A DNA stretch of 64,000 nt, from positions 1 to 64,000 of the forward strand of contig NZ_LGED01000208.1 of assembly GCF_001280085.1 (NCBI RefSeq), given 5' to 3'. The translations under genes and the position numbers were made by a program. Of this stretch, positions 1 to 64,000 are shown piece after piece. Below the pieces are notes generated by a model. It worked only from the letters and a program-made list of their open reading frames with translations. It did not search any database and was not told the DNA's origin. How positions within the stretch are numbered: the stretch's first letter is position 1; each line of letters begins with the position of its first letter. Source of the stretch: Saccharothrix sp. NRRL B-16348. Lineage in GTDB: Bacteria; Actinomycetota; Actinomycetes; Mycobacteriales; Pseudonocardiaceae.

Positions 1-219
1 GACGAAGCCCACGTCGGCGAGTTTGCGCAGGTGGTGCGAGCAGGTGGACTGGCTGACCCCGACGGCCTCGGTCAACGCGCCGACGGTGATCTCGCCGGGA
101 TGGGTGGCGACGGTGTGCAGCAGGCGCACGCGGGTCGGGTCGGCCAGGCAGGCGAACCACTCGGCGTAGGTCGAGGCGTCCTCGGGCGCGAGGCCCACCA
201 CGGGCAGCGTCGTCGTCAT
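1..219 (-). CDS. ArsR-family metalloregulator (3' end cut by window)
   Basis: The 73 codons visible before the window edge begin at ATG 219 and read as an ArsR/SmtB winged helix. An ADPTRVRLL dimer-helix motif at about residues 26-34 is followed by the recognition helix region VSQSTCSHHLRKLADVGFV, which ends at the edge. The Cys in the recognition helix and another in WFACLADP are candidate As(III) ligands, as in Corynebacterium-type ArsR; that assignment is inference. The gene is divergent from the flavoenzyme gene starting at 319. The 99-bp gap carries overlapping palindromes, so it most likely represses both directions until arsenite binds. The remaining C-terminus lies outside the window. 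Confidence 0.88.
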   Translation of the reverse strand, partial: MTTTLPVVGLAPEDASTYAEWFACLADPTRVRLLHTVATHPGEITVGALTEAVGVSQSTCSHHLRKLADVGFV

Positions 220-230
220 GCGAGCAGTCT

Positions 231-294
231 ATCGATTCAAGTCGATGGTTGCATCCATCGAGAAACTCGATACATTCCGCCCTGTTCGATCGAA
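231..294. promoter_or_regulatory. Overlapping ArsR-type operator palindromes in divergent promoter
   Basis: Four inverted repeats built on ATCGA/TCGAT overlap here: ATCGA-N6-TCGAT (231-246), TCGATGG-N6-CCATCGA (242-261), ATCGAG-AAA-CTCGAT (257-271) and TTCGATCGAA (285-294). They fill the space between the divergent arsR gene and the flavoenzyme gene, where an ArsR-family repressor should bind. Binding itself is inferred. Confidence 0.65.
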
Positions 295-318
295 GGATGA
301 CGATGAAAGGGGTGGCCC

Positions 319-1683
319 GTGAGCGAGCTTCCTGTGGTCGTGGTGGGGGCGGGACCGGTCGGCTTGGCGGCGGCGGCCCACTTGCTGGAACGTGGGCTGC
401 GGCCGTTGGTGCTGGAAGCGGGCCCGCAGGCCGGCGCGGCGGTGGCCCAGTGGCACCACGTGCGGCTGTTCTCGCAGTGGTCCGAGCTCGTCGACCCGGC
501 CGCGCGCCGACTGCTGGAGCCCACCGGCTGGACCGCGCCCCACGGCCAGGGCTACCCCACCGGAGCCGAGTGGGCGGCCCGGTACCTGGTGCCGCTGGCC
601 GAGGCGTTGGGCGACCACGTCCGACTGAACGCCCGCGTGGTCGGCGTCGCCCGCCGCGGCCGGGACCGCGTCGTGGACTCCGGCCGCGACACCGAACCAC
701 TGACCGTCCACCTCGACAACGGCGAACGGATCACCGCGCAAGCCGTCATCGACGCCTCGGGCACCTGGGGTTCACCCAACCCGCTCGGCGGCGACGGGCT
801 GCCGGCCGCCGGAGAGCGGGAGGCGGCCGACCGGATCACCTACCACGTGCCCGACCTGAACAACGAGGCCAAGCGGTACGCGGGCAAGAGGATCGCCGTG
901 GCCGGTAGCGGGCACTCCGCGCTCACCGCCCTGATCGCACTGACGGACCTGGCGGACAAGCACCCCGGCACCCACGTGACCTGGCTGCTCCGCCGCGGCG
1001 CGGTCGGCAACGTGTTCGGCGGCGGCGACGCCGACCAGCTCCCCGCGCGGGGTGCGCTCGGGCTCAAGGCCAAGGAGGCCGCACGCGCCGGGCACGTGGA
1101 GGTCGTGACCGGCTTCCGCACCGCGTCCGTCGAGCGTGACGGCGAACGGCTGGTGCTGGAGTCGCAGGACGGCCACCGGTTGCGGCCGGTGGACGAGGTC
1201 GTGGTGCTGACCGGGTTCCGGCCCGACCACTCGTGGCTGTCGGAGGTGCGGCTGGACTTGGACCCCGTGCTGCAGGCGCCGGCGAGGCTCGCACCGCTGA
1301 TCGACCCGAACGTGCACTCGTGCGGCTCGGTCGACCCGCACGGCGCGAACGTGCTGCGCCAGCCCGAGCCCGGCGTCTACCTGGCCGGCATGAAGAGCTA
1401 CGGCCGTGCGCCGACGTTCCTCGCGCTGACCGGCTACGAGCAGGTCCGCAGCGTCGCCGCCGAGATCGCCGGCGACCACGAGTCCGCCGCCAAGGTCGAA
1501 CTGACGCTGCCGAAGACCGGCGTGTGCGGCGGGTCCGGCGTGTTCGACGTCGAGCAGCCGGCGTCCTCCGGCGGGTGCTGCGGCCCGACGCAGGTCGTGG
1601 AGCAGCCGGTGGCCGCGGTCAGCTGCTGCGGCGGTCCGCAGGTGGCGGACCTGACCCTGACGGCACCGGGCACGCGCGTCTGA
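319..1683 (+). CDS. arsO: ArsO-like FAD/NAD(P)H monooxygenase with Cys-rich tail
   Basis: The 454-residue flavoprotein starts at GTG 319 behind an AAAGGGG ribosome site. It has an FAD Rossmann motif GAGPVG at residues 10-15 and a second dinucleotide motif GSGHSA near 196-201, the layout of class B-like flavin monooxygenases. Family members beside arsR are annotated ArsO, a putative flavin monooxygenase of arsenic operons whose reaction is poorly defined. The last 56 residues form a low-complexity tail with Cys403 and two CC pairs (420-421, 436-437) in Gly-rich settings, which could bind As(III) or metal. It is divergent from arsR and followed by a strong hairpin at 1691-1727. The gene symbol rests on family resemblance and context. 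Confidence 0.75.
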   Translation: MSELPVVVVGAGPVGLAAAAHLLERGLRPLVLEAGPQAGAAVAQWHHVRLFSQWSELVDPAARRLLEPTGWTAPHGQGYPTGAEWAARYLVPLAEALGDHVRLNARVVGVARRGRDRVVDSGRDTEPLTVHLDNGERITAQAVIDASGTWGSPNPLGGDGLPAAGEREAADRITYHVPDLNNEAKRYAGKRIAVAGSGHSALTALIALTDLADKHPGTHVTWLLRRGAVGNVFGGGDADQLPARGALGLKAKEAARAGHVEVVTGFRTASVERDGERLVLESQDGHRLRPVDEVVVLTGFRPDHSWLSEVRLDLDPVLQAPARLAPLIDPNVHSCGSVDPHGANVLRQPEPGVYLAGMKSYGRAPTFLALTGYEQVRSVAAEIAGDHESAAKVELTLPKTGVCGGSGVFDVEQPASSGGCCGPTQVVEQPVAAVSCCGGPQVADLTLTAPGTRV

Positions 1684-1690
1684 GCTTCAC

Positions 1691-1727
1691 CGCGGCCCGG
1701 CACGATCGAGGGGCGTGCCGGGCCGCG
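1691..1727 (+). terminator. Rho-independent-type hairpin after arsO
   Basis: A perfect 14-bp stem (CGCGGCCCGGCACG with its complement) closes a 9-nt loop eight bases after the arsO stop. There is no clear U-tract, which is common in high-GC actinomycetes. Confidence 0.75.
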
Positions 1728-1781
1728 TCGCGGAAGTCGACCCGTGCCGCCCGGGTTGACTCCGGTTCATCCGCTCAAGCA

Positions 1782-1796
1782 TCATTGAGTCAATGA
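1782..1796. promoter_or_regulatory. Palindromic operator over the arsR-phosphatase start codon
   Basis: TCATTGA-G-TCAATGA is a perfect 7-bp inverted repeat that includes the ATG at 1793. It is well placed for autorepression by the ArsR domain encoded immediately downstream. No convincing Shine-Dalgarno is visible, so the transcript may be leaderless or nearly so. Confidence 0.6.
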
Positions 1797-2482
1797 CTAC
1801 TGACTGGCCTTCGGACGTGACGGCGCGGGCGCGTGTGCACGCGGCTCTGGGCGAACCCGCCCGGCTCGCCGTGGTGGACCTGCTCGTGCTCGGCGACGCC
1901 TCACCGAGCGAGGTCGGCCGGCGACTGGGGCTGCCCAGCAACCTGCTCGCCCACCACGTGAAGCTGCTCGAACAGGCCGGGATCGTGGAGCGGTCGCGGT
2001 CGGAGGGCGACCATCGGCGCACTTACCTGCGGCTGCGCACCGCCGCGCTCACCGACCTCGTGCCCACCGGGCTGCGGCAGGCGCCACGGGTGGTGTTCGT
2101 GTGCAGCCACAACTCCGCCCGCTCCCAGCTGGCCGCCGCGCTGTGGAAGAAGCACAGCCCGGTGCCCACGGCGAGTGCGGGCACCCGACCGGCCGAGCGT
2201 GTGCACCCGCTGGCCGTCGCCACCGCCCGCACGCACGGACTGTCGCTGACCCGAGCCCGGCCCCATCACCTGGTGGACGTGCTGCGGCCCGACGACCTCG
2301 TGGTCGCGGTGTGCGACAACGCGCACGAAGAACTCACCGACCACGACGACCGGCTGCACTGGTCGGTGCCCGATCCGGCCGCGGTGGGCACGCCGGCCGC
2401 GTTCGACGCCGCCTACCGCGACCTCGCCGATCGGATCGACCGCCTCGTGCCCGCCGTCCGCCCCGCCCCCGAGGACTCCTGA
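1793..2482 (+). CDS. ArsR regulator fused to arsenate-reductase-type LMW phosphatase
   Basis: This 229-residue fusion has an ArsR winged helix at about residues 5-85 (EPARLAVVDLL, then LPSNLLAHHVKLLEQAGIV). A low-molecular-weight phosphatase/ArsC domain follows from about 97, with the P-loop CSHNSARS starting at Cys104 and a downstream Asp-Pro acid motif (SVPDP). It keeps a Cys in VVAVCDNAH but lacks the second resolving Cys seen in thioredoxin-coupled ArsC. The winged helix has no obvious As-binding cysteines, so the catalytic or redox Cys of the second domain may be the sensor; that is inference. It is followed immediately by the MIP channel gene and then arsC, consistent with one operon. 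Confidence 0.85.
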   Translation: MTTDWPSDVTARARVHAALGEPARLAVVDLLVLGDASPSEVGRRLGLPSNLLAHHVKLLEQAGIVERSRSEGDHRRTYLRLRTAALTDLVPTGLRQAPRVVFVCSHNSARSQLAAALWKKHSPVPTASAGTRPAERVHPLAVATARTHGLSLTRARPHHLVDVLRPDDLVVAVCDNAHEELTDHDDRLHWSVPDPAAVGTPAAFDAAYRDLADRIDRLVPAVRPAPEDS

Positions 2483-3193
2483 ATGCCCCGCCCGCTCCCC
2501 CACCGGCTGCTGGCCGAATTCCTCGGCAGCCTGCTGCTCGCCGCCCTGGTGATCGGCTCCGGCATCGCCGCCCAACGCCTCTCCCCCGGCGACGTCGGCC
2601 TGCAACTGCTGGAGAACGCCGCCGCCACCGCCGTCGGTCTCTACGCCGTCATCCTGATCTTCGGACCCGTCAGCGGCGGCCACTTCAACCCCGCCGTGTC
2701 GATCACCGATGCCGTGTTCGGCGGCTTGGCGTGGCGTGACGTGCCGTCGTACGCGCTCGCCCAAGTCCTCGGGTGTGTCACCGGAGCGGTGCTCGCCAAC
2801 GTGATGTTCGAGGCGGCGCCGGTCAGCATCAGCACCACCGAACGCGCCACGGTCGCGCACGGCGTGTCGGAGATCGTGGCCACGGCCGGCCTGCTGCTGG
2901 TGATCTTCTCGCTGGTCCGGTCCGGGCGGGCCGCCCTCGCACCGTCCGCCGTCGGCGCCTACATCGGCGCGGCGTACTTCTTCACCAGCTCCACCAGCTT
3001 CGCCAACCCCGCCATCACGGTGGGCCGGGTGTTCAGCGACAGCTTCGCCGGCATCACGCCCCTTTCCGTGCCGGTCTACGTGCTGGCCCAACTCATCGGT
3101 GTCGCCGTGGCCATCCCGCTGCTGCACCTCCTGTACCCCACCCGGACCACCGCCGAGAACGCCGCACCCGTCACCGAAGGGCAAGTCCGTTGA
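2483..3193 (+). CDS. MIP-family channel, AqpS/GlpF-like, of ars operon
   Basis: The 236-residue integral membrane protein has about six helices and two half-helix motifs: HFNPAVS (NPA 69-71) and FANPAITVGR (NPA 175-177). It begins at ATG 2483 directly after the preceding stop, and its own stop overlaps the TTG start of arsC. In Sinorhizobium meliloti, AqpS in an ars operon lets arsenite made by ArsC flow out down its gradient. No ACR3 or ArsB pump is present here, so the same role is likely. A general aquaglyceroporin is the alternative, but the operon position argues against it. Confidence 0.85.
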   Translation: MPRPLPHRLLAEFLGSLLLAALVIGSGIAAQRLSPGDVGLQLLENAAATAVGLYAVILIFGPVSGGHFNPAVSITDAVFGGLAWRDVPSYALAQVLGCVTGAVLANVMFEAAPVSISTTERATVAHGVSEIVATAGLLLVIFSLVRSGRAALAPSAVGAYIGAAYFFTSSTSFANPAITVGRVFSDSFAGITPLSVPVYVLAQLIGVAVAIPLLHLLYPTRTTAENAAPVTEGQVR

Positions 3194-3603
3194 CCCGCAC
3201 CAAGCCCGAAGTCCTGTTCGTCTGCGTCCACAACGCCGGCCGCTCCCAGATGGCCGCCGCGCTCCTCCAGCACTACGCGATGGGCCGCGTCACGGTCCGC
3301 TCCGCCGGCTCCGCCCCCGCCGACAAGGTCAACCCGGCCGCCGCCGAGGCGTTGGCCGAGCTGGGCCTGGACATCACCGCCGAAGTGCCGTCCAAGCTCA
3401 CCACCGAGGACGTCGAAGCCTCCGACGTCGTCATCACCATGGGCTGCGGCGACACCTGCCCCGTCTTCCCCGGCAAGCGCTACCTCGACTGGGAGCTCGA
3501 AGACCCCGCCGGCCAAGGAGTCGACGCCGTCCGCCCCATCCGCGACGACATCGACCGCCGCGTCCGAGGACTGCTCGCCGAACTCCTCGACCCAGCCTCG
3601 TAG
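3190..3603 (+). CDS. arsC: Arsenate reductase, LMW-phosphatase type
   Basis: The 137-residue cytosolic enzyme has the P-loop CVHNAGRS starting at Cys12, a Cys pair in GCGDTCP (Cys86, Cys90) and the acid-loop motif DWELEDP. These are the hallmarks of ArsC enzymes that reduce arsenate to arsenite using thioredoxin, or in actinobacteria mycothiol/mycoredoxin. The start is TTG 3190, overlapping the channel-gene stop in a TTGA arrangement that implies translational coupling. Its product arsenite would leave through the upstream channel. The electron donor cannot be read from sequence. Confidence 0.9.
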   Translation: MTRTKPEVLFVCVHNAGRSQMAAALLQHYAMGRVTVRSAGSAPADKVNPAAAEALAELGLDITAEVPSKLTTEDVEASDVVITMGCGDTCPVFPGKRYLDWELEDPAGQGVDAVRPIRDDIDRRVRGLLAELLDPAS

Positions 3604-3615
3604 CCGCTCCGCCGC

Positions 3616-3645
3616 GTGCGAGTGCGAGTGCGAGTGCGAGTGCGA
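3616..3645. repeat. Hexanucleotide tandem repeat (GTGCGA)x5
   Basis: Five perfect GTGCGA copies lie in the 47-bp gap between arsC and the convergent NmrA-family gene. It is a simple-sequence repeat with no coding role. Confidence 0.9.
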
Positions 3646-3650
3646 TCAGA

Positions 3651-4496
3651 TCACTGGAACACGAAGCTGTTGCGCTTCGCCCACTCCGCGTAGCTGAAAG
3701 GTGCACGCCCGAGGACCTTCTCCACGTCGGGGCTGACCGCGAGTTCTTCGTCGGTCGGCGTGCCCAGGATGTCGAGCGTGCCCTCGGCGACGGGTTCGGG
3801 CATGAACTCCAGCATCGTGCCGAGCGCCTGCTCGCGGGTGAGTTCGACGAACTTCAACTCCGCGCCGATGGCCTCACCGATCGCGGCCGCCTGCTCCCGC
3901 GGCGAGATCCGGGCGGGCCCGGTCAGCACGTAGGTGTTGCCCGCGTGGCTGGAATCCCGGAGCGCGACCGACGCGACCTCCGCGATGTCCGCCGGATCGA
4001 TCAGCGGAAGGCCGACGTCGCCGAAAGGCGCGAAAACGGTCCGATCGGATTTGACGGTCGGCACGTACGCGTACGTGTTGGAGGCGAAACCTCCCGGGCG
4101 GAGAATCGTCGTGCTGACCCCGGATCCGATCAGCACGTTCTCGAATTCCCGCAACCGCGCGTGTGACATCGCCTGCGGCCTCGTCTGGGAAGCTTGCGAC
4201 GACAGCAGCACGATCCGCTCGACACCGGCCGACTGCGCCGTCTTGACCAGGGCTTCCGGACTGCCGGCCGAGACCAGGAGCTCGCCGGAGGGGCACAGGA
4301 ACAACGTGTCCGCGCCTTCGAGGACCGGGCGGAGGCTTTCCGCGTCGGCCAAGTCGACCGGGAAATGCCGCACACCTTCGGGCAGCCCGTATTCCGGAGA
4401 CCGGCGGGAAACCGCCCTGACCTCTTCCCCGGCACCGGTGAGCGACTGCACCAGCGGTCGACCCACGTTACCGGTGGCTCCGGTTACCACGATCAT
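3651..4496 (-). CDS. NmrA-like NAD(P)H-binding reductase (atypical SDR)
   Basis: The 281-residue protein starts at ATG 4496 with a GAGGGGG ribosome site seven bases upstream. This is preferred over an in-frame start 14 codons earlier that has no such site. The N-terminus MIVVTGATGNVGRPL (GATGNVG 6-12) is an NAD(P)-binding Rossmann motif of the NmrA/quinone-oxidoreductase-2 group, and the length fits. These proteins act as NAD(P)H-dependent quinone or azo reductases or as redox sensors; substrate is unknown. It converges on arsC and stands alone. Confidence 0.8.
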   Translation of the reverse strand: MIVVTGATGNVGRPLVQSLTGAGEEVRAVSRRSPEYGLPEGVRHFPVDLADAESLRPVLEGADTLFLCPSGELLVSAGSPEALVKTAQSAGVERIVLLSSQASQTRPQAMSHARLREFENVLIGSGVSTTILRPGGFASNTYAYVPTVKSDRTVFAPFGDVGLPLIDPADIAEVASVALRDSSHAGNTYVLTGPARISPREQAAAIGEAIGAELKFVELTREQALGTMLEFMPEPVAEGTLDILGTPTDEELAVSPDVEKVLGRAPFSYAEWAKRNSFVFQ

Positions 4497-4655
4497 GAAT
4501 TCCCCCTCGTTGGTCCGGCTTGTCGTGTTCACAAGCACCTGATCGGAAACCTAACAGCGGCTTCCAATACGTACCTAGGGGAAAGTGGCTTTCGCGGCGC
4601 ACACCTGGCACGAGAACTCCGCCCGGTTTGCTTGGGCGCGGCGAAGACCGCGCGG

Positions 4656-5243
4656 CTACTCCGCGCGTTCGCCGGCCAGGTAGCGCTGGATCGTCGGACC
4701 GAGCCACGCCACGACCGCCGCCCGGTCCAGTGCGACGACCGGCGGCAGGCACAGCACGTACCTGGTCAGCGCGAAACCCAGAGCCTGCGTGGCGATCAGC
4801 CCGGCCCGGACCGGCGCCTCGGCCGGGTCCGCGACCAGCGCCGTGACCACGGGCCCGAGCTGGGCCGCGAACAGCCGGCGCATGCGCTCGGCCGCGGCCT
4901 GGTTGGTGACCGCCGCCCGCAGCAGCGCCATGAGCGTGTCGTCGTGCTCCCAGCGGTCGACGAGGTGACCGGTCAGCCGGGCCCCGATCTCGTCGCGCGG
5001 CACCCCGGTCAGGTCCGGTAGGCGCAGGTCGAACTCCGCGGCGGCGGCGAACAGCTTCTCCTTGTTGCCGTAGTAGCGCATGACCATCGACGGGTCGATG
5101 TTCGCGTCGGCGGCGATGGCCCGGATCGTGGCCCGCTCGTAGCCGTCCGCCGCGAAGCGTTCCCGCGCGGCCGTGAGGATCGCCGCCCTGGTCGCGTCGG
5201 AGCGGCGCGCCTTGGCGGCCTCCGTGCTGCTCGCCTCCGTCAT
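4656..5243 (-). CDS. TetR-family repressor
   Basis: The 195-residue protein has a TetR helix-turn-helix at about residues 17-62 (RAAILTAARERFAADGYERATIRAIA, with IDPSMVMRYYGNKEKLF) and a helical ligand-binding C-domain. It is divergent from the flavin monooxygenase at 5347. The 103-bp gap contains CAACA/TGTTG-type palindromes, including a long one directly upstream of the monooxygenase. It most likely represses that enzyme and itself until a hydrophobic or aromatic ligand binds. Confidence 0.88.
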   Translation of the reverse strand: MTEASSTEAAKARRSDATRAAILTAARERFAADGYERATIRAIAADANIDPSMVMRYYGNKEKLFAAAAEFDLRLPDLTGVPRDEIGARLTGHLVDRWEHDDTLMALLRAAVTNQAAAERMRRLFAAQLGPVVTALVADPAEAPVRAGLIATQALGFALTRYVLCLPPVVALDRAAVVAWLGPTIQRYLAGERAE

Positions 5244-5259
5244 GCCAACAACTGTAGGC

Positions 5260-5271
5260 CAACACCTGTTG
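5260..5271. promoter_or_regulatory. Half-strength TetR operator near tetR start
   Basis: CAACA-CC-TGTTG shares its core with the longer palindrome at 5299-5320 and lies just upstream of the tetR start. It is probably the autoregulatory site. Confidence 0.45.
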
Positions 5272-5298
5272 ACATGTCGAATCGGGTCGGCCTACTGT

Positions 5299-5320
5299 TT
5301 TGCCAACAGGCGTTGGCAAA
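5299..5320. promoter_or_regulatory. TetR operator, 9-bp inverted repeat
   Basis: TTTGCCAAC-AGGC-GTTGGCAAA sits 27 bp before the monooxygenase ATG and faces the divergent tetR gene. The symmetry and position match a TetR operator. Confidence 0.65.
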
Positions 5321-5346
5321 CAAGTGTTGACCTGAAGGAGGCGGAC

Positions 5347-6771
5347 ATGTCCGAGGTGATCGTGGTCGGGGCGGGCCCCACCGGACTGCTACTGGCGGGC
5401 GACCTCGCCGAGGCCGGTGTCACGGTGACCGTGCTGGAGAAGCGGGACGGCGAGGTGTCGAACCTGTCGCGGGCGTTCGCCGTGCACGCCCGCACCCTGC
5501 AGGTGCTCGACGCCCGAGGGCTGGTCGAGGAGTTGGACCGCACCGGGGTCGGGCGCGTCACCGACATCCGGCTGTTCGACCGGGTGCACGTCGACCTCGG
5601 CAAGCTGCCGAGCCGGTTCCCGTACATGCTGGTCACCCCGCAGTACAACGTGGAACGGGTGCTGCTGGCGCGGGCGGTCAAGGCCGGGGTGGAGATCGTG
5701 CACGACGCGGCGGTGACCGCCGTGCGCCAGGACGCCACCTGCGCGGAGGTCGACACGACCGGCGGCACGTACCGCGCGGACTACGTGGTCGGCGCGGACG
5801 GCTTCCACAGCGCGGTGCGCCACGCGCTCGGCCAGCCGTTCCCGGGCAAGTCGGTGCTGAAGTCGATCATGCTGGCGGACGTGCGGCTGCGCGAGACGCC
5901 GCCGGACACGTTGACCGTCAACGGTTCCGGCTCGGAGTTCACGTTCATCGCCCCGTTCGGCGACGGCTGGTGGCGGGTCTTCGCGTGGGACCGGCGCGGC
6001 GACGTCACCGACGACACCCCGCTGGAGCTGGACGAGGTCCGCGCGATCACCAAGCGGGCGCTGGGCACCGACTTCGGCATGCACGAGGCCCGCTGGCTGT
6101 CCCGCTTCCACAGCGACGAACGGCAGGCGCCGCACTACCGCGTCGGCCGCGTGTTCCTGGCCGGCGACGCCGCGCACGTCCACTCCCCCGCCGGCGGCAT
6201 GGGCATGAACACCGGCCTGCAGGACGCGGCGAACCTGGGCTGGAAGCTGGCGGCGGTGCTCCGCGGCGCCCCGGACGCGCTGCTCGACACCTACCAGGCG
6301 GAACGCCACCCGGTCGGCGAGGAGGTCCTGCGGATCAGCGGCACGATGATCCGGCTGGCGATGGCGCGGTCCCCCTTCGCCCGTGCGCTCCGCGGCCTGG
6401 TCGGCGGCACCGCGCTGCGCGTCCCGGCGATCCACCGCAGGCTCACCGGCCGCCTGTCCGCACTGGGTTTCCGCTACCCCGCCCCCGACGGCGAGCACCG
6501 GCTGACCGGCACCCGGATGCCCGACGTGGCCCTCGCCGACGGCACCCGGCTGTACGAGGCCTTGCGCGGCGGCCGTTTCGTGCTCGTGGGCACGGGCGAC
6601 GTCACCGGCTGGGAAGACCGCGTGCGAGCCGCGGCCCCCGCCGAACCTGGTGCCGACGCGGTTCTCATCCGCCCCGACGGCTACGTGGCGAAGGTCTTCA
6701 CCGGAACGCCCGACCCGACCACGCTGCGGAACGCCCTCGCGGCACTGGCGGGCACGTCAGTCGCCAAGTAG
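5347..6771 (+). CDS. FAD-dependent aromatic hydroxylase, rifampicin monooxygenase-like
   Basis: The 474-residue group A flavoprotein starts at ATG 5347 after an AAGGAGG site. It has the FAD motif GAGPTG (8-13), the DG motif in GADGFHSAVRHALG, and the GD motif GDAAHVHSPAGGMGMNTG (Asp near 274). A thioredoxin-like C-terminal region follows. Length and N-terminal pattern are very close to Streptomyces and Nocardia Rox enzymes, which hydroxylate and linearise rifamycins; related members act on phenols or polyketides. A divergent TetR repressor with a palindromic operator suggests ligand induction, as expected for a resistance or detoxification enzyme. Rox function is inferred. Confidence 0.82.
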   Translation: MSEVIVVGAGPTGLLLAGDLAEAGVTVTVLEKRDGEVSNLSRAFAVHARTLQVLDARGLVEELDRTGVGRVTDIRLFDRVHVDLGKLPSRFPYMLVTPQYNVERVLLARAVKAGVEIVHDAAVTAVRQDATCAEVDTTGGTYRADYVVGADGFHSAVRHALGQPFPGKSVLKSIMLADVRLRETPPDTLTVNGSGSEFTFIAPFGDGWWRVFAWDRRGDVTDDTPLELDEVRAITKRALGTDFGMHEARWLSRFHSDERQAPHYRVGRVFLAGDAAHVHSPAGGMGMNTGLQDAANLGWKLAAVLRGAPDALLDTYQAERHPVGEEVLRISGTMIRLAMARSPFARALRGLVGGTALRVPAIHRRLTGRLSALGFRYPAPDGEHRLTGTRMPDVALADGTRLYEALRGGRFVLVGTGDVTGWEDRVRAAAPAEPGADAVLIRPDGYVAKVFTGTPDPTTLRNALAALAGTSVAK

Positions 6772-6794
6772 GCGCCACTCCGAGGACGCACGGG

Positions 6795-7958
6795 TCAGAG
6801 GATCGGCGTCCCCGCGTCCAAACCGACGAGCACGCGGCCGTGCACCTCCAGGTTCGTGGTCAGCAGGAGCAAGCCGTGCAAGGAGAAGGCGCGCAGGTCG
6901 CGTTGGAACCGCTGCAGCGGGACGGTGCGCCCGATCACCGAGGCGCCGCTGGCGTCGTACAGCTGTTCCACGGCTTCCTTGGCCAGCTGGACGGCGTACG
7001 CCCCGTGCGCGCGGGCCTCGGCCTTCTCCGCCGGGGTGAGCGGGCGGTTCGCGTCGGCCGCGTCCTGGATGCGCCGCGCCCACGTGTCGACCAACGCCTG
7101 CGCCGCGGCGATGCGTGCGTCCGCGCCGGCGACCTGGATCTGGGTCAACGGGGTCTCGCCCTGCTCGGACCACCGCGTGTAGACGATGCCCCGGCCCGGC
7201 AGCCGGTCCAGGTACAGCTCGAACGCGCCCTTGGCCATGCCGACCGCCGCCGCCGCGCACTGCGTGACGGCGAGGCTGATCAGGCCGTAGTCGCGGCCCG
7301 GCGCGTCTTCGCGGCCGGGCACCGCCGTGGTCAGCGCGTCCCCGAACCCGATCACGCGGTGGGCGGGCACGAACACGTCGTCGGCCACCGTCGAGCAGCT
7401 CCCGGTGCCGGCCGCCGCCGTGGTGTCCCAGTCGTCCATGATCGTCAGGTCGGTCAGCGGCACGGCCGCGACCAGCACGTCCGCCGTGCCGTCGAGCATC
7501 GCGACCACGACGTTCCAGTGCGCGGCGCGGCAACCGGAGTTGAACCGCCACCGGCCGGTCAGCCGGTAGCCGCCGTCGGTGGGGGTCAGCGTGCCGGTCG
7601 GCGAGTACACGCCGGTCACCCGCACGGAACCGCTGGTGAAGATCTCCTGCTGCACCCGCTCCGGGAACAGCGTGGCCGCGAAGGTGTTCGACAGGTACAC
7701 CATCGAGGTCCAGCCGGTGGACGGGCACGCCCGCGACACCTCGGTGATGACCCGGCACTGGTCGGGCGCGGACAGGTCCAGCCCGCCGAAGCGGCCCGGC
7801 ACGCTCACGCCGAACACGCCCGCCTTCTCCATCAGCTCGATGCTCTCGTCCGGCAGCCACCCGCGCTGCTCGGCCTCCAGCCCGTTCTCCCGCAGCCGCG
7901 GCGAGAACTCGCGGAGCGCGTCGAGCACCGGGTCCACCGCGCTCACGTTCGTTGGCAT
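6795..7958 (-). CDS. Group D flavin oxygenase (acyl-CoA dehydrogenase fold)
   Basis: The 387-residue protein starts at ATG 7958 behind GAGGGGGATGG. It has the acyl-CoA dehydrogenase fold of two-component monooxygenases such as HsaA and HpaB-like hydroxylases. Features are a helical N-domain, the beta-domain stretch around TGRWRFNSGCRAAHW near residues 135-149, and a C-terminal helical domain ending ATNLEVHGR-like (TTNLEVHGRVLVGL). It lacks the catalytic Glu context of true acyl-CoA dehydrogenases. These enzymes need a separate flavin reductase, none of which is adjacent. The substrate is probably an aromatic or amine compound. Confidence 0.78.
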   Translation of the reverse strand: MPTNVSAVDPVLDALREFSPRLRENGLEAEQRGWLPDESIELMEKAGVFGVSVPGRFGGLDLSAPDQCRVITEVSRACPSTGWTSMVYLSNTFAATLFPERVQQEIFTSGSVRVTGVYSPTGTLTPTDGGYRLTGRWRFNSGCRAAHWNVVVAMLDGTADVLVAAVPLTDLTIMDDWDTTAAAGTGSCSTVADDVFVPAHRVIGFGDALTTAVPGREDAPGRDYGLISLAVTQCAAAAVGMAKGAFELYLDRLPGRGIVYTRWSEQGETPLTQIQVAGADARIAAAQALVDTWARRIQDAADANRPLTPAEKAEARAHGAYAVQLAKEAVEQLYDASGASVIGRTVPLQRFQRDLRAFSLHGLLLLTTNLEVHGRVLVGLDAGTPIL

Positions 7959-8104
7959 CCATCCCCCTCAGCGGCACCTTGCGGGGCCCAGCCTTCCGCG
8001 TGTCCGACACCCACTGGTCACTCCGCCGACCGAACGGCGCGTTACCCGCCGATTACCAACGGCCGGTTACCTTTCAAGGTGTTCGTCCGGGCCGACGCAC
8101 TCGG

Positions 8105-8914
8105 CTACGCGAGACCGCCGTTGCTCTTGAGCAGCTGGCCGTTGATCCATCCGCCTTCCGCCGAGCAGAGGAACGTCACCAGGTTCGCGCAGTCCTGCGG
8201 CACACCGAGCCGTCCCAGGGGCGTGAAGGCGGTCCCGTCCGCCCTGTTCTCGTCGGTCATCCAGCCGGTGTCGATCGGCCCGGGGTTGATCACGTTGCAG
8301 CTCACTCCCAGCTGGGCCAGCTCACGGGCGGCGGCCAGCGTGATCCGGTCCATCGCACCCTTGCTCGCCCCGTAGGGCAGGTTCCCGGCGGTGTGATCGC
8401 TGGTCAGGCTGACGATCCGGCCGCTGCCGTGCCGGCCGCGGAACCGAAGCCCGTACTCCCGGATCAGCAGCCACGTCGCCCGCGTGTTGACCGCGAAGTG
8501 CCGGTCGAAGCTCTCCACCGTGGTGTCCAGCAGACCGGAGGCGACCGACTCGCAATGGCAGACCACCAGCGCGGTGACGTTCCCCAGTTCGCCCTCGACG
8601 CGTTCGAACAGCCGGGCAGGCGCGGCCGGGTCGCTCAGGTCCGCCTCGACCGCAAGTGCTCGTGCTCCAAGGGACGTCACCTTCTGCCGCAACTCCCCAG
8701 GCGCCCCCTCCTCCACGCCCCACGCCTTCCGCGCGTCATAAGGGGTCCAGTACGTGAAGGCCACGTCCCAGCCGGCCCGGGCCAGGTCCAGTACCACGGA
8801 CGCCGCGATCCCCGTCGAACGTCCCGCCCCCGTGACCAAGGCGAGCGGGCGACCCGCCTCTTCCACGTCCTGCAGACTTCCCGCACGCGCCTCGCCGCTC
8901 ATGATCCTCATCAT
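8105..8914 (-). CDS. Short-chain dehydrogenase/reductase
   Basis: The 269-residue classical SDR has a cofactor motif TGAGRSTGIA near residues 29-38, an NTR stretch, a catalytic Ser in SLTSD and YGASK supplying Tyr and Lys. The pattern resembles 3-oxoacyl-ACP reductase-like SDRs. ATG 8914 has GAGGA about ten bases upstream; ATG 8902 is an alternative with a poorly spaced site. The gene is divergent from a TctC-like lipoprotein gene (8996). Substrate and pathway are not evident. Confidence 0.85.
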   Translation of the reverse strand: MMRIMSGEARAGSLQDVEEAGRPLALVTGAGRSTGIAASVVLDLARAGWDVAFTYWTPYDARKAWGVEEGAPGELRQKVTSLGARALAVEADLSDPAAPARLFERVEGELGNVTALVVCHCESVASGLLDTTVESFDRHFAVNTRATWLLIREYGLRFRGRHGSGRIVSLTSDHTAGNLPYGASKGAMDRITLAAARELAQLGVSCNVINPGPIDTGWMTDENRADGTAFTPLGRLGVPQDCANLVTFLCSAEGGWINGQLLKSNGGLA

Positions 8915-8995
8915 GGTGGCCCGTTCCTCGCACAGCACGCGATTTCCCGGCAGCCCCGTAGACTGGCGGCCGGTCCGGGCCGATGGGGGAATCGC

Positions 8996-9988
8996 GTGAG
9001 GCTTCGACGGCTGGTGCTTGTGATGAGTGCGGTCGCCCTGACCGCGGGCTGCGGTCAAACGCCGGACAGCCGGCCGTACCCCGACGGTGACATCACCCTG
9101 ATCGTGCCCGCCGAGGCCGGCGAGACCACGGACACGGTCGCCCGCGCCGTCGCGCCCTGCCTGGCCGGGAAGCTCGGGGGCACCGTGGCCGTGCGGAACC
9201 AGCCAGGCCAGGACGGCGTCCTCGGCAACCGCGCCCTCCTCGACGCGGAGCCGGACGGGCGCACGCTCATGATCAGCTCGGTCGGCTCCACGGTGGTGAC
9301 GCCGTTGCTGCCTCCCAAGAAGGACTACGGCTACGACGACTTCCGGTTCCTCGGTGTCGTCCACTCCGCACCCGTGGTCCTGTTCACCGCGGCGAACAGC
9401 CCCGTCGACTCCGCCGGGACACTGCTGAGGACGGCGAAGGCCGACGGTCCACCGGTCACCGTCGCCAACCGCGGGGACAAGACGGTCGAGGGATTCACGT
9501 TGTGGCACCTCAACTCGCTGGCGAAGACCCGGCTCGAACCCGCACCGGTCGACTCGGACGCGGAGATCCTCCGCACTGTCGTCGCCGGCAGCCACACGGC
9601 CGGCCTGGCCACCCTCACCCCGGAACTCCTGGCCGCCATCACCTCCGGGCAGGTCCGGCTGCTCGCCTCCGGAGGCCACCGGCGGCCGGAGTACCTGCCG
9701 GAGGTGCCGACCCTCTACGAAGCCGTCGGCCGGAAGTTCTCCGACGCCGTGCCGGACCTCGTCGTCGACACCGCCTTCAGCGCGCGGAGCGACATCGGTG
9801 ACGCCAAGTCCTCGACGCTGTCGTCCACGCTCTCGCAGTGCTTGAGCACCGACGACGTCAAGCGCGGTATCGGCGCCGAGTTCGTGCCGGCAGGCCAGGG
9901 CGAACCGTCGACGCAGCGAGAGCGCTACCGCAAGCTCCAGAGCGCCGTCCTGCTGGGACTGGACATGGCCGAGATCGAAGGCCGCTGA
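8996..9988 (+). CDS. TctC/Bug-type tricarboxylate-binding lipoprotein
   Basis: The 330-residue secreted protein starts at GTG 8996 behind GGGGGA. It has a lipoprotein signal peptide with lipobox LTAGC (about residues 15-19), then a Bug/TctC fold: ITLIVPAEAGETTDTVARAV, a GRTLMI strand, and a C-terminal RYRKLQ helix. Family members bind organic acids for TctAB tripartite permeases. No tctA or tctB gene is nearby, so this is an orphan receptor that may serve distant permeases or sensing. Two internal cysteines could form a disulphide outside the cell. Confidence 0.82.
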   Translation: MRLRRLVLVMSAVALTAGCGQTPDSRPYPDGDITLIVPAEAGETTDTVARAVAPCLAGKLGGTVAVRNQPGQDGVLGNRALLDAEPDGRTLMISSVGSTVVTPLLPPKKDYGYDDFRFLGVVHSAPVVLFTAANSPVDSAGTLLRTAKADGPPVTVANRGDKTVEGFTLWHLNSLAKTRLEPAPVDSDAEILRTVVAGSHTAGLATLTPELLAAITSGQVRLLASGGHRRPEYLPEVPTLYEAVGRKFSDAVPDLVVDTAFSARSDIGDAKSSTLSSTLSQCLSTDDVKRGIGAEFVPAGQGEPSTQRERYRKLQSAVLLGLDMAEIEGR

Positions 9989-10021
9989 CCGGGCTCTTAA
10001 GGGCAGCCGCTGTTCCTGCTC

Positions 10022-11206
10022 TCACTTGCGGTGGCGGCGGAGCGGGGACGTGTCCCGGGTGGCTTCGTCGGCGACTTGTCGGCGTTCCCGCGCGCGGTAG
10101 CCGTAGGTCGCCTCGCGGACGGCGAGGTCGTCCTCCAGGCCGGACCCGACCGCGCCGGCGATCGTGCCGAGCACGGTGGCCATCAGCGCGATGGCCAGGT
10201 AGTCCGGCACGCCGACCGGATGCCCGAGCGTGGTCGCCAGGTAGTGCGGCGGGATGACCAGCGCGACCGCGGCGAGTGCGACGACGAACATCGCCAGGAA
10301 GAACGCGACGGTGCCCGCGGCGACCGTCACGACCGTGCTGGCGTTGCGCAGGCGGACGTCGGGATCGGGACTGCCACCGGTCCGCGGCCGGCGTTCCCAC
10401 AGCTCGTGGTCCACGATGATCCAGACGGTCATCGCGGTGACGGCGGCCACGGTCACCCCGGCCAGGCGCAGTGGGCTGAGCGCGGTCCCGAGGGTCCAGA
10501 TGCTGGAGTACAGCACGCCGAACGCGATGCCGGTCATCGCACCGGCCAGGGCCGTGGACAACCCGCGGAGCAGCCGCCACGGCCGGTTGACCCGCACCAT
10601 GCCGACCAGCAGGTACGGCAGCGCTCGTCGGCGGGGGCGGATGACGTGCAGGTTGGGCGAGCCGGACTCCTCCGGCTCCAGCACGCGGGTGGTCCGGGCC
10701 GGCAGCCGGCGCCGCAACTCGGTGAGCGCGACCGCCTGCCGCGGTTCGTCGGACCGGGTGACGAGGCAGGCGACGATCGCCACCACGACGGCGTCCAGCC
10801 GGTGGCCCAGGCGCCAGCCGCCCAGGGCGGGCAGGGACACCACCGCGACCCGGTCGGCCGTGTGGATGTCGGCCAGGAAGACCCCCGACCCATCCTGCAT
10901 CGGCTGGTCGGTGATGCAGACGACCAGGTCCCACACGGTGCCGCGGACGTGCTCGCGCGCCTTCTCCACCAGCGGTTCGCCGTCCGGGTACATCGCCTCG
11001 AACGGGTCGTGCACGGTGTCGACCGTCCAGGTGACCTCGTCGCTCACGCCGGCGCGGAGGCGCTCGGGCAGCGCCTCGCCGAGCCGGTCGGCGAGGATCG
11101 CGGGCAGACCGGGGTCGGCCAGCAGACCGACCGCGACCTCGTGCGGCGGCACGTCACCGGGTCTCCGGCCGTCGTCGGGCCCGGTGTGGTGGTCAGGGTC
11201 GGTCAT
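10022..11206 (-). CDS. Multi-pass membrane protein of unknown function
   Basis: The 394-residue protein has a soluble N-terminal half (about 1-205) with an acidic His/Asp-rich start, and a C-terminal half with about five hydrophobic segments near 155-170, 215-245, 250-280, 295-330 and 345-370. The C-tail is basic. No catalytic motif is recognised. A strong ribosome site, GGAGGAACGCCC, precedes a different-frame 10-codon reading (11225-11193) whose end overlaps this start, so ATG 11206 may depend on coupling. It is divergent from the sigma factor gene at 11418 and could be co-regulated with it. Confidence 0.6.
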   Translation of the reverse strand: MTDPDHHTGPDDGRRPGDVPPHEVAVGLLADPGLPAILADRLGEALPERLRAGVSDEVTWTVDTVHDPFEAMYPDGEPLVEKAREHVRGTVWDLVVCITDQPMQDGSGVFLADIHTADRVAVVSLPALGGWRLGHRLDAVVVAIVACLVTRSDEPRQAVALTELRRRLPARTTRVLEPEESGSPNLHVIRPRRRALPYLLVGMVRVNRPWRLLRGLSTALAGAMTGIAFGVLYSSIWTLGTALSPLRLAGVTVAAVTAMTVWIIVDHELWERRPRTGGSPDPDVRLRNASTVVTVAAGTVAFFLAMFVVALAAVALVIPPHYLATTLGHPVGVPDYLAIALMATVLGTIAGAVGSGLEDDLAVREATYGYRARERRQVADEATRDTSPLRRHRK

Positions 11207-11417
11207 CGGTCTCGTGCTGGGTCATGGGCGTTCCTCCGGCAGGCGTCGTCTCCGTGACCTACCCCCTCGCGCGGGGCGGAAACAGGCGCGGAAGGCGCCC
11301 AGGCGGGCATCCGCGGTCCGAACAGGTTCCACGATCGATTTCCTCCCATCGGGCAACCTCGCCGCGCGCGGGGCGCGTTCCTAGTCGGGTAGAGGCACGA
11401 CGCAGGAGGTCATCGAG

Positions 11418-11918
11418 GTGAAACGGTCCGAGGAGAGCGCGTACCGCGAGTACGTGACGGCTCGGATGGAGATGATGCGGCGCACCGCGTACCTCCTGTG
11501 CCGGGACTGGCACACCGCGGACGACGTCGTGTCGATCACCATCGGCAAGCTGTACCGGCACTGGCCCAGGGTCGGCGCGACGGCCGGCATCGACCCGTAC
11601 GTTCGCAAGGCGCTGCTGCGCACCTGGCTGGACGAGAAGCGCAGGCCGTGGCGCCGCGAGGAGGCCGTCGACGAGCTGCCCGAGCTGCCGACCGCGGCCG
11701 AGTTCGCCGTGGTCGACCAGGCACAGCTGCTCGACCTGCTCGACGGGCTGCCGCCGAGACGGCGGGCCGCCGTCGTGCTGCGCCTCTACCTCGATCTCTC
11801 GGTGGAGGAGACCGCCGAGATCCTCGGCTGCTCCGTGGACACCGTGAAGAGCCAGACCGCGCGGGGGCTCGACACGTTGCGCGCCACCGCGGCGCGGGCG
11901 ACCAGGGAGGGGTACTGA
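11418..11918 (+). CDS. SigE-family ECF RNA polymerase sigma factor
   Basis: The 166-residue protein has sigma region 2 (YVTARMEMMRRTAYLLCRDWHTADDVVSITIGKLY, about 10-45) and region 4 (LLDGLPPRRRAAVVLRLYLDLSVEETAEILGCSVDTVKSQTARG, about 108-152). Length and sequence fit the actinobacterial SigE-like group. GTG 11418 follows AGGAGG. Its stop overlaps the ATG of the downstream single-pass membrane protein by one base, the usual sigma/anti-sigma arrangement. Targets are unknown. Confidence 0.9.
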   Translation: MKRSEESAYREYVTARMEMMRRTAYLLCRDWHTADDVVSITIGKLYRHWPRVGATAGIDPYVRKALLRTWLDEKRRPWRREEAVDELPELPTAAEFAVVDQAQLLDLLDGLPPRRRAAVVLRLYLDLSVEETAEILGCSVDTVKSQTARGLDTLRATAARATREGY

Positions 11919-12823
11919 TGGACAAGCACCTGTTCGACGAGGCGATCGGGGAAGTGCCGCCGTCCACGGTCGACGTGGACGCGGTCATCGCCCGCGGCCG
12001 CCGCGGGGTCCGGCTTCGCCGGGTGGCGAACCCGGCGGTCGCCGCCGGGATGGCCGTCGTGGTGCTGACCGGCGCCGTCGCCTACACGCTGGCCGACGGT
12101 CGGGGCACGCCGGTCGGCGGGCCGCCGGGCACCACGTCCGCGGTGTCGCCGTCCTCGACCGCACGGGAACAGCCGCCCGGCTCGAAGGTGGACGCGCCGT
12201 CGGTCGTCGTCGTGGACGACAAGGTGCCACCGCCCGAATGCGAGGGCAGGCTGGAGCCCGCGGCCGAAGCCGCCGCGCGGCTGACCCTGGCGACGACGGA
12301 CGCGGTCAAGGCGCAGCGGCCCGACCTGGGGCTGTCGGCCAACCCCGCGGGCGACTACCCGGCGGGCACGCCGCACGGGCCGCTCGACTACCACCAGGTG
12401 AGCGCGGCAGACCCGGGTGTCGAGCTGTCCATCTGCGACCCCAAGGCCACCTTCGAGGCGATGGCGACCACGACCACGGCGGACGGGAGCGGGAACATCT
12501 TCGTCCTCGTGGAGCCGACCTGGCGCGACGGCCTGGGCCCCGTGTGCGCCTTTCCCGGCCTCGGGACCCGGACGTCCTGCGTGGCGGAGACCGGCACCCG
12601 GGGTGAGGAGATCGTCAAGCAGACGGCGGACATGGGGGGCGGCATCACCCTGAACCAGGTGCTGGTCCACCGTGAGGACGGCACGCGGATCCTCGTCCAG
12701 GCCGAGAACATCGCCACCTCCGGCAAGACCGGTGGCGCGCCGACCTCGTCGGAGCCGCCGCTGACCCTCGACCAGCTGGTCGCGATCGGTGTCGACCCGG
12801 CACTGACGATGTTCCCCGGCTAG
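11918..12823 (+). CDS. Single-pass membrane protein, putative anti-sigma partner
   Basis: The 301-residue protein is translationally coupled to the sigma factor gene by a TGATG overlap. A cytoplasmic N-terminus of about 40 residues (MDKHLFDEAIGEVPPSTVDVDAVIARGRR) precedes one transmembrane helix near 46-68. A Pro/Ser/Thr-rich linker and a large extracytoplasmic domain with four cysteines follow. It lacks a zinc anti-sigma HxxxCxxC motif, but position and topology match membrane partners of SigE-type sigma factors. The external domain presumably receives the signal. The anti-sigma role is inference. Confidence 0.7.
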   Translation: MDKHLFDEAIGEVPPSTVDVDAVIARGRRGVRLRRVANPAVAAGMAVVVLTGAVAYTLADGRGTPVGGPPGTTSAVSPSSTAREQPPGSKVDAPSVVVVDDKVPPPECEGRLEPAAEAAARLTLATTDAVKAQRPDLGLSANPAGDYPAGTPHGPLDYHQVSAADPGVELSICDPKATFEAMATTTTADGSGNIFVLVEPTWRDGLGPVCAFPGLGTRTSCVAETGTRGEEIVKQTADMGGGITLNQVLVHREDGTRILVQAENIATSGKTGGAPTSSEPPLTLDQLVAIGVDPALTMFPG

Positions 12824-12843
12824 CACGTCGCAGCAGGGGCGTG

Positions 12844-12872
12844 CCGGCGGCATGTGCGGGCCATGCCGGCGG
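12844..12872 (+). terminator. Probable terminator after sigma operon
   Basis: CCGGCGGCATG and CATGCCGGCGG form an 11-bp stem with one mismatch around a 7-nt loop, 20 bp after the membrane-partner stop. Confidence 0.5.
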
Positions 12873-12939
12873 GCCGTTGCAGGCTGCACGTCGAGGGCGG
12901 GAGCCGACACGGCCCGGCCCGAGACGGAGGGACAGCGGT

Positions 12940-14370
12940 ATGAGGGATCTTGAGGTGCACGACGTCGTCATCGTCGGCGCCGGACCGGTCGGGCTCTTGC
13001 TGGCGATCGAGCTCGGGACGGCGGGGGTGAAGCCGCTCGTGCTGGAGCGGCTCGTGGAGCCCGACCGCGGGATCAAGGCCGCCGCGATCGGCGCGGTGGG
13101 CGTCGAGGCGCTGGAACGGCGCGGATTCGGGCGAGCGCTCGACGAAGAGCAGGTGACGATGCCGACGGCGAAGGCGGCACGTGCCGGAACCGGGCCGGTG
13201 AGGAAGCCGGGAGGCCACTTCTCCGCATTGTTCGTGATCGACCAGGACCTCCAGCGCGACCCGGAGCGCCACAGCCGCATGGTGCCGCAGGAGGCGCTGG
13301 AGAGGGTCCTGACCGCGCGGGCGGGTGAGCTCGGGATCGAACTCCGCCGTGGCGTCGAGGTGGAAGGGTTCGAGCAGGACGACGACGGCGTGACCGTGCG
13401 GACGAGCACGGGTCCGCTGCGCACGTCGTACCTGGTCGGCTGCGATGGTGGCCGGAGCCGCGTCCGCAAGGTCGCCGGCTTCGAGTTCCCCGGCACGGAT
13501 CCGACCGTCACCGGCTATCAGGCCCTGGTCGAGTTCGACGCGCCCGAGAAGCTCGCGAAGGGGTGGCGGCGAACGCCGCGCGGCCTCATCACGTCGATCC
13601 CGGGTCGCGTGTTCACCGCGGAGTTCGACGGCCCGCCGCCGGATCGGGACGCGCCGATCACGCGGGCCGAGGTCGAAGCGGCGATCCAGCGCGTGAGCGG
13701 CACCGACGTCACGATCCGGTCGATGTCGAAGGCGACGCGCTGGTCCGACCACGCGCGGCAGGCGACGACCTACCGCCGGGGCCGCGTCCTTCTCGCGGGC
13801 GACGCCGCGCACGTCCACTCGCCGTTCGGCGGCCAGGGCTTGAACCTCGGGCTGGTCGACGCCGCGAACCTCGGTTGGAAGCTCGCCGCGGCGGTGCGGG
13901 GGCGTGACCAGCTCCTCGACTCCTACACCGCCGAACGCCACCCCGTCGGTGCGCGCGTCCTGGAGAACACCCGCGCGCAAGTCGCGCTGGCACGTCCTGA
14001 CCCGCTCACGAGCGCGCTGCGCACCATCGTGAGCGACCTGATCACGCTGCCCGAAGGCAATCGCCACATCAGCGAGATGCTCTCGGGTGTCGGCGTCCGC
14101 TACGACCTCGGCGACGACGACCCGCTCGTCGGCACGCTCGTGAAGGACCAGCTCCTCACGCTCGCCGACGGCGGCGAAGAACGGCTCTACGCGCTGGCGG
14201 AGCAGGGCGGTGGCCTGTACGTCTCGCCTTCGGAACGGTCGCTCCCGCACGACGTGCGCCACGTGCACACCAAGGAGGGCCCGTCGATGCTCGTCCGTCC
14301 GGACGGCTGCGTCGCGTGGACAGAGGCTTCGTCCCAGTCGCTCGACCACGCGCTCGCGCGCTGGTTCTGA
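12940..14370 (+). CDS. FAD-dependent monooxygenase (PheA/TfdB-like)
   Basis: The 476-residue group A flavin monooxygenase starts at ATG 12940 after an ACGGAGGGAC site. It has the GAGPVG dinucleotide motif (13-18), a DG motif in GCDGGRSRVRK and a GD motif GDAAHVHSPFGGQGLNLG (Asp near 288). It resembles the 5347 gene product in organisation but is clearly divergent, with KAAAIGAVGVEAL replacing the usual RAR arginine region. Similar proteins hydroxylate phenols, polyketides or rifamycins. It lies nine bases before the SGNH hydrolase reading frame, suggesting a two-gene unit. Confidence 0.8.
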   Translation: MRDLEVHDVVIVGAGPVGLLLAIELGTAGVKPLVLERLVEPDRGIKAAAIGAVGVEALERRGFGRALDEEQVTMPTAKAARAGTGPVRKPGGHFSALFVIDQDLQRDPERHSRMVPQEALERVLTARAGELGIELRRGVEVEGFEQDDDGVTVRTSTGPLRTSYLVGCDGGRSRVRKVAGFEFPGTDPTVTGYQALVEFDAPEKLAKGWRRTPRGLITSIPGRVFTAEFDGPPPDRDAPITRAEVEAAIQRVSGTDVTIRSMSKATRWSDHARQATTYRRGRVLLAGDAAHVHSPFGGQGLNLGLVDAANLGWKLAAAVRGRDQLLDSYTAERHPVGARVLENTRAQVALARPDPLTSALRTIVSDLITLPEGNRHISEMLSGVGVRYDLGDDDPLVGTLVKDQLLTLADGGEERLYALAEQGGGLYVSPSERSLPHDVRHVHTKEGPSMLVRPDGCVAWTEASSQSLDHALARWF

Positions 14371-14418
14371 CCAAGCGACATGACCACGAAAGCCATTCCA
14401 CCTCCGGAGTCGGGATCC

Positions 14419-15675
14419 ATGAACGAGTTCAGCGACAGCACGACGACAAGCCCGGCGAGTCGGGGAACCTGGATCGCCACCTGGGGCACGGCGCAGCAAC
14501 TGGCGCGACCTGCCGAGACCGGCGGAGGGCCGCAGCTGCCGGACGACGACGTAGCGGCCTTGGCGGACGAACCGCTTGGCGCGCCGACGAAAATCGGTGC
14601 GCAGACCGTGCGCATGGTGGCGCGCGCGACGGTGGGCGGCACGGCGGTGCGCGTCGCGCTGTCCAACTCCTTCGGTCACGCGCCGGTGCGCATCGATGCC
14701 GCGTGGATCGCGCGGCACGATCGCGGCGCGGCGATCCACCCGGGCAGCGCGCGTGAACTGACCTTCGGCGGGCGCGCCGCGGTGGTGTTGCCGACGGGCG
14801 CGCACATCTACAGCGATCCCGTCGAGCACGACGTGCCGGCGCAGACCGATCTGGTCGTCTCGCTGCACGTCCCCGACCAGGACGTCGTTCCCACGACGCA
14901 CGAAGTCGGGTTGCGCACGGCGTGGCTCGCACCCGGCAACCAGACCGCCGCGCAGGACCTGGGCAACGCCACCGCGTTCCGGTCGTACCTGTGGCTCGCC
15001 GGTATCGACGTGCTGGCGCAGCCCACGGCGGCCGCCATCGTCGCCTTCGGCGATTCCGTCGTGGACGGCATGGAGACCACGCCTGACGCGGACGCGCCGT
15101 GGCCGTCGTCGCTGGCGCGCAGGCTGGCCGCGCGGGAAGACATGCCACCGCGCGCGGTGATCAACATGGGGATCGCGGGCAACCGCGTCCTGCGCGAGAC
15201 CGAGGGCATGGGCGCCGGGGCGCTGGCGCGCTTCGACCGCGACGTGCTGGCCCGACCCGGCGTGCGCTGGGTGGTGTTGTCCATGGGGCTCAACGACATG
15301 TTCTTCGGCTCCATGCCGGGCATGCCGGAGAGCGAGCGGGCGACGGCGGAGGACATCATCGTCGGCTACCGCATGTTGATCGGCCGCGCGCACTCGCACG
15401 GCCTGCGGGTCGTCGGCTGCACGCTGTTCCCCATCGGCGGCGCGTTCCTCTTCACCGCGGAGCTCGAACGCACACGCCAGGAGGTGAACCGCTGGATCCG
15501 CGGCAGCGGCGAGTTCGACGCGGTGGTCGACCTGGAGGCGGCCACCCGTGACCCGGACCCGGCCCTACCGCTGAAGATGCGCGCCGGGTTCGTGTCCGAC
15601 GACGGCATCCACCCGAACGACGCGGGCCAGCGGGCCATCGCCGAGGCCTTCGACCTGGAGCTGTTCCGGGAGTAG
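14419..15675 (+). CDS. SGNH/GDSL-family hydrolase
   Basis: The 418-residue esterase-family protein has a block I GDS nucleophile (AFGDSVVDG, Ser near 213), an SMGLNDM block III-type motif and DGIHPND giving the catalytic Asp and His. A beta-rich N-terminal region of about 200 residues precedes the catalytic fold. ATG 14419 has GGAG nine bases upstream; ATG 14380 would add 13 residues without a ribosome site. No signal peptide is evident. It follows the FAD monooxygenase closely and converges with the AfsR-type gene, leaving almost no gap. Substrate is unknown. Confidence 0.82.
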   Translation: MNEFSDSTTTSPASRGTWIATWGTAQQLARPAETGGGPQLPDDDVAALADEPLGAPTKIGAQTVRMVARATVGGTAVRVALSNSFGHAPVRIDAAWIARHDRGAAIHPGSARELTFGGRAAVVLPTGAHIYSDPVEHDVPAQTDLVVSLHVPDQDVVPTTHEVGLRTAWLAPGNQTAAQDLGNATAFRSYLWLAGIDVLAQPTAAAIVAFGDSVVDGMETTPDADAPWPSSLARRLAAREDMPPRAVINMGIAGNRVLRETEGMGAGALARFDRDVLARPGVRWVVLSMGLNDMFFGSMPGMPESERATAEDIIVGYRMLIGRAHSHGLRVVGCTLFPIGGAFLFTAELERTRQEVNRWIRGSGEFDAVVDLEAATRDPDPALPLKMRAGFVSDDGIHPNDAGQRAIAEAFDLELFRE

Positions 15676-15678
15676 GGC

Positions 15679-18600
15679 TCACGCCGGTGCGACCTGGAGC
15701 GAGGCCGTCTTCCCGTCCAGCCGCCACCCGTCCTGGTAGGCCGCGGCGAAGACGTCCTCCCCCAGCGCCGTGCGACCGCTCGTGACCAACGCCCGGATCC
15801 GCCGGTCGGTGCGGTCGTGGGCGCCGCGCAGCCGTGCCGCCGCGCCGAGCAGCCGGGCCACGTCCCGGTGCCGCCCCCGCAGTTCGGCCAGCTCGGCCCC
15901 GGCCACCGCGACCAGCGCCATGATCGGCAGGTCTCGGCTCTTCAGAGCCGCGGCGTACGCACGGGCCAGCGCCACGTCGGCGCCCTCGGCGTCACCCCGC
16001 CGCACGCACAGCGAGGCTCGCGTCGAACTGACGATCGCCTGGCCGTGGTCGCCGCCGATCGACGGCTCACCTGCCAGCCGCGCCTCGGCCGCCTCGATGC
16101 GGGCCTGCGCGCGGTCCGGGTCGCCGAGCCGCAGCCACGTGCCGGCTTCGAGAGCGGTGACGATGACGACCAGCTCCGGCGACGCCGATCGCTCCGCCCG
16201 CTCGCGGACCGCGTCGAGCGCCGCCCTCACCAGGGCGTCCTCGCCGCGGCGCAGGTGCAGCTCGATCCGGCGCACGTCGAGGAAGGTCTCGTCGGCCAGG
16301 CTCAGCGAACCGAATTCCCGGGCCTGCGCCTTGGCCTCGCGCAGGTCCGCCAACGCCCCGTCGAGGTCACCGTCGTACTGCCGCAGCAGCGCGCGCAGCG
16401 GCAGCGCGGAAGCCACACCCCAGCGGTCGCCGGTGCGGCCGAACGCGTCGAGCGCGGCGGCCACGTCGACGCGCACCTGGTCGAGGTCGCCCTCGTTCTC
16501 GGCGAACGACGCCCGGAACAGGCGGGCCAGCCCGGACAGCCAGACGTCGGGGCCGTCGACGATGCGGTCGACCAGGGCGAGCGACGCCTCGTGCTCCCGC
16601 AGGAAGTGCAGCGTGATCGCGGCCAGCACGCCGGTCACCCCGGGCAGGGACGGGTGGGCGAGCAGGCGATCGGCCAGCGCCCGCAGCGCGGATTCGTGCT
16701 CGTGCAAGCCCTCGACGGTCAATGAGGAGCGGGCGTTGATGCGGTTGAGCAGGAGCATCGCCTCGGCGGAATCGCGGTCCAGCGTGTGCCCCGCGGCGGG
16801 CAACGCCAGCGCCTCCCCCTGCCAGTACGCGGCGTCGGCGTGCCTGCCGAGCATCTGCCAGTACCAGGAGAGGTCCCGGGCGAGCGCGACGGCCGCGGTG
16901 GCGTCGCCGGTGTCGCACAGGTGGCGCAGGGCGGCGAGCGCGTTGTCGTACTCGGTGCTGATCACGCGCAACGCGGCGAGCTGGTCGGGGCCGCGCAGCA
17001 GCGGCTCCGCGCGGGCGATCACGGCGGCCAGGCAGCGGGCGGCGAGGTCCCGGACGGCACCGAGCGCGCCCCGCTCGGCGAGCCGCTCGATCCCGTACTC
17101 GCGCAGCGTTTCGAGCATCCGGTAGCGGCCCGCGTCCGGTGCCAGGTGCAGCAACGACTTGTCGACCAGGGCGGCGAGCAGCTCGGGGAGCTCGTCAGGG
17201 AGCACCACCGTGCCCGCGCAGACCGCGGCGGCCGACTCCGACGTGACGCCACCGGGCAGGACCGAGACCCGCTCGGCCACCGTGCGCTCGTCGTCGTCGA
17301 GCAGGTCCCAGCTCCAGGCGATGACCGCGCGCAGCGTGCGGTGCCGCGGCGACGCCGCCCGGCTGCCCGTGGTGAGCAGCCGGAACCGGTCGGACAGCCC
17401 GGTGGCGAGCTCGGCCAGCGACAGGGTCCGCAGCCGGGCCGCGGCCAGCTCCAGCGCCAGCGGCAGGCCGTCGAGGCCTCGCACCAGCCGGACCACGTCC
17501 GCTTGTGTGCGTTCGTCGACGTCGAAGCCGGGGCGCACCGCCGCGGCACGTTCGGTGAACAGGCGCACCGACGCGCTGCGGCGGACGTCATCGAGGTCGT
17601 CGCCGGGGCCCGGCAGCGCCAGCGGGCCGAGCGGCACCAGCGCCTCGCCGTCGATCGCGAGCGGCTCGCGGCTCGTCGCCAGCACCCGCAGCCCCGCGCA
17701 GCGCGGCAGCAACGCCGCGATCAGGTGCGCGACGGCGTCGACCAGGTGCTCGCAGTTGTCCACCACGAGCAGGCTCTCCCGGCCGTTGAGCTGGTCGGCG
17801 AGCACGTCCAGGTCGCCGGCCCCGGCTCGCGTCCGACCGGCCTCGTAGAGGGCGGCGCCGCGCAGCCCGATCGCGGCCAGCACCGCCGCGCCCGCCTTGG
17901 CCGGCTCCGTCACCGCGGCCAGGTCGACCAGCCACGTGCCGTCGCGGTACTCGTGGCGGCGGGCAGCCTCGACCGCGAGCCGGGTCTTGCCGGCCCCGCC
18001 CGGCCCGACCACCGTGACCAGGCGACCGCGGGTGAGCAGGGCGTCGATCCGGGCGAGGTCGTCGGCACGCCCGATGAAGCTGGTCAGGGCGGCGGGCAGG
18101 GTGGTCGCGGGCTCGGGTGCGGGTGCGGGTGCGGGTGCGGGTGATCGCAGCAGGCGCAGGTGCCGCTCGCGCAGGGCGGCTCCGGGGTCGGCGCCGAGCC
18201 GGTCGGCGAGGGTCTCGCGCACCCGTTCGTACAGGTCGAGGGCTTCGGCCTGGCGGCCCAGGGCGGCCAGCGCGTCCATCAGCAGCGCGGCCACCCGCTC
18301 GTCCGCCGGGTGCTCGGCGAGCAGGGCGCTCAGCCGGGTGGCGGCGTCGTCGGCGCGGCCCAGCACCAGCTCCGCCTCGGCCAGGTTCGCGCCCGCCTCG
18401 ACCGCGGCGCGGACCAGCCGCGTCGCGACCGCTGGGGCGACCTCGGCGATCACCGACGGTTCGCCGCCCAGCGCGACCGACTCACCCAGCAACTCGGCCG
18501 CCGCCCGGGGATCACCGGCCCGGAGCCGGTCACGGCCGAGCGCGGCGAGCCGCTCGAACCGCAGCGCGTCGACGTCGTCCTCCGTGACGTCGAGGCGGTA

Positions 18601-18879
18601 GCCGCCCTCGGACTGGGTGACGGCGCCGGCGTCTCCGAGCACCCGGCGCAGGCGGGAAACCAGCGACTGCAACGCGTTCACCGGGTCGGTCGGCAGCTCC
18701 CGCGGCCACAGCGCGCCGACCAGCACACCCGGTTCGACCGGCCGACCGCCGGCGAGCGCCAGCCGTGCGACCAGGCCGCGCAGCCGGGTGCCGGGCACGG
18801 CCACCACGGCATCGCCGCGGCGCACCTCCAGAGCGCCGAGCAACGTCACCCTCAGGCGCGTCTCCTCGGTCCCGTGCAC
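15679..18879 (-). CDS. AfsR/SARP-type regulator with NB-ARC ATPase and TPR
   Basis: The 1066-residue regulator starts at GTG 18879 behind GGGAGGA; a longer in-frame reading runs into the neighbour and is rejected. Order: OmpR-like winged helix (about 5-95), bacterial transcriptional activation domain (100-245), an Ala-Pro linker, an AAA/NB-ARC module with Walker A GPGGAGKT near 291-298 and LLVVDNCEHL as Walker B, then helical TPR-like repeats to the C-terminus. Family members activate specialised-metabolite operons in response to ATP or protein partners. The adjacent minus-strand genes are not obvious pathway targets, so it may act elsewhere. Confidence 0.9.
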   Translation of the reverse strand: MHGTEETRLRVTLLGALEVRRGDAVVAVPGTRLRGLVARLALAGGRPVEPGVLVGALWPRELPTDPVNALQSLVSRLRRVLGDAGAVTQSEGGYRLDVTEDDVDALRFERLAALGRDRLRAGDPRAAAELLGESVALGGEPSVIAEVAPAVATRLVRAAVEAGANLAEAELVLGRADDAATRLSALLAEHPADERVAALLMDALAALGRQAEALDLYERVRETLADRLGADPGAALRERHLRLLRSPAPAPAPAPEPATTLPAALTSFIGRADDLARIDALLTRGRLVTVVGPGGAGKTRLAVEAARRHEYRDGTWLVDLAAVTEPAKAGAAVLAAIGLRGAALYEAGRTRAGAGDLDVLADQLNGRESLLVVDNCEHLVDAVAHLIAALLPRCAGLRVLATSREPLAIDGEALVPLGPLALPGPGDDLDDVRRSASVRLFTERAAAVRPGFDVDERTQADVVRLVRGLDGLPLALELAAARLRTLSLAELATGLSDRFRLLTTGSRAASPRHRTLRAVIAWSWDLLDDDERTVAERVSVLPGGVTSESAAAVCAGTVVLPDELPELLAALVDKSLLHLAPDAGRYRMLETLREYGIERLAERGALGAVRDLAARCLAAVIARAEPLLRGPDQLAALRVISTEYDNALAALRHLCDTGDATAAVALARDLSWYWQMLGRHADAAYWQGEALALPAAGHTLDRDSAEAMLLLNRINARSSLTVEGLHEHESALRALADRLLAHPSLPGVTGVLAAITLHFLREHEASLALVDRIVDGPDVWLSGLARLFRASFAENEGDLDQVRVDVAAALDAFGRTGDRWGVASALPLRALLRQYDGDLDGALADLREAKAQAREFGSLSLADETFLDVRRIELHLRRGEDALVRAALDAVRERAERSASPELVVIVTALEAGTWLRLGDPDRAQARIEAAEARLAGEPSIGGDHGQAIVSSTRASLCVRRGDAEGADVALARAYAAALKSRDLPIMALVAVAGAELAELRGRHRDVARLLGAAARLRGAHDRTDRRIRALVTSGRTALGEDVFAAAYQDGWRLDGKTASLQVAPA
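18115..18143. repeat. Hexanucleotide repeat (GGGTGC)x4+ inside AfsR gene
   Basis: Four perfect GGGTGC copies plus a partial fifth encode the Ala-Pro linker between the activation domain and the ATPase of the AfsR-type regulator. Copy-number change would alter linker length without a frameshift. Confidence 0.85.
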
Positions 18880-18941
18880 CGCCCGATCCTCCCGCGTGCG
18901 GCCCGCAAGCCCCAAACCCGCCATCCGCTTCTGCCGATGGT

Positions 18942-20120
18942 TCATCCCTCCTGGGGTGTCGTGGCCTGCGGTGGCGGTAATCGCAGCCCGGCGGGGGTCG
19001 GGGTGCCGGACGGCCACAGCTCGGGCGTCGTGGGTGGTTGTGCCGGATCGATCCTCGACAGGTCGACGACGCCCCCGCTGAACCTGGCGCCGTTGAGTGC
19101 GATGCCGCCCTCCACGAACCGGGCGCCGTCGAACGAGACGGTGCCGCCGGCGAACGTCGCACCGGCGAACGACAACTGCCCGATGATCGTGGCCTCGGTG
19201 AAGGTGACGATGCCCGCGCCGGCGAACGTCGCACCGGCGAAGTCGCCGCCGTCGAAAACGGCGCCGGTGAAGTCGAAGTCGTGGCCGCGCCAGGTGCGCG
19301 GGTCGTGGTCGGGCAGGTGGAGGTTGTCCCGGATGAGCCGGACGACGGCGAGCCGGACTTGCCGCTCCTGGCCCGGGTCCCGGCTCACGGTCGCCGGGTC
19401 GCCCCTGTCGGGGAGCAGATCGTGCATCGCGGGCGCGTAGGGCTGTCGCAGGTAGGCGCACAGCACGTCGATGCAGCCCTGGCGTCCCTCGGGCGCGTCA
19501 TTGGCCAGGGCCGCGAGCGCGTAGACGCCGGCGGTGCGGACCGCGGCGTCGGGCGCTCCGAGCAGCTCGGCGGCCTTCCCGAAGCGATCGAGCAGCACCT
19601 TGGCGTCCTCGCGGTAGGCCTCCACCTCGTTGAGGCGTTGCCGCCGGTAGGCGACGGCCAACGCCACCACCGCCCCGACACCGCCCACGACCGCCAGCAC
19701 GACCTTCACCGCGTCCAGCCGGTCCCGGACACTCCACCCCGACGCGCCGGGCGGCCCTCCCAGCACGCCCCACAACAGCAGACCCACGACACCGGTCACC
19801 ACCACAGCCGCCCCCAGCAGCAGCGCCACGTGGAACGACAGCGGAATCCGAGGTGCACGCGGTCGACGCCCGAGCGTCATCGTCACCGTCCGACGTCGGC
19901 CACCCACGACCAGCGCCACGGCCACCAGCGTCAGCACCACCGCCGGCCAGAACCGACCGGCAGACCGTGCCGCCGACACCGCCACCTGCACCCACCAACC
20001 CGGCGCCACACTCACCGCGGCAGCGACCAACAGCACCACCGCCGACCACCGCCGCACCCGCGACGCCCGCGGAGACCCGACCACCGCACGACTCACCTGC
20101 AACGAGTTCATGCCCGCCAT
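18942..20120 (-). CDS. Pentapeptide-repeat membrane protein
   Basis: The 392-residue protein has three to four transmembrane helices in the first 160 residues. A helical region follows (AYREDAKVLLDRFGKAAELLG; repeats of AVRTAGVYALAALA), then C-terminal pentapeptide repeats of the A(D/N)LXX-like type (FTGAVFDGGDFAGATFAG, LSFAGATFAGG) over roughly 285-360. Such repeats form a right-handed quadrilateral beta-helix. ATG 20120 is chosen; TTG 20150 is an in-frame alternative. It is co-directional with the flanking helicase and AfsR genes. Function is unknown. Confidence 0.75.
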   Translation of the reverse strand: MAGMNSLQVSRAVVGSPRASRVRRWSAVVLLVAAAVSVAPGWWVQVAVSAARSAGRFWPAVVLTLVAVALVVGGRRRTVTMTLGRRPRAPRIPLSFHVALLLGAAVVVTGVVGLLLWGVLGGPPGASGWSVRDRLDAVKVVLAVVGGVGAVVALAVAYRRQRLNEVEAYREDAKVLLDRFGKAAELLGAPDAAVRTAGVYALAALANDAPEGRQGCIDVLCAYLRQPYAPAMHDLLPDRGDPATVSRDPGQERQVRLAVVRLIRDNLHLPDHDPRTWRGHDFDFTGAVFDGGDFAGATFAGAGIVTFTEATIIGQLSFAGATFAGGTVSFDGARFVEGGIALNGARFSGGVVDLSRIDPAQPPTTPELWPSGTPTPAGLRLPPPQATTPQEG

Positions 20121-20179
20121 CGTCGACCACCGACGCCAACGCTGACGCAACTCGGCGGCGTTCGGCAGGTGTCCAGACC

Positions 20180-22321
20180 CTAGAGACCAAGGCGCTGCTT
20201 CTCGGCCTGCACCACCCGTTGCTCCACCGACACCGCCGAGTCCAGTGCGCTCGCGTGCGAGTGCTTCGTGTCGCTCTCACGCGCGTAGTGGTCGAACAGC
20301 AGGGTCTTGTGGTCGCGGATCTCCTGCACCCGCGCGTCCACGCTGTCCTTCACCAGCAACCGGTGCACGTGGACCTTGCGGACCTGGCCCATCCGGTGAC
20401 AACGGGCGATCGCCTGGTCCTCCGTGCTCGGCTTCCACTGCGGCTCGGCGATGATCACCACGGACGCGGCCTGGATGTTGAGGCCCACGCCGCCCGCCTC
20501 GATCTGGGCCACCAGCACCGCGTGGTCCTCGCACGCCGTGAACGCGTCCACCAGTTGTTGACGGCCCTGCGCCGACGTCGCGCCGGTCAGGGGACCGAAG
20601 ACTTCGAGGTGGTCGGCGACCGCGTCCAGCACGTCGTGGAAGTACGAGAACACCACGACCTTCCAGCCGTTGTCCCTCGACTCCTCGATGATCTCCAGCA
20701 GCCGCTCCAGCTTCGCCGAACCGCGGGGCGTGCCCGGCGCGTAGGCGGCACGGCGCATCGCCATCAGGTTGCCCTCGCGCACCGCGTCGAGGTACGCACC
20801 CCGGTCCTGCTTGCCGAACTCGACCCAGTCCTCCACCTCCAGCAGCTCCGGCAACTCCCCCAGCACGTCCTCCTGGTTGCGCCGCAGGTACACCGGTGCG
20901 ACAACGCGGCGGAAGGCCTTGGCCCCCACCACGGCGTCAGTGGCGCCCGTGCGGGCCGCGACGCTCGGCTGGAGGTAGGAGACCAGGTTGCGGAACTCCT
21001 CGACGCGGTTCTCCATCGGCGTGCCGGTGAGGAGCACTGCCCGCTCCGCGCGCTGCACGATCGTGTTGACCGCCTGTGAGCGCTGCGTGTCCGGGTTCTT
21101 CACGTAGTGCGCCTCGTCGACCACGACCAGCGCCGGGCGGAACCTCTTCGGCAGCACGAGTTTCGGCAACGTGCCGAACGTCGTCACGCCGACGCCGCCC
21201 TGCGCCAACCACTTGTCGACCGCGCCGTCACGGCCCGCACCGTGCATCCGGTGGGGCACGAGGTCGCTGTGCCTGGCGATCTCGTTGACCCAGTTGACGA
21301 CGACGCTCGCCGGGCAGACCACCAGGAATCCACGCCGTCCACCGGCGGCGAGGGCGGCCATCACCGCGATGGCCTCGATCGTCTTGCCCAGTCCCATCTC
21401 GTCGCCGATGATGACGCGCTTGCGGGCCAGCGCGAACTTGGCGCCGAACACCTGGTAGCCGCGCAGCGACACCTTCAGCAGGCTGGTGTCCAGTGTGGTC
21501 GCGTCGACCTCGTGCTCGATGTCTGCTGGGACGAAACCCTTGGCGGCACTGCGGTCCGGCATCGCGTCCGCACCGGCGAGGTCGGCGAGGAGCGTGTTGT
21601 AGGCGGCCGCGTCGAGCTCGTAGTCGCGCCACAGCGCGCGGTGATCCAGGTCCGGCACGCGCAGCTGCGTGCTCACCGCGTGCAACGCGGCCACGTCACG
21701 ACTGGCCAGCAGGGACTCGAGCCGGTCGAGCGACTCGATGGCGGCCTGCCGGTTCTTCCGCGACGAGAAGAACATCCGCACCCGGCTCCAGGCACGGGAC
21801 GCGGCGCGCACGTCGGCGTCGACCCTGGCCAGCACGTCTCCGAGCGGCTCGCGCAGCGGACCGACGAGCTGGTTCGCCCTGCGCAGCTTGGACATCAGCT
21901 GCAGCAGCTCGGTCTGGGCGCGGTCGGCGCGGTCGGGGTTCAGCCGGACAGTCGTGTCGCGCGCGACACCGTCGACGACGGCGCGGGCGACCCGCACGAT
22001 CTGCTCGGCGGACTGCCTGCCGACCCCGGGCACGCCGTCGAGCTGTTCCGGGCGCGCCTCGGCGACGTCGGCCACGGTCCGGTACCCGGCCGCCTTCAGC
22101 TTGCTCAGCCGCAGGTTCGCCTTCGTGTCCCGGAGCTTGTCCACCGGCATGGCGCGGAGCTGGTCGGCCACCAGCGAGTCCCGGACCTCCTGGTACTTCG
22201 CGGCGCCGAGCGCCAGCAACCGATCCGGTTCCGCGCGCACCCCGGCCGCCTCGGCGCGGAACGCCTTCGCTGCGGCCAGCACCGCGCGAGCGGGCCTACC
22301 GACCTTCGACGAGTCGTCCAC
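20180..22321 (-). CDS. SNF2-family DNA helicase/translocase
   Basis: The 713-residue protein starts at GTG 22321 after GGAAGGA. An N-terminal region holds a helix-hairpin-helix-like motif (LDGVPGVGRQSAEQIVRVA, about 93-111). The Swi2/Snf2 motor follows: Walker A GDEMGLGKTIEA near 305, DEAH box VVDEAHYVK near 401, LLTGTPMEN as motif III, and motif VI IARCHRMGQVRKVHVHRL. It remodels or translocates on DNA, and family members act in repair and defence. No methylase or nuclease partner is adjacent, so a housekeeping or stress-repair role is more likely than restriction. Confidence 0.88.
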   Translation of the reverse strand: MDDSSKVGRPARAVLAAAKAFRAEAAGVRAEPDRLLALGAAKYQEVRDSLVADQLRAMPVDKLRDTKANLRLSKLKAAGYRTVADVAEARPEQLDGVPGVGRQSAEQIVRVARAVVDGVARDTTVRLNPDRADRAQTELLQLMSKLRRANQLVGPLREPLGDVLARVDADVRAASRAWSRVRMFFSSRKNRQAAIESLDRLESLLASRDVAALHAVSTQLRVPDLDHRALWRDYELDAAAYNTLLADLAGADAMPDRSAAKGFVPADIEHEVDATTLDTSLLKVSLRGYQVFGAKFALARKRVIIGDEMGLGKTIEAIAVMAALAAGGRRGFLVVCPASVVVNWVNEIARHSDLVPHRMHGAGRDGAVDKWLAQGGVGVTTFGTLPKLVLPKRFRPALVVVDEAHYVKNPDTQRSQAVNTIVQRAERAVLLTGTPMENRVEEFRNLVSYLQPSVAARTGATDAVVGAKAFRRVVAPVYLRRNQEDVLGELPELLEVEDWVEFGKQDRGAYLDAVREGNLMAMRRAAYAPGTPRGSAKLERLLEIIEESRDNGWKVVVFSYFHDVLDAVADHLEVFGPLTGATSAQGRQQLVDAFTACEDHAVLVAQIEAGGVGLNIQAASVVIIAEPQWKPSTEDQAIARCHRMGQVRKVHVHRLLVKDSVDARVQEIRDHKTLLFDHYARESDTKHSHASALDSAVSVEQRVVQAEKQRLGL

Positions 22322-22482
22322 CCGTGTCCTTCCGTCAGGCGGTCCGAGAGTACCGAACCAGGAGCGGGCGTTCCGGCTGCGGCTGTCGGCCGACGTGCGG
22401 CGGACGACATGGCGATGAGGTCATGCCAATGGCCGTACCAGTACGGGTACGACGTGAAGACCTCCCGGGGTGGTTGCGGTGA

Positions 22483-23430
22483 TCAGGCGCGGGCGTAGCG
22501 TTCGGCGAGGGTGCGCAGCAGTGGCCTGAGTTCGCTGGGCGACTCGACGGTGAAGTCCATGCCCAGCATGCCGATGTAGGCGGCGATCGTGTCGAGTGAG
22601 TCGGCGCCGGTGACGAGGACCGAGGTGGTGTCGGTGACCGTCTCGACCACGCCGACGGCCGGGTGGATCCGGTCGAGGACGGCCTGGGCCGGTGCGTCGA
22701 CCCGCAGGCGTGCGTGCACCTGCCAGCCGCTGGACGCGACCCGGCGCATGGTGAAGCTCGTGTAGTCGTCGTCGGGGAGGGCGGTGGGGGCGAACCGGCG
22801 GTGGGTGCGCATGCGTGGCGTGATCCAGTCCGCCCGGTAGACGTCCCACTCGCCGCTGGACGGGTCGCGGGCCACGAGGTACCAGCGCCGCTTCCAGGCG
22901 AGCAGGCGGTAGGGCTCGACGAGGAGCGAGGTGTCGCGGTAGTCGAAGCGGAACCACTCGACGTCGTGGATCGCGGTCGCGATGGTGCGCAGCACGGCGG
23001 GGTCGACCTCGGGGTCCGGTGCGTCGGTGTCGGTGTTCTCCGGCGCGTGGTCGACGACCGAGGCCAGCGCCTCCACCGTCGGCCGCAGGCGTGGCGGCAG
23101 GACCTGTTCGAGCTTGGCCAGCGCGCGGGCGCTGGAGGTCTCGAGCCCGGCGATGCCGCGGCCGGCGCGCAACCCGATCGCCACGGCCACCGCCTCCTCG
23201 TCGTCCAGGAGCAGCGGGGGGAGCTTGCCGCCCGCTCCGAGCCGGTAGCCGCCCGTCGCGCCGCGGGTGGCCTCGACGGGGTAGTCGAGCGTGCGGAGGC
23301 GCTCCACGTCGTTGCGGATGGTGCGCGTCGTGACGCCCAGTCGGTCGGCGAGTTCGGTGCCGCTCCACGACGGGCGCGACTGGAACAACCCCAGGAGCGC
23401 GAGGAGTCGCGCCGATGTGTCCGCGGTCAC
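22483..23430 (-). CDS. WYL-domain HTH transcriptional regulator (YafY-type)
   Basis: The 315-residue protein starts at GTG 23430 behind CGGAGG. An HTH_11 domain (about 5-60: LFQSRPSWSGTELADRLGVTTRTIRNDVERL) is followed by a WYL domain (about 135-220, including the RRWYLVA stretch) and a WCX-like C-terminus. WYL proteins sense nucleotide or nucleic-acid signals. It is divergent from the epoxide hydrolase, with a TATAGGAA-N7-TTCCTATA operator in the 60-bp gap, so autoregulation and control of the hydrolase are likely. Confidence 0.88.
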   Translation of the reverse strand: MTADTSARLLALLGLFQSRPSWSGTELADRLGVTTRTIRNDVERLRTLDYPVEATRGATGGYRLGAGGKLPPLLLDDEEAVAVAIGLRAGRGIAGLETSSARALAKLEQVLPPRLRPTVEALASVVDHAPENTDTDAPDPEVDPAVLRTIATAIHDVEWFRFDYRDTSLLVEPYRLLAWKRRWYLVARDPSSGEWDVYRADWITPRMRTHRRFAPTALPDDDYTSFTMRRVASSGWQVHARLRVDAPAQAVLDRIHPAVGVVETVTDTTSVLVTGADSLDTIAAYIGMLGMDFTVESPSELRPLLRTLAERYARA

Positions 23431-23447
23431 TGCGACCACCTCCGTCT

Positions 23448-23470
23448 TATAGGAACGATCCTTTCCTATA
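23448..23470. promoter_or_regulatory. Operator TATAGGAA-N7-TTCCTATA between WYL regulator and hydrolase
   Basis: A perfect 8-bp inverted repeat occupies the short divergent promoter and lies 20 bp before the hydrolase ATG. It is the obvious binding site for the WYL regulator. Confidence 0.7.
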
Positions 23471-23490
23471 GGCACTCTAACGTCTGTGTC

Positions 23491-24624
23491 ATGACGAACA
23501 CGGAGATCCACCCCTTCCGCATCGAGGTCACGCAGGCCGAGCTGGACGACCTGACCGGTCGCCTCGACCGCACCCGCCTGCCGCAGCCGGCGCCGGGCGA
23601 CACCTGGGAGCACGGCACCCCCAACCACTACCTGCGGGAGGCCGTGACGGCGTGGCGCGCGTTCGACTGGCGCGCCGCCGAGGAGCGCGTCAACGCCCAC
23701 CCGCACTTCATCACCGAGATCGACAACCAGCCGATCCACTTCATCCACGTCGAGTCGCCGCACGAGGGCGCGACGCCGCTGCTGCTCGCGCACACCTACC
23801 CCGGCTCGTCGGTCGACTACCTCGACCTGATCGGCAGGCTCACCGACCCCGTCGCCCACGGCGGCCGCGCCGAGGACGCGTTCCACGTCGTCGTGCCGGA
23901 CGCACCCGGCTTCGGCTTCTCCAACCCGGTCACCGAACCGGGCTGGACCACCGCCCGCGTGGCCCGCGCCTACGACACCCTCATGCGCAGGCTCGGTTAC
24001 CAGCGCTACGGCGTCCACGGCTCCGACCACGGCGCGATGGTCGCCCGCGAACTCGGCGTCCTCGCCCCGGAGGGTTTCCTCGGGTTGCACGTGCTGCAAC
24101 TGTTCTCCTTCCCGTCGGGCGACCCCGCGGAGTTCGAACGGCTCGAACCGCAGGACTACGCCGGCCTGGAGCACATGCAGTGGTTCCAGAAGGTCGGTGG
24201 CTACAACACCATGAACGCCAGCAGGCCGCAGACGGTCGCGGCCGGGCTCAGCGACTCACCGATCGGGATGCTCGCCTACAGCGAGCTGTTCAACTCCTTC
24301 GGCAACGGCACGTCCCTGGTGCCGCTGGAGACCATCCTCACCGAGGTGTCCGTCAACTGGTTCGCCAACGCCGCCGCGGGCATGGCCCGGTCCTACTTCG
24401 ACAACGCGGCCGCCCCCGCCGACGAGCCCGCCCCGGTGAACGCCGCCCCGACCGGCGTGGCCGTGTTCGCCGACGACTTCCAGACCATCAAGGTGTTCGC
24501 GGAACGGGACAACTCCAACATCGTGCACTGGAGCCGTTTCGAGAAGGGCGGCCACTTCGCCGCGCTCGAGGTCCCGGAGATCGTGGTGGACGACATCCGG
24601 ACGTTCTTCACCGCACTGCGGTGA
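23491..24624 (+). CDS. Epoxide hydrolase (EHN-domain alpha/beta hydrolase)
   Basis: The 377-residue protein has the EHN lid domain at the N-terminus (HPFRIEVTQAELDDLTGRLDRTRLP) and an alpha/beta hydrolase core. The nucleophile Asp is in HGSDHGAMVA (Asp179), the oxyanion motif is HTYPGSS, and the catalytic His is in KGGHFAALE (His355). The family adds water to epoxides through an ester intermediate. The usual GGDWG nucleophile elbow is GSDHG here, so substrate range may differ. No ribosome site precedes ATG 23491, so a leaderless message is possible. The divergent WYL regulator probably controls it. Confidence 0.87.
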   Translation: MTNTEIHPFRIEVTQAELDDLTGRLDRTRLPQPAPGDTWEHGTPNHYLREAVTAWRAFDWRAAEERVNAHPHFITEIDNQPIHFIHVESPHEGATPLLLAHTYPGSSVDYLDLIGRLTDPVAHGGRAEDAFHVVVPDAPGFGFSNPVTEPGWTTARVARAYDTLMRRLGYQRYGVHGSDHGAMVARELGVLAPEGFLGLHVLQLFSFPSGDPAEFERLEPQDYAGLEHMQWFQKVGGYNTMNASRPQTVAAGLSDSPIGMLAYSELFNSFGNGTSLVPLETILTEVSVNWFANAAAGMARSYFDNAAAPADEPAPVNAAPTGVAVFADDFQTIKVFAERDNSNIVHWSRFEKGGHFAALEVPEIVVDDIRTFFTALR

Positions 24625-24635
24625 CCTCCCGACAA

Positions 24636-24676
24636 CGGCCACCCCCGGTCCGCGACAGGCGGAGCGGGGGTGGCCG
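24636..24676. terminator. Bidirectional terminator between convergent genes
   Basis: An 11-bp perfect outer stem (CGGCCACCCCC with GGGGGTGGCCG) continues inward through TCCGC/GCGGA to a 5-nt loop. It lies 12 bp after the epoxide hydrolase stop and faces the end of the ketopantoate reductase gene. Confidence 0.8.
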
Positions 24677-24710
24677 CGACGGACCATCGGGACCGACGAC
24701 ATCGGTGAAT

Positions 24711-25676
24711 TCAGACTCGACCAGTCCCCTCACGGGCGAAGTGCGGTTCCGCCGCTTCCAGGCGTGGTACCGATATGCCCAGCCGTCGTGCTTCGGCCAG
24801 GACGTCCCTGCAGACCTCGCGCGGCTCTTCGGCGTCGGGGTCGTCGTGCGCCGCGAGACTCACACGCGCGACCGGGACATGAGCGGTCAGCCAGGCGAGC
24901 GCGGGGGCCGTCAGCCAGGTGGGCGCCCGGAACGGCAGCACACCGCCCCGGTGACGTCGCAGGTCGATGCCGCGTGCCTGGAGGAGCGGCAGCAGCTCCC
25001 GGCCGGTCAGCAGCCCTTCGCGCAGGTCGCCCCGCGCCCCGACCAGCTTGGACAGGGAACCCAGCCGCAGGCCCTGGGAGAGCACGCCGGCGTCCGACAC
25101 GAAATGGACCCACAGCCAGCCGCGGAAGTCAGGCCTCTCCTTGATCCGGAGCCCGGCCTCGCGAAACGCCTCGCGCACGGCCCGCTCCCGGTCGGTTGGG
25201 GGCCGGCCGAGGGTGCCGAAGATGACCGACGGCAGCAGCGCCCCGTGGAGCACGCCGTCCGCGCCGAAACCGCCACCGGCCTGGGGAAAGCCCCAGGCGA
25301 TCCGGTCGAGCGGGAGGTCGCCGATCGCGGCCTGCGGCTCGGCCCAGACGTTGCCGAAGACCAGCACCGTGGCCTGGCCGACCCGCGAGGTCAGGAAGGC
25401 CGTCGCCTCCGCGAGGCGGTGGTGCGACACGCTGAGCACGATCAGGTCGAAGTCGTGGCCCGGCTCCAGCGCCTCGCGATAACGCACCGGCCACTTCTCG
25501 ACGACGTGCTGCCCCCACACCCGCCGCCGCGTGTCGAACAGGTCGAGGTCCACCGCGTCCCCGTACGTCGCCGCGCGGCCGGGCCGGACGTAGAACTCGA
25601 CGTCGTGCCCGGCCCGTTCCAGGGCCCAGCCGTAGATGGTGGCGATCACGCCCCGGCCGAACATCAGGATCTTCAC
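24711..25676 (-). CDS. Ketopantoate reductase family (ApbA/PanE-like)
   Basis: The 321-residue protein starts at GTG 25676 with GAGG six bases upstream. The N-terminal Rossmann domain begins MKILMFGRGVIATIYGWAL and continues into FDLIVLSVSHHRLAEA. The C-terminal helical ApbA-like domain includes GWLWVHFVSDAGVLSQ. The true PanE GxGxxG motif is modified to GRGVIA, so activity on ketopantoate is uncertain. A divergent TetR gene and two operator copies suggest inducible expression, unlike housekeeping panE. It is probably a specialised NADP-dependent reductase. Confidence 0.78.
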   Translation of the reverse strand: MKILMFGRGVIATIYGWALERAGHDVEFYVRPGRAATYGDAVDLDLFDTRRRVWGQHVVEKWPVRYREALEPGHDFDLIVLSVSHHRLAEATAFLTSRVGQATVLVFGNVWAEPQAAIGDLPLDRIAWGFPQAGGGFGADGVLHGALLPSVIFGTLGRPPTDRERAVREAFREAGLRIKERPDFRGWLWVHFVSDAGVLSQGLRLGSLSKLVGARGDLREGLLTGRELLPLLQARGIDLRRHRGGVLPFRAPTWLTAPALAWLTAHVPVARVSLAAHDDPDAEEPREVCRDVLAEARRLGISVPRLEAAEPHFAREGTGRV

Positions 25677-25702
25677 GTGGCACCTCGTGGGATAGGATCG
25701 AT

Positions 25703-25719
25703 GTGGAGATCATCTCCAC
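25703..25719. promoter_or_regulatory. TetR operator copy 1
   Basis: GTGGAGAT-C-ATCTCCAC is a perfect 8-bp inverted repeat in the divergent ketopantoate reductase/tetR promoter. It shares its TGGAGA/TCTCCA core with copy 2, 26 bp away. Confidence 0.7.
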
Positions 25720-25728
25720 TTTCAAAAT

Positions 25729-25745
25729 ATGGAGACCATCTCCAT
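25729..25745. promoter_or_regulatory. TetR operator copy 2
   Basis: ATGGAGA-CCA-TCTCCAT is a perfect 7-bp inverted repeat. The two copies are 26 bp centre to centre, near 2.5 helical turns, and cover both probable promoters. Confidence 0.7.
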
Positions 25746-25765
25746 TTGTCAACGCGAGGGAGCGC

Positions 25766-26344
25766 ATGACCGCCGACAAGCCATTGCGTGCCGACGCCCG
25801 GCGCAAGCGCGAGGCCCTGCTCGCCACCGCCAGGGAAGTCTTCGACGCCGGCGACTTCTTCGACCTGCGCTTCGATGACTTCGCCCGCCTGGCCGGGGTG
25901 GGCACCGGCACGCTGTACCGCCACTTCCCCACCCGGGAGGCCTTGGCCGAGGCGGTCTACCACGGAGAAGTCGCCACGCTGTGCGACCGCGCCCGCCAAC
26001 TCCAGGCCACGCTGCCAGCAGCGGAGGCCTTGGCGACCTTCCTACGCGACATGGTCGACCACATAGCCGCCCACCAGGGCCTGGCCCGGACGCTGGCCAC
26101 GCTCATGGCCACCCGCTCGGGTGCCCTCGCCGAGGGCAGCCGGGCGCTGGAGCAAGCTGTCACCGACCTGGTGGCCGCCGCCGTGCAGGACGGCACCGTG
26201 CGCGACGACGTGGACGCCGGTGCCGTGATGATGGCCCTGCACGGCATCGGCGCGGCCCACGACCGCCCCAACTGGCGGGCCGAGGCCGACGCCGTCATCA
26301 CCCTCGTACTGGACGGGCTACACAGCCCGCACGCAGACCGATAG
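25766..26344 (+). CDS. TetR-family repressor
   Basis: The 192-residue protein starts at ATG 25766 with GAGGGAG just upstream. The TetR helix-turn-helix spans about 12-58 (KREALLATAREVFDAGDFF, VGTGTLYRHFPTREALAEAVY), followed by a C-terminal ligand-binding domain. It faces the ketopantoate-reductase-like gene across two operator copies and most likely represses both. The ligand is unknown. Confidence 0.88.
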   Translation: MTADKPLRADARRKREALLATAREVFDAGDFFDLRFDDFARLAGVGTGTLYRHFPTREALAEAVYHGEVATLCDRARQLQATLPAAEALATFLRDMVDHIAAHQGLARTLATLMATRSGALAEGSRALEQAVTDLVAAAVQDGTVRDDVDAGAVMMALHGIGAAHDRPNWRAEADAVITLVLDGLHSPHADR

Positions 26345-26409
26345 CCGCACGATGCACGCCTTGCAGTCGGTGCAGCAGCGGTACTCGGGGTTGACCGAGG
26401 CGGTGCGCA

Positions 26410-27348
26410 CTAGTGCGACGCGTCCGCGCGTTCCATCAGTTCAGCGGTCGCGTCCCACAGGCGTCGCTCGCGGTCGAGGTCGTGGGCGAGCGGCTGGACC
26501 TCGGTCGGCTTGGTCTTCAGCACGAAGGCGCCGTCGCGCAGGTGTGCCCACTTCTCGTCGAGGGCCATCGCGGCCAGCAGCGGTCCCGAGCGTTGCGGTG
26601 TCGACACGCCCGGGATCCGGCCCAGGACGCGGCCGATCGCCTGGAACGCCACGGGAGCGCCACGGCCGAGTGCGGTGCCGGGCATCCAGCCCGGTTCGAA
26701 CACCGACACGTTGATCCCGGCGTCGGCTCGGCGCTGCAATTCGTGGGCGTAGTACAGGATCGCCAGCTTGGCGTTGGAGTAGGCGACGCCGGAGGCGGTC
26801 ATGCCCGGGGCCTGCTCACCGGTGGCCGGGCGGGCAAGCTCGACGGGGTCGGCCCACCTGGCCTCGGCCACGCCCAGCAGCTTGCGCCAGAAGTTGGCGT
26901 GATAGGTGTTCGAGCCGAGCAGCACGACCCGTGCCGGGGCGGTGAACGAGCCGAGCAGATCGCCGATGAGCCGGGCGTGGGCGAGGTAGTTGACGGCGAA
27001 GGTCAGCTCGTAGCCGTCGTGCGAGGCCCGCCGGGTGTCGGGCGACATGGTGCCGGCGTTGGCGACCAGCGCGCGCAGCGGCCGGACGGCGCCCGCGGCG
27101 AGCAGACCGCGCACCGTGGCCGCGGCGGCACGGACGTCGGTCAGGCTCGCCAGGTCGCAGCCGATCTCGTGGACGCGCGCCCCGCGGGCACGGGCCTGGT
27201 CGCCGACCGCCGTCAAGTCTCGCCCGGCGCGGCCGACCAGCAGCAGGGTGGGTCGCTGCCCGTGCGGGCGGGCGGCCATGGCCAGCGCGGCGTGGCGGCC
27301 CAGGTTGCGGGTCGGGCCGGTGATCAGCACGGTTCCGGGTTCGGTCAT
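26410..27348 (-). CDS. Short-chain dehydrogenase (retinol/protochlorophyllide reductase-like)
   Basis: The 312-residue SDR begins MTEPGTVLITGPTRNLGRHAALAMA, a TGxxxxLG cofactor motif. It continues with LVANAG (NAG motif), a catalytic Ser in LLGSNTYH and AYSNAKLA giving the YxxxK pair. Length and NAG/YxxxK spacing resemble retinol dehydrogenase-like SDRs, which often act on hydrophobic carbonyls. It is divergent from an XRE/MmyB-type regulator (27451), an arrangement repeated at 48053-49776 with a different oxidoreductase. Confidence 0.84.
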   Translation of the reverse strand: MTEPGTVLITGPTRNLGRHAALAMAARPHGQRPTLLLVGRAGRDLTAVGDQARARGARVHEIGCDLASLTDVRAAAATVRGLLAAGAVRPLRALVANAGTMSPDTRRASHDGYELTFAVNYLAHARLIGDLLGSFTAPARVVLLGSNTYHANFWRKLLGVAEARWADPVELARPATGEQAPGMTASGVAYSNAKLAILYYAHELQRRADAGINVSVFEPGWMPGTALGRGAPVAFQAIGRVLGRIPGVSTPQRSGPLLAAMALDEKWAHLRDGAFVLKTKPTEVQPLAHDLDRERRLWDATAELMERADASH

Positions 27349-27450
27349 GACCGCAGCCTGCGAGAACCGCCGGGCCGCAACCAGTCGTCCGGTTTTCGTG
27401 GGACCGCCAGGGCCAGGACAACCGGTGCGGGCCCGCGCACACTGGAGCCC

Positions 27451-28296
27451 GTGGAAGCGTGGGAATTCGGCCGGACGCTACGCCGCTGGCGCGACCGGGT
27501 GGCACCCGAGGCCGTCGGCGTGCCGGTGGGCCGTCGACGCCGGGCCGGCGGGTTGCGTCGCGAGGAGCTGGCCGCACTCGCCGGCATCTCGGCCGACTAC
27601 CTGACCCGCCTGGAGCAGGGACGCGCGACCGCGCCGTCCGCGCAGGTCGTGGAGTCACTGACCCGGGCACTGCGCGTGGCCGACACCGAACGCGACCTGC
27701 TCTACCGGCTGGCCGGGCACGCCGCCCCCGGCCCGGACCTGGTGCCGTCCCGCATCACCCCGAGCGTGCAACGGCTGCTCGACCGGCTCTCCCACACCCC
27801 GGTGGTCGTCTACGACGCCGGCTGGACACTCCTGCTGGCCAACACGCCCTACGACGCGCTCATGGGCGACACGACCACCTGGCGCGGCCTGGACCGCAAC
27901 GCCGTGTGGCGCAACGTCACCCGCCTGCCCTCACGGGTCGTGCACACCCCACAGGAGCAAGCCGAGCACGAGGCCCGGCTCGTGGCCGACCTGCGCCTGA
28001 CCGCCTCGCGCTACCCGGCCGACCGTGCGCTGCGGCGCTTGATCGCCGACCTGACCTCCGGCAGCCCGCGCTTCGCCGAGCTCTGGGACGCGGAGGCACC
28101 GCCGCCCCTGGCCGACCCGTCCCGACGCAAGACCATCGACCACCCGGCGGTCGGCCCGATCACCCTTGACTGCGACACGCTGCTCGTCACCCTGGACGAC
28201 CTGCGCATCAGCGTCTACACCGCCGAGCCCCACACCGAAGACGCCGACCGCCTGGAGCTCGCCGTCGTCCTGGGCACCCAGTCGCTACAGCCCTGA
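27451..28296 (+). CDS. XRE-family regulator with MmyB-like ligand domain
   Basis: The 281-residue protein has an N-terminal HTH (about 30-75: GLRREELAALAGISADYLTRLEQGRA) and a PAS-like MmyB ligand-binding domain (about 105-265: SVQRLLDRLSHTPVVVYDAGWTLLLAN). The start is GTG 27451; no earlier candidate fits. The divergent SDR gene is the expected target, since MmyB-type regulators commonly control adjacent SDRs and may bind fatty-acid-like ligands. A paralogue is encoded at 48970. Confidence 0.87.
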   Translation: MEAWEFGRTLRRWRDRVAPEAVGVPVGRRRRAGGLRREELAALAGISADYLTRLEQGRATAPSAQVVESLTRALRVADTERDLLYRLAGHAAPGPDLVPSRITPSVQRLLDRLSHTPVVVYDAGWTLLLANTPYDALMGDTTTWRGLDRNAVWRNVTRLPSRVVHTPQEQAEHEARLVADLRLTASRYPADRALRRLIADLTSGSPRFAELWDAEAPPPLADPSRRKTIDHPAVGPITLDCDTLLVTLDDLRISVYTAEPHTEDADRLELAVVLGTQSLQP

Positions 28297-28358
28297 GCAT
28301 TCCGTAATGCCGGTGACGCTCCGTCGGGTGCCCGTCCGGGTTTCTACCTGACGTCCGC

Positions 28359-28934
28359 TCATTTCGCCGGCAGGGCGGTCGTGGCGAGGGCGCGTAGGTC
28401 GCCGAAGGCTCGCAGCAGGTGCGCGTCCAGGCTCTGCGAGGGGTCGTCGATCCAGGCTTGGACCGCGTGCTGGAAGGCGGCCCAGCCGGTCCTGGCGGCC
28501 AGGCCGGCCAACCCGTGACCGAGACCCCGCCTCCGCAGCGCCACCGCCACCGCGTCCGTGAGCCACGCGTGCTTGGCCAACTCTCGTTCGCGCAGCGCTG
28601 GCGTCACCGCGATCACTTCCCACCGCGGTTGGGAGAACGCACGGTTGTCCTCCAGGTTCCGCCCGGACTCCCGGAAGGCGCACAGCAGCACCTCGAACGG
28701 CTCCAGCCCGTCAGGGGCGTCGATCACCGCCTGCGTCAGAGCGGCGCGCAGGTCGCCTTCGCCGTCGAAGAGCACCTCTCGCTTGTCCGGGAAGTGCCGG
28801 AAGAACGTGCGCTCGTTGACCCCGGCCCGGGCGGCGATCTCCGCCGCGGTGGTCTGGTCGAATCCCCGTTCCCGGTACAGCTCCAAGGCCGCCTGCTGAA
28901 GGCGGCGGCGCGCCTCTGCTCCGCTTCGTGGCAC
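28359..28934 (-). CDS. TetR-family repressor
   Basis: The 191-residue protein has a TetR HTH at about 7-52 (RRRLQQAALELYRERGFDQTTAAEIAARAGVNERTFFRHFPDKREVLF) and a helical effector domain. GTG 28934 is preferred because a start at 28973 would place an operator copy inside the coding sequence, though no strong ribosome site is visible. The intergenic region to the divergent epimerase carries four near-identical palindromes, so it very probably represses itself and the epimerase. Confidence 0.86.
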   Translation of the reverse strand: MPRSGAEARRRLQQAALELYRERGFDQTTAAEIAARAGVNERTFFRHFPDKREVLFDGEGDLRAALTQAVIDAPDGLEPFEVLLCAFRESGRNLEDNRAFSQPRWEVIAVTPALRERELAKHAWLTDAVAVALRRRGLGHGLAGLAARTGWAAFQHAVQAWIDDPSQSLDAHLLRAFGDLRALATTALPAK

Positions 28935-28955
28935 CCGCCGAGCGTACCGCGTCGC

Positions 28956-29039
28956 GTCAGCGACTGACACCACGTTGCGCCAGTCACTGGCACAACGTGT
29001 AGTGTCAGTGACTGGCGTTATCTAGCGCCAGTCACTGGC
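28956..29039. promoter_or_regulatory. Array of four TetR operator palindromes
   Basis: Four 13-bp palindromes occur at 28956 (GTCAGCGACTGAC), 28979 (GCCAGTCACTGGC), 29004 (GTCAGTGACTGGC) and 29027 (GCCAGTCACTGGC). Start-to-start spacing is 23, 25 and 23 bp, close to two helical turns plus. They fill the divergent promoter between tetR and the epimerase gene. Confidence 0.8.
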
Positions 29040-29059
29040 GTTAACGAGGAGGGTGTTTC

Positions 29060-30028
29060 ATGCGCGTCTTCGTCACCGGTGGTTCCGGACAGACCGGTCC
29101 CACCGTCGTCGCCGAACTCGTCGCGGCCGGTCACACCGTCACGGGCCTGGCGCGCTCGGACACCGCCGCCGCCCGGCTGGAGTCGCTGGGCGCCACGCCG
29201 CATCGCGGCTCCCTGGACGACCTCGACAGCCTGCGCCGCGGCGCCGAGAACGCCGACGGCGTCCTGCACATGGCCTACGGCGGCGACTTCGCCGATCCGG
29301 ACGACCTCATCCGCCGCGACTGCGCCGCGATCGAGGCGCTCGGTCAGGCGCTGGTCGGGTCCGGCAAACCGTTCGTCAGCACGTCGGGCACGTTGGTGAT
29401 GCCGACCGGCCGGGTCTGCACCGAGCAGGACGCGCCGGATCCCGATTCGGTCGCCGCCTTCCGCATCCCGGGCGAGCAGGCCTGCCTGCGCTTCGCCGAT
29501 CGGGAGGTCCGGGCCGCCGTCGTGCGACTCGCGCCGACCGTGCACGGCCCGGGCGACTACGGGTTCATCCCGGCTCTCATCGCCGCGGCGCGCAGGGCGG
29601 GCGTCTCCGCCTACATCGGTGACGGCGTCAACCGGTGGCCGGCCATCCACCGCGCCGACGCCGCCCGCCTCTTCCGATTGGCACTGGAGGGAGCTCCTTC
29701 CGGCAGCGTGCTGCACGGTGTCGGCGAAAGCGCCGTCACGATCAAGAGCATCGCCGAGCAGATCGCGCAGGTGCTCGACATCCCCACCATCTCGCTGACC
29801 CTCGACCAGGCCGCCGAACATCTCGGCAACCCGTTCCTGGCCGGATTCTTCTCCCTCGACGTGCCCGTCTCCAGCCGGCACACCCAGGCGCTGCTGGGCT
29901 GGGCACCGGAGTACGCAACGCTGCTGGAGAACCTCAGGACCGGCGACTACTTCACCGCGCAGGCAAGCATCCGCGCCGAGGAGATCTGGTTGCCGCACCA
30001 CAACCCACACCAGTGCAGCCAGCACTGA
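29060..30028 (+). CDS. NAD-dependent epimerase/dehydratase-like SDR
   Basis: The 322-residue extended SDR starts at ATG 29060 behind GAGGAGGG. It has the TGGSGQTG cofactor motif (6-13) and a VLHMAYGGDF stretch. The canonical Tyr-xxx-Lys pair is not evident: the region after STSGTLVMP reads FRIPGEQA, as in atypical SDR5-like proteins. It may reduce or bind a small molecule rather than epimerise a sugar. The C-terminal 25 residues after GDYF look like an added tail. It is probably controlled by the adjacent TetR through the operator array. Confidence 0.8.
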   Translation: MRVFVTGGSGQTGPTVVAELVAAGHTVTGLARSDTAAARLESLGATPHRGSLDDLDSLRRGAENADGVLHMAYGGDFADPDDLIRRDCAAIEALGQALVGSGKPFVSTSGTLVMPTGRVCTEQDAPDPDSVAAFRIPGEQACLRFADREVRAAVVRLAPTVHGPGDYGFIPALIAAARRAGVSAYIGDGVNRWPAIHRADAARLFRLALEGAPSGSVLHGVGESAVTIKSIAEQIAQVLDIPTISLTLDQAAEHLGNPFLAGFFSLDVPVSSRHTQALLGWAPEYATLLENLRTGDYFTAQASIRAEEIWLPHHNPHQCSQH

Positions 30029-30071
30029 CGCGCACTTTGGAACGTCCGCTTCTGCCGATGAGCGGTAGCGG

Positions 30072-30608
30072 TCAGGAGACCGTCGGCGGCCAGCGATGTC
30101 CGCGCCACTCGTCCCAGGAGGCGAATCCAGTCGGTGGGTCGTCGATCGGTTCGCTGCCGTCGAGTTCGCCTGGCGTCGGGATCTGGATGAGGTCGGCCCA
30201 CTCGGCGACTTCCTGGTCGGACACGGGCCACGTGGTGTCCGGTTCGGCGGCTTGGCGCTGGTCGAGTCGTCTCCGCTGCTCGGCCGGGGACACCTCGAAG
30301 TAGTGCATCTCGACACGTGCGCGGCGGTCCGCCGCTGCCTGCCTCAGCGCGGAGCGCTCGTCCCGACTCCAGAGTCCGTAGTCGATCACCACGTCGTTGC
30401 CGAGTTCGAGGGCGCGCAGCCCGATCTCGTTGAGCCGTCCTTCGATCACGTCGGAGGCCGACGGCGGGTTCTCATGCCCGTAGAGGGCCTTGACCCATTC
30501 GTCCTTCGTCAGGCGAAGCGCGTTGCGCTCGACCTCTATGCGCCGCGCAGCGCTGGTCTTTCCGGTGGCCGGCAGCCCGACCATCAGGAAGAGCGTCGGT
30601 TGCCTCAT
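30072..30608 (-). CDS. P-loop kinase-like ATPase (AAA_33/zeta-toxin-like fold)
   Basis: The 178-residue protein starts at ATG 30608 after AGGGGA. It has Walker A GLPATGKTSAARRIE (about 11-25), a DEW motif after LRLTKDEWVKAL, and a VVIDYGLWSRDER segment resembling the catalytic or acceptor region of small-molecule kinases such as chloramphenicol or gluconate kinases and zeta-like enzymes. The C-terminus is acidic and Trp-rich. No antitoxin is adjacent. The downstream-facing neighbour is an uncharacterised 119-residue protein. Substrate is unknown. Confidence 0.75.
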   Translation of the reverse strand: MRQPTLFLMVGLPATGKTSAARRIEVERNALRLTKDEWVKALYGHENPPSASDVIEGRLNEIGLRALELGNDVVIDYGLWSRDERSALRQAAADRRARVEMHYFEVSPAEQRRRLDQRQAAEPDTTWPVSDQEVAEWADLIQIPTPGELDGSEPIDDPPTGFASWDEWRGHRWPPTVS

Positions 30609-30654
30609 CCCATCCCCTGGCTCAGCGACCGCTCCGTCGTCTCTGCCCGGCCCG

Positions 30655-31014
30655 TCACGCGGGCTGGATGTCGTCGAGCAGGTCGGCCACCGGGAACTCG
30701 CTGGGATCCGTCTCCCCCACGCCCATCCACTCGATGCCGCCGAGAACCTCGCCCCGCTCCGCGTCCTCGACCGTGTAGAGGAACAAGCCGTCATCGGAGC
30801 CCGAGACGGCAGCGTTGACCCGAATGGCCATCCCGAGACCGCCACCACGCCGGAAGTCGACGGACGGGCACCCGCAACCGCACATCCCGACGACGACCAC
30901 GTCACGCGCCTCGCGACGCAACTTCTCGACACCCTGGAAGTCGACGCCCAGCAGCACATCGAGCACCGCGCGCTCCCTCTCGGTCAACGGTCGTGGTTCC
31001 ACGGCGACGATCAT
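30655..31014 (-). CDS. Conserved-looking small protein with CGCGCPS motif
   Basis: The 119-residue soluble protein is not assigned to a named family. It has a helical N-terminus (TERERAVLDVLLGVDFQG), a distinctive central motif VVVVGMCGCGCPSVDF with three closely spaced cysteines, and a beta-rich C-terminus (GLFLYTVEDAERGEVLGGIEWMGV). The Cys cluster could bind metal. ATG 31014 is chosen; an in-frame GTG lies nine bases upstream. It lies just upstream of, and co-directional with, the P-loop kinase gene. Confidence 0.65.
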   Translation of the reverse strand: MIVAVEPRPLTERERAVLDVLLGVDFQGVEKLRREARDVVVVGMCGCGCPSVDFRRGGGLGMAIRVNAAVSGSDDGLFLYTVEDAERGEVLGGIEWMGVGETDPSEFPVADLLDDIQPA

Positions 31015-31044
31015 CCCACCCACCGTCCGCGATCGCCGCTGCTC

Positions 31045-31382
31045 ATGCCTACCAACGCCCGTACGGTGTCAGCCGCGCTTGAACCTGGTCTCGATACGTG
31101 GTTCGGCGACCTGCCGGGTACCGCGGTCGAGTCCGCGGCGCTGCACTCGGCCCAGCCGGATCTGCCCCTGTTGCGCAACGCCGAGGCTACCGCCGACGAA
31201 GTGCTCACCCAACTGGAGGTGAGCGCCTGGTGCCACTTCGCCCTGCCATGGCCGAGAAGTCCATCAACCTCGCCTCGGCGTTCCACTTGGCCGGGTTCAA
31301 GCACGTGATCGCCAGTCTCTGGCCCCTCAACGACGCCGTCGCCGCCGATGCGGCCAGGCACTTCTACCGAGAGCTACCATGA
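31045..31382 (+). pseudogene. Decayed CHAT-domain peptidase fragment
   Basis: Two reading frames together spell a truncated CHAT domain. One (31045 to about 31245) encodes LPGTAVESAAL, LRNAEATADEVLTQLE and the CHFA block that normally continues to the catalytic His. The other (about 31246-31382) encodes SINLASAFHLAGFKHVIASLWPLNDAVAADAARHFYRELP, the classic CHAT C-terminus. About 50 codons holding the catalytic His-Gly and Cys are missing and the frame shifts at the junction. No full CHAT gene precedes it. It is a relic of the family that is intact at 54613 and catalytically dead at 42375. Confidence 0.68.
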
Positions 31383-31497
31383 ATCGCCGGAACCACTCTC
31401 GCCCTTGCGCGGACCAGCATTTGGGGATCGCATTCCAACCGGCTCCAGCACCTTCCACTGCTCGTCACCCGGATGCGCGCCGATGGTATCTTGCGCT

Positions 31498-32154
31498 ATG
31501 CCGTTAGTCACCGTTGTGGTCCTGTTAGCAGTCCTGGGCCTAATAGGAGGAGTGCTCGGCAATTGGATTCCGCGACCCCACTGGATGCCGACTGGCGCCG
31601 TCATCGCCGCCGCGGCAGTGGTGGTCGTCGCCATATCGGCACTGACCTTTTACAAAGAAGGTCCGGACGCCGCGGTGGCAGGCGGCACGGCAAGTCGAAC
31701 CCCGGACGCCACGTCGATCAGTTCCCCGCGTGAAGTCCCGTCGACGCCCGCCCATTCCGGCCCGCGCATCGTGTCGCCGTCGCGGGACGGTGTCGTCCTG
31801 GGGCGATCAGTCCGGGTGAGCGGGGTCAACGGAGCCCCGGACGGCAAGGTGCTCCGCGTCGGAGCCCGCCCCAAGGGGACTGATCGGAACTTCCTGGGTC
31901 GAGCGGTCCAGCCCGACACCGGGCAGACGAATGGCTGGACGGTCGTGGACTCCGTGATCGCCGGCGAGGCCGACGACTACTGCTTCGAGTTCGAAGTCGT
32001 TCTCTACGTGCTCCCCAGGGATCAGGCGGCTTTCTTCGACCGGGCCAACGCCGACCACCGATCGCACTCGAAAGCGGCTTTGCTCGAGAAGGGAGTCGAA
32101 GAGGCGGACGTCGTGCCTGTCACACGGGCACCCGCCTCCGGAGATTCCTGTTGA
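31498..32154 (+). CDS. Membrane-anchored extracytoplasmic protein, unknown
   Basis: The 218-residue protein has two hydrophobic helices (about 2-24 and 31-55), a Pro/Ser/Thr-rich linker and a beta-rich soluble domain from about 85. The repeated motif IVSPSRDGVVLGRSVRVSGV resembles Ig-like or FxLD-type repeats that follow stalk regions. The message has no clear ribosome site at ATG 31498. It lies downstream of the CHAT relic and upstream of a histidine kinase. Function is unknown. Confidence 0.6.
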   Translation: MPLVTVVVLLAVLGLIGGVLGNWIPRPHWMPTGAVIAAAAVVVVAISALTFYKEGPDAAVAGGTASRTPDATSISSPREVPSTPAHSGPRIVSPSRDGVVLGRSVRVSGVNGAPDGKVLRVGARPKGTDRNFLGRAVQPDTGQTNGWTVVDSVIAGEADDYCFEFEVVLYVLPRDQAAFFDRANADHRSHSKAALLEKGVEEADVVPVTRAPASGDSC

Positions 32155-32256
32155 TCGCTCCGCCCTAATTTCACCCGTTCAGGTGTAGTGCCGCGCCAGG
32201 GAGTAACGCCCCCGCCTCGGTGTCGAAATGGACAGTGACGTTGATGGGCGGTCGGC

Positions 32257-33369
32257 ATGCTTGACGGCGAGTTCCAGCGGAGGCTCTCGCGCCTCGGGCA
32301 CCGGTACGCCGTGCTCGGGAAGGCAGCCTTCGTCCTCGTCGCCGCGGGGTTCGGTCTGCCGGTGGCGCCTGTTCCCGGCGCGCTGCTGGCCGGCGTCGCG
32401 GGCATCGTGCTGCTGAACGCGATCCTGCTCCGATGGCCGCGGGCGCGATGGCCGTCGGCCGTCGAGGTCCTGGTAGCGGCTCTGGCTTGCCTGACCCAGC
32501 AGTGGACGGTGCCGGTCGAGGCGTTGACGAACGGTCACAGCTGGGCGCTGGTGTTCGCCTCGTTCGTCGCGGTCGCGTTCCAGTGGACGTCACGTCCCGT
32601 CGCCGGAATGGCGGTCGCGGTGGTCTTGTCGGCGGCGCACGTCATCGGAGCCGCGGTCCTCGGGCCAGCGGCCGTCACCTCCGCGCTTCCCCTCGCCGTC
32701 TGGATCTGCGTCGAGGCCGCGTTGTCCCGACTGCTCTGGTCGCTCGTGAACCGGAGTGCCGCCCAGGCCGACCACGCCGCGGCACGGGCCGAGCAGGAGC
32801 GAACGGAGTCCGTGGTCGCCCAGGCTGTCCGTGCCGACGAACGCCAGGAGGCCGCGCTGCTCCATGACACGGCTGCCACTACGTTGCTGATGGTCGCACT
32901 CAACCAGGTCGGCCGGGACGACGAGTGGCTGCGACCTCAGCTGCGCGCCGACCTCGATGCCATCGGCGAACAACCTCCGGACGCGGACGGGGTCGTGGAA
33001 CTGGGCGACGTCCTGTGCCAGGCCGGATCGGCGTCCAGGCTCCACGTCGAGTTCCACGTCGACCCCGGCCTGGCGGTGTCCGCGGCGTTGGGGGTGACGT
33101 TCGCCCACTGCGTCCGCGAGGCGTTGACCAACGTGTCCCGGCACTCCGGGGCGCCTTCCGCCACCGTGCTGGCACACCGGCGGGGAACGGCGGTGACCGT
33201 CGAGGTGATCGACCACGGGCGTGGTTTCGACCCGGCGGCGGTCCCGGCGTCGCGCCGGGGCATCACGAGCTCGATCATCGGTCGGATGCGGGACGCGGAC
33301 GGCCAGGCGTCAGTCACCTCGCACCCCGGCCACGGGTCGGTCGTGCGGTTGGTCCACGACCGTGGTTGA
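32257..33369 (+). CDS. Sensor histidine kinase (NarX/DesK-like)
   Basis: The 370-residue kinase has about four to five transmembrane helices in the first 165 residues and a coiled linker. A HisKA_3-like dimerisation region has candidate phospho-His in ALLHDTAATTLL (about 205-216), and a GHKL ATPase carries CVREALTNVSRHS (N box), DHGRGFDP (G1) and RRGITSSIIGRM (G2). It should signal to the NarL-type regulator encoded convergently at 34476-35129. The next co-directional gene begins inside its stop region (GTG 33362), so the two are coupled. Confidence 0.85.
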   Translation: MLDGEFQRRLSRLGHRYAVLGKAAFVLVAAGFGLPVAPVPGALLAGVAGIVLLNAILLRWPRARWPSAVEVLVAALACLTQQWTVPVEALTNGHSWALVFASFVAVAFQWTSRPVAGMAVAVVLSAAHVIGAAVLGPAAVTSALPLAVWICVEAALSRLLWSLVNRSAAQADHAAARAEQERTESVVAQAVRADERQEAALLHDTAATTLLMVALNQVGRDDEWLRPQLRADLDAIGEQPPDADGVVELGDVLCQAGSASRLHVEFHVDPGLAVSAALGVTFAHCVREALTNVSRHSGAPSATVLAHRRGTAVTVEVIDHGRGFDPAAVPASRRGITSSIIGRMRDADGQASVTSHPGHGSVVRLVHDRG

Positions 33370-34498
33370 CCTCCGCTCCCCCGCGGCGGCACACGAGGTC
33401 CAGGACGAGTTCCTCCGCAAGCTGCGGCTGTCGACCGCGGCGATCGCCGGCGCCGTCCTGCTGCTGCTCGACGGGCCGTCGCTGCTCCTCGCCCTGCGGG
33501 ACTTCGCCGCCCCTGCCGTCCAGATCACGGCCTACCTGTACTTGTGCCTTCTCGTCGTCGTCGAATGGCTGCTGATGCGGTGGGGGCGTTCGTGGGGCAA
33601 GGCCGGCCGGCCGGCCGCCGTCACCATCGTCATCGCGCACGTCGCCGCGACCGCGAGCCTCGCACCGGGACAGGTGCTCGAACAAGCCGACTGGAGCACC
33701 GGGGTGGTCGGTTGGGTCACGCTGTGCGTGCTGTTCGGCCACCCCCTGTCCACGCTGCTCCCGGTCCTGCTCCTCGAACTCGGCATCAGCGCCGCGAGCC
33801 TGGTCGCCGTGGCTCACGCCGACGAGGAAAGGCTCTTCGGCGGTTTGGTCGCGCTCACGGCGATCCTCGCCTTCCAGGTCTGCGTCGGCGGGACGGCCGC
33901 AGCCCTGGTCCGCCTCGCCGCGGCCGCCGACGCCGCCCACAGGGCGGTTGAGGAGACGACCACCACCCACCGCGTGGCCATCGGCCTCCACGAGGCGCGG
34001 AAGGCCCGGTACGCGGAGTTGTCCACTTCAGCGCTGCCCCTGCTCGAAGGGCTGCTGAGCGGCGCCCTCGATCCCGCCGACCCCGACGTGCGACGACGGT
34101 GCGGGATCGAGGCAGCCCGGATGCGGCGGCTGTTCGCGGAGGCCGACGACGCCGAAGACCCGTTGCTGCACGAGCTGGACGCGTGCATCGACGTGGCGGA
34201 ACGACGGGGCATCGAGGTCCACCTGGAGGTCAACGGACCGATACCGCCGTTGCCGCGTCCCGTGCGCCACCTGTTGACCGAGGCGCCGCTCGTCGTCGTC
34301 ACCACGGCACGCTCCAGCGTCCGCCTGGTGGTGCTGGGGACGCCGGACGCCGTGTCCGTCAGCGCTGTGGGCGACTGCCCTCCCATCGCACCTCAGGAGA
34401 TCGGCGATCCACGCGTCGTCGTGACGCAGCTGACGACGGCAGGACTGCGCTGGGTGCGCGCGGAGCACAAACTCGTCACGGCAGGTCGTCGAAGCTGA
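33362..34498 (+). CDS. Membrane protein resembling a degenerate sensor kinase
   Basis: The 378-residue protein starts at GTG 33362, overlapping the kinase stop by eight bases. It has about five transmembrane helices in residues 25-190, then a helical and beta region laid out like a kinase core (LHEARKARYAELSTSALPLLEGLLSG near 214-239). It lacks a clear phospho-His and the G1/G2 glycine boxes. It may heterodimerise with the preceding kinase as a regulatory or sensing subunit; that is inference. Its last 23 bases overlap the end of the convergent response-regulator gene. Confidence 0.65.
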   Translation: MVDLRSPAAAHEVQDEFLRKLRLSTAAIAGAVLLLLDGPSLLLALRDFAAPAVQITAYLYLCLLVVVEWLLMRWGRSWGKAGRPAAVTIVIAHVAATASLAPGQVLEQADWSTGVVGWVTLCVLFGHPLSTLLPVLLLELGISAASLVAVAHADEERLFGGLVALTAILAFQVCVGGTAAALVRLAAAADAAHRAVEETTTTHRVAIGLHEARKARYAELSTSALPLLEGLLSGALDPADPDVRRRCGIEAARMRRLFAEADDAEDPLLHELDACIDVAERRGIEVHLEVNGPIPPLPRPVRHLLTEAPLVVVTTARSSVRLVVLGTPDAVSVSAVGDCPPIAPQEIGDPRVVVTQLTTAGLRWVRAEHKLVTAGRRS

Positions 34499-35129
34499 CC
34501 AGCCCGTCCTCCAGCGCCCGCTTCACCAGGGCCTGCTTGGTCGCCGCGGGACGACCCAGCTCGGCGTACTTGGCCCGCACCCGCTCGACGTAGGTCTCCA
34601 CCGTCTTGCGTGTGATGTGCAGCCTGGCCGCGACGAGGTCCTTGGAGGCGCACTCGAACCACGCGGTGAGGACTTCGACCTCCCTCGGTGTGAGCCGTGC
34701 GCGACCGTCCGGCACCGCGCACAAGGCGCCGCTCAGTGATGGCGAGAGGTAGTGGACGCCCTCCGCCGCCGCTCGGAGAGCGGGAACGAGGTGCTCCGGT
34801 CCTTCGGCCTTCGTCAGATAGGCCAGGGCGCCGAGGTCGAGGCAGCGCATCACGGTGGTCGGCGCCAAGTGCTGCGAGTAGACGACCACGTGCCGCCCCG
34901 CCTTCACCAGCGCCTCCAACTCGGCGAACGCCGGGGGCTTGCCACCCAGCTGCAGGTCGAACACCACCACATCGGCCTCGGCGCCGTGCCCGGTCCACAC
35001 CAGCGGCAGGTGGTCGCTCGCGTCCACGACGTCGATCGGCGGGTCGGCGGCTCCGCACCACACCGTCACACCCACCACCACGGCGGGGTGGTCGTCCAAC
35101 ACGACCACCGTCACGCGTCTCGTGTCCAT
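34476..35129 (-). CDS. NarL/FixJ-type response regulator
   Basis: The 217-residue regulator has a receiver domain (about 6-120: VVVLDDHPAV with the acidic pocket, phospho-acceptor Asp in VVVFDLQLGG, conserved Lys in YLTKAEGP) and a LuxR HTH (about 145-205: LTPREVEVLTAWFECASKDLVAARLHITRKTVETYVERVRAKY). ATG 35129 follows GGGAGGACTACGTG; a GTG three bases earlier is equally possible. It is transcribed toward its probable kinase and shares 23 bases with the end of the kinase-like gene. Confidence 0.9.
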   Translation of the reverse strand: MDTRRVTVVVLDDHPAVVVGVTVWCGAADPPIDVVDASDHLPLVWTGHGAEADVVVFDLQLGGKPPAFAELEALVKAGRHVVVYSQHLAPTTVMRCLDLGALAYLTKAEGPEHLVPALRAAAEGVHYLSPSLSGALCAVPDGRARLTPREVEVLTAWFECASKDLVAARLHITRKTVETYVERVRAKYAELGRPAATKQALVKRALEDGLVSFDDLP

Positions 35130-35259
35130 CACGTAGTCCTCCCATGAGGCCACCACACCCAGTGTGTCGATCCGGACGAGCCGAACGTGTCGGGTGAACG
35201 ACCCACGCGCCACCCACGACGCCTTCCGCACCATCGAGGAACGACAAGGGAGGCGCACG

Positions 35260-35547
35260 ATGAAGACGACATTGGCCGTCGTGGCGCTCGTGCTCGCCGC
35301 GGCCTGCGCCCCCGCGAACAGCGCAACGTCGAAGTTCCACGACTTGCTCACCCAGAAGAACATCGCACCCCACGACATGGCCGAAGCGGAAACCCTGGCC
35401 AAGTCCCTGTGCGCCAAGCTCGACCAGGGGTACGGACTCGGGGACCTCATGGCCATGTACGGCGACTTCGGCAACAACATCAACGCCAAACGAGCGTTCC
35501 TGACCATCTCGGTCACCGCGTTCTGCCCGGAGTACGGCGCCCGATAG
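35260..35547 (+). CDS. DUF732-type small lipoprotein
   Basis: The 95-residue protein starts at ATG 35260 after AAGGGAGG. It has a lipoprotein signal with lipobox LAAAC (about 12-16), then a mature domain with FHDLLTQKNI, LAKSLCAKLDQG and CPEYGAR elements typical of the DUF732 family of mycobacterial and actinomycete secreted proteins. Its two mature cysteines likely form a disulphide. Function is unknown. It is divergent from the response regulator and may be under its control. Confidence 0.72.
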   Translation: MKTTLAVVALVLAAACAPANSATSKFHDLLTQKNIAPHDMAEAETLAKSLCAKLDQGYGLGDLMAMYGDFGNNINAKRAFLTISVTAFCPEYGAR

Positions 35548-35625
35548 CGTCCAGGCATCGGACATCTCCACCTGCCAGACGACTACAGGAGTCCTTTCCG
35601 ACTCCATTCCACGAAGGAGTTCGCC

Positions 35626-35949
35626 ATGCAAGCACGACGAGCCGCCGTAATGGCGGCAGGCGCGTTGCTCGGCATCACCGGCGCCGTTGCGTCGACATCA
35701 CCGGCGTCTGCGGCCACGGGTTCCGTGAGCATGCAGGCAGCTTGCGACAACCAATACCCCGGCCAGGGCCGGGTGGCGAGGATCAGGACCTGGAACGCCT
35801 TCGGCTGGAAATGCGTGACAGGCGTCGTCCCGGTCGCGGATGGCCCCATCGACGTGTCGAGGCAATGCCGCACGCAGTACCGCAACCCGTCCGCCTACAG
35901 CGCCTACCGGAATTACAGCGATCCGTACAGCTGGTACTGCGTCTTCTGA
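35626..35949 (+). CDS. Small secreted four-cysteine protein
   Basis: The 107-residue protein starts at ATG 35626 after GAAGGAG and has a Sec signal peptide ending ASA-A near residue 30. The mature 77 residues contain four cysteines (AACDNQYPG, GWKCVT, RQCRTQY, SWYC) and many aromatic residues, suggesting a compact disulphide-bonded extracellular protein. No family is recognised. It precedes the P450/RiPP genes on the same strand but is separated from them by 150 bp. Confidence 0.7.
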   Translation: MQARRAAVMAAGALLGITGAVASTSPASAATGSVSMQAACDNQYPGQGRVARIRTWNAFGWKCVTGVVPVADGPIDVSRQCRTQYRNPSAYSAYRNYSDPYSWYCVF

Positions 35950-36099
35950 CGTGCCGGTCCGTTGATCGGGCTGGTCGAGGACCTGGCGGAACCCGCTACC
36001 GCATTGCCGGACCGCGCCGAGTCGGCGTCCCGCCTGACTGACGCCATCCGCGGCTCTCGTTCCCAGGAGCGGCGCCGCACTCATCCCGTGGAGGTTGCC

Positions 36100-36822
36100 G
36101 TGAACCTTTCCAAACCCGTCCCGCGCTTCGCCCTGTTCGATCGACCTCCAGGGGCCGGACCTCACAGGGTCCCAGGTCTGGCTGTCGCGCTGGACGACCT
36201 GCCGCGGCCGCGCGGCGCACACCTGGCCCCGATGGCGGTTGACGACGAGGTCGAGGTCGGGCGATTCGTCATCGGATACCTGCGCATCCTGTCCACCTGT
36301 GATGCGCAGGGCCGTCCGGTTGCCGGCGACGCCACCTCCGGCGATCTCCGCGAGGTGTGCGAGGGTGGCGGCGAGGTGCTGGTCACCGACCGGCGAGTGG
36401 TGGTCGAGGTCATGGTCGGCACGACCTGCCACGGCCCGGTCGACGCCAACCGGGGACATGTGCTGGTGGCCGACTTCCCCTTCGAAGCCGTCAACAGCGT
36501 CGAACGCCGTCGCAAGAAGAAGCTCCTGGGCGGGGTCAAGGAACAAGCGGTGCGGCTGAGTGCCCTGTCGTTCCCGGTGACCGTCGTCGAACTCGAACCC
36601 CTGGCTGTCCTGGACACCGCCACCGGGGATTCGGCCGGCGTGGACGTCCCGCTGTTCGCCGAGGTGATCGTCGCCATGGCGTGCGATGTCCACCTTGCGT
36701 CGGCGGGCCTCGAAAGCGCCGAACGCGACCGGCTGACCGCCGTACGGGCCGGCAGGTGGCAACCCGACGGGCTCGACCTCGTGGCCGTAATGTCGGCCCG
36801 GCCATTCGGCGGCTTGCCCTGA
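36100..36822 (+). CDS. Uncharacterised PH-like protein upstream of P450/RiPP genes
   Basis: The 240-residue soluble protein starts at GTG 36100 with GGAGG five bases upstream; in-frame starts further upstream lack a site. A central segment (GGEVLVTDRRVVVEVM to FPFEAVNSVERRRKKK) resembles a bacterial PH/GRAM-like beta barrel, though the match is visual only. Its stop is six bases before the first P450 start, so the two are probably co-transcribed. It may be an accessory protein of the peptide pathway, or may be unrelated. Confidence 0.6.
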   Translation: MNLSKPVPRFALFDRPPGAGPHRVPGLAVALDDLPRPRGAHLAPMAVDDEVEVGRFVIGYLRILSTCDAQGRPVAGDATSGDLREVCEGGGEVLVTDRRVVVEVMVGTTCHGPVDANRGHVLVADFPFEAVNSVERRRKKKLLGGVKEQAVRLSALSFPVTVVELEPLAVLDTATGDSAGVDVPLFAEVIVAMACDVHLASAGLESAERDRLTAVRAGRWQPDGLDLVAVMSARPFGGLP

Positions 36823-36828
36823 CAGCAC

Positions 36829-37995
36829 GTGCAGCGCGAAGCTGCTGTGGTCCGCGAAAAACCGGCCGGGCGGGGCGAACGAGTGGACGAACTCGAGCAG
36901 CTCGACGATCTTCGCGCCCGTCACGGGCCGATCTTCCGACGCCGGCCTGGCGTGCTCTACGTGGGCGAACCGGTCGAGGCGAAGGCCGTTCTCGCCAACA
37001 CCGGGTCGCGTTACCGGGAGCATTCGGACTTCTTCCAGACCAGCAAGGGAGTCCTCGGGCCGCGTTCGGCGCAGCAGGAGATCGGCCGGGTGGCGCGGAA
37101 CCTGCTGCGCGATCACTGGACTGCCCGGTCGGACCGGCTGGCAGCGACCGTCGAGCGGGAGATCGGGCTGGTCAGCCGGTGGCCGGACGCGGGAAACCTG
37201 TTGCTGTACAAGTGCTTCCGCGACGTGCTGGCGCCGGAGGGCGAGTTGCGCCGGCTCGTCGACCAAGTGGTCCGGCACGCGGTGCTGGCCGGCGCGCGAG
37301 ACCGGCGGTCGGTGCTGTCGCGGGCCGTGCTGCGGCGCAGCATCCGCCGCGCGCTGGTCGCCGAGCTGTCCCTCCGGCGCGCCCGGGGCGTGCGGGCGCC
37401 GCGCGACCTGCTGGACGTCCTCGCCGCCGCAGTACCGGAGGGCTCCTCACGCACGGCGCCGGCGCAGTTGGCGGAGGTGTTCCTGTCCTTCCTGTTCGCG
37501 GTCACGGGCTCGACGGGGTTCCTGCTGGGCTGGTCGGTGTACCTGATGGGCACCGAACCCGAAGCGGGGGGCGACCTGGCCGGTGTGGTGCGCGAGGCGT
37601 TGCGGCTCTGGCCGGTGGCCTGGAACTTCGGCCGCTTCCCCGCCGAACCCCATCGGCTGGCCGGCACCGAGGTCACGACGTCCGACGAGGTGGTGGTGTG
37701 CAGCTACCTCGTGCACCGGGACAGCCGCTTCTGGCCCGACCCCGACGAGTTCCGGCCGGAGCGGTGGTCGTCCGGCGTGCCGCGGGGCGGGGCGGAGGCG
37801 TTCATCCCGTTCGGCTGGGGCGCCCACGCCTGCGTGGCGGCGGGCTTCGCCGTGCACGTGGTCGAGGACATCCTGCGAGTGCTGCCGCCGGCCGAGCGGT
37901 GGCGGGTCGAGGCACACCGGCACCGGCCACACGTCGCGGCGGCGCTCGCCCCACCGGACTTCACCCTGCGCACGAACGGCGCGCGCACGCGTTGA
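36829..37995 (+). CDS. Cytochrome P450 A, putative RiPP-modifying
   Basis: The 388-residue P450 has an ExxR motif REALR (Glu256, Arg259), a PERW motif and the heme loop FIPFGWGAHACVAAG with ligand Cys335. The I-helix reads LFAVTGSTGFLLGW and lacks the usual acid-Thr pair, a trait consistent with oxidative coupling rather than plain hydroxylation, though not proof. GTG 36829 lacks a clear ribosome site and GTG 36846 is an alternative. It ends 11 bases before a 29-codon gene with an aromatic-rich C-terminus and is followed by a second P450. Crosslinking of that peptide is the best hypothesis. Confidence 0.83.
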   Translation: MQREAAVVREKPAGRGERVDELEQLDDLRARHGPIFRRRPGVLYVGEPVEAKAVLANTGSRYREHSDFFQTSKGVLGPRSAQQEIGRVARNLLRDHWTARSDRLAATVEREIGLVSRWPDAGNLLLYKCFRDVLAPEGELRRLVDQVVRHAVLAGARDRRSVLSRAVLRRSIRRALVAELSLRRARGVRAPRDLLDVLAAAVPEGSSRTAPAQLAEVFLSFLFAVTGSTGFLLGWSVYLMGTEPEAGGDLAGVVREALRLWPVAWNFGRFPAEPHRLAGTEVTTSDEVVVCSYLVHRDSRFWPDPDEFRPERWSSGVPRGGAEAFIPFGWGAHACVAAGFAVHVVEDILRVLPPAERWRVEAHRHRPHVAAALAPPDFTLRTNGARTR

Positions 37996-38006
37996 GGGAG
38001 GTGAAC

Positions 38007-38096
38007 ATGGCCAAGATCATCCACGCCGCACTGGTGGCACTCAACATCCGCAAGAGTGATGCCGAATACCGCTGGTACGTCTACCACCACATCTGA
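38007..38096 (+). CDS. Putative P450-modified RiPP precursor peptide (29 aa)
   Basis: The gene starts at ATG 38007 behind a perfect GGGAGG (37996-38001), 11 bases after the P450 A stop, and ends TGA 38096. The peptide begins MAKIIHAALVALNIRKSDAE (1-20), a short amphipathic leader, and ends YRWYVYHHI (21-29), dense in Tyr, Trp and His. Size and layout match precursors of tryptorubin-type atropopeptides, cittilins and biarylitides, whose C-terminal aromatic core is crosslinked by a P450. Here two P450 genes flank it. The core does not match the published cores AWYIWY, YIYY or MRYYH. No dedicated protease or transporter is adjacent. Precursor status is inferred. Confidence 0.78.
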   Translation: MAKIIHAALVALNIRKSDAEYRWYVYHHI

Positions 38097-38107
38097 TCGA
38101 CGCGGGC

Positions 38108-38131
38108 GGGGAGCGTGGCGACGCGCTCCCC
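38108..38131 (+). terminator. Intra-operon hairpin between precursor and P450 B
   Basis: GGGGAGCG and CGCTCCCC form an 8-bp stem around an 8-nt loop, 11 bp after the precursor stop and seven bases before the GGGGGAGG ribosome site of P450 B. It could be an attenuator or 3'-end stabiliser keeping precursor mRNA above P450 B mRNA. Confidence 0.5.
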
Positions 38132-38151
38132 ACCTTTGGGGGAGGCACCTG

Positions 38152-39399
38152 ATGACCGGTCGCGACGACCCGGACCTGCTGGCGAACCTGCGTGCCCCCA
38201 ACGCCGAGCACGACGGGGTGTTCTGGCACGGCGACCGGCGGCTGATGGTGTTCGACGCCGACGCGGCCAACCAGGCCAACGCCGAGAACTTCGCCGACCT
38301 GACGCTGCCCGACCGGTTCGTCGACCGGATCCGCGGCCGCCGCAGCCCGGCCGTGTCGTGGCGGCAGGTGCGTTCGCTGTGGCTGTCCCAGCTGCGGGTG
38401 CTCAGCGGGGAGGACCGGCTGCGCGCATTGACCGACCGCATGGCCGCGGCACTGGACAGTCGCCGCGACCAGCACGTGGACTTCGCGTGGCTGTCACACG
38501 AGGTGATGTTCCGCGCGCTGGTACCCGTAGTGCTCGACGGACTGTCCACTTCGGATCAGGCTTGGCTCGCTCGCGACGCGATCGCGAAGCTGACCCGACT
38601 GGACGCGGGCCCCGGCGGTCAGACCCGCCGGCAGCAGTGGCAGGCCATCGTCGCCCAGCTGCACACCGGTCGGGTCGTGCGCAAGGAGATCCGCCGCCGC
38701 GCACGTGGCCGGCACAGCCGCGTCGACCTCACGCAGCCCATCGTGGACCGGTTGCTGCCCTCGCTGGGCCCGGACCGGGCGTTGGAGGCGGTGACCACGG
38801 TCCTGACCGCGATCGCCGGGCCACCGGGCGCGGTCGCCGGCTGTCTGATGTACGAACTGGCGAAACGCCCCGAATGGGCGGCCACCCTGACCGCGGAGTT
38901 CGCGGCCGGTTCCGCCGAGCAGCTCTACCGCACCGGCACCAGGTCCGCGCCGACCGCGCACCAGTTCGTGAAAGAGGTCCTGCGGATGTGGTCGGCGCCG
39001 CTGCTGATGACCCGCAGCGCCCGCGTTCCCCTGACGGTTCGCGCCAACCGGCTCGAGGTGGGCCGGCACTACCTGGTGAGCCCGTACCTGGTCAACCACG
39101 ATGAGCGGCACTGGTCCGACCCCGACACGTTCGACCCGCACCGGTGGTCGGCCGAAGCCGCCCACCGCCCACCCGGCGGGCACTACTACGTGCCGTTCGG
39201 CTGGGCGCCCACCACGTGCATCGGCGCCGGACTGGGGAGCATCCAACTGGTGCTGTTGACGTACCTGCTGTGCACCCGATTCCGGCTGGAGCTACGTGCG
39301 CCCGATGCCGCTCGGGTCTCCCTGGGGGCTGTGCCACGGCCTCTGGACTTCGACGGATGGGTCCGCCTTCGCCAACTTCCCGTGACCGACGCCACGTAA
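38152..39399 (+). CDS. Cytochrome P450 B, putative RiPP-modifying
   Basis: The 415-residue P450 starts at ATG 38152 after GGGGGAGG. It has ExxR in KEVLR (Glu275, Arg278), a DPHRW motif and the heme loop YVPFGWAPTTCIGAGLG with ligand Cys356. The predicted I-helix contains AIAGPPGAVAG, with two prolines and no acid-Thr pair, which is strongly non-canonical. It follows the 29-aa peptide gene by 55 bp and is clearly diverged from P450 A, so the two likely install different bonds. It converges with the GGDEF/EAL gene. Confidence 0.84.
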   Translation: MTGRDDPDLLANLRAPNAEHDGVFWHGDRRLMVFDADAANQANAENFADLTLPDRFVDRIRGRRSPAVSWRQVRSLWLSQLRVLSGEDRLRALTDRMAAALDSRRDQHVDFAWLSHEVMFRALVPVVLDGLSTSDQAWLARDAIAKLTRLDAGPGGQTRRQQWQAIVAQLHTGRVVRKEIRRRARGRHSRVDLTQPIVDRLLPSLGPDRALEAVTTVLTAIAGPPGAVAGCLMYELAKRPEWAATLTAEFAAGSAEQLYRTGTRSAPTAHQFVKEVLRMWSAPLLMTRSARVPLTVRANRLEVGRHYLVSPYLVNHDERHWSDPDTFDPHRWSAEAAHRPPGGHYYVPFGWAPTTCIGAGLGSIQLVLLTYLLCTRFRLELRAPDAARVSLGAVPRPLDFDGWVRLRQLPVTDAT

Positions 39400-39444
39400 C
39401 GCAGAAGTCCCTACCGGTCGATCCCGGAACAGTCCCCGCCGCGG

Positions 39445-42324
39445 TCAGTCGAGGGCAGGGACGGGTAACGGGCTCGTGGCCAGCACAGCCCGGATCTCCT
39501 CGGCCGGCACCGGGGGCGAGAACAGCCAGCCCTGGTAGGCGTCCACGCCCAGGTCTCGCAGCGCGGTGAACTGGGCCACGGTCTCGACCGCTTCAGCCAC
39601 GCACTTGCGGCCCATCGCCCGAGTCATTGCCACGACCGCCCGTGCCACCGCGAAGTCCGAGGAGTCGTTGCCCACGTCGGAGACGAACCACCGGTCCACC
39701 TTGATGATCTGCGCCGGCAGGTCCCGCAGTCGCGCCAGCGACGAGTAGCCCGTGCCGAAGTCGTCCACCGCGAAACGGATGCCCCGGTCGACCAACTCGC
39801 CCATCGACTGCCGCACCCGCGAGGGCAAGCCGACCAGCGCCGTCTCCACCAGTTCGAGCACGACCCTGTCCCACGGGATGCCGGCCTCGTCGATGGCGTC
39901 CGCCACGATGTCCACGAACTCCGGGTCGCCGGGCACCAGCCCGGCGAGGTTCACCGCCACCGACACCGGCTGGTCGTTCGGCGCGGGCCACGTGACGGCT
40001 TCCTTCAACGCCCGGCGGAGCACCCACCGGTCCAGCTCGCGCAGCAGGTCGCCCTGCTCCGCGACGGGCAGGAAGACGTCCGGCGACAGCAGGCCGCGGT
40101 CCGGGTGAGGCCAACGCACGAAGGCTTCGGCGGCCTGCACGGAGCCGTCCACGCCGACCACGGGCTGGAAGTGCAGCGCCAGGCCGTCGTGGGCCAGCGC
40201 CTCGCGCAGCTGGCCTTCCAGGTGCACCTGCCGGTCGGCGGAGGCGATCAGTCCCGCCGACGCCAGCGAGACCCGTCCCGCGCCGAACCGCTTCGCCTCG
40301 AACATCGCCGCGTCCGCGAAGCGCAGCAGGTCGTTGCCCGTCACCTGCGAGTCGTGAGGTACCGCGGCGCCGATCGACGCCGACACCCGGACCAGTTGCC
40401 CGTGCACGGGAACGGCCGTCCGCAGCACGCCCGCGACCCGGGCGGCGAGCGCGTCGACGCCGCCGACCTCGTCGATGTCCGAGCAGATGATCACGTACTC
40501 GTCACCCGACAACCGAGCCGCGGTGCAGCCCTCCGGCAGAGCGGCCTCCAGCCGCCGGGCCAGCGCGACCAGCAGCTCGTCACCGGCGTCGTGCCCCAGG
40601 GAGTCGTTGACGCGCTTGAAGTTGTCGACGTCGCAGAACAGCACCGCCACTCGCGAGCGGTCCTCGGAATCCAGCAGGGTCGTCAACATCTCCTTGACCA
40701 GCGCACGGTTCGGCAGCCCGGTCAGCTCGTCGTGCGTGGCCTGGTGGCGCAGCGCCTCGGCGGTGCGGCGACGCTCGGTGACGTCCTGGAAGGCGACCAA
40801 CCAGGTCGGCCCGCCGTCGCGTTCCCGGGAGAGCGTGATTCGCAACTCGCAGTACACGATCCCGCCATCCGACCGCACCAGGATCCGTTGCGGGACCTCG
40901 TGCGCGGGATCCCCGGTCTCGCGGGCCGCCCTCAACCACCGGCCGTCGTCGTCGGGATGGGTCAACTGCTCAGCGGTCATGCCTCGCAACTGCTCCAGTT
41001 CCAGGCCGAGCAGATCGCACAGCGCGTCGTTGGCGTCCACCAACCGGTCCGCCTCGTCGAACAGGCCCATGCCCACCGGGGAAAGGGAGAGCACGTCGGT
41101 CATGAGACGGGCCGGGTCGTCCATGCGGTGAGGGGTGAAGACCACCCACTGGTTCGGCCCCCTGCGCTTCGCCGCGTCCAAAGCCGCTCTGGCGTCACGC
41201 AGCAGCTCGCTGACAATGCTCCGCGCGGTCTCACGCATGACGATGCCCGCTGCGGCGGGCAGCGTCAGCACGACCTCGTCGACCGGGATCGGTGCAGCCA
41301 CCTCCGCCAGCAGCCGGCGCGTCAGCTCGATCAACTCGACGTCGTCGCGCGGCTCCGCAACCGCGATGACGAAACCGGTGCCCAGGACGGTGAGGAAGCC
41401 TGAGTCGGGTAGCACACGCGCGAGGCGGGCACGCGCGACCGCCAACACCTGGTATTCCCTCTCGCCGAGGGTGTCGTTGAAGGCGACTGGTCCGTCGAGT
41501 TCCAGGTGGCACAACCCGACGCGGGTCACGGAGCCGGTCAGGACCCCCGCCAACCGGTCGAGGAACCAGTCGAGATCGAGCACGCGACTCGACAGCACGA
41601 CGCCGGCTCCGCCGGCCTCCAGATCGGCGAGTTCGCGTTCCTGTTCGTCCAAGAACCGCTGCACGCGGTCCAGGCCGGCCGCCGTGTCACCGAGGACGTC
41701 GTCGTGGGAGGGGATCGCGCTGTCCGGTTCCGCCCCAACTGTGGGCAGGCCTGGATCGTGCAGGCCGACCCGACGCAGCGAGTTCTCCAACTCGAGGATC
41801 TTCGCTTGGGCGCCTTCGGCCAGGGCGGTCGCGCGACGCCGTTCCTCCTGCGCCTGGCCGAGTTGTCCCTCTGCCCGCCCACGTTCCTGTTCGGCCGTCG
41901 ACAGCCGCCTGCGGGTGGCCGTCAACTCGGTGCGGTGGTCGGCGATCTCCGCCAGGTAGCGGTCGCGTTCTCCGGTGAGCTGCGAGATCAGGGCGGACAA
42001 CCGGATCAGCACCACGCGCAGGACCAGGATCACTTGGGAAGCGCGGTGCTCCACCTGGGCACTCTCCAGCATCATTCTGCGCGCGTCGTTGAGTTCCTCC
42101 ATCACGGCGATGAGCTGACGTTGCGCCTGAATGGTCTCCGCCTGCGCCTGCACCAGCCGGACCTGCCCGTCAGGGAGCACGAGGTCGTGGGTGAGGCTGA
42201 TGGTCGCGTCACGAGCGGCTTGCACGATGATGGCCGGGGATGACGCCTGAGCGCGCTGCCCGACGCCGCCGTTGTCGGCGAGTGGGGGCTCGCCGTCGTC
42301 TGTGGGCGGGACACCGTCATGCAT
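39445..42324 (-). CDS. GGDEF-PAS-GGDEF-EAL cyclic-di-GMP protein
   Basis: The 959-residue protein has an N-terminal coiled-coil region (about 35-215). Next come a degenerate GGDEF-like domain (about 240-400; LCHLELDGPVAFNDTLG, but no signature loop), a PAS domain (405-520), a GGDEF domain with signature SGDEY near 605, and an EAL domain whose motif is EAF near 733 with DDFGTGYSS intact. The altered signatures leave cyclase and phosphodiesterase activity uncertain. ATG 42324 lacks a clear ribosome site. It begins about 50 bp downstream of the NB-ARC/CHAT-like gene on the same strand, suggesting a shared operon and signalling link. Confidence 0.88.
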   Translation of the reverse strand: MHDGVPPTDDGEPPLADNGGVGQRAQASSPAIIVQAARDATISLTHDLVLPDGQVRLVQAQAETIQAQRQLIAVMEELNDARRMMLESAQVEHRASQVILVLRVVLIRLSALISQLTGERDRYLAEIADHRTELTATRRRLSTAEQERGRAEGQLGQAQEERRRATALAEGAQAKILELENSLRRVGLHDPGLPTVGAEPDSAIPSHDDVLGDTAAGLDRVQRFLDEQERELADLEAGGAGVVLSSRVLDLDWFLDRLAGVLTGSVTRVGLCHLELDGPVAFNDTLGEREYQVLAVARARLARVLPDSGFLTVLGTGFVIAVAEPRDDVELIELTRRLLAEVAAPIPVDEVVLTLPAAAGIVMRETARSIVSELLRDARAALDAAKRRGPNQWVVFTPHRMDDPARLMTDVLSLSPVGMGLFDEADRLVDANDALCDLLGLELEQLRGMTAEQLTHPDDDGRWLRAARETGDPAHEVPQRILVRSDGGIVYCELRITLSRERDGGPTWLVAFQDVTERRRTAEALRHQATHDELTGLPNRALVKEMLTTLLDSEDRSRVAVLFCDVDNFKRVNDSLGHDAGDELLVALARRLEAALPEGCTAARLSGDEYVIICSDIDEVGGVDALAARVAGVLRTAVPVHGQLVRVSASIGAAVPHDSQVTGNDLLRFADAAMFEAKRFGAGRVSLASAGLIASADRQVHLEGQLREALAHDGLALHFQPVVGVDGSVQAAEAFVRWPHPDRGLLSPDVFLPVAEQGDLLRELDRWVLRRALKEAVTWPAPNDQPVSVAVNLAGLVPGDPEFVDIVADAIDEAGIPWDRVVLELVETALVGLPSRVRQSMGELVDRGIRFAVDDFGTGYSSLARLRDLPAQIIKVDRWFVSDVGNDSSDFAVARAVVAMTRAMGRKCVAEAVETVAQFTALRDLGVDAYQGWLFSPPVPAEEIRAVLATSPLPVPALD

Positions 42325-42374
42325 CGGTCGATTGTGCCGCATCCGCACCGAGGTGCTGAGCCATGACCGCGACG

Positions 42375-45300
42375 TCAGTCGCCCGAACCGATGCACAGGA
42401 ACGGCCGGTGCAGTGGATCGGCTGCCACGATCCGGGCGAGTGCCCTGCTGGGCGCCTCACCCGCGGCCAGGGCTGTGTGCAGCTCGGTCATGACGGTGAA
42501 CGTGGTCCGCTCGGTCACCTTCGTCACCGCGACGACGACGGTCCGCACCCCGGCGACGAGCAGTCCGTTGGCGAACCCGAGCGCGTCCTCCGCCGACACG
42601 CGTTCGCCCGTGCCCTGGAGCACGACCAGGGCGGGCGGTTCCTCCAGCTCGCCGAACTCGTGCGCGAGCAGCGCGCCGTCGGCGAGCACGACCTTGGAGA
42701 AGGCGAAGTTCTCCGGTTCGTGCTCCCGCTGCGCCACCACGTGCACGAAACGCGCTCCGTCGGCGCGTTCCAGCACCGTGCGAACCTCCGGGGCGACGAT
42801 TTCGGCGCGCGCGTGCAGCCCCGCCAGCTCGACGATGTCGGCACGGTCCGTCCGCGCACCCGGCCCGATCACGAACAGGCCCCGGTCCGACCGCGGCGGC
42901 TCGACCCGACGTCGGGCGGCCGACCACGCGGTGACCGACGGCGCCACGACCAGCGGCCGGCCGCGCAACGACGGCAGCGCCGACCACGCGACACCCGCCA
43001 ACGGCTCGGCGGGGACGACCACCAGCTCGCGGTCCCCGATCAGCTCCAGCAACGGCATGACGACGTGCCGGTCCAGGTTTCCCGCGGACCGTCCGGCCTG
43101 CGCGGAGGTCAGCCCCGCCACCCGGCCGGACCGGCCGTCCTCCGGCGCGGCGAAACGCAGGTCCGCCCGTAACAGCCTGACGTGCTCGACCACGTCGCCC
43201 AGGACCAGGTCCACGACGTGTGCGCGGCCTCCCGCGACCACGGTCGCGATCAGTTGGCGCTCGGTCGCCGCGAACCCGATCAGGGCACGCTCACCGAGCT
43301 GCTCCACGACCGCGTCGAGTCCCGTGACTTGCTCGCTGCCGAGGAACCCCTGCCGTTGCGGCCGGAACTGCTCGGAAAGCTCGAACACCCTGCGGGGGTC
43401 GTCGTCGCGCAGGGCGATGCGCAGCGCCAACGCCCGCAGGGCGCGTCCGTACATGGTGCTCGCGGGCGCGGCGCCGATGCCGGCCGTGCGGCCGTCGGAC
43501 TGGCCGACCGCCACGTACCCCTCCGCGGCGAGCGCGACCGCCACCTCGGGTTCGCCGAACCGCTCCAGCAACTCGGCCTCGCACAGCACGTGCAGCAGCC
43601 GCTGGTCGGCCGGCGTGCCCACGCTCGGCGCCGCGACTTCGTTGAACAGCTCTTCGGCGCGGGCAAGCTTCCCGGCCGCCACCGCCACCCGGACCCCGAG
43701 CAGCCGTGCGTAGTCGGCCTCTTCGAGCATCTCCAGCTCGTCCAGGTCCGACGCCGTCGACAGCGCCTTGTCGATCGTCCAGTTGGGCGAGGTGTTCGAG
43801 GTGTCGAGCGCACTGGTGCACAGCGCGGCCAGGGAGGTCAACGAGCAGACAGCCGCGGCCTTGGCGTCCTTGAGCTTGTCGAACGCCGCCTGCGCCGAAC
43901 GCGCCAGCCGGATCGCCCGTGACGGGTCGCCGCACGCCATCGCGGCGACCGCGGTGAGCCGGTGCACCTCGGCCAGCTCCCAGGTCATGCCGGCGAGCCG
44001 CAACTGGTCCCCGAGCAGCGACAGCGACTGCAACGCCCTCGCGTGCAGCCCGGCCGCGACCTTCGCCTCCTCCTCGTCCAGCCTGATCCGGTACCAGTAG
44101 CGCCGCCGGCCCTCCTTGAACACCGGCGCCGCGGCCACGAAGTGCCGCAGCGCCACGGGCAGGTCCCCGGCGGCACGGGTCAGCACACCCAGGTCGTGGG
44201 CGAGGTAGCCGACCTCGTCCGGCGCGATCCCGTGGCGGCGCGCGTGATCGAGGACGGCCTCCAGGTTGAGGCGCTCGGTGGCGAACCAGCCCCGGTGCGG
44301 CGTGACGCCGCCGGTCGGCGCGGCTGTCGCACGCCGATGGCTCTGCCTGCCACCGGTCACCTGCTTCACGGCGTGGGCGGTCAGCCGGCGGTAGTGGCCG
44401 AACAGCCGGGAGAACGACCGCTCCGCCGCGGCGGCGGTGAAGTGCTCGGCGGCCAGGTCGTGCGCGTACGCGGCGAGCAGGTCGTGGGTGCGCAGCCGCC
44501 CGTCGGCGACCACCTCCACCAGGTGCACCCGCACCAGGTCGTCGACCGTCCGCTGGACCTCGTCCACGGGCAGGTCGGCCAGCGCGGCGATCGCGGGCAC
44601 GTCGTACTCGCGCCCCGGGTGCAGGCCCAGGAACCGGAACACCAGGCCGCACCGCTCGTCCAGCGCCTTGAGCGACCACGAGAACACCGTGCGGATGCTG
44701 TGGTCGTCGTCCGCCATGCCGAGCAGGCGGCGTTCGTCGGCCAACTCCTCCGCGATGTCGGCCAACGGCGTCCGCGACCGCACCGCCGCGATCTCGGCCG
44801 TGATCCCCAGCGCGAGGGGCAGGTTCGAGCAGCTGCGCACCAACGCCTTGGCCGCGGCCCCGTCCTCGTCCACCCTGGGCCCGATCGTCACCCGCAGCAG
44901 CCGCAACGCGTCCTCGAGCGGCAGCAGGTCCAGGTCCACGCCGTGCGCGCCGTAACGGACCCGCAGGGTCGACATGCGGTCACGGCTCGTGACGACGACG
45001 AAGCACGACGCGCTGCCGGGCAGGAGCGGCAACACCTGGTCGACCCGGCCCGCGTTGTCCAGCACCACCAGGATCCGCCGGTCGGCCACCAGCGTGCGGT
45101 AGCGTGCGGCGCGCTCGTCGCCGTCACTGGGGATGTCCGTGACACCCAGCGCCCGCAGGAAACCGGCCAGCACGTCGTGCGGGGACAACGGCGGCTCGCG
45201 GTCGTAGCCGCGCAAGTCGACGTAGAGCTGCCCGTCGGGGAACTGGTCTTCCACCCGGTGCGCCCAGTGCACGGCCAACGCCGTCTTGCCGACCCCGGCG

Positions 45301-45524
45301 GTGCCGGACACGGCGGAGATCACCACCCCGGAGGTACCGCCGCGCAACCGCGCGTCCAGCTCCCCCAACTCGGGCTCGCGCCCGGTGAAGTTGCCGGTCG
45401 CCAACGGCAGCTGCCGCGGCTGCCGCACGGGCACGGCGGTGGTGATGTGCACACCGCCCGGGATGTCCCGTGCCTGCACGACGTTCCCGCTGGGACCGGA
45501 GACCGAGTTCGAGTGCCCGGTCAC
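42375..45524 (-). CDS. NB-ARC/TPR protein with catalytically dead CHAT domain
   Basis: The 1049-residue STAND protein starts at GTG 45524 with a short N-terminus (GNVVQARDIPGGVHI). An NB-ARC ATPase follows with Walker A GTAGVGKTAL near 74-83 and ILVVLDNAG as Walker B, then a winged-helix region, TPR-like helices (about 450-780) and a C-terminal CHAT fold (about 800-1049). In the CHAT fold the usual HFACHG reads HVVAQR and the LSAC block reads VLQGTG, so catalytic His and Cys are both absent. It probably acts as a scaffold or sensor rather than a protease. The GGDEF/EAL gene is its downstream neighbour. Confidence 0.85.
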   Translation of the reverse strand: MTGHSNSVSGPSGNVVQARDIPGGVHITTAVPVRQPRQLPLATGNFTGREPELGELDARLRGGTSGVVISAVSGTAGVGKTALAVHWAHRVEDQFPDGQLYVDLRGYDREPPLSPHDVLAGFLRALGVTDIPSDGDERAARYRTLVADRRILVVLDNAGRVDQVLPLLPGSASCFVVVTSRDRMSTLRVRYGAHGVDLDLLPLEDALRLLRVTIGPRVDEDGAAAKALVRSCSNLPLALGITAEIAAVRSRTPLADIAEELADERRLLGMADDDHSIRTVFSWSLKALDERCGLVFRFLGLHPGREYDVPAIAALADLPVDEVQRTVDDLVRVHLVEVVADGRLRTHDLLAAYAHDLAAEHFTAAAAERSFSRLFGHYRRLTAHAVKQVTGGRQSHRRATAAPTGGVTPHRGWFATERLNLEAVLDHARRHGIAPDEVGYLAHDLGVLTRAAGDLPVALRHFVAAAPVFKEGRRRYWYRIRLDEEEAKVAAGLHARALQSLSLLGDQLRLAGMTWELAEVHRLTAVAAMACGDPSRAIRLARSAQAAFDKLKDAKAAAVCSLTSLAALCTSALDTSNTSPNWTIDKALSTASDLDELEMLEEADYARLLGVRVAVAAGKLARAEELFNEVAAPSVGTPADQRLLHVLCEAELLERFGEPEVAVALAAEGYVAVGQSDGRTAGIGAAPASTMYGRALRALALRIALRDDDPRRVFELSEQFRPQRQGFLGSEQVTGLDAVVEQLGERALIGFAATERQLIATVVAGGRAHVVDLVLGDVVEHVRLLRADLRFAAPEDGRSGRVAGLTSAQAGRSAGNLDRHVVMPLLELIGDRELVVVPAEPLAGVAWSALPSLRGRPLVVAPSVTAWSAARRRVEPPRSDRGLFVIGPGARTDRADIVELAGLHARAEIVAPEVRTVLERADGARFVHVVAQREHEPENFAFSKVVLADGALLAHEFGELEEPPALVVLQGTGERVSAEDALGFANGLLVAGVRTVVVAVTKVTERTTFTVMTELHTALAAGEAPSRALARIVAADPLHRPFLCIGSGD

Positions 45525-45693
45525 ATCGTCCCCACCGACCACCACGACCTCCGTCTGCTCACCGAAGGCCGCCCACGGTAGCCGCACCCGCCGTCCGACC
45601 ACTACGCGACCGGACTCCGGCGGGACCCTCTCGCGGAGAGAGGCGGGTCGGGCGAACCGGTGAGGTTGGTCGGCGACTCTAGGACGGTGCGGG

Positions 45694-46134
45694 CTAGATG
45701 CGGAGGATCCATTGTTCGCATCGTGCTTGGTCACCGAGGCTGGTGTCGACCAGGTCGGGCAGGCGACGGGCGCTCAGTCGGTAATCGCCGGGCGCGGGCA
45801 GGTCGACGGTGATGTCGGCCGGGCTTCCGGTCGAGGCGGCCAGGAGAAGATTACCGGAATCAGTGCGGAATCCGCCGGTGTAAGAGTGGTCCTCGGCGTT
45901 GTCCGGTCCGGGGTCGGTGTCGTGGAGGTTCACGACCACGTCGGCTTCGAGGTTGCGGTCCGTGGCGTGGAACATGGCTCCGCCGGCACCGCTGACCGCG
46001 ATCCAGCGCGAGTCCGTCGTACCGAGACCCGCCGCCGAGGAGTGTCCGGAGACGTCGAACAGCACGAAGTGCCCGAACTCCACGGGCAGGCGTGCCCGCC
46101 ACGTGCGTCGCACCGCGGGTCGCTGTTCGGTCAT
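45694..46134 (-). CDS. Uncharacterised small protein
   Basis: The 146-residue soluble protein has no recognised family. Visible features are a beta-rich pattern (FGHFVLFDVSGHS, SRWIAVSGAGGAMFHATD, ADITVDLPAPGDYRLSARRLPDLVD) and a single Cys near the C-terminus. ATG 46134 is chosen; an in-frame upstream start would add about 12 residues. It lies 170 bp upstream of the NB-ARC gene on the same strand. The GDYRLSAR segment recalls small actinobacterial competence- or immunity-like proteins, but that is only impression. Confidence 0.5.
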   Translation of the reverse strand: MTEQRPAVRRTWRARLPVEFGHFVLFDVSGHSSAAGLGTTDSRWIAVSGAGGAMFHATDRNLEADVVVNLHDTDPGPDNAEDHSYTGGFRTDSGNLLLAASTGSPADITVDLPAPGDYRLSARRLPDLVDTSLGDQARCEQWILRI

Positions 46135-46244
46135 CGTGTCCACTACTCGCCGGTCGTATCGGTTACCCACTGCAGCGTGAGCGCAGGTCGAGCTAGCGCT
46201 CGATCGCCCGGTGGGATCGTGCTCGTTGGCGGTCGGCAGCGCCG

Positions 46245-46691
46245 TCAGTGCTCGGCTGGGGTGAGGGCGTTCGCGCAGGCGGCGAGGTCTTGGCGCAGGC
46301 GGTCGGGATGGCCGGTCGGCAGGGCGGCGAGCATTCGGCGTTCGACGTCGGCCACGGCGTGGCTGGCTTGGGCGAGCAGGTGGGCGCCGCGATCGGTCAG
46401 TTGGGTGGGAAGTGCCCGTCCTTGGGGTGCGGTGGACGGGCGGGTGAGCAGGCCGCGGTCTTGGAGGCCTTGGAGGACGGTGTGCATGGACTGGCGGGTG
46501 ACGAAGGCGCCGCGGGCCAGTTCGGCGGCGGAGAGGCCTTGACGTTGGCCGAGCAGTTCGAGGCAGGCGTACTGCGGCACGCTCAGCTCCAGCGGTCGCA
46601 GGGCCGCGTCCATCGCGTTGCGCAGGGCGGCAGCGGCTTGTTTGAGGACGTAGCCGACCGACGAGTCCAAGTTCACTCGCTCTTGCGTCAT
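46245..46691 (-). CDS. MarR-family repressor
   Basis: The 148-residue protein has the MarR winged helix (about 55-100: GLSAAELARGAFVTRQSMHTVLQGLQDRGLLTR) between N- and C-terminal dimerisation helices. Its start codon lies inside one of two ATGTCAGG/CCTGACAT palindromes, so autorepression is very likely. The divergent target is a VOC-family gene at 46754. Such pairs usually respond to electrophiles or toxic small molecules. Confidence 0.88.
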   Translation of the reverse strand: MTQERVNLDSSVGYVLKQAAAALRNAMDAALRPLELSVPQYACLELLGQRQGLSAAELARGAFVTRQSMHTVLQGLQDRGLLTRPSTAPQGRALPTQLTDRGAHLLAQASHAVADVERRMLAALPTGHPDRLRQDLAACANALTPAEH

Positions 46692-46707
46692 GTCAGGAGT
46701 CTGACAT
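46690..46707. promoter_or_regulatory. MarR operator copy 1
   Basis: ATGTCAG-GAGT-CTGACAT is a 7-bp inverted repeat overlapping the marR start codon. Confidence 0.7.
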
Positions 46708-46717
46708 AGCGTTCGGG

Positions 46718-46735
46718 ATGTCAGGAACCTGACAT
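46718..46735. promoter_or_regulatory. MarR operator copy 2
   Basis: ATGTCAGG-AA-CCTGACAT is an 8-bp perfect repeat, 28 bp from copy 1 and just upstream of the VOC gene ribosome site. Confidence 0.72.
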
Positions 46736-46753
46736 CGAAGAGAGGGCAACCCC

Positions 46754-47128
46754 ATGGCCACGGTGACCGGACCCGACTTCATCGCACTGCAGGTGCGCGA
46801 CGTGGACGCGGCAGCCACGTTCTACGAAAGGCATCTCGGGCTGCGCCGTGCCCCGGCGAGCCCGCCGGGCGCGGTCGTGTTCACCACTGCCCCGGTACCT
46901 TTCGCGGTACGGACACCACTGCCGGGTGTCGATCTGGACGCCGTCGCGCCGCGACCAGGAGCGGGCGTGGCGTTGTGGTTGCACGCCGACGACGCCCAAC
47001 AACTGCACGACCACCTGGCCGACGCCGGAGTGCCGATCCTGACCCCGCCCGCCGACGGCCCGTTCGGGCGGACCTTCACGTTCGCCGACCCGGACGGGTA
47101 CGCCGTCACCATCCACGACCGCGCCTGA
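46754..47128 (+). CDS. VOC-superfamily (glyoxalase/bleomycin-resistance-like) protein
   Basis: The 124-residue protein starts at ATG 46754 after AGAGAGGG. It has two beta-alpha-beta-beta-beta units (FIALQVRDVDAAATFYERHLGLRRA and ALWLHADDAQQLHDHLADAGV) and a FADPDGYAVTIHD C-terminus, the VOC pattern. Members are dioxygenases, isomerases, thiol transferases or drug-binding proteins. A divergent MarR repressor with two operators suggests inducible detoxification or resistance. Substrate is unknown. Confidence 0.85.
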   Translation: MATVTGPDFIALQVRDVDAAATFYERHLGLRRAPASPPGAVVFTTAPVPFAVRTPLPGVDLDAVAPRPGAGVALWLHADDAQQLHDHLADAGVPILTPPADGPFGRTFTFADPDGYAVTIHDRA

Positions 47129-47185
47129 CAACAGGACGCCGCAATCGGTCGCACCAGGTCAGTCCACTGTGTACTCCAGGCCAGG

Positions 47186-47995
47186 TCAAGAAGAGATCCG
47201 CGTCCTGGCCACCTGCGCCAACAGGCGGGCGGTGCGGGCGGGGTCGCCGTGCTGGTGTTCCCAGTTGGCTGCCGCGAGCCGGCGCAGCAGCACGTAGAAC
47301 GGAATCAGCTCGTCGAAAGCGGCCGCTTCCGCCCTCGTCGGCGCGTAGCCCTCCAGCACCGCGGGCAGCAGGTCTTCGTCGGCGACCGCGAACACCGCCA
47401 GGTCCATCGCGGGGTCGCCGGCGCTGACGTCCTCCAGGTCGATCAGGCCGGCGATCCGGCCGTCACGCACGACGAAGTGGTCGGGGCGGCCGTCCAACAG
47501 CGTCAGCGTGCCGCGGCCGGTCATCAGCGGCTGGAGGCGCCGGCACCAGTCCTGGATCTCGGCGCACCGCTGCGCCGGCACCCCGGCGAAGTCGGCCAGC
47601 CAGTCCAGGACCCAGGTGGTCCAGTCCGTCATCCACTCGCCGATCGTGTCCGGTCTGCTCTCGGGCACGGCGTGCACCCGGCGCAGCAGCCGGCCCGCCT
47701 CGCGCAGCGCCGACGGCGGGCCGGCCGCCGTCAGCGGCTCACCCTCGATCCACCGCAGCACCAGGTGGGACGGGGTGTCATCGCGACTGCCGTGGACCTC
47801 CGACACCGGCAGGCCCGCCGAGCCGAGCCGGGCGGTCGCCGCCCGTTCCCGCACGAACGCCCCCGGCCGCTCGTCGGCCTTCACCACGAAGCCGCCGACC
47901 CGCGCGACCAGCCGGCCGGGCCGATCGACGTGGAGGGTCACCGGCCCGGTCGGCAGACCGTGGTCGGCCACGACGGCGTCCGGGGCGACGAGCAC
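47186..47995 (-). CDS. Aminoglycoside/choline phosphotransferase-family kinase
   Basis: The 269-residue protein has an APH-like fold: an ATP lobe with VVKADERPG, hinge LRWIEGEPL, a catalytic loop LTLLDGRPDHFVV and the metal motif LIDLEDVSAGDPAMDLA. The catalytic Asp is retained, but the usual HGD reads LLD and the metal-binding Asn is His, resembling PDH-type variants. It may phosphorylate an antibiotic, a sugar or choline, or be an altered relative. GTG 47995 has no strong ribosome site. It is not clearly part of an operon. Confidence 0.78.
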   Translation of the reverse strand: MLVAPDAVVADHGLPTGPVTLHVDRPGRLVARVGGFVVKADERPGAFVRERAATARLGSAGLPVSEVHGSRDDTPSHLVLRWIEGEPLTAAGPPSALREAGRLLRRVHAVPESRPDTIGEWMTDWTTWVLDWLADFAGVPAQRCAEIQDWCRRLQPLMTGRGTLTLLDGRPDHFVVRDGRIAGLIDLEDVSAGDPAMDLAVFAVADEDLLPAVLEGYAPTRAEAAAFDELIPFYVLLRRLAAANWEHQHGDPARTARLLAQVARTRISS

Positions 47996-48052
47996 ACGGC
48001 CGATTCTGGGTGAACGATCAAGCCTGCGCCAGCGAATTCCGCCCGCCGGCGG

Positions 48053-48832
48053 TCAGCCGCGCACGTGCAGCCCGAACCCCGTCCGGCCGGCGGGCTCCAG
48101 TCCCTCCTTCAGCTGGAGCGACGGGATCTCGTAGTCACCGAAGTTCTGCCGCCGGTACGCGATCGGCTCGGTCGACTCCAGGGTGAGCAGGCGGTGCTCC
48201 CACGCCTTGGCGACGTCGGGGTAGTCCTCGACGGTCATCCGGTCGGTGCCGTACAGCACGAACGGCGGCAGCACCTCGATGCCCGGGTAGTAGAGGATGC
48301 CGTGCTGGATCGGGAACAGCAGGTCGTCCATGGGGCCGTTGATGCCACGAGCGGCGTAGTGCGACTCCGGACCGCCGGCGGTCACCGACAGCACCGCCTT
48401 CCTGCCCGCGAGGGTGCCTTCGCCGAAGCGCTCGCCGTACTTGGTGTCGCTGTGCTCGCCGACGCCGTACGCGAAGTGGTAGGTGAACACCCGGTCCACC
48501 CAGCCTTTGAGGATCGCGGGCATGGCGTACCACCACAGCGGGAACTGGAAGATGATCGTGTCGGCCCACAGCAGCTTCTCCTGCTCGGCGAGGACGTCCG
48601 GGGTGAGCGTCCCGGCGTCGAAGGCACGACCCGATTCCCAGGCGACTTTCAACGGGCTGGAGACGTCGGGACCGTAGTCCGCGGAGTCCACGACCGCCTT
48701 CCAGTTCATCGCGTACAGATCGCTCACCCGCACCTCGTGCCCGGCGGCCTCCAAGGTCGACACCGCGAGGTCCTTCAGCGAGGCGTTCAGCGACTTCGGC
48801 TCCGGGTGGGCGTAGACGATCAGCGTCTTCAT
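48053..48832 (-). CDS. NAD(P)H quinone reductase, flavodoxin-like (KefF/MdaB family)
   Basis: The 259-residue flavoenzyme starts at ATG 48832 with AAGGAG seven bases upstream. The N-terminus MKTLIVYAHPEPKSLNASLK and the segment IIFQFPLWWYAMPAILKGWVDRVF are FMN/FAD-site signatures of the NQO1-like Flavodoxin_2 family. It reduces quinones or related electrophiles by two electrons. A divergent XRE/MmyB-type regulator starts at 48970 and probably controls it. Confidence 0.87.
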   Translation of the reverse strand: MKTLIVYAHPEPKSLNASLKDLAVSTLEAAGHEVRVSDLYAMNWKAVVDSADYGPDVSSPLKVAWESGRAFDAGTLTPDVLAEQEKLLWADTIIFQFPLWWYAMPAILKGWVDRVFTYHFAYGVGEHSDTKYGERFGEGTLAGRKAVLSVTAGGPESHYAARGINGPMDDLLFPIQHGILYYPGIEVLPPFVLYGTDRMTVEDYPDVAKAWEHRLLTLESTEPIAYRRQNFGDYEIPSLQLKEGLEPAGRTGFGLHVRG

Positions 48833-48969
48833 GGAACTCCTTCGGATGAGGTGCCTCCGATTCTGGGAGCCGCGGCGCCCGGCGTTCAGGGGTGCTTCTT
48901 CCATCGGTCCGGACTTCCTGGTAATGGCAGGACCACCTTCACCGGCGCCACCGAGGCCATACTGGGGAC

Positions 48970-49776
48970 GTGGACGATCTCGCGGGCTTCCTGCGGACCC
49001 GGCGTGCCCGGGTCGACCCGGCGGCCGTCGGCATCCCGACCGACAGCCGCCGTCGGGTCGAAGGGCTGCGCCGTGAAGAGGTCGCGCACTTGTCCGGCGT
49101 CAGCGTCGACTACTACGTGCGCCTGGAGCAGGGCCGCGCGACCCAGCCCTCCGAGCAGGTCCTCGACGCGCTCACCGGCGTCCTCGGCCTCGACGAGACC
49201 GAACGCGGGCACCTCTACCGGCTCGCCCGGCAGCGCCGCCGCCGCGCGAAGGCGCCGGGCGGGCGGGTCCGGCCGGAGCTGCTGCGCGTCCTCGGCCTGG
49301 TCACCGACGCACCGGCGCTGATCATGGACCACCGCTTGGACGTGCTCGCCGGGAACCGCCTCGCCGGGCTCCTCTACGGCAGGCCGATACCGGGCCTGAA
49401 CGCCGCCCGGCACCTCTTCCTCGAGGAGACCGAGCACGGCCTCTACGCGGACTGGGAGAAGTGCACCCGCGACGTGGTCGGGCACCTGCGCCTGGCCGCC
49501 GGCAAGTACCCGGACGACCCGCGCCTGGCCTCGCTCATCGGCGAGCTGGCGATGAGCGGCGAACGCTTCCGCCGGCTCTGGGCCCGCGCGGACGTGCGCG
49601 CTCGCGCACATGGGCGCAAGGCGTACCGGCACCCACTGGTCGGGCTGCTCGACCTGCACCAGGAGAACTTCGCGCTGCCGGACGAGCCGGGCATGGAGCT
49701 GCTGGTGCTGTCCGCGGCCCCGGGCAGCCCTTCCGAGGACGGGCTGCGCCTGCTCGCGGGCCTGGGCGCGGGCTGA
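48970..49776 (+). CDS. XRE-family regulator with MmyB-like ligand domain
   Basis: The 268-residue protein has an N-terminal HTH (about 32-72: GLRREEVAHLSGVSVDYYVRLEQGRA) and an MmyB-like ligand domain (about 100-255). It is a paralogue of the regulator at 27451, with the same domain order and the same divergent placement beside an oxidoreductase. GTG 48970 is the only start that keeps the HTH complete. The quinone reductase is its probable target. Confidence 0.87.
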   Translation: MDDLAGFLRTRRARVDPAAVGIPTDSRRRVEGLRREEVAHLSGVSVDYYVRLEQGRATQPSEQVLDALTGVLGLDETERGHLYRLARQRRRRAKAPGGRVRPELLRVLGLVTDAPALIMDHRLDVLAGNRLAGLLYGRPIPGLNAARHLFLEETEHGLYADWEKCTRDVVGHLRLAAGKYPDDPRLASLIGELAMSGERFRRLWARADVRARAHGRKAYRHPLVGLLDLHQENFALPDEPGMELLVLSAAPGSPSEDGLRLLAGLGAG

Positions 49777-49876
49777 GCAGGGGGAGGTCGGACAGGCGAC
49801 CGCGCCCAATAGACTCCGGTCTCATGGGGATCTTGACGACGGCGATCCGCGCCGGCCGCGTTGTCGGCTGTGCGCC

Positions 49877-50353
49877 GTGGTGACCGCGCGGCGTGTGGCG
49901 TTGGTGCTCGTCCCGGTTGTCCCGGTCGTCGCGGTCATGGTGGCGGCGGGTTTGTGGATCGCCGAGGTCGGTCGCCTCGAGGGTCCGGGTGACGCGGCCA
50001 GTCTCCGCGCCGAGCTGTCGGTCGAGGGGTTCGACCGGGTGGCGATGCTGCCGGACGCGGACGTCTTCGCCGGTCCGGCCGGGACTGCCGTGACTACCGT
50101 GACTGTCTCCGGTCCCGGTGCTCCCTGGCGGGAGGGTGGGACGACGGTGGACCTGCCGGAGGAGCTGCAGCGCGGGTTGGACGTCGTGGTGTCGGGGCGG
50201 GCCGGCAGCGATTGCCTCGCTCAGGTCGCGAGGGTTCGCCGTGACGCGCTGCCACGCGAAGCGCTGCGATCGGTTCCGCAGTCCGAGGTGGACGGTGCGG
50301 CGGCCGGAGATCGTGACCTGCTCTACGCGTGGGTCACCTGCGGGGGCGGTTGA
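49877..50353 (+). CDS. Small membrane-anchored protein, unknown
   Basis: The 158-residue protein has one N-terminal hydrophobic helix (ALVLVPVVPVVAVMVAAGLWI, about 6-26) and an extracytoplasmic domain with two cysteines (GSDCLAQV, WVTCGGG) that may pair. No family is recognised. Start is GTG 49877 or the next codon, GTG 49880. It sits downstream of the XRE gene and converges on a methyltransferase. Confidence 0.55.
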   Translation: MVTARRVALVLVPVVPVVAVMVAAGLWIAEVGRLEGPGDAASLRAELSVEGFDRVAMLPDADVFAGPAGTAVTTVTVSGPGAPWREGGTTVDLPEELQRGLDVVVSGRAGSDCLAQVARVRRDALPREALRSVPQSEVDGAAAGDRDLLYAWVTCGGG

Positions 50354-50387
50354 CCCGGTAGTCGTCCCTTCGCCTCCTGTCACACCG

Positions 50388-51173
50388 TCATGTGCTCGAG
50401 CCCGCTTCCCAGACCGACACGTGCTTGGTGCTCTCGGCCGTGAACTCCGAGCGGTCCCAGTCGGCCCAGCGGTGCTTCAGGCTCATCCCGGCGATGCGCG
50501 CCATGAGGTCCAGCTCGGCAGGCCAGGCGTAGCGGAAGGGAATGCGGCGGAACCGGCCCGTCCCGTCCGGTGACACGGTGACGTGGTTCGACGTGAACTC
50601 CTGCGTGACGACGTCGTACTGGTCGAACCCGACGTAGCCGCCACCGTCGACGCCTGGCGCCACCGTGAACGGGACGGTGTCCTGCCCGGGCGGCAGGCGA
50701 CGCAGGTCCGGCAAGCCCACCTCGACGAGGAACAGCCCGCCCGGTCGCAGGTGCGCGGCCGCGTTGCGGAACACGTCGACCTGCCCGTCCTGGGTGGTCA
50801 CGTTGTCGATCGTGTTGAACACCAGGTAGACCAGCGAGAACCGACCGGCCACCCGCGTGGTCGTCATGTCGCCGATCGTGACGTCGACCGCGTCGCCACC
50901 CGGCTTGTCCGCGATCCGGGCCGCCATCGCCCGACTCAGCTCGATGCCGCTCACCGGCACGCCGCGAGCGGCCAGCGGCGCGGCGACCCGACCGGTCCCG
51001 ACCGCGAACTCCAGCACCGGGCCGTCGGCCAAGTCCTCGAGCACGTCCACCGCGGCCGTCACCGCCTCGGGCGCGTTCGCGCCGCCCGGGGTGTCGTAAC
51101 GCGCGGCCACGCTCTCGGGGAACCAGCCGTCCGCCGGGTCGTCTCCCGCATCCGCCTCACCGATCACGGTCAC
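50388..51173 (-). CDS. Class I SAM-dependent methyltransferase
   Basis: The 261-residue protein has the SAM-binding motif VLEFAVGTGRVAAPLAARG (about 53-71), an acidic ribose contact in VSGIELSRAM and a VYLVFNTIDN motif IV region. The GRFRRIPFRYAWPAELDLMARIAGM C-terminus is typical of small-molecule methyltransferases. GTG 51173 is chosen without a strong ribosome site. It is divergent from the AfsR-type gene at 51356, across a 180-bp gap with no clear operator. Substrate is unknown. Confidence 0.82.
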   Translation of the reverse strand: MTVIGEADAGDDPADGWFPESVAARYDTPGGANAPEAVTAAVDVLEDLADGPVLEFAVGTGRVAAPLAARGVPVSGIELSRAMAARIADKPGGDAVDVTIGDMTTTRVAGRFSLVYLVFNTIDNVTTQDGQVDVFRNAAAHLRPGGLFLVEVGLPDLRRLPPGQDTVPFTVAPGVDGGGYVGFDQYDVVTQEFTSNHVTVSPDGTGRFRRIPFRYAWPAELDLMARIAGMSLKHRWADWDRSEFTAESTKHVSVWEAGSST

Positions 51174-51355
51174 CGACGCTACGCCCGCGGCCGTCCGCCG
51201 CTCACCCCATTTTCGACGCCCGGTCACCCGTTGAGGACGAGCGCACGCCGTGTGCCGCCAATCGTGTGAATCCGCCTCGAAATCCCGCAGCCGCTGGTCA
51301 GCGCCGGTATCCATGCCTTCGCGCGAGCTGTCGCGAGTGCGGGGGTGGCGGCGAG

Positions 51356-54151
51356 GTGGTGGAGGTCCGACTGCTGGGCGAGGTGGCCGTGCTCGTGGAC
51401 GGCCGCGGGCTCGACCTGGGTCCGGCACGGCAGCGGTGCGTGCTGGCCGCGTTGGCAGTGGACGTGGGCCGGGTGGTCTCGGTGGACGTCCTGACCGAAC
51501 GGGTCTGGGGTGAGCGCCCGCCGCGGCGGGCGCGGGCGACGCTGGTGAGCTACCTGTCCCGGCTCCGCCAGGTGCTGGCCGCGGTGGGTGCGGCGCACGT
51601 CGTTCGTGCGGCGGGCGGTTACTCGCTGGAGGCCGGGCGGTCCGCGGTGGACCTCCACGTGTTCCACGACCTGTGTGCGCGTGCCCGTGCCGGCGACGAC
51701 CGGCAGAGGGTGGCGCTGCTGGAGGAAGCACTGGGGTTGTGGCGCGGGGAGGCGTTGTCCGGGCTCGACGGCGACTGGTCCGCGACCGAACGCGACCGGC
51801 TGCACCAGCTGCGCCTGAACGCCGAGCACGACCTCGCCGACGCCCTGCTGCGGCTGGGGCACGGCGAGGATCTCCTGGCCGGGTTGTCCGCGAGCGTCGC
51901 CGACCACCCGTTGGACGAGCGGGTGGCCGGCCAGTACCTGCTCGCCCTGTACCGCGCCGGCCGTGCGGCCGACGCGTTGGAGCACTACCGGCGGGTCCGG
52001 GAACGGCTGGTGGAGGAGCTGGGCACCGACCCCGGCAGAGCACTGCAGGAGCTGCACCGGCGGATCCTCACCGCCGACCCCGCCCTCACCGCCGCGCCGG
52101 CGGACACCACGCCCGTCACCGTGGCATCCGAGTCGGTGGTGCCCAGGCAACTGCCTGCGGCTCCCACACCGTTCGTCGGCCGCGGCGGCGAGCTGGACCG
52201 GCTCGACGCAGCCCTGCGGACCGCCTCGGACGCGTCGACCACGGTCGTCATCTCCGCGATCGCCGGCGCGGGCGGGATCGGCAAGACCTCGCTGGCGCTG
52301 CATTGGGCCCACCGGCACGCCGACCGGTTCCCCGACGGGCAGCTGTTCGTGAACCTGCGCGGGTTCAGCCCCGACGGCGAGCCGATGGACCCGGCGGTGG
52401 CGCTGCGCGGACTCCTCGACGCCCTCGGCGTCGAACCCGGCCGCATCCCCGCCGACCTCCACGCGCGGGCCGCCCTGTTCCGCAGCCTCCTGGCGGACAG
52501 GCGGATGCTGCTGGTCCTGGACAACGCCGCCGACACCACCCAGGTCGCCCCACTACTGCCCGGCGACCGGTCGTGCACCGTCGTGGTGACCAGCCGCAAC
52601 CGGCTGTCGGGCCTGATCACCGGACACGGAGCCCGCAACCTGTCCGTCGACACCCTCACCGACACCGAAGCCCGCGCCCTGTTGACCGACCGACTCGGCA
52701 CGGCACGGGTCGGCGCGGAGCCGGCGGCGGTGGAGGAGCTGATCAGGCTGTGCGGCGGCTTCCCGCTGGCGTTGAGCATCATGGCCGGCCGCGCCCACAC
52801 CCACCCGCACTTGACCCTCGCCGCCCTCGCCGCCGAGCTGCGCGACAGCGCGATCGACACGCTCGACGACACCGACCCGACCGCGAGCCTGCCCGCCGTG
52901 CTCTCCTCCTCCCACCGCGCGCTGACCGGGGAACAGGCCCAAGCGTTCGGACTGCTCGCCATCGCACCCGGACCCGACATCGGCCTGCCCGCCGCCGCCA
53001 ACCTCACCGGTCTCACGTCGGCCCGGACCAGGACCGTGCTGCGCGCGCTGGAACAGGCGTCACTGATCATCCAAGACGCCGACGGCCGCTACCGCATGCA
53101 CGACCTCGTTCGCGCCTACGCCACCACCACTGCTCACAGCGACCTGTCGGACGACATGCGAAAGGCGGCGCTGGAGCGGGTGGTGGACTTCTATCTCCGC
53201 ACCGCCCAGGCCGCCGACCACCTACTGGACCCCAGCCGCGATCCGATCCGGCTCGACCCCGGTGCCCACCCCCAGCCGCTGCCCGACCACCCGTCCGCGC
53301 TGGCCTGGCTGGACATCCACCACCCCCACCTACTCGCTGCCCAACACGCCGCCACCGCCCACCACAGCCACCAGGCCGTGTGGCACCTGGCCTGGACCCT
53401 GCACACCTTCCACCGGCGGCGCGGGCACCGTCACGACGAGCTCGCCGTGTGGCAGGCCGCCGCCGACGCCGCCACCCACCTGCCCGACCCCGCCACCCGC
53501 ATCCGTGCCCACCGGTTCCTCGGCCACGCCCACGCCGAGTTGAAACGGCACGAGCAGGCCATCAGGCACCTGCACCAAGCCCTCGCCCTGGCCGAACACC
53601 ACCACAACCCAACCCAGCAGGCCCACACCCACCGCGCCCTCGCACAGGCGTGGGTGCGGCAGGGGGACGACCGGCAGGCCATGGAGCACGCCCGCCACGC
53701 CCTGCACCTCGACCGCACCCTCGACCAACCGGTGCGGGAAGCCGACGCGCTCAACTCGGTGGGCTGGTTGGCCGCGCGCCTGGGCGACTACGACACCGCC
53801 CGCACCCACTGCCAGGCCGCCCTCACCCTGTACCGACAGCACCACGACCCCGAAGGCGAGACGAACGCCCTGGACAGCCTGGGCTTCATCGCCCACCACA
53901 CCGGTCACCACGACCAAGCCCTCCACCACTACCAGCGGGCCCTCACCCTGCGCCGCGCTCTCGGCAACACCACCGCGGCCGCCGACACCCTCGACAACCT
54001 CGGCCACCCACACTCCGCCCTCGGCCACCATGACCAAGCCCGCTCGGCCTGGCAGGAAGCCCTTGAGCTGTACCGGCGACAAGGGCGCGACGACGACGCT
54101 GAACGCGCACTGCGGCAACTCGACGCCCTCGACCAACCCGACGGCGGATAA
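51356..54151 (+). CDS. AfsR/SARP-type regulator with NB-ARC and His-rich TPR
   Basis: The 931-residue regulator has a winged helix (about 3-95: VEVRLLGEVAVLVDGRGLDLGP), an activation domain (100-245) and an NB-ARC ATPase with Walker A GAGGIGKTSLALHW near 306-319 and MLLVLDNA. A long TPR region follows from about 600. The TPR section is unusually His-rich (HHPHLLAAQHAATAHHSHQ near 660-680). GTG 51356 or 51359 is the start; the gene may alternatively be called from an upstream ATG. It is one of two AfsR-type genes here and could govern specialised metabolism at either end of the window. Confidence 0.88.
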   Translation: MVEVRLLGEVAVLVDGRGLDLGPARQRCVLAALAVDVGRVVSVDVLTERVWGERPPRRARATLVSYLSRLRQVLAAVGAAHVVRAAGGYSLEAGRSAVDLHVFHDLCARARAGDDRQRVALLEEALGLWRGEALSGLDGDWSATERDRLHQLRLNAEHDLADALLRLGHGEDLLAGLSASVADHPLDERVAGQYLLALYRAGRAADALEHYRRVRERLVEELGTDPGRALQELHRRILTADPALTAAPADTTPVTVASESVVPRQLPAAPTPFVGRGGELDRLDAALRTASDASTTVVISAIAGAGGIGKTSLALHWAHRHADRFPDGQLFVNLRGFSPDGEPMDPAVALRGLLDALGVEPGRIPADLHARAALFRSLLADRRMLLVLDNAADTTQVAPLLPGDRSCTVVVTSRNRLSGLITGHGARNLSVDTLTDTEARALLTDRLGTARVGAEPAAVEELIRLCGGFPLALSIMAGRAHTHPHLTLAALAAELRDSAIDTLDDTDPTASLPAVLSSSHRALTGEQAQAFGLLAIAPGPDIGLPAAANLTGLTSARTRTVLRALEQASLIIQDADGRYRMHDLVRAYATTTAHSDLSDDMRKAALERVVDFYLRTAQAADHLLDPSRDPIRLDPGAHPQPLPDHPSALAWLDIHHPHLLAAQHAATAHHSHQAVWHLAWTLHTFHRRRGHRHDELAVWQAAADAATHLPDPATRIRAHRFLGHAHAELKRHEQAIRHLHQALALAEHHHNPTQQAHTHRALAQAWVRQGDDRQAMEHARHALHLDRTLDQPVREADALNSVGWLAARLGDYDTARTHCQAALTLYRQHHDPEGETNALDSLGFIAHHTGHHDQALHHYQRALTLRRALGNTTAAADTLDNLGHPHSALGHHDQARSAWQEALELYRRQGRDDDAERALRQLDALDQPDGG

Positions 54152-54233
54152 CCCGTGAATTGCGGTGTCCGCAGACCTTTCGTGTGACGAACCTTTGCCG
54201 TCCGCTAAATAGTGGATTCCTCGTGGTGCGTGA

Positions 54234-54276
54234 ACCGGCCCGTGGCCGTGCCGCGACGACGCGGTCACGGGCCGGT
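54234..54276. terminator. Strong terminator after AfsR-type gene
   Basis: ACCGGCCCGTG and CACGGGCCGGT form an 11-bp perfect stem. Inside it CCGCG-ACGA-CGCGG forms a second 5-bp stem. It lies 82 bp after the regulator stop and could also serve the facing small gene. Confidence 0.75.
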
Positions 54277-54327
54277 GGTCACCAATAGAGGTAAGGCGTA
54301 CTGGCAATTCATCCGGGTGGCGACCTG

Positions 54328-54444
54328 TCAGTCCGGGTCGTCGGCGGCACCGACGGCGTCGTCGACGTCGGTCTCGCCCTGGGTGCGCACGTGCCCGTGC
54401 TCCGGCGGTGGGGGTTCTGGCGGGTTCTCCGGTTGTTCGCTCAT
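54328..54444 (-). CDS. Small Pro/acidic-rich protein, doubtful
   Basis: A 38-residue reading starts at ATG 54444 after GGGGG and encodes EQPENPPEPPPPEHGH followed by an Asp-rich tail. No domain is recognised. It could be a genuine disordered microprotein or chance coding. It lies between the AfsR terminator and the CHAT gene promoter region. Confidence 0.35.
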   Translation of the reverse strand: MSEQPENPPEPPPPEHGHVRTQGETDVDDAVGAADDPD

Positions 54445-54535
54445 GCCCCCAGTCTCGACCGGTGACTTCCGCTCCGCACGACGAAGCGAGGACGCGAGCA
54501 GGTGCCGTTGCCGGCGCGTCTTTGTCGAATTCGAT

Positions 54536-54566
54536 TTGACCGACGGTGACTCCTCCTTCCGATAGT
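54536..54566 (+). promoter_or_regulatory. Candidate promoter of CHAT-STAND gene
   Basis: TTGACC at 54536-54541 and GATAGT at 54561-54566 are separated by 19 bp, resembling a housekeeping actinomycete promoter about 45 bp upstream of GTG 54613. Spacing is slightly long. Confidence 0.4.
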
Positions 54567-54612
54567 GTGGTGAGTCGAAGGCTCGGAGTCGCGAAGGGCT
54601 GGGTGGTCCCGG

Positions 54613-57600
54613 GTGGCGGATCGGGTTGTGGTTGATCTTGACGCCACTGCGCTGAATCTGCCGTTGGGCGGCGCCGAGCTGGAGGACCTGCGCTGGTACC
54701 TGGAGGACTACCTGCGGGCGCCGTACGGCGTCTACGAGACCAGGGGTCCGCGGATCGCCGAGCTGCTCCCCACGTGGGGACGGGCCATGTTCGCCGCCCT
54801 GCTCGGGTCCGGTCCGGCGCGGGAGGCGTACGTCGGGTTCCGGACCCGGGCCACGACCGACCTGGAGATCGTGCTGTCCTCGGCGCTGCCGGAGCGGTTG
54901 GGGATGCCGTGGGAGTTGCTGCGCGACCCGCACCTGCCCAAGCCACTGGCGCTGGACGGGGTCGGGTTCAGCCGCACGTTGCCGGGTCGGCACCGTGACG
55001 ACCCGGTCGCGGTGCAGGGGCAGAAGCTGCGGGTGCTGATGGTGATCGCCCGTCCGCGCGGCGCGTCGGACGTGGGCTACCAGGTGATCGCGCGCCCGTT
55101 GCTGCGCCGGCTGGAGGCGGTGCGCGGCCCGGTGGAGTTGGAGGTGCTGCGCCCGCCCACGCTGGAGGCGTTGGACTCGGCGTTACAGGCCGCACGTCAG
55201 GCGGGCAGACCGTTCCAGATCGTGCACTTCGACGGGCACGGCGCGCTGACGGGCGGGACGGGGGTGCTGCACTTCGAACGGCGCGGCGAGCCGGCCCACC
55301 GCGTCGCCGAAGTGCTGAACAGGGCGCAGGTGCCGGTCGTGGTGCTCAACGCCTGCCAGTCGGGGGCGCTCGGCAAGCACCTGGAGGCGGCCGTGGCCAC
55401 CCAGCTGCTCGCCGGCGGCGCGCTGGCCGTGGTCGCCATGGCCTACAACGTGTACGCGGTGGCCGCGGCCGAGTTCATGACGGCCTTCTACGAGCGGCTG
55501 TTCGCCGGTGACACGGTCGGCGGCGCCGTGCGCGCGGGGCGGGCGCGCCTGGCCCAACGACCGGGACGACCCAGCCCGAAGGGCGAGCTGCCGCTGGAGG
55601 ACTGGGCCGTCCCGGTGCACTACGCGCGCTGCGAGGTCCGCTTCCCGCAACTCCACGCGGCGCCCGGCGCCACCGTGCCGGACGCCGTCGACCGCCCCGG
55701 CACGGAGCACCCCGAACCGCAGGACGACCCGCTGGAGCCGACCGAGGAGTTCGTCGGCCGCGACGGCCTGGTGCATACCTTGGAGACCGCCGCCGGCACG
55801 AGCCGGGTGATCCTGCTGCACGGCCCGGCGGGCACCGGGAAGACCGAGCTGGCCAAGGCGTTCGGGCGCTGGTGGCGTGACACCGGTGGCGTCGACCAGC
55901 CGGAACGGGTGCTCTGGCACGCGTTCGAACCCGGTCTCGCGTCGTTCGGCCTGCCCGGCGTGATCTCGGCGATCGGGCTGCGCGTCTTCGGTGCGGACTT
56001 CGCCAGGAACGACCCGGACCGCCGCCGCGAGCTGGTCCAGGACGAGCTGCGCACCCACCGGTGCCTGCTGATCTGGGACAACTTCGAGTCCGTCGCGTCC
56101 ATGCCCGACCCCGCCACGCCCGTGGACGACGCCGGGCGCGCCGAGCTGAAGAACTTCCTGGACCAGGTCGCCGACGGCCGGAGCACGGTCCTGATCACCA
56201 GCCGGACCGGGGAACGCTGGCTCGGCGACGTGCACCGGGTCGCCGTCGGCGGCCTGACCGGTGACGAGGCCATCGACTACGCCGACCACCTGCTGGCGCC
56301 GTTGCCCGCCGCCACGCCCCGGCGCGCCGACCGCGCGTTCGGCGACCTGCTGGAGTGGCTGCACGGCCACCCGCTGAGCATGCGGGTGATCCTGCCCCAC
56401 CTGGAGACCACCGACGCCGCGACGCTGCTGTCCGGCCTGCGCGGCGCCGTCCCCCTCCCCGAAACGCCCGGCGGCGATCCCGACGACCGGTTGCCGGCCG
56501 GCCTCGCCTACTCGCTCGGCCACCTCGACGCCGCCGACCGCCGTCTGCTGGTCGCGGTCGGGCTGTTCGACGGGCTGGTCGTCGCGAGCATGCTCGCCGC
56601 GTTCTCCAAGATCAAGACGACCCCGCGGCGGTTCCGGGACGTCGACGCCGATCGGTGGAAAGCGGTGCTGGACCGGGCGGCCCACGTGGGGTTGCTCACC
56701 ACGCTCGGTGTCGGCGCATACGGCGTCCACCCGGCGTTGCCCGCCCATCTCGCCGGCCGATGGCGTGCCGAGGACCCCGATGACTTCCCGGCACAACGCG
56801 CTGCCGCGGAGCACGCGTTGCTCGTCGCCTACACCGCGTTCTGCGCGCTGATGGGCAAGGAGGTCATGGCTGGTGCGACCGGCGACACCTACCGGGTCAT
56901 CGGCCTGCACCGCAGGATGCTGAGCCACCTGCTCGGCCACGCCGTGGAGCACCGCTTGTGGGCGCAGGCGGGGACCCTCTTCTCCACGCTCAGGGAGTTC
57001 TGGAACCGCCGTGGTCTGACCGCGGAGACCCGTACCTGGATCGGTCGCATGATGGCGGCGCTGAGTTCGCCGGACGACGGCCCGCCGCCGTTCGGCGAAC
57101 TCTCCGGCAAGCTCTGGCTGTTCCTGGTCGACGCCCTGGCCGACGACCTGACCCGCACCGGCCAACTCGACGCCGCCACCACCGTCTGCGAGGAGGCGCT
57201 CGTCCAGCTCGCCGACCAGCCCGGGGGCGCGCTGGAACGGGACACCCGTGCCGGCCTCTGCTACCGGCTCGGTCAGGTGGCACAGCAGCGCGGGCAGCGC
57301 GAGGACGCGGAGCGGTGGCACCGCGAAGCCCTCACCATCCACGAAGAGCTGGACAACCGGCACGGCATCGCCACCGCGCTCACCGAACTCGGCAGCGTGG
57401 CCAGGAAGTGGGCCCGGTGGGACGAGGCCGAGCGCCACCTCGACAGGTCCCTCGCCTTGCGGAGGGAGCTGGGCGATCGGCGCGGCACGGCCATCACCCT
57501 CGACCAGCTCGGCGACGTGGCACAGGCCCGCGGGCGGTGGGACGACGCGGAAGAGCGGTATCGCGAGTCCCTCGACCTCATGGCGGAGCTGGGCGACCTG

Positions 57601-58350
57601 GACGGCAGGGGCCGCGCGTACCACGAGCTCGGCATGGTCTCGATCCGGCGATATCGGTTCGACGCCGCCGCACTGTGGTTCCACCAGGCCCTCGACATCG
57701 CCGAAAGGCTGAACGACCCGCGCGCGAAGGCGGCCTCCTACCACCAGCTCGGCATGGTGGCGCAGGTGCGCGGGCAGTTCGACGAGGCCGACGAGTGGTA
57801 CCGCCAAGCCCTGGGCATCAAGGAACGGCTGCGCGACCGATCCGGCATGGCCGCGTCCTACCAGGCGCTCGGAGCCCTGGCCATGCAGCGCAAGCAGCTC
57901 GCCGACGTCACGCGACACGTGGACCGGGCGATCGCCATCTGGAAGGACCTCGACGATCGGCGCAACGTAGCCGGTTCACACCTCCTGCTCGGCGAGGCGT
58001 TGCACGACCACGGGCACTGGGACGAAGCCGAGCGGAACTACCGCGAAGCCATCGCGATCCAGGAGGCGCTGAAGGACCACGTGCCGATGGCCGTCGCCTA
58101 CGGGCAGCTGGGCCGACTCGCCGGGGACCGGGGTGACGCCGACGGCGCGCTGGAGTGGACCATTCGCAGCGTCGCGCTCTTCGAGCGGTTCCCGCACCGG
58201 ACGACCGCCCCGGCGCACCACCAACTGGCGCGGTTGCACCGCGCGATCGGCGCGCAAGCGCTGGAACGACGCTGGACGGACATCACCGGCAGCCCGCTGC
58301 CCGCCGGGGTCCGGGAGTTCCTCGAAGCCAAGTCCAAGGAGGACAGTTGA
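54613..58350 (+). CDS. CHAT protease-STAND ATPase-TPR protein
   Basis: The 1245-residue protein has a CHAT peptidase domain (about 100-345) with catalytic His209 in VHFDGHG and Cys248 in LNACQSG. A STAND/NB-ARC-like ATPase follows with Walker A GPAGTGKT (404-411) and LLIWDNFE as Walker B. A long TPR array of about ten repeats spans roughly 850-1230 (for example RDTRAGLCYRLGQVAQQRGQ). In related systems TPRs sense a trigger, the ATPase oligomerises and the caspase-like CHAT cleaves a partner. The stop overlaps the TTG of a small membrane protein gene, pointing to a two-component protease/effector module, possibly antiphage. That role is inferred. Confidence 0.88.
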   Translation: MADRVVVDLDATALNLPLGGAELEDLRWYLEDYLRAPYGVYETRGPRIAELLPTWGRAMFAALLGSGPAREAYVGFRTRATTDLEIVLSSALPERLGMPWELLRDPHLPKPLALDGVGFSRTLPGRHRDDPVAVQGQKLRVLMVIARPRGASDVGYQVIARPLLRRLEAVRGPVELEVLRPPTLEALDSALQAARQAGRPFQIVHFDGHGALTGGTGVLHFERRGEPAHRVAEVLNRAQVPVVVLNACQSGALGKHLEAAVATQLLAGGALAVVAMAYNVYAVAAAEFMTAFYERLFAGDTVGGAVRAGRARLAQRPGRPSPKGELPLEDWAVPVHYARCEVRFPQLHAAPGATVPDAVDRPGTEHPEPQDDPLEPTEEFVGRDGLVHTLETAAGTSRVILLHGPAGTGKTELAKAFGRWWRDTGGVDQPERVLWHAFEPGLASFGLPGVISAIGLRVFGADFARNDPDRRRELVQDELRTHRCLLIWDNFESVASMPDPATPVDDAGRAELKNFLDQVADGRSTVLITSRTGERWLGDVHRVAVGGLTGDEAIDYADHLLAPLPAATPRRADRAFGDLLEWLHGHPLSMRVILPHLETTDAATLLSGLRGAVPLPETPGGDPDDRLPAGLAYSLGHLDAADRRLLVAVGLFDGLVVASMLAAFSKIKTTPRRFRDVDADRWKAVLDRAAHVGLLTTLGVGAYGVHPALPAHLAGRWRAEDPDDFPAQRAAAEHALLVAYTAFCALMGKEVMAGATGDTYRVIGLHRRMLSHLLGHAVEHRLWAQAGTLFSTLREFWNRRGLTAETRTWIGRMMAALSSPDDGPPPFGELSGKLWLFLVDALADDLTRTGQLDAATTVCEEALVQLADQPGGALERDTRAGLCYRLGQVAQQRGQREDAERWHREALTIHEELDNRHGIATALTELGSVARKWARWDEAERHLDRSLALRRELGDRRGTAITLDQLGDVAQARGRWDDAEERYRESLDLMAELGDLDGRGRAYHELGMVSIRRYRFDAAALWFHQALDIAERLNDPRAKAASYHQLGMVAQVRGQFDEADEWYRQALGIKERLRDRSGMAASYQALGALAMQRKQLADVTRHVDRAIAIWKDLDDRRNVAGSHLLLGEALHDHGHWDEAERNYREAIAIQEALKDHVPMAVAYGQLGRLAGDRGDADGALEWTIRSVALFERFPHRTTAPAHHQLARLHRAIGAQALERRWTDITGSPLPAGVREFLEAKSKEDS

Positions 58351-58709
58351 GCCAGCAGAAACCGGTGACCCGCGACCCGATCGGCCGCACGGCGCGTGCC
58401 GCGGCCCGGCGACTCGCCCCCGACCACGGCCCGGAACTGGAGGCCCAGGTCGAAGCCGCGCTCTACGCCCGAAGCGCCAACCAGTACCTCGACCCGATCG
58501 CCCTCGGCTCCCTGATCGTCAGCGTCGCCACGCTGGCGTGGACCGTCTACAACGACGTGCGCGACAAATCCCCCAAGCCCTCGCGCGAGGCCATCACCGA
58601 ACGAGTCCGGGCCGGCCTGAGCACCGACGACCCGAGCCCGGCAGACCTGGACAAGATCATCGACGCCGTGGTCGAAGAGATCACCGAGGACACCGAAGGC
58701 AACCGCTGA
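58347..58709 (+). CDS. Small single-pass membrane protein coupled to CHAT-STAND
   Basis: The 120-residue protein begins at TTG 58347, overlapping the CHAT gene stop in a TTGA arrangement, with AAGGAGGACAG just upstream. A charged helical N-terminus (about 1-45) leads to one transmembrane helix (about 50-68: PIALGSLIVSVATLAWTVY) and an acidic C-terminus (DDPSPADLDKIIDAVVEEITEDTEGN). As a coupled partner of a CHAT protease it is a candidate substrate, membrane effector or anchor. Pore formation is speculative. No homolog with known function is recognised from sequence. Confidence 0.8.
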   Translation: MSQQKPVTRDPIGRTARAAARRLAPDHGPELEAQVEAALYARSANQYLDPIALGSLIVSVATLAWTVYNDVRDKSPKPSREAITERVRAGLSTDDPSPADLDKIIDAVVEEITEDTEGNR

Positions 58710-58719
58710 CACCGTGCCG

Positions 58720-58754
58720 CCTCGGCCACTTGGCGCAATCGGCGATCGCCGAGG
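58720..58754 (+). terminator. Possible terminator after CHAT operon
   Basis: CCTCGGC and GCCGAGG form a 7-bp stem with a 21-nt loop, 11 bp after the small membrane protein stop. Confidence 0.35.
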
Positions 58755-58919
58755 GGTCGGCCGTGGATGTTCGGCTGGTTGGTGCAGTCCGGGTTCGGGC
58801 CGAACCTGTGTGGTGCGGGTGCGGGGCTGGTGGCTTTATGGTGGTTCGCACCCGGTGCTTTGGGAGCCGCCTGTGTCTGGTCTCGGGGACCGCGCCCTCG
58901 TCCGCCGCCGCGCGACCTC

Positions 58920-59993
58920 ATGACCGCACCGGTAATCCACTCGGTGGCCGACGCCGAACGCCTGGCGGCCGAGCACCTGGCCCCCGAGGTCCGGGACTTC
59001 GTCTCCGGCGGAGCGGGCGACGAGGTCACGCTCGCCGCCAACCGCGCCGCGTTCGACCGGGTGTCCGTGGTGCCCAGGTCACTGGTCGACGTGTCCCGGT
59101 GCGACACCGGCCGCGACCTGTTCGGCGCGTGGTCGTCGCTGCCGCTGGCGATCGCGCCGATGGCGTACCAGCGCCTGGTCCACCCGGACGGGGAGAGCGG
59201 TGTCGCGCGGGCGGCCGCGGCGGCGGGGGTGCCGAACGTGCTGGGCATGCTCGGCGCCGAGCCGATCGAGGACGTGGCGGCGGCCGGTGGCGCGCACTGG
59301 CTCCAGCTGTACTGGCTCAAGGACCGGCAGGTCGTCGCGGACCTGCTCCGGCGGGCCGAGGGCGTCGGCTGTCGCGCGGTCGTCCTCAGCGTCGACGTGC
59401 CGGTGATGGGGCGGCGCGTCCGGGACCTGCGCAACGGGTTCGCGCTGCCGCCCGGCATGCGGCCGGTCAACATCGGCGGTGACGTCGGCGAACGCCGGGC
59501 CGGCGATTCAGCGGTGGCCCGGCACACCAGCGCCGTCTTCGACCCCTCCCTGAAGTGGAGCGACCTCGACTGGATCAAGGAGCACACGCGGCTGCCGCTG
59601 GTGCTGAAGGGAATCCTGAGCCCCGAGGACGCCCGTCAGGCCGTCGAGTCCGGTGTGGACGGTCTCGTGGTCTCCAACCACGGCGGGCGCCAGCTCGACG
59701 GCGCGGTGCCCTCCCTCGACATCCTTCCCGACGTGGTGGACGCGGTGGGCGGCCGGTGCCGGGTGCTGCTGGACAGCGGAGTGCGCACCGGGGTCGACGT
59801 CCTGCGGGCGCTGGCGCTGGGCGCGGACGCGGTCCTGCTCGGCCGCCCGGTGCTGTGGGGCCTCGCGGCGGCCGGGCGGCCGGGCGTCACCGCGGTGCTC
59901 GACGTCATCCGGCAGGAGTTCGAGACCGCGCTCCGGCTCGCCGGCTGCCGGGACGTCGAGGACGCGCGCCGGCTGCGCACGGTCAGGGTGTGA
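58920..59993 (+). CDS. FMN-dependent alpha-hydroxyacid oxidase, hydroxymandelate oxidase-like
   Basis: The 357-residue FMN TIM-barrel enzyme has LAIAPMAYQRLVHPDGE near the N-terminus and catalytic His254 in SNHGGRQLDGA with the phosphate loop near LDSGVRTG. The APMAYQRL pattern is closest to Hmo, the hydroxymandelate oxidase of 4-hydroxyphenylglycine pathways, which makes the 2-oxoacid from (4-hydroxy)mandelate. A hydroxymandelate-synthase-like gene lies at the window end, supporting this. ATG 58920 has no ribosome site; an upstream in-frame ATG at 58767 gives an implausible N-terminus. Its last 11 bases overlap the convergent hydrolase. Confidence 0.82.
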   Translation: MTAPVIHSVADAERLAAEHLAPEVRDFVSGGAGDEVTLAANRAAFDRVSVVPRSLVDVSRCDTGRDLFGAWSSLPLAIAPMAYQRLVHPDGESGVARAAAAAGVPNVLGMLGAEPIEDVAAAGGAHWLQLYWLKDRQVVADLLRRAEGVGCRAVVLSVDVPVMGRRVRDLRNGFALPPGMRPVNIGGDVGERRAGDSAVARHTSAVFDPSLKWSDLDWIKEHTRLPLVLKGILSPEDARQAVESGVDGLVVSNHGGRQLDGAVPSLDILPDVVDAVGGRCRVLLDSGVRTGVDVLRALALGADAVLLGRPVLWGLAAAGRPGVTAVLDVIRQEFETALRLAGCRDVEDARRLRTVRV

Positions 59994-60921
59994 ACCGCGC
60001 CCGCAGGTAGGCGGCGACCTCGGCGTGCGCCTCGCGGGCCGCGCCGAGGACTTCGGTCATCGCGAAGAACCCGTGCGCCATGCCGGGATAGCGCGTCGAG
60101 ACGACGTCCACGCCCGACGACGCCAACCTCCGCGCGTACTCCTCGCCCTCGTCGCGCAACGGGTCGTGCTCGGCGGTCACGACCAGCGCAGGCGGCAGCC
60201 CCGACAGGTCGTCGGCGCGCAACGGCGACGCCAGCGGGTCGAGCCCGTCCGCCGGGTCGGCCAGGTAGTGCGACCAGTACCACGCCACCGAGTGCCGGTT
60301 GAACAACCCCGGGTCGTCGCTGTCGCGCAACGACTCCGTGTCCGCGCGGTAGTCGGTGTTGGGGTACACGAGCACCTGTGCGGCCAGCGACGGGCCGCCC
60401 CGCTCGCGGGCCAGCAGCGTCACGGCCGCCGTGAGGTTTCCGCCCGCGCTGTCACCGGCCACGGCCAACCGACCGGGGTCGACCCCGAACTCGTCGGCGT
60501 GCTCGGCGATCCACGCCACGGCCGCGTAGCTGTCGTGCACGGCCGCCGGGAACCGGTGTTCGGGCGCGAGCCGGTAGCCCACGGTGATCACCTGGCACGG
60601 CACCGCGTTGGCCAGCGACCGGCAGATCCCGTCGGACGTCTCCACGCTGCCCAACGCCCACCCACCGCCGAACAGGTACACCAGCGTCGGCAGCGGACCG
60701 GTGTCGTCGGTCGGCCGGTAGACGCGCACCGGCAGGTCGCCGCCCGGTCCGGGGACGTGGCGGTCCACCACGTGCCGCACCGGCTCGCCCGCGCCCGCAC
60801 CCGCCCGGACGGCGGCCAGGTCGGCGGCGCGGGCCTGCTCGACGGTCAGCGTGTAGAGCGGCGGCACGCCGTCCGCGACGCGGCGGGCGCGCAGCTGCGC
60901 CACCTGGGGGTCCAGCGGCAC
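59983..60921 (-). CDS. Alpha/beta hydrolase (HSL/esterase-like)
   Basis: The 312-residue protein starts at GTG 60921 after AAGGAGG. It has the nucleophile elbow GDSAGGN (about 154-160), a catalytic Asp in TAEHDPLRDEG and His in GMAHGFF. The oxyanion motif is FGGGW where HSL-type esterases have HGGGW, so activity may be altered. It is the last gene of the minus-strand run after E1 beta, 16 bases downstream. By analogy with the thioesterase step of pristinamycin phenylglycine synthesis it could hydrolyse an aryl thioester; that is inference. Confidence 0.8.
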   Translation of the reverse strand: MPLDPQVAQLRARRVADGVPPLYTLTVEQARAADLAAVRAGAGAGEPVRHVVDRHVPGPGGDLPVRVYRPTDDTGPLPTLVYLFGGGWALGSVETSDGICRSLANAVPCQVITVGYRLAPEHRFPAAVHDSYAAVAWIAEHADEFGVDPGRLAVAGDSAGGNLTAAVTLLARERGGPSLAAQVLVYPNTDYRADTESLRDSDDPGLFNRHSVAWYWSHYLADPADGLDPLASPLRADDLSGLPPALVVTAEHDPLRDEGEEYARRLASSGVDVVSTRYPGMAHGFFAMTEVLGAAREAHAEVAAYLRARFTP

Positions 60922-60936
60922 GGAGGCCTCCTTCGG

Positions 60937-61905
60937 TCAGTCCTTGAGCACCTTGCGGATCGCGGTCGCGAGTTGGTCGCGGTCGGGCTGCACGGCCCGG
61001 TCGAGCGCGGGCGCGAATGGCACCACCGCGCCGTCCGGCCTGGTCACCCGCGCGGGCGGGGCGCTGAGGTCGAACCGCTCGGCGGCGGTGGCCAGCACCT
61101 CGGCGGCGATGCCGCACGTGCGGTTGGCGTCGTCCACCACGACCAGCCGCCCGGTGCGCCGCACGGAGCCGGCCAATCCGTCCCAGTCGAACGGGTAGAC
61201 GGTGCGCGGGTCGAACACCTCCACGGACGCCTCCCCCGCCAGTTCGTCGGCGACGGCCAGCGCATCGTGCACCAGGTGGCCGATGGCGACGACGGTGACG
61301 TCCGAGCCTTCGCGGTGCACCCGCCCGACGCCCAGGGGCACCGGGGCCAGCGTGGCGAAGTCGACGTCCACCCGCACGTCCAACGCCCCGGCCGGTGCGA
61401 ACACCACCACCGGGTCGTCGTCGCGGATCGCGGACACCACCAGCCCGTAGGCGTCCTCGGGCGTCGCGGGCACGACGGTCTTCACGCCCGCGTGCGCGAA
61501 CAGGGCGTAGGGGTGGTCGGAGTGCTGCCCGGCCCAGCCGGCGCGCGACCCCGAGCCGGGCACCAGGTAGGTCACCGGCACGGCGGTCTGACCGCCGGTC
61601 ATCAGCGAGAACTTGTGCGCCTGGTTGACGATCTGCTCGAACGCCAGGAACAGCAGGGCCGGGATCTGGAACTCGATGACCGGCCGCATCCCGGCCAGCG
61701 CCGCCCCGGTGGCGAACCCGGTGAACGCCTGCTCGGACAGGGGCGTGTCGAGGACGCGCTCGGGCCCGAACCGGCCGAGCAGCCCGGCGGTCACGTTCGA
61801 CACCGCGACCCGGACGTCCTCGCCCAGCACGAACACCGCCGGGTCACGGGCCAGCTCGTCGCCCAGCGCCCGGTTGAGGGCCTTGCGGTAGGACAGCCAC
61901 GGCAT
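60937..61905 (-). CDS. 2-oxoacid dehydrogenase E1 beta subunit
   Basis: The 322-residue protein begins MPWLSYRKALNRALGDELARDPAVFVLGEDV, the transketolase-like pyrimidine-binding fold, with LSEQAFTGFATGAALAGMRPV and FEQIVNQAHKF typical of PDH/BCKDH E1 beta. The C-terminal transketolase domain is present. ATG 61905 overlaps the E1 alpha stop by one base. No lipoyl E2 is nearby, so acyl transfer may use a partner elsewhere, or the pair may act in a non-classical decarboxylation. Its E1 alpha, hydrolase and oxidase neighbours fit aryl-oxoacid metabolism. Confidence 0.88.
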   Translation of the reverse strand: MPWLSYRKALNRALGDELARDPAVFVLGEDVRVAVSNVTAGLLGRFGPERVLDTPLSEQAFTGFATGAALAGMRPVIEFQIPALLFLAFEQIVNQAHKFSLMTGGQTAVPVTYLVPGSGSRAGWAGQHSDHPYALFAHAGVKTVVPATPEDAYGLVVSAIRDDDPVVVFAPAGALDVRVDVDFATLAPVPLGVGRVHREGSDVTVVAIGHLVHDALAVADELAGEASVEVFDPRTVYPFDWDGLAGSVRRTGRLVVVDDANRTCGIAAEVLATAAERFDLSAPPARVTRPDGAVVPFAPALDRAVQPDRDQLATAIRKVLKD

Positions 61906-62875
61906 CAGCGACCGTCCCCCGGTCGACCGCGCAACCCGGTGGCGTACAGGTGGTCCAAGGCGTCCTCCGGGTCCGGGTGGGGGCTGCTCAACGCGAACGC
62001 CACCGCGTCGTCCACAAGAGACTCCACTTCGGCGTCGACACGCTCACGGTCCACATCGGACAAGCGGGAACCCTGGATTTCCAACGGGTCTCGCGACCGT
62101 CCTTTGACGATCTCGTCGTCCGGGCGATACCGAACCCGCGCACGGTGCTCCCACGTGTGGTGCACGTCGAACCGGTAGGTCACGCACTCGATCAACGACG
62201 GCCCGCCGCCCGCCCGGGCGCGGTCGACGGCGGTGCGCGCGGCGTCCAGCACGGCCACGGGGTCCATGCCGTCGACCGTCGTCGACGGGATGCCGAACGC
62301 CTCGCCCCGCCCGGTGATCGTGCCCGCGACCGCGTCCGCCACGGTCAGCGTCGTGGCGTAGCCGTTGTTCTCGCAGACGAACAGCACCGGCAGCCGCCAC
62401 AGCGCGGCCAGGTTCAGCGACTCCAGCAGCACGCCCTGGTTGACCGCGCCGTCGCCGAAGAAGCTCACCGCCACCCGACCGTCACCCGCCCGCTTGGCCG
62501 CCCACGCCGCGCCCGCCGTGATCGGCGCGTTCGCGCCGACGATGGCGTTCGCGCCGAGGATGCCCAGCCGGAAGTCCGCGGCGTGCATGGACCCGCCGCG
62601 CCCCCGGTTGAGCCCGGTGGTGCGGCCGGCCAGCTCGGCCAGCACCCGCTTCGGGTCGGCGCCCTTGGCCAGCACGTGCCCGTGCCCGCGGTGGGTGCTG
62701 GTGATCATGTCGTCGGCCCGCAGCGCTGCGCACACCCCGGCGGCGACGGCCTCCTGCCCGGTGCAGGGGTGGATGCCGCCGACGATGTCGCCCGCGCGGA
62801 CCAGCTCGACCGCCCGTTCCTCGAACCGGCGGATCAACCGGACGGTCCGGTACAGGTCGGCGTGCGCCGCCGCGC

Positions 62876-62888
<13 letters not shown>
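61905..62888 (-). CDS. 2-oxoacid dehydrogenase E1 alpha subunit
   Basis: The 327-residue protein starts at GTG 62888, overlapping the dioxygenase stop by 13 bases. It has the E1 alpha N-domain (LIRRFEERAVELVRAGDIVGGIHPCTGQEAV) and the thiamine diphosphate motif GDGAVNQG through ENN (about 161-190). An ENNGYATT stretch and a VRYRPDDEIV C-terminus follow. It pairs with E1 beta to decarboxylate a 2-oxoacid. Streptogramin phenylglycine clusters encode PglB and PglC as similar E1-like proteins, so a phenylpyruvate- or benzoylformate-type substrate is plausible here. Confidence 0.88.

Positions 62889-64000
<1,112 letters not shown>

Follow-up and report, generated by a model that had tools for sequence, protein, structure and literature searches.

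A predicted hyalucidin-family RiPP cassette in Saccharothrix: a 29-codon precursor gene between two cytochrome P450 genes

Hyalucidin A is a RiPP with a benzofuranoindoline that arises by 'tandem P450 catalysis', to judge from the title of the publication that describes it (doi 10.1002/anie.202522698, Angew. Chem. 2026; cited in PMC13417212). For the atropopeptides, the available text of PMC11450843 presents a model in which the leader docks on the P450; in laurentirubin, according to the same text, a second P450 adds a fourth bond. In the biarylitides, too, P450s crosslink side chains of Tyr, Trp and His; the precursors of this class, in the available text of PMC13417212, have five residues. 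The locus described here lies in a 64,000-nucleotide stretch of DNA from Saccharothrix sp. NRRL B-16348 (contig NZ_LGED01000208.1), hereafter called the window. We read it, from sequence, as a hyalucidin-family cassette in which two P450s would crosslink the Trp3 and Tyr side chains of a short peptide tail, and put the probability of this reading at roughly 93%. Both the name of the family and the logic of two P450s have already appeared in print, and the locus is an ordinary, well-formed member of a family published by 2026. Because the family has been described, the value of the locus is comparative. Cassettes of a RiPP precursor and two P450s offer a compact way to rigid multicyclic peptides, and the present one, with three genes within 2.5 kb, is a clean example.

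The three ORFs of the cassette are all encoded on the + strand, in the order P450-1, 29-codon gene, P450-2. P450-1, the first cytochrome P450, is about 370 amino acids long and occupies positions 36883-37995, its TGA stop ending at 37995. The frame is open back to a GTG at 36829, which the first-pass annotation had taken as the beginning of the gene. The GTG at 36883 is nevertheless the more probable start, since several of the closest homologues begin at the residue encoded there and since residues 1-17 of the longer reading have a pLDDT below 50 in the AlphaFold model. Eleven base pairs (37996-38006, GGGAGGTGAAC) separate P450-1 from the ATG of the precursor gene at 38007 and include its ribosome binding site, GGGAGGTGA, at 37996-38004 (+ strand). 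The precursor gene itself (38007-38096, + strand) encodes the 29-mer MAKIIHAALVALNIRKSDAEYRWYVYHHI and ends with a TGA at 38094-38096. Its leader part covers about 38007-38066 (about residues 1-20) and the putative core, YRWYVYHHI, 38067-38093 (+ strand). This tail holds three Tyr and Trp3, the sole Trp. After a gap of 55 bp follows P450-2, the second cytochrome P450, with 415 amino acids and an ATG start (38152-39399, + strand). The 29-codon gene, its strong ribosome site and the two gaps had all been placed at first pass exactly where the sequence has them. Pfam PF00067 matches P450-1 at 78.2 bits and P450-2 at 80.4 bits; at E 0.01 Pfam returns nothing for the 29-mer and nothing for an ORF at 35962-36822.

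The 29-mer is matched by NF053510.1 ('hyalucidin A family RiPP precursor'), a curated NCBIfam equivalog model of 29 positions, over residues 1-29 of 29 at 71.6 bits, twice the cut-off of 35. The precursors of seven relatives score 47.8 to 74.0 bits with the same model. It follows that the core, which the first-pass annotation had called unrecorded, already belongs to a curated family. The remainder of that interpretation, a RiPP precursor with two dedicated crosslinking-type P450s, is upheld by this match together with the co-occurrence of the P450s, their I-helices and the conserved gene order. The likeness to hyalucidin A extends to the two P450s, which here stand on both sides of the precursor gene in 17 of 17 loci. 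It extends also to the tail: a benzofuranoindoline is built from one Trp and one Tyr, and both residues are present. The end-to-end equivalog match argues for the same product class as hyalucidin, an assignment that is made from the NCBIfam family name and the published title.

In genome searches, the own genome being counted each time, the precursor model was found in 9 of 199 relatives and in 18 of 390 genomes of the family. Farther out it was found in 2 of 397 genomes of the order and in 1 of 394 of the class, and each of the searches gave none in 14 control genomes. A pattern search with a degenerate DNA pattern found eight named records, namely Saccharothrix sp. S26, S. algeriensis, S. 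tamanrassetensis, Actinosynnema sp. ALI-1.44, Amycolatopsis xylanica, Lentzea aerocolonigenes, L. indica and L. nigeriaca. In the loci of Lentzea/Amycolatopsis type (L015, L019, L026, L029-L033 and L035), the precursor starts with GTG or TTG and the leader begins with SKIF, not AKII. Such starts may hide these genes from gene callers.

Seventeen loci of 12-15 kb were compared, that is, the window and 16 others, with G960 omitted as it lies on a short contig. Tblastn of each locus gives the order P450-1/peptide/P450-2 in 17 of 17. In all of them the P450-1 homologues (47.5 to 89% identity, the own sequence aside) end just before the peptide, and the P450-2 homologues (43.5 to 89% identity) align from 54 to 71 bases past the peptide stop. 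The 29-codon frame is thus kept between both P450 homologues throughout. P450-2 was also searched on its own. Of 386 family genomes, 17 have it at E 1e-60 or better, and every one of these belongs to the 18 that carry the precursor, which makes the pairing independent of the precursor-based search. The P450-2 of G960 is probably cut by the contig end. When the ORFs were clustered mechanically, all families with members in more than 3 of the 17 loci overlay the cassette itself, many of them on other frames, and no additional gene family beyond the P450-coding stretch exceeded 3 loci.

All 18 family genomes with the precursor contributed to the analysis of selection, the first residue being counted as Met. 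Their 18 loci carry the gene in 17 different DNA versions, which encode 13 different peptides. Among the 8 closest loci the mean dN is 0.035 and the mean dS 0.31 (28 pairs), and the pairwise differences at codon positions 1, 2 and 3 number 57, 7 and 125, the third position taking 125 of 189. The 29-codon gene is real and under purifying selection. Short ORFs are common in high-GC DNA, and one could suppose that a chance frame lies here between two ordinary P450 genes. This supposition is refuted by the 18 loci with their 13 different peptides, by the low dN relative to dS and by the curated family match, which leave it a negligible probability.

The ribosome site GGAGGTGA precedes the precursor gene in all 18 loci. 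Six residues of the tail, R2, W3, Y4, Y6, H7 and H8, are invariant in the same set. The core varies mainly at position 5, where L occurs in 9 loci, V in 7, and Y and W in 1 each. Position 1 is Tyr in 17 loci and Phe in 1, position 9 is Ile in 17 and Leu in 1, and G018 accounts for both exceptions. The G018 precursor (L017:7021-7107, - strand) is the most divergent found; its tail reads FRWYWYHHL and it still lies between two P450s. Having Phe1 and Trp5, it indicates that not every member can form the same bonds, and, because of Phe1, that Tyr1 is dispensable in at least one of them. The 18 loci thereby reveal the fixed residues of the core, and one natural variant removes Tyr1.

In hydroxylase P450s an acid-alcohol pair serves O2 cleavage, and P450s that join aromatic rings can deviate from it. 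P450-1 has the I-helix motif AVTGSTG, an ExxR at 256-259 and Cys 335 (numbered from 36829); the corresponding features of P450-2 are AGPPGA, 275-278 and Cys 356. The alignments, each of the window's own enzyme with a choice from the best 120 of its search, hold 39 sequences for P450-1 and 40 for P450-2. All of them keep the heme Cys as well as the Glu and Arg of ExxR. The nine tabulated I-helix residues include no Asp or Glu in 39 of 39 P450-1 and 40 of 40 P450-2 sequences (own included), so that both P450s and their aligned relatives are devoid of the acid-alcohol pair. The I-helices had been noted as unusual from the window alone, and the same departure is common to both alignments. Within this stretch, GSxG at 227-230 occurs in 34 of 39 P450-1 sequences, the Ser being replaced by Trp in four and by Gln in one, and GPP at 223-225 occurs in 40 of 40 P450-2 sequences. 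Such I-helices suggest that P450-1 and P450-2 are probably oxidative (radical) couplers rather than hydroxylases. Very probably, the two flanking P450s crosslink the rings of a short aromatic peptide.

AlphaFold predicts ordinary P450 folds for both proteins, with a mean pLDDT of 86.0 for P450-1 and 87.8 for P450-2. Among solved sequences, 9ulw ('Cytochrome P450') comes nearest to P450-1, with 235.6 bits over its residues 44-382; BM3 is next with 57.1 bits. P450-2 has no close relative among solved sequences: 7wzl is the best at 52.6 bits, followed by 3dbg, CYP51 and steroid 17-alpha-hydroxylase at 48 to 49 bits. Neither enzyme is thus near a solved macrolide or steroid hydroxylase, a grouping that, joined to the absence of a crosslinked peptide mass, the first-pass annotation had held to speak against its proposal. 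Against the cassette reading, neither enzyme reaches a named RiPP-P450 model of NCBIfam. The best match of both is the aminopyruvatide P450 ApyO (NF050147.1), at 69.2 and 58.4 bits; these scores are far under the 525-bit cut-off, and the pathway is a different one.

From the observed gene order, conservation, selection, family match, I-helix residues and hairpin (see below), we infer a scheme for the substrate, the bonds, the order of action and the protease, and a role for the hairpin. The 29-residue precursor would be translated and its leader would deliver the aromatic tail to the two P450s. Leader residues 1-20 probably dock on these enzymes, as modelled for atropopeptides. The P450s would then act in succession on YRWYVYHHI, crosslinking side chains of Trp3 and Tyr. 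Homology to hyalucidin A, whose 'benzofuranoindoline' we read as a Tyr-Trp motif, suggests a benzofuranoindoline that joins Trp3 to a Tyr as one feature of the product. A bond from Tyr1 to Trp3 would be a diazonamide-like i,i+2 pairing. The other P450 may either form a further bond or complete the benzofuranoindoline ring system. For the linear tail YRWYVYHHI the calculated [M+H]+ is 1336.6585, and loss of 2H or 4H would lower it to 1334.6429 or 1332.6272. A peptidase would finally cut off the leader; since the cassette is not regularly accompanied by any further gene family, this enzyme is probably encoded elsewhere.

In a relative of hyalucidin with another bond pattern, the second P450 would join a Tyr to a His, for example Tyr6 to His8, and the product would be a bicyclic peptide distinct from hyalucidin A. 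P450-made Tyr-His crosslinks are established in the biarylitides (available text of PMC13417212), H7 and H8 do not vary among the 18 loci, and two separate P450s are retained together in 17 of 17. However, the His residues may also be invariant because they bind the P450s or a target, and the equivalog match over the whole 29-mer favours the same product class. A Tyr-His bond is compatible with membership of the hyalucidin family, so its odds overlap those of the preferred Trp-Tyr scheme; we consider it rather unlikely.

Other P450-dependent classes fit less well. An atropopeptide with an extra P450, similar to laurentirubin B, would agree with the two P450s and the aromatic tail, and the two-P450 atropopeptides (available text of PMC11450843) likewise combine a precursor with two P450s that act in sequence on aromatic residues. 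In contrast to them, the 29-mer is without any of the KSLK-type leader motifs listed in that text, Trp is third, not second, in the conserved tail, with which the mature peptide may begin, and the precursor belongs to another family with an NCBIfam equivalog of its own. We regard the atropopeptide assignment as very improbable and retain that of a hyalucidin-family peptide. A biarylitide was also rejected: the precursor here has 29 residues and is accompanied by two P450s, whereas the search criterion in the available text of PMC13417212 is 5-8 residues with aromatics at positions 3 and 5.

A conserved RNA hairpin with a 10 bp stem lies between the precursor gene and P450-2, at 38108-38131 (+ strand). 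Stems of 10 to 14 bp, beginning 6 to 12 nt past the precursor stop, are found in 18 of 18 loci, the close ones among which are not independent. Dinucleotide shuffles of these intervals, 100 for each locus, gave a stem of at least 10 bp in 44 of 1800 cases, with 0 to 6 cases in any one locus. In G018, the most distant locus, the arms differ yet still pair, and stems of other loci have G-U in place of A-U or G-C. In the window this interval has a folding energy of -30.7 kcal/mol; whole-stretch folding stands out little in four loci, with z of -2.57 (the window), -1.09, -0.21 and -0.88. An intrinsic terminator was considered and rejected, as a terminator scan of 36400-39900 shows none at the hairpin; the scan gave one terminator-like site, at 37470, compared with 1.2 expected. 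The hairpin probably keeps precursor mRNA above P450-2 mRNA, and its conservation points to a possible means of balancing the precursor against the enzymes.

Among the matches listed, P450-1 homologues include a Corallococcus, a Myxococcaceae MAG and Thermoanaerobaculia MAGs, and P450-2 homologues include Corallococcus, Hyalangium, Pendulispora, Myxococcaceae MAGs and a Thermoanaerobaculia MAG. Virgisporangium is among the listed matches of both, with contigs of equal size. Taking equal contig size as a proxy for the same contig, 30 of 119 listed P450-1 contigs equal in size one of 119 for P450-2, the jittered mean being 1.2 and the jittered maximum 5. The named contigs among these 30 are actinomycetes, with no named Myxococcota or Thermoanaerobaculia. 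We tentatively propose, with the odds somewhat against us, that the P450-1/P450-2 pair is wider than the hyalucidin precursor model and reaches Myxococcota and Thermoanaerobaculia with other cores. Under the same proposal, the actinomycete core would be a natural library at position 5 (V, L, Y, W), and G018, with FRWYWYHHL, would be unable to use Tyr1. If this is true, each bond could be attributed to a residue and an enzyme by comparing the products of different members.

The neighbourhood of the cassette contains several other genes. On its 5' side are a histidine-kinase-like ATPase protein (32257-33369, + strand) and a LuxR-type regulator (34476-35558, - strand) whose receiver domain is under the Pfam cut-off. 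Directly 3' of P450-2, on the opposite strand, lies the gene for a 983-residue PAS-GGDEF-EAL cyclic-di-GMP protein (39445-42396, - strand). Positions 42375-45734 (- strand) encode a 1119-residue protein with NB-ARC and CHAT (caspase-like protease) domains, which we take to be of a type known from bacterial immunity or cell death.
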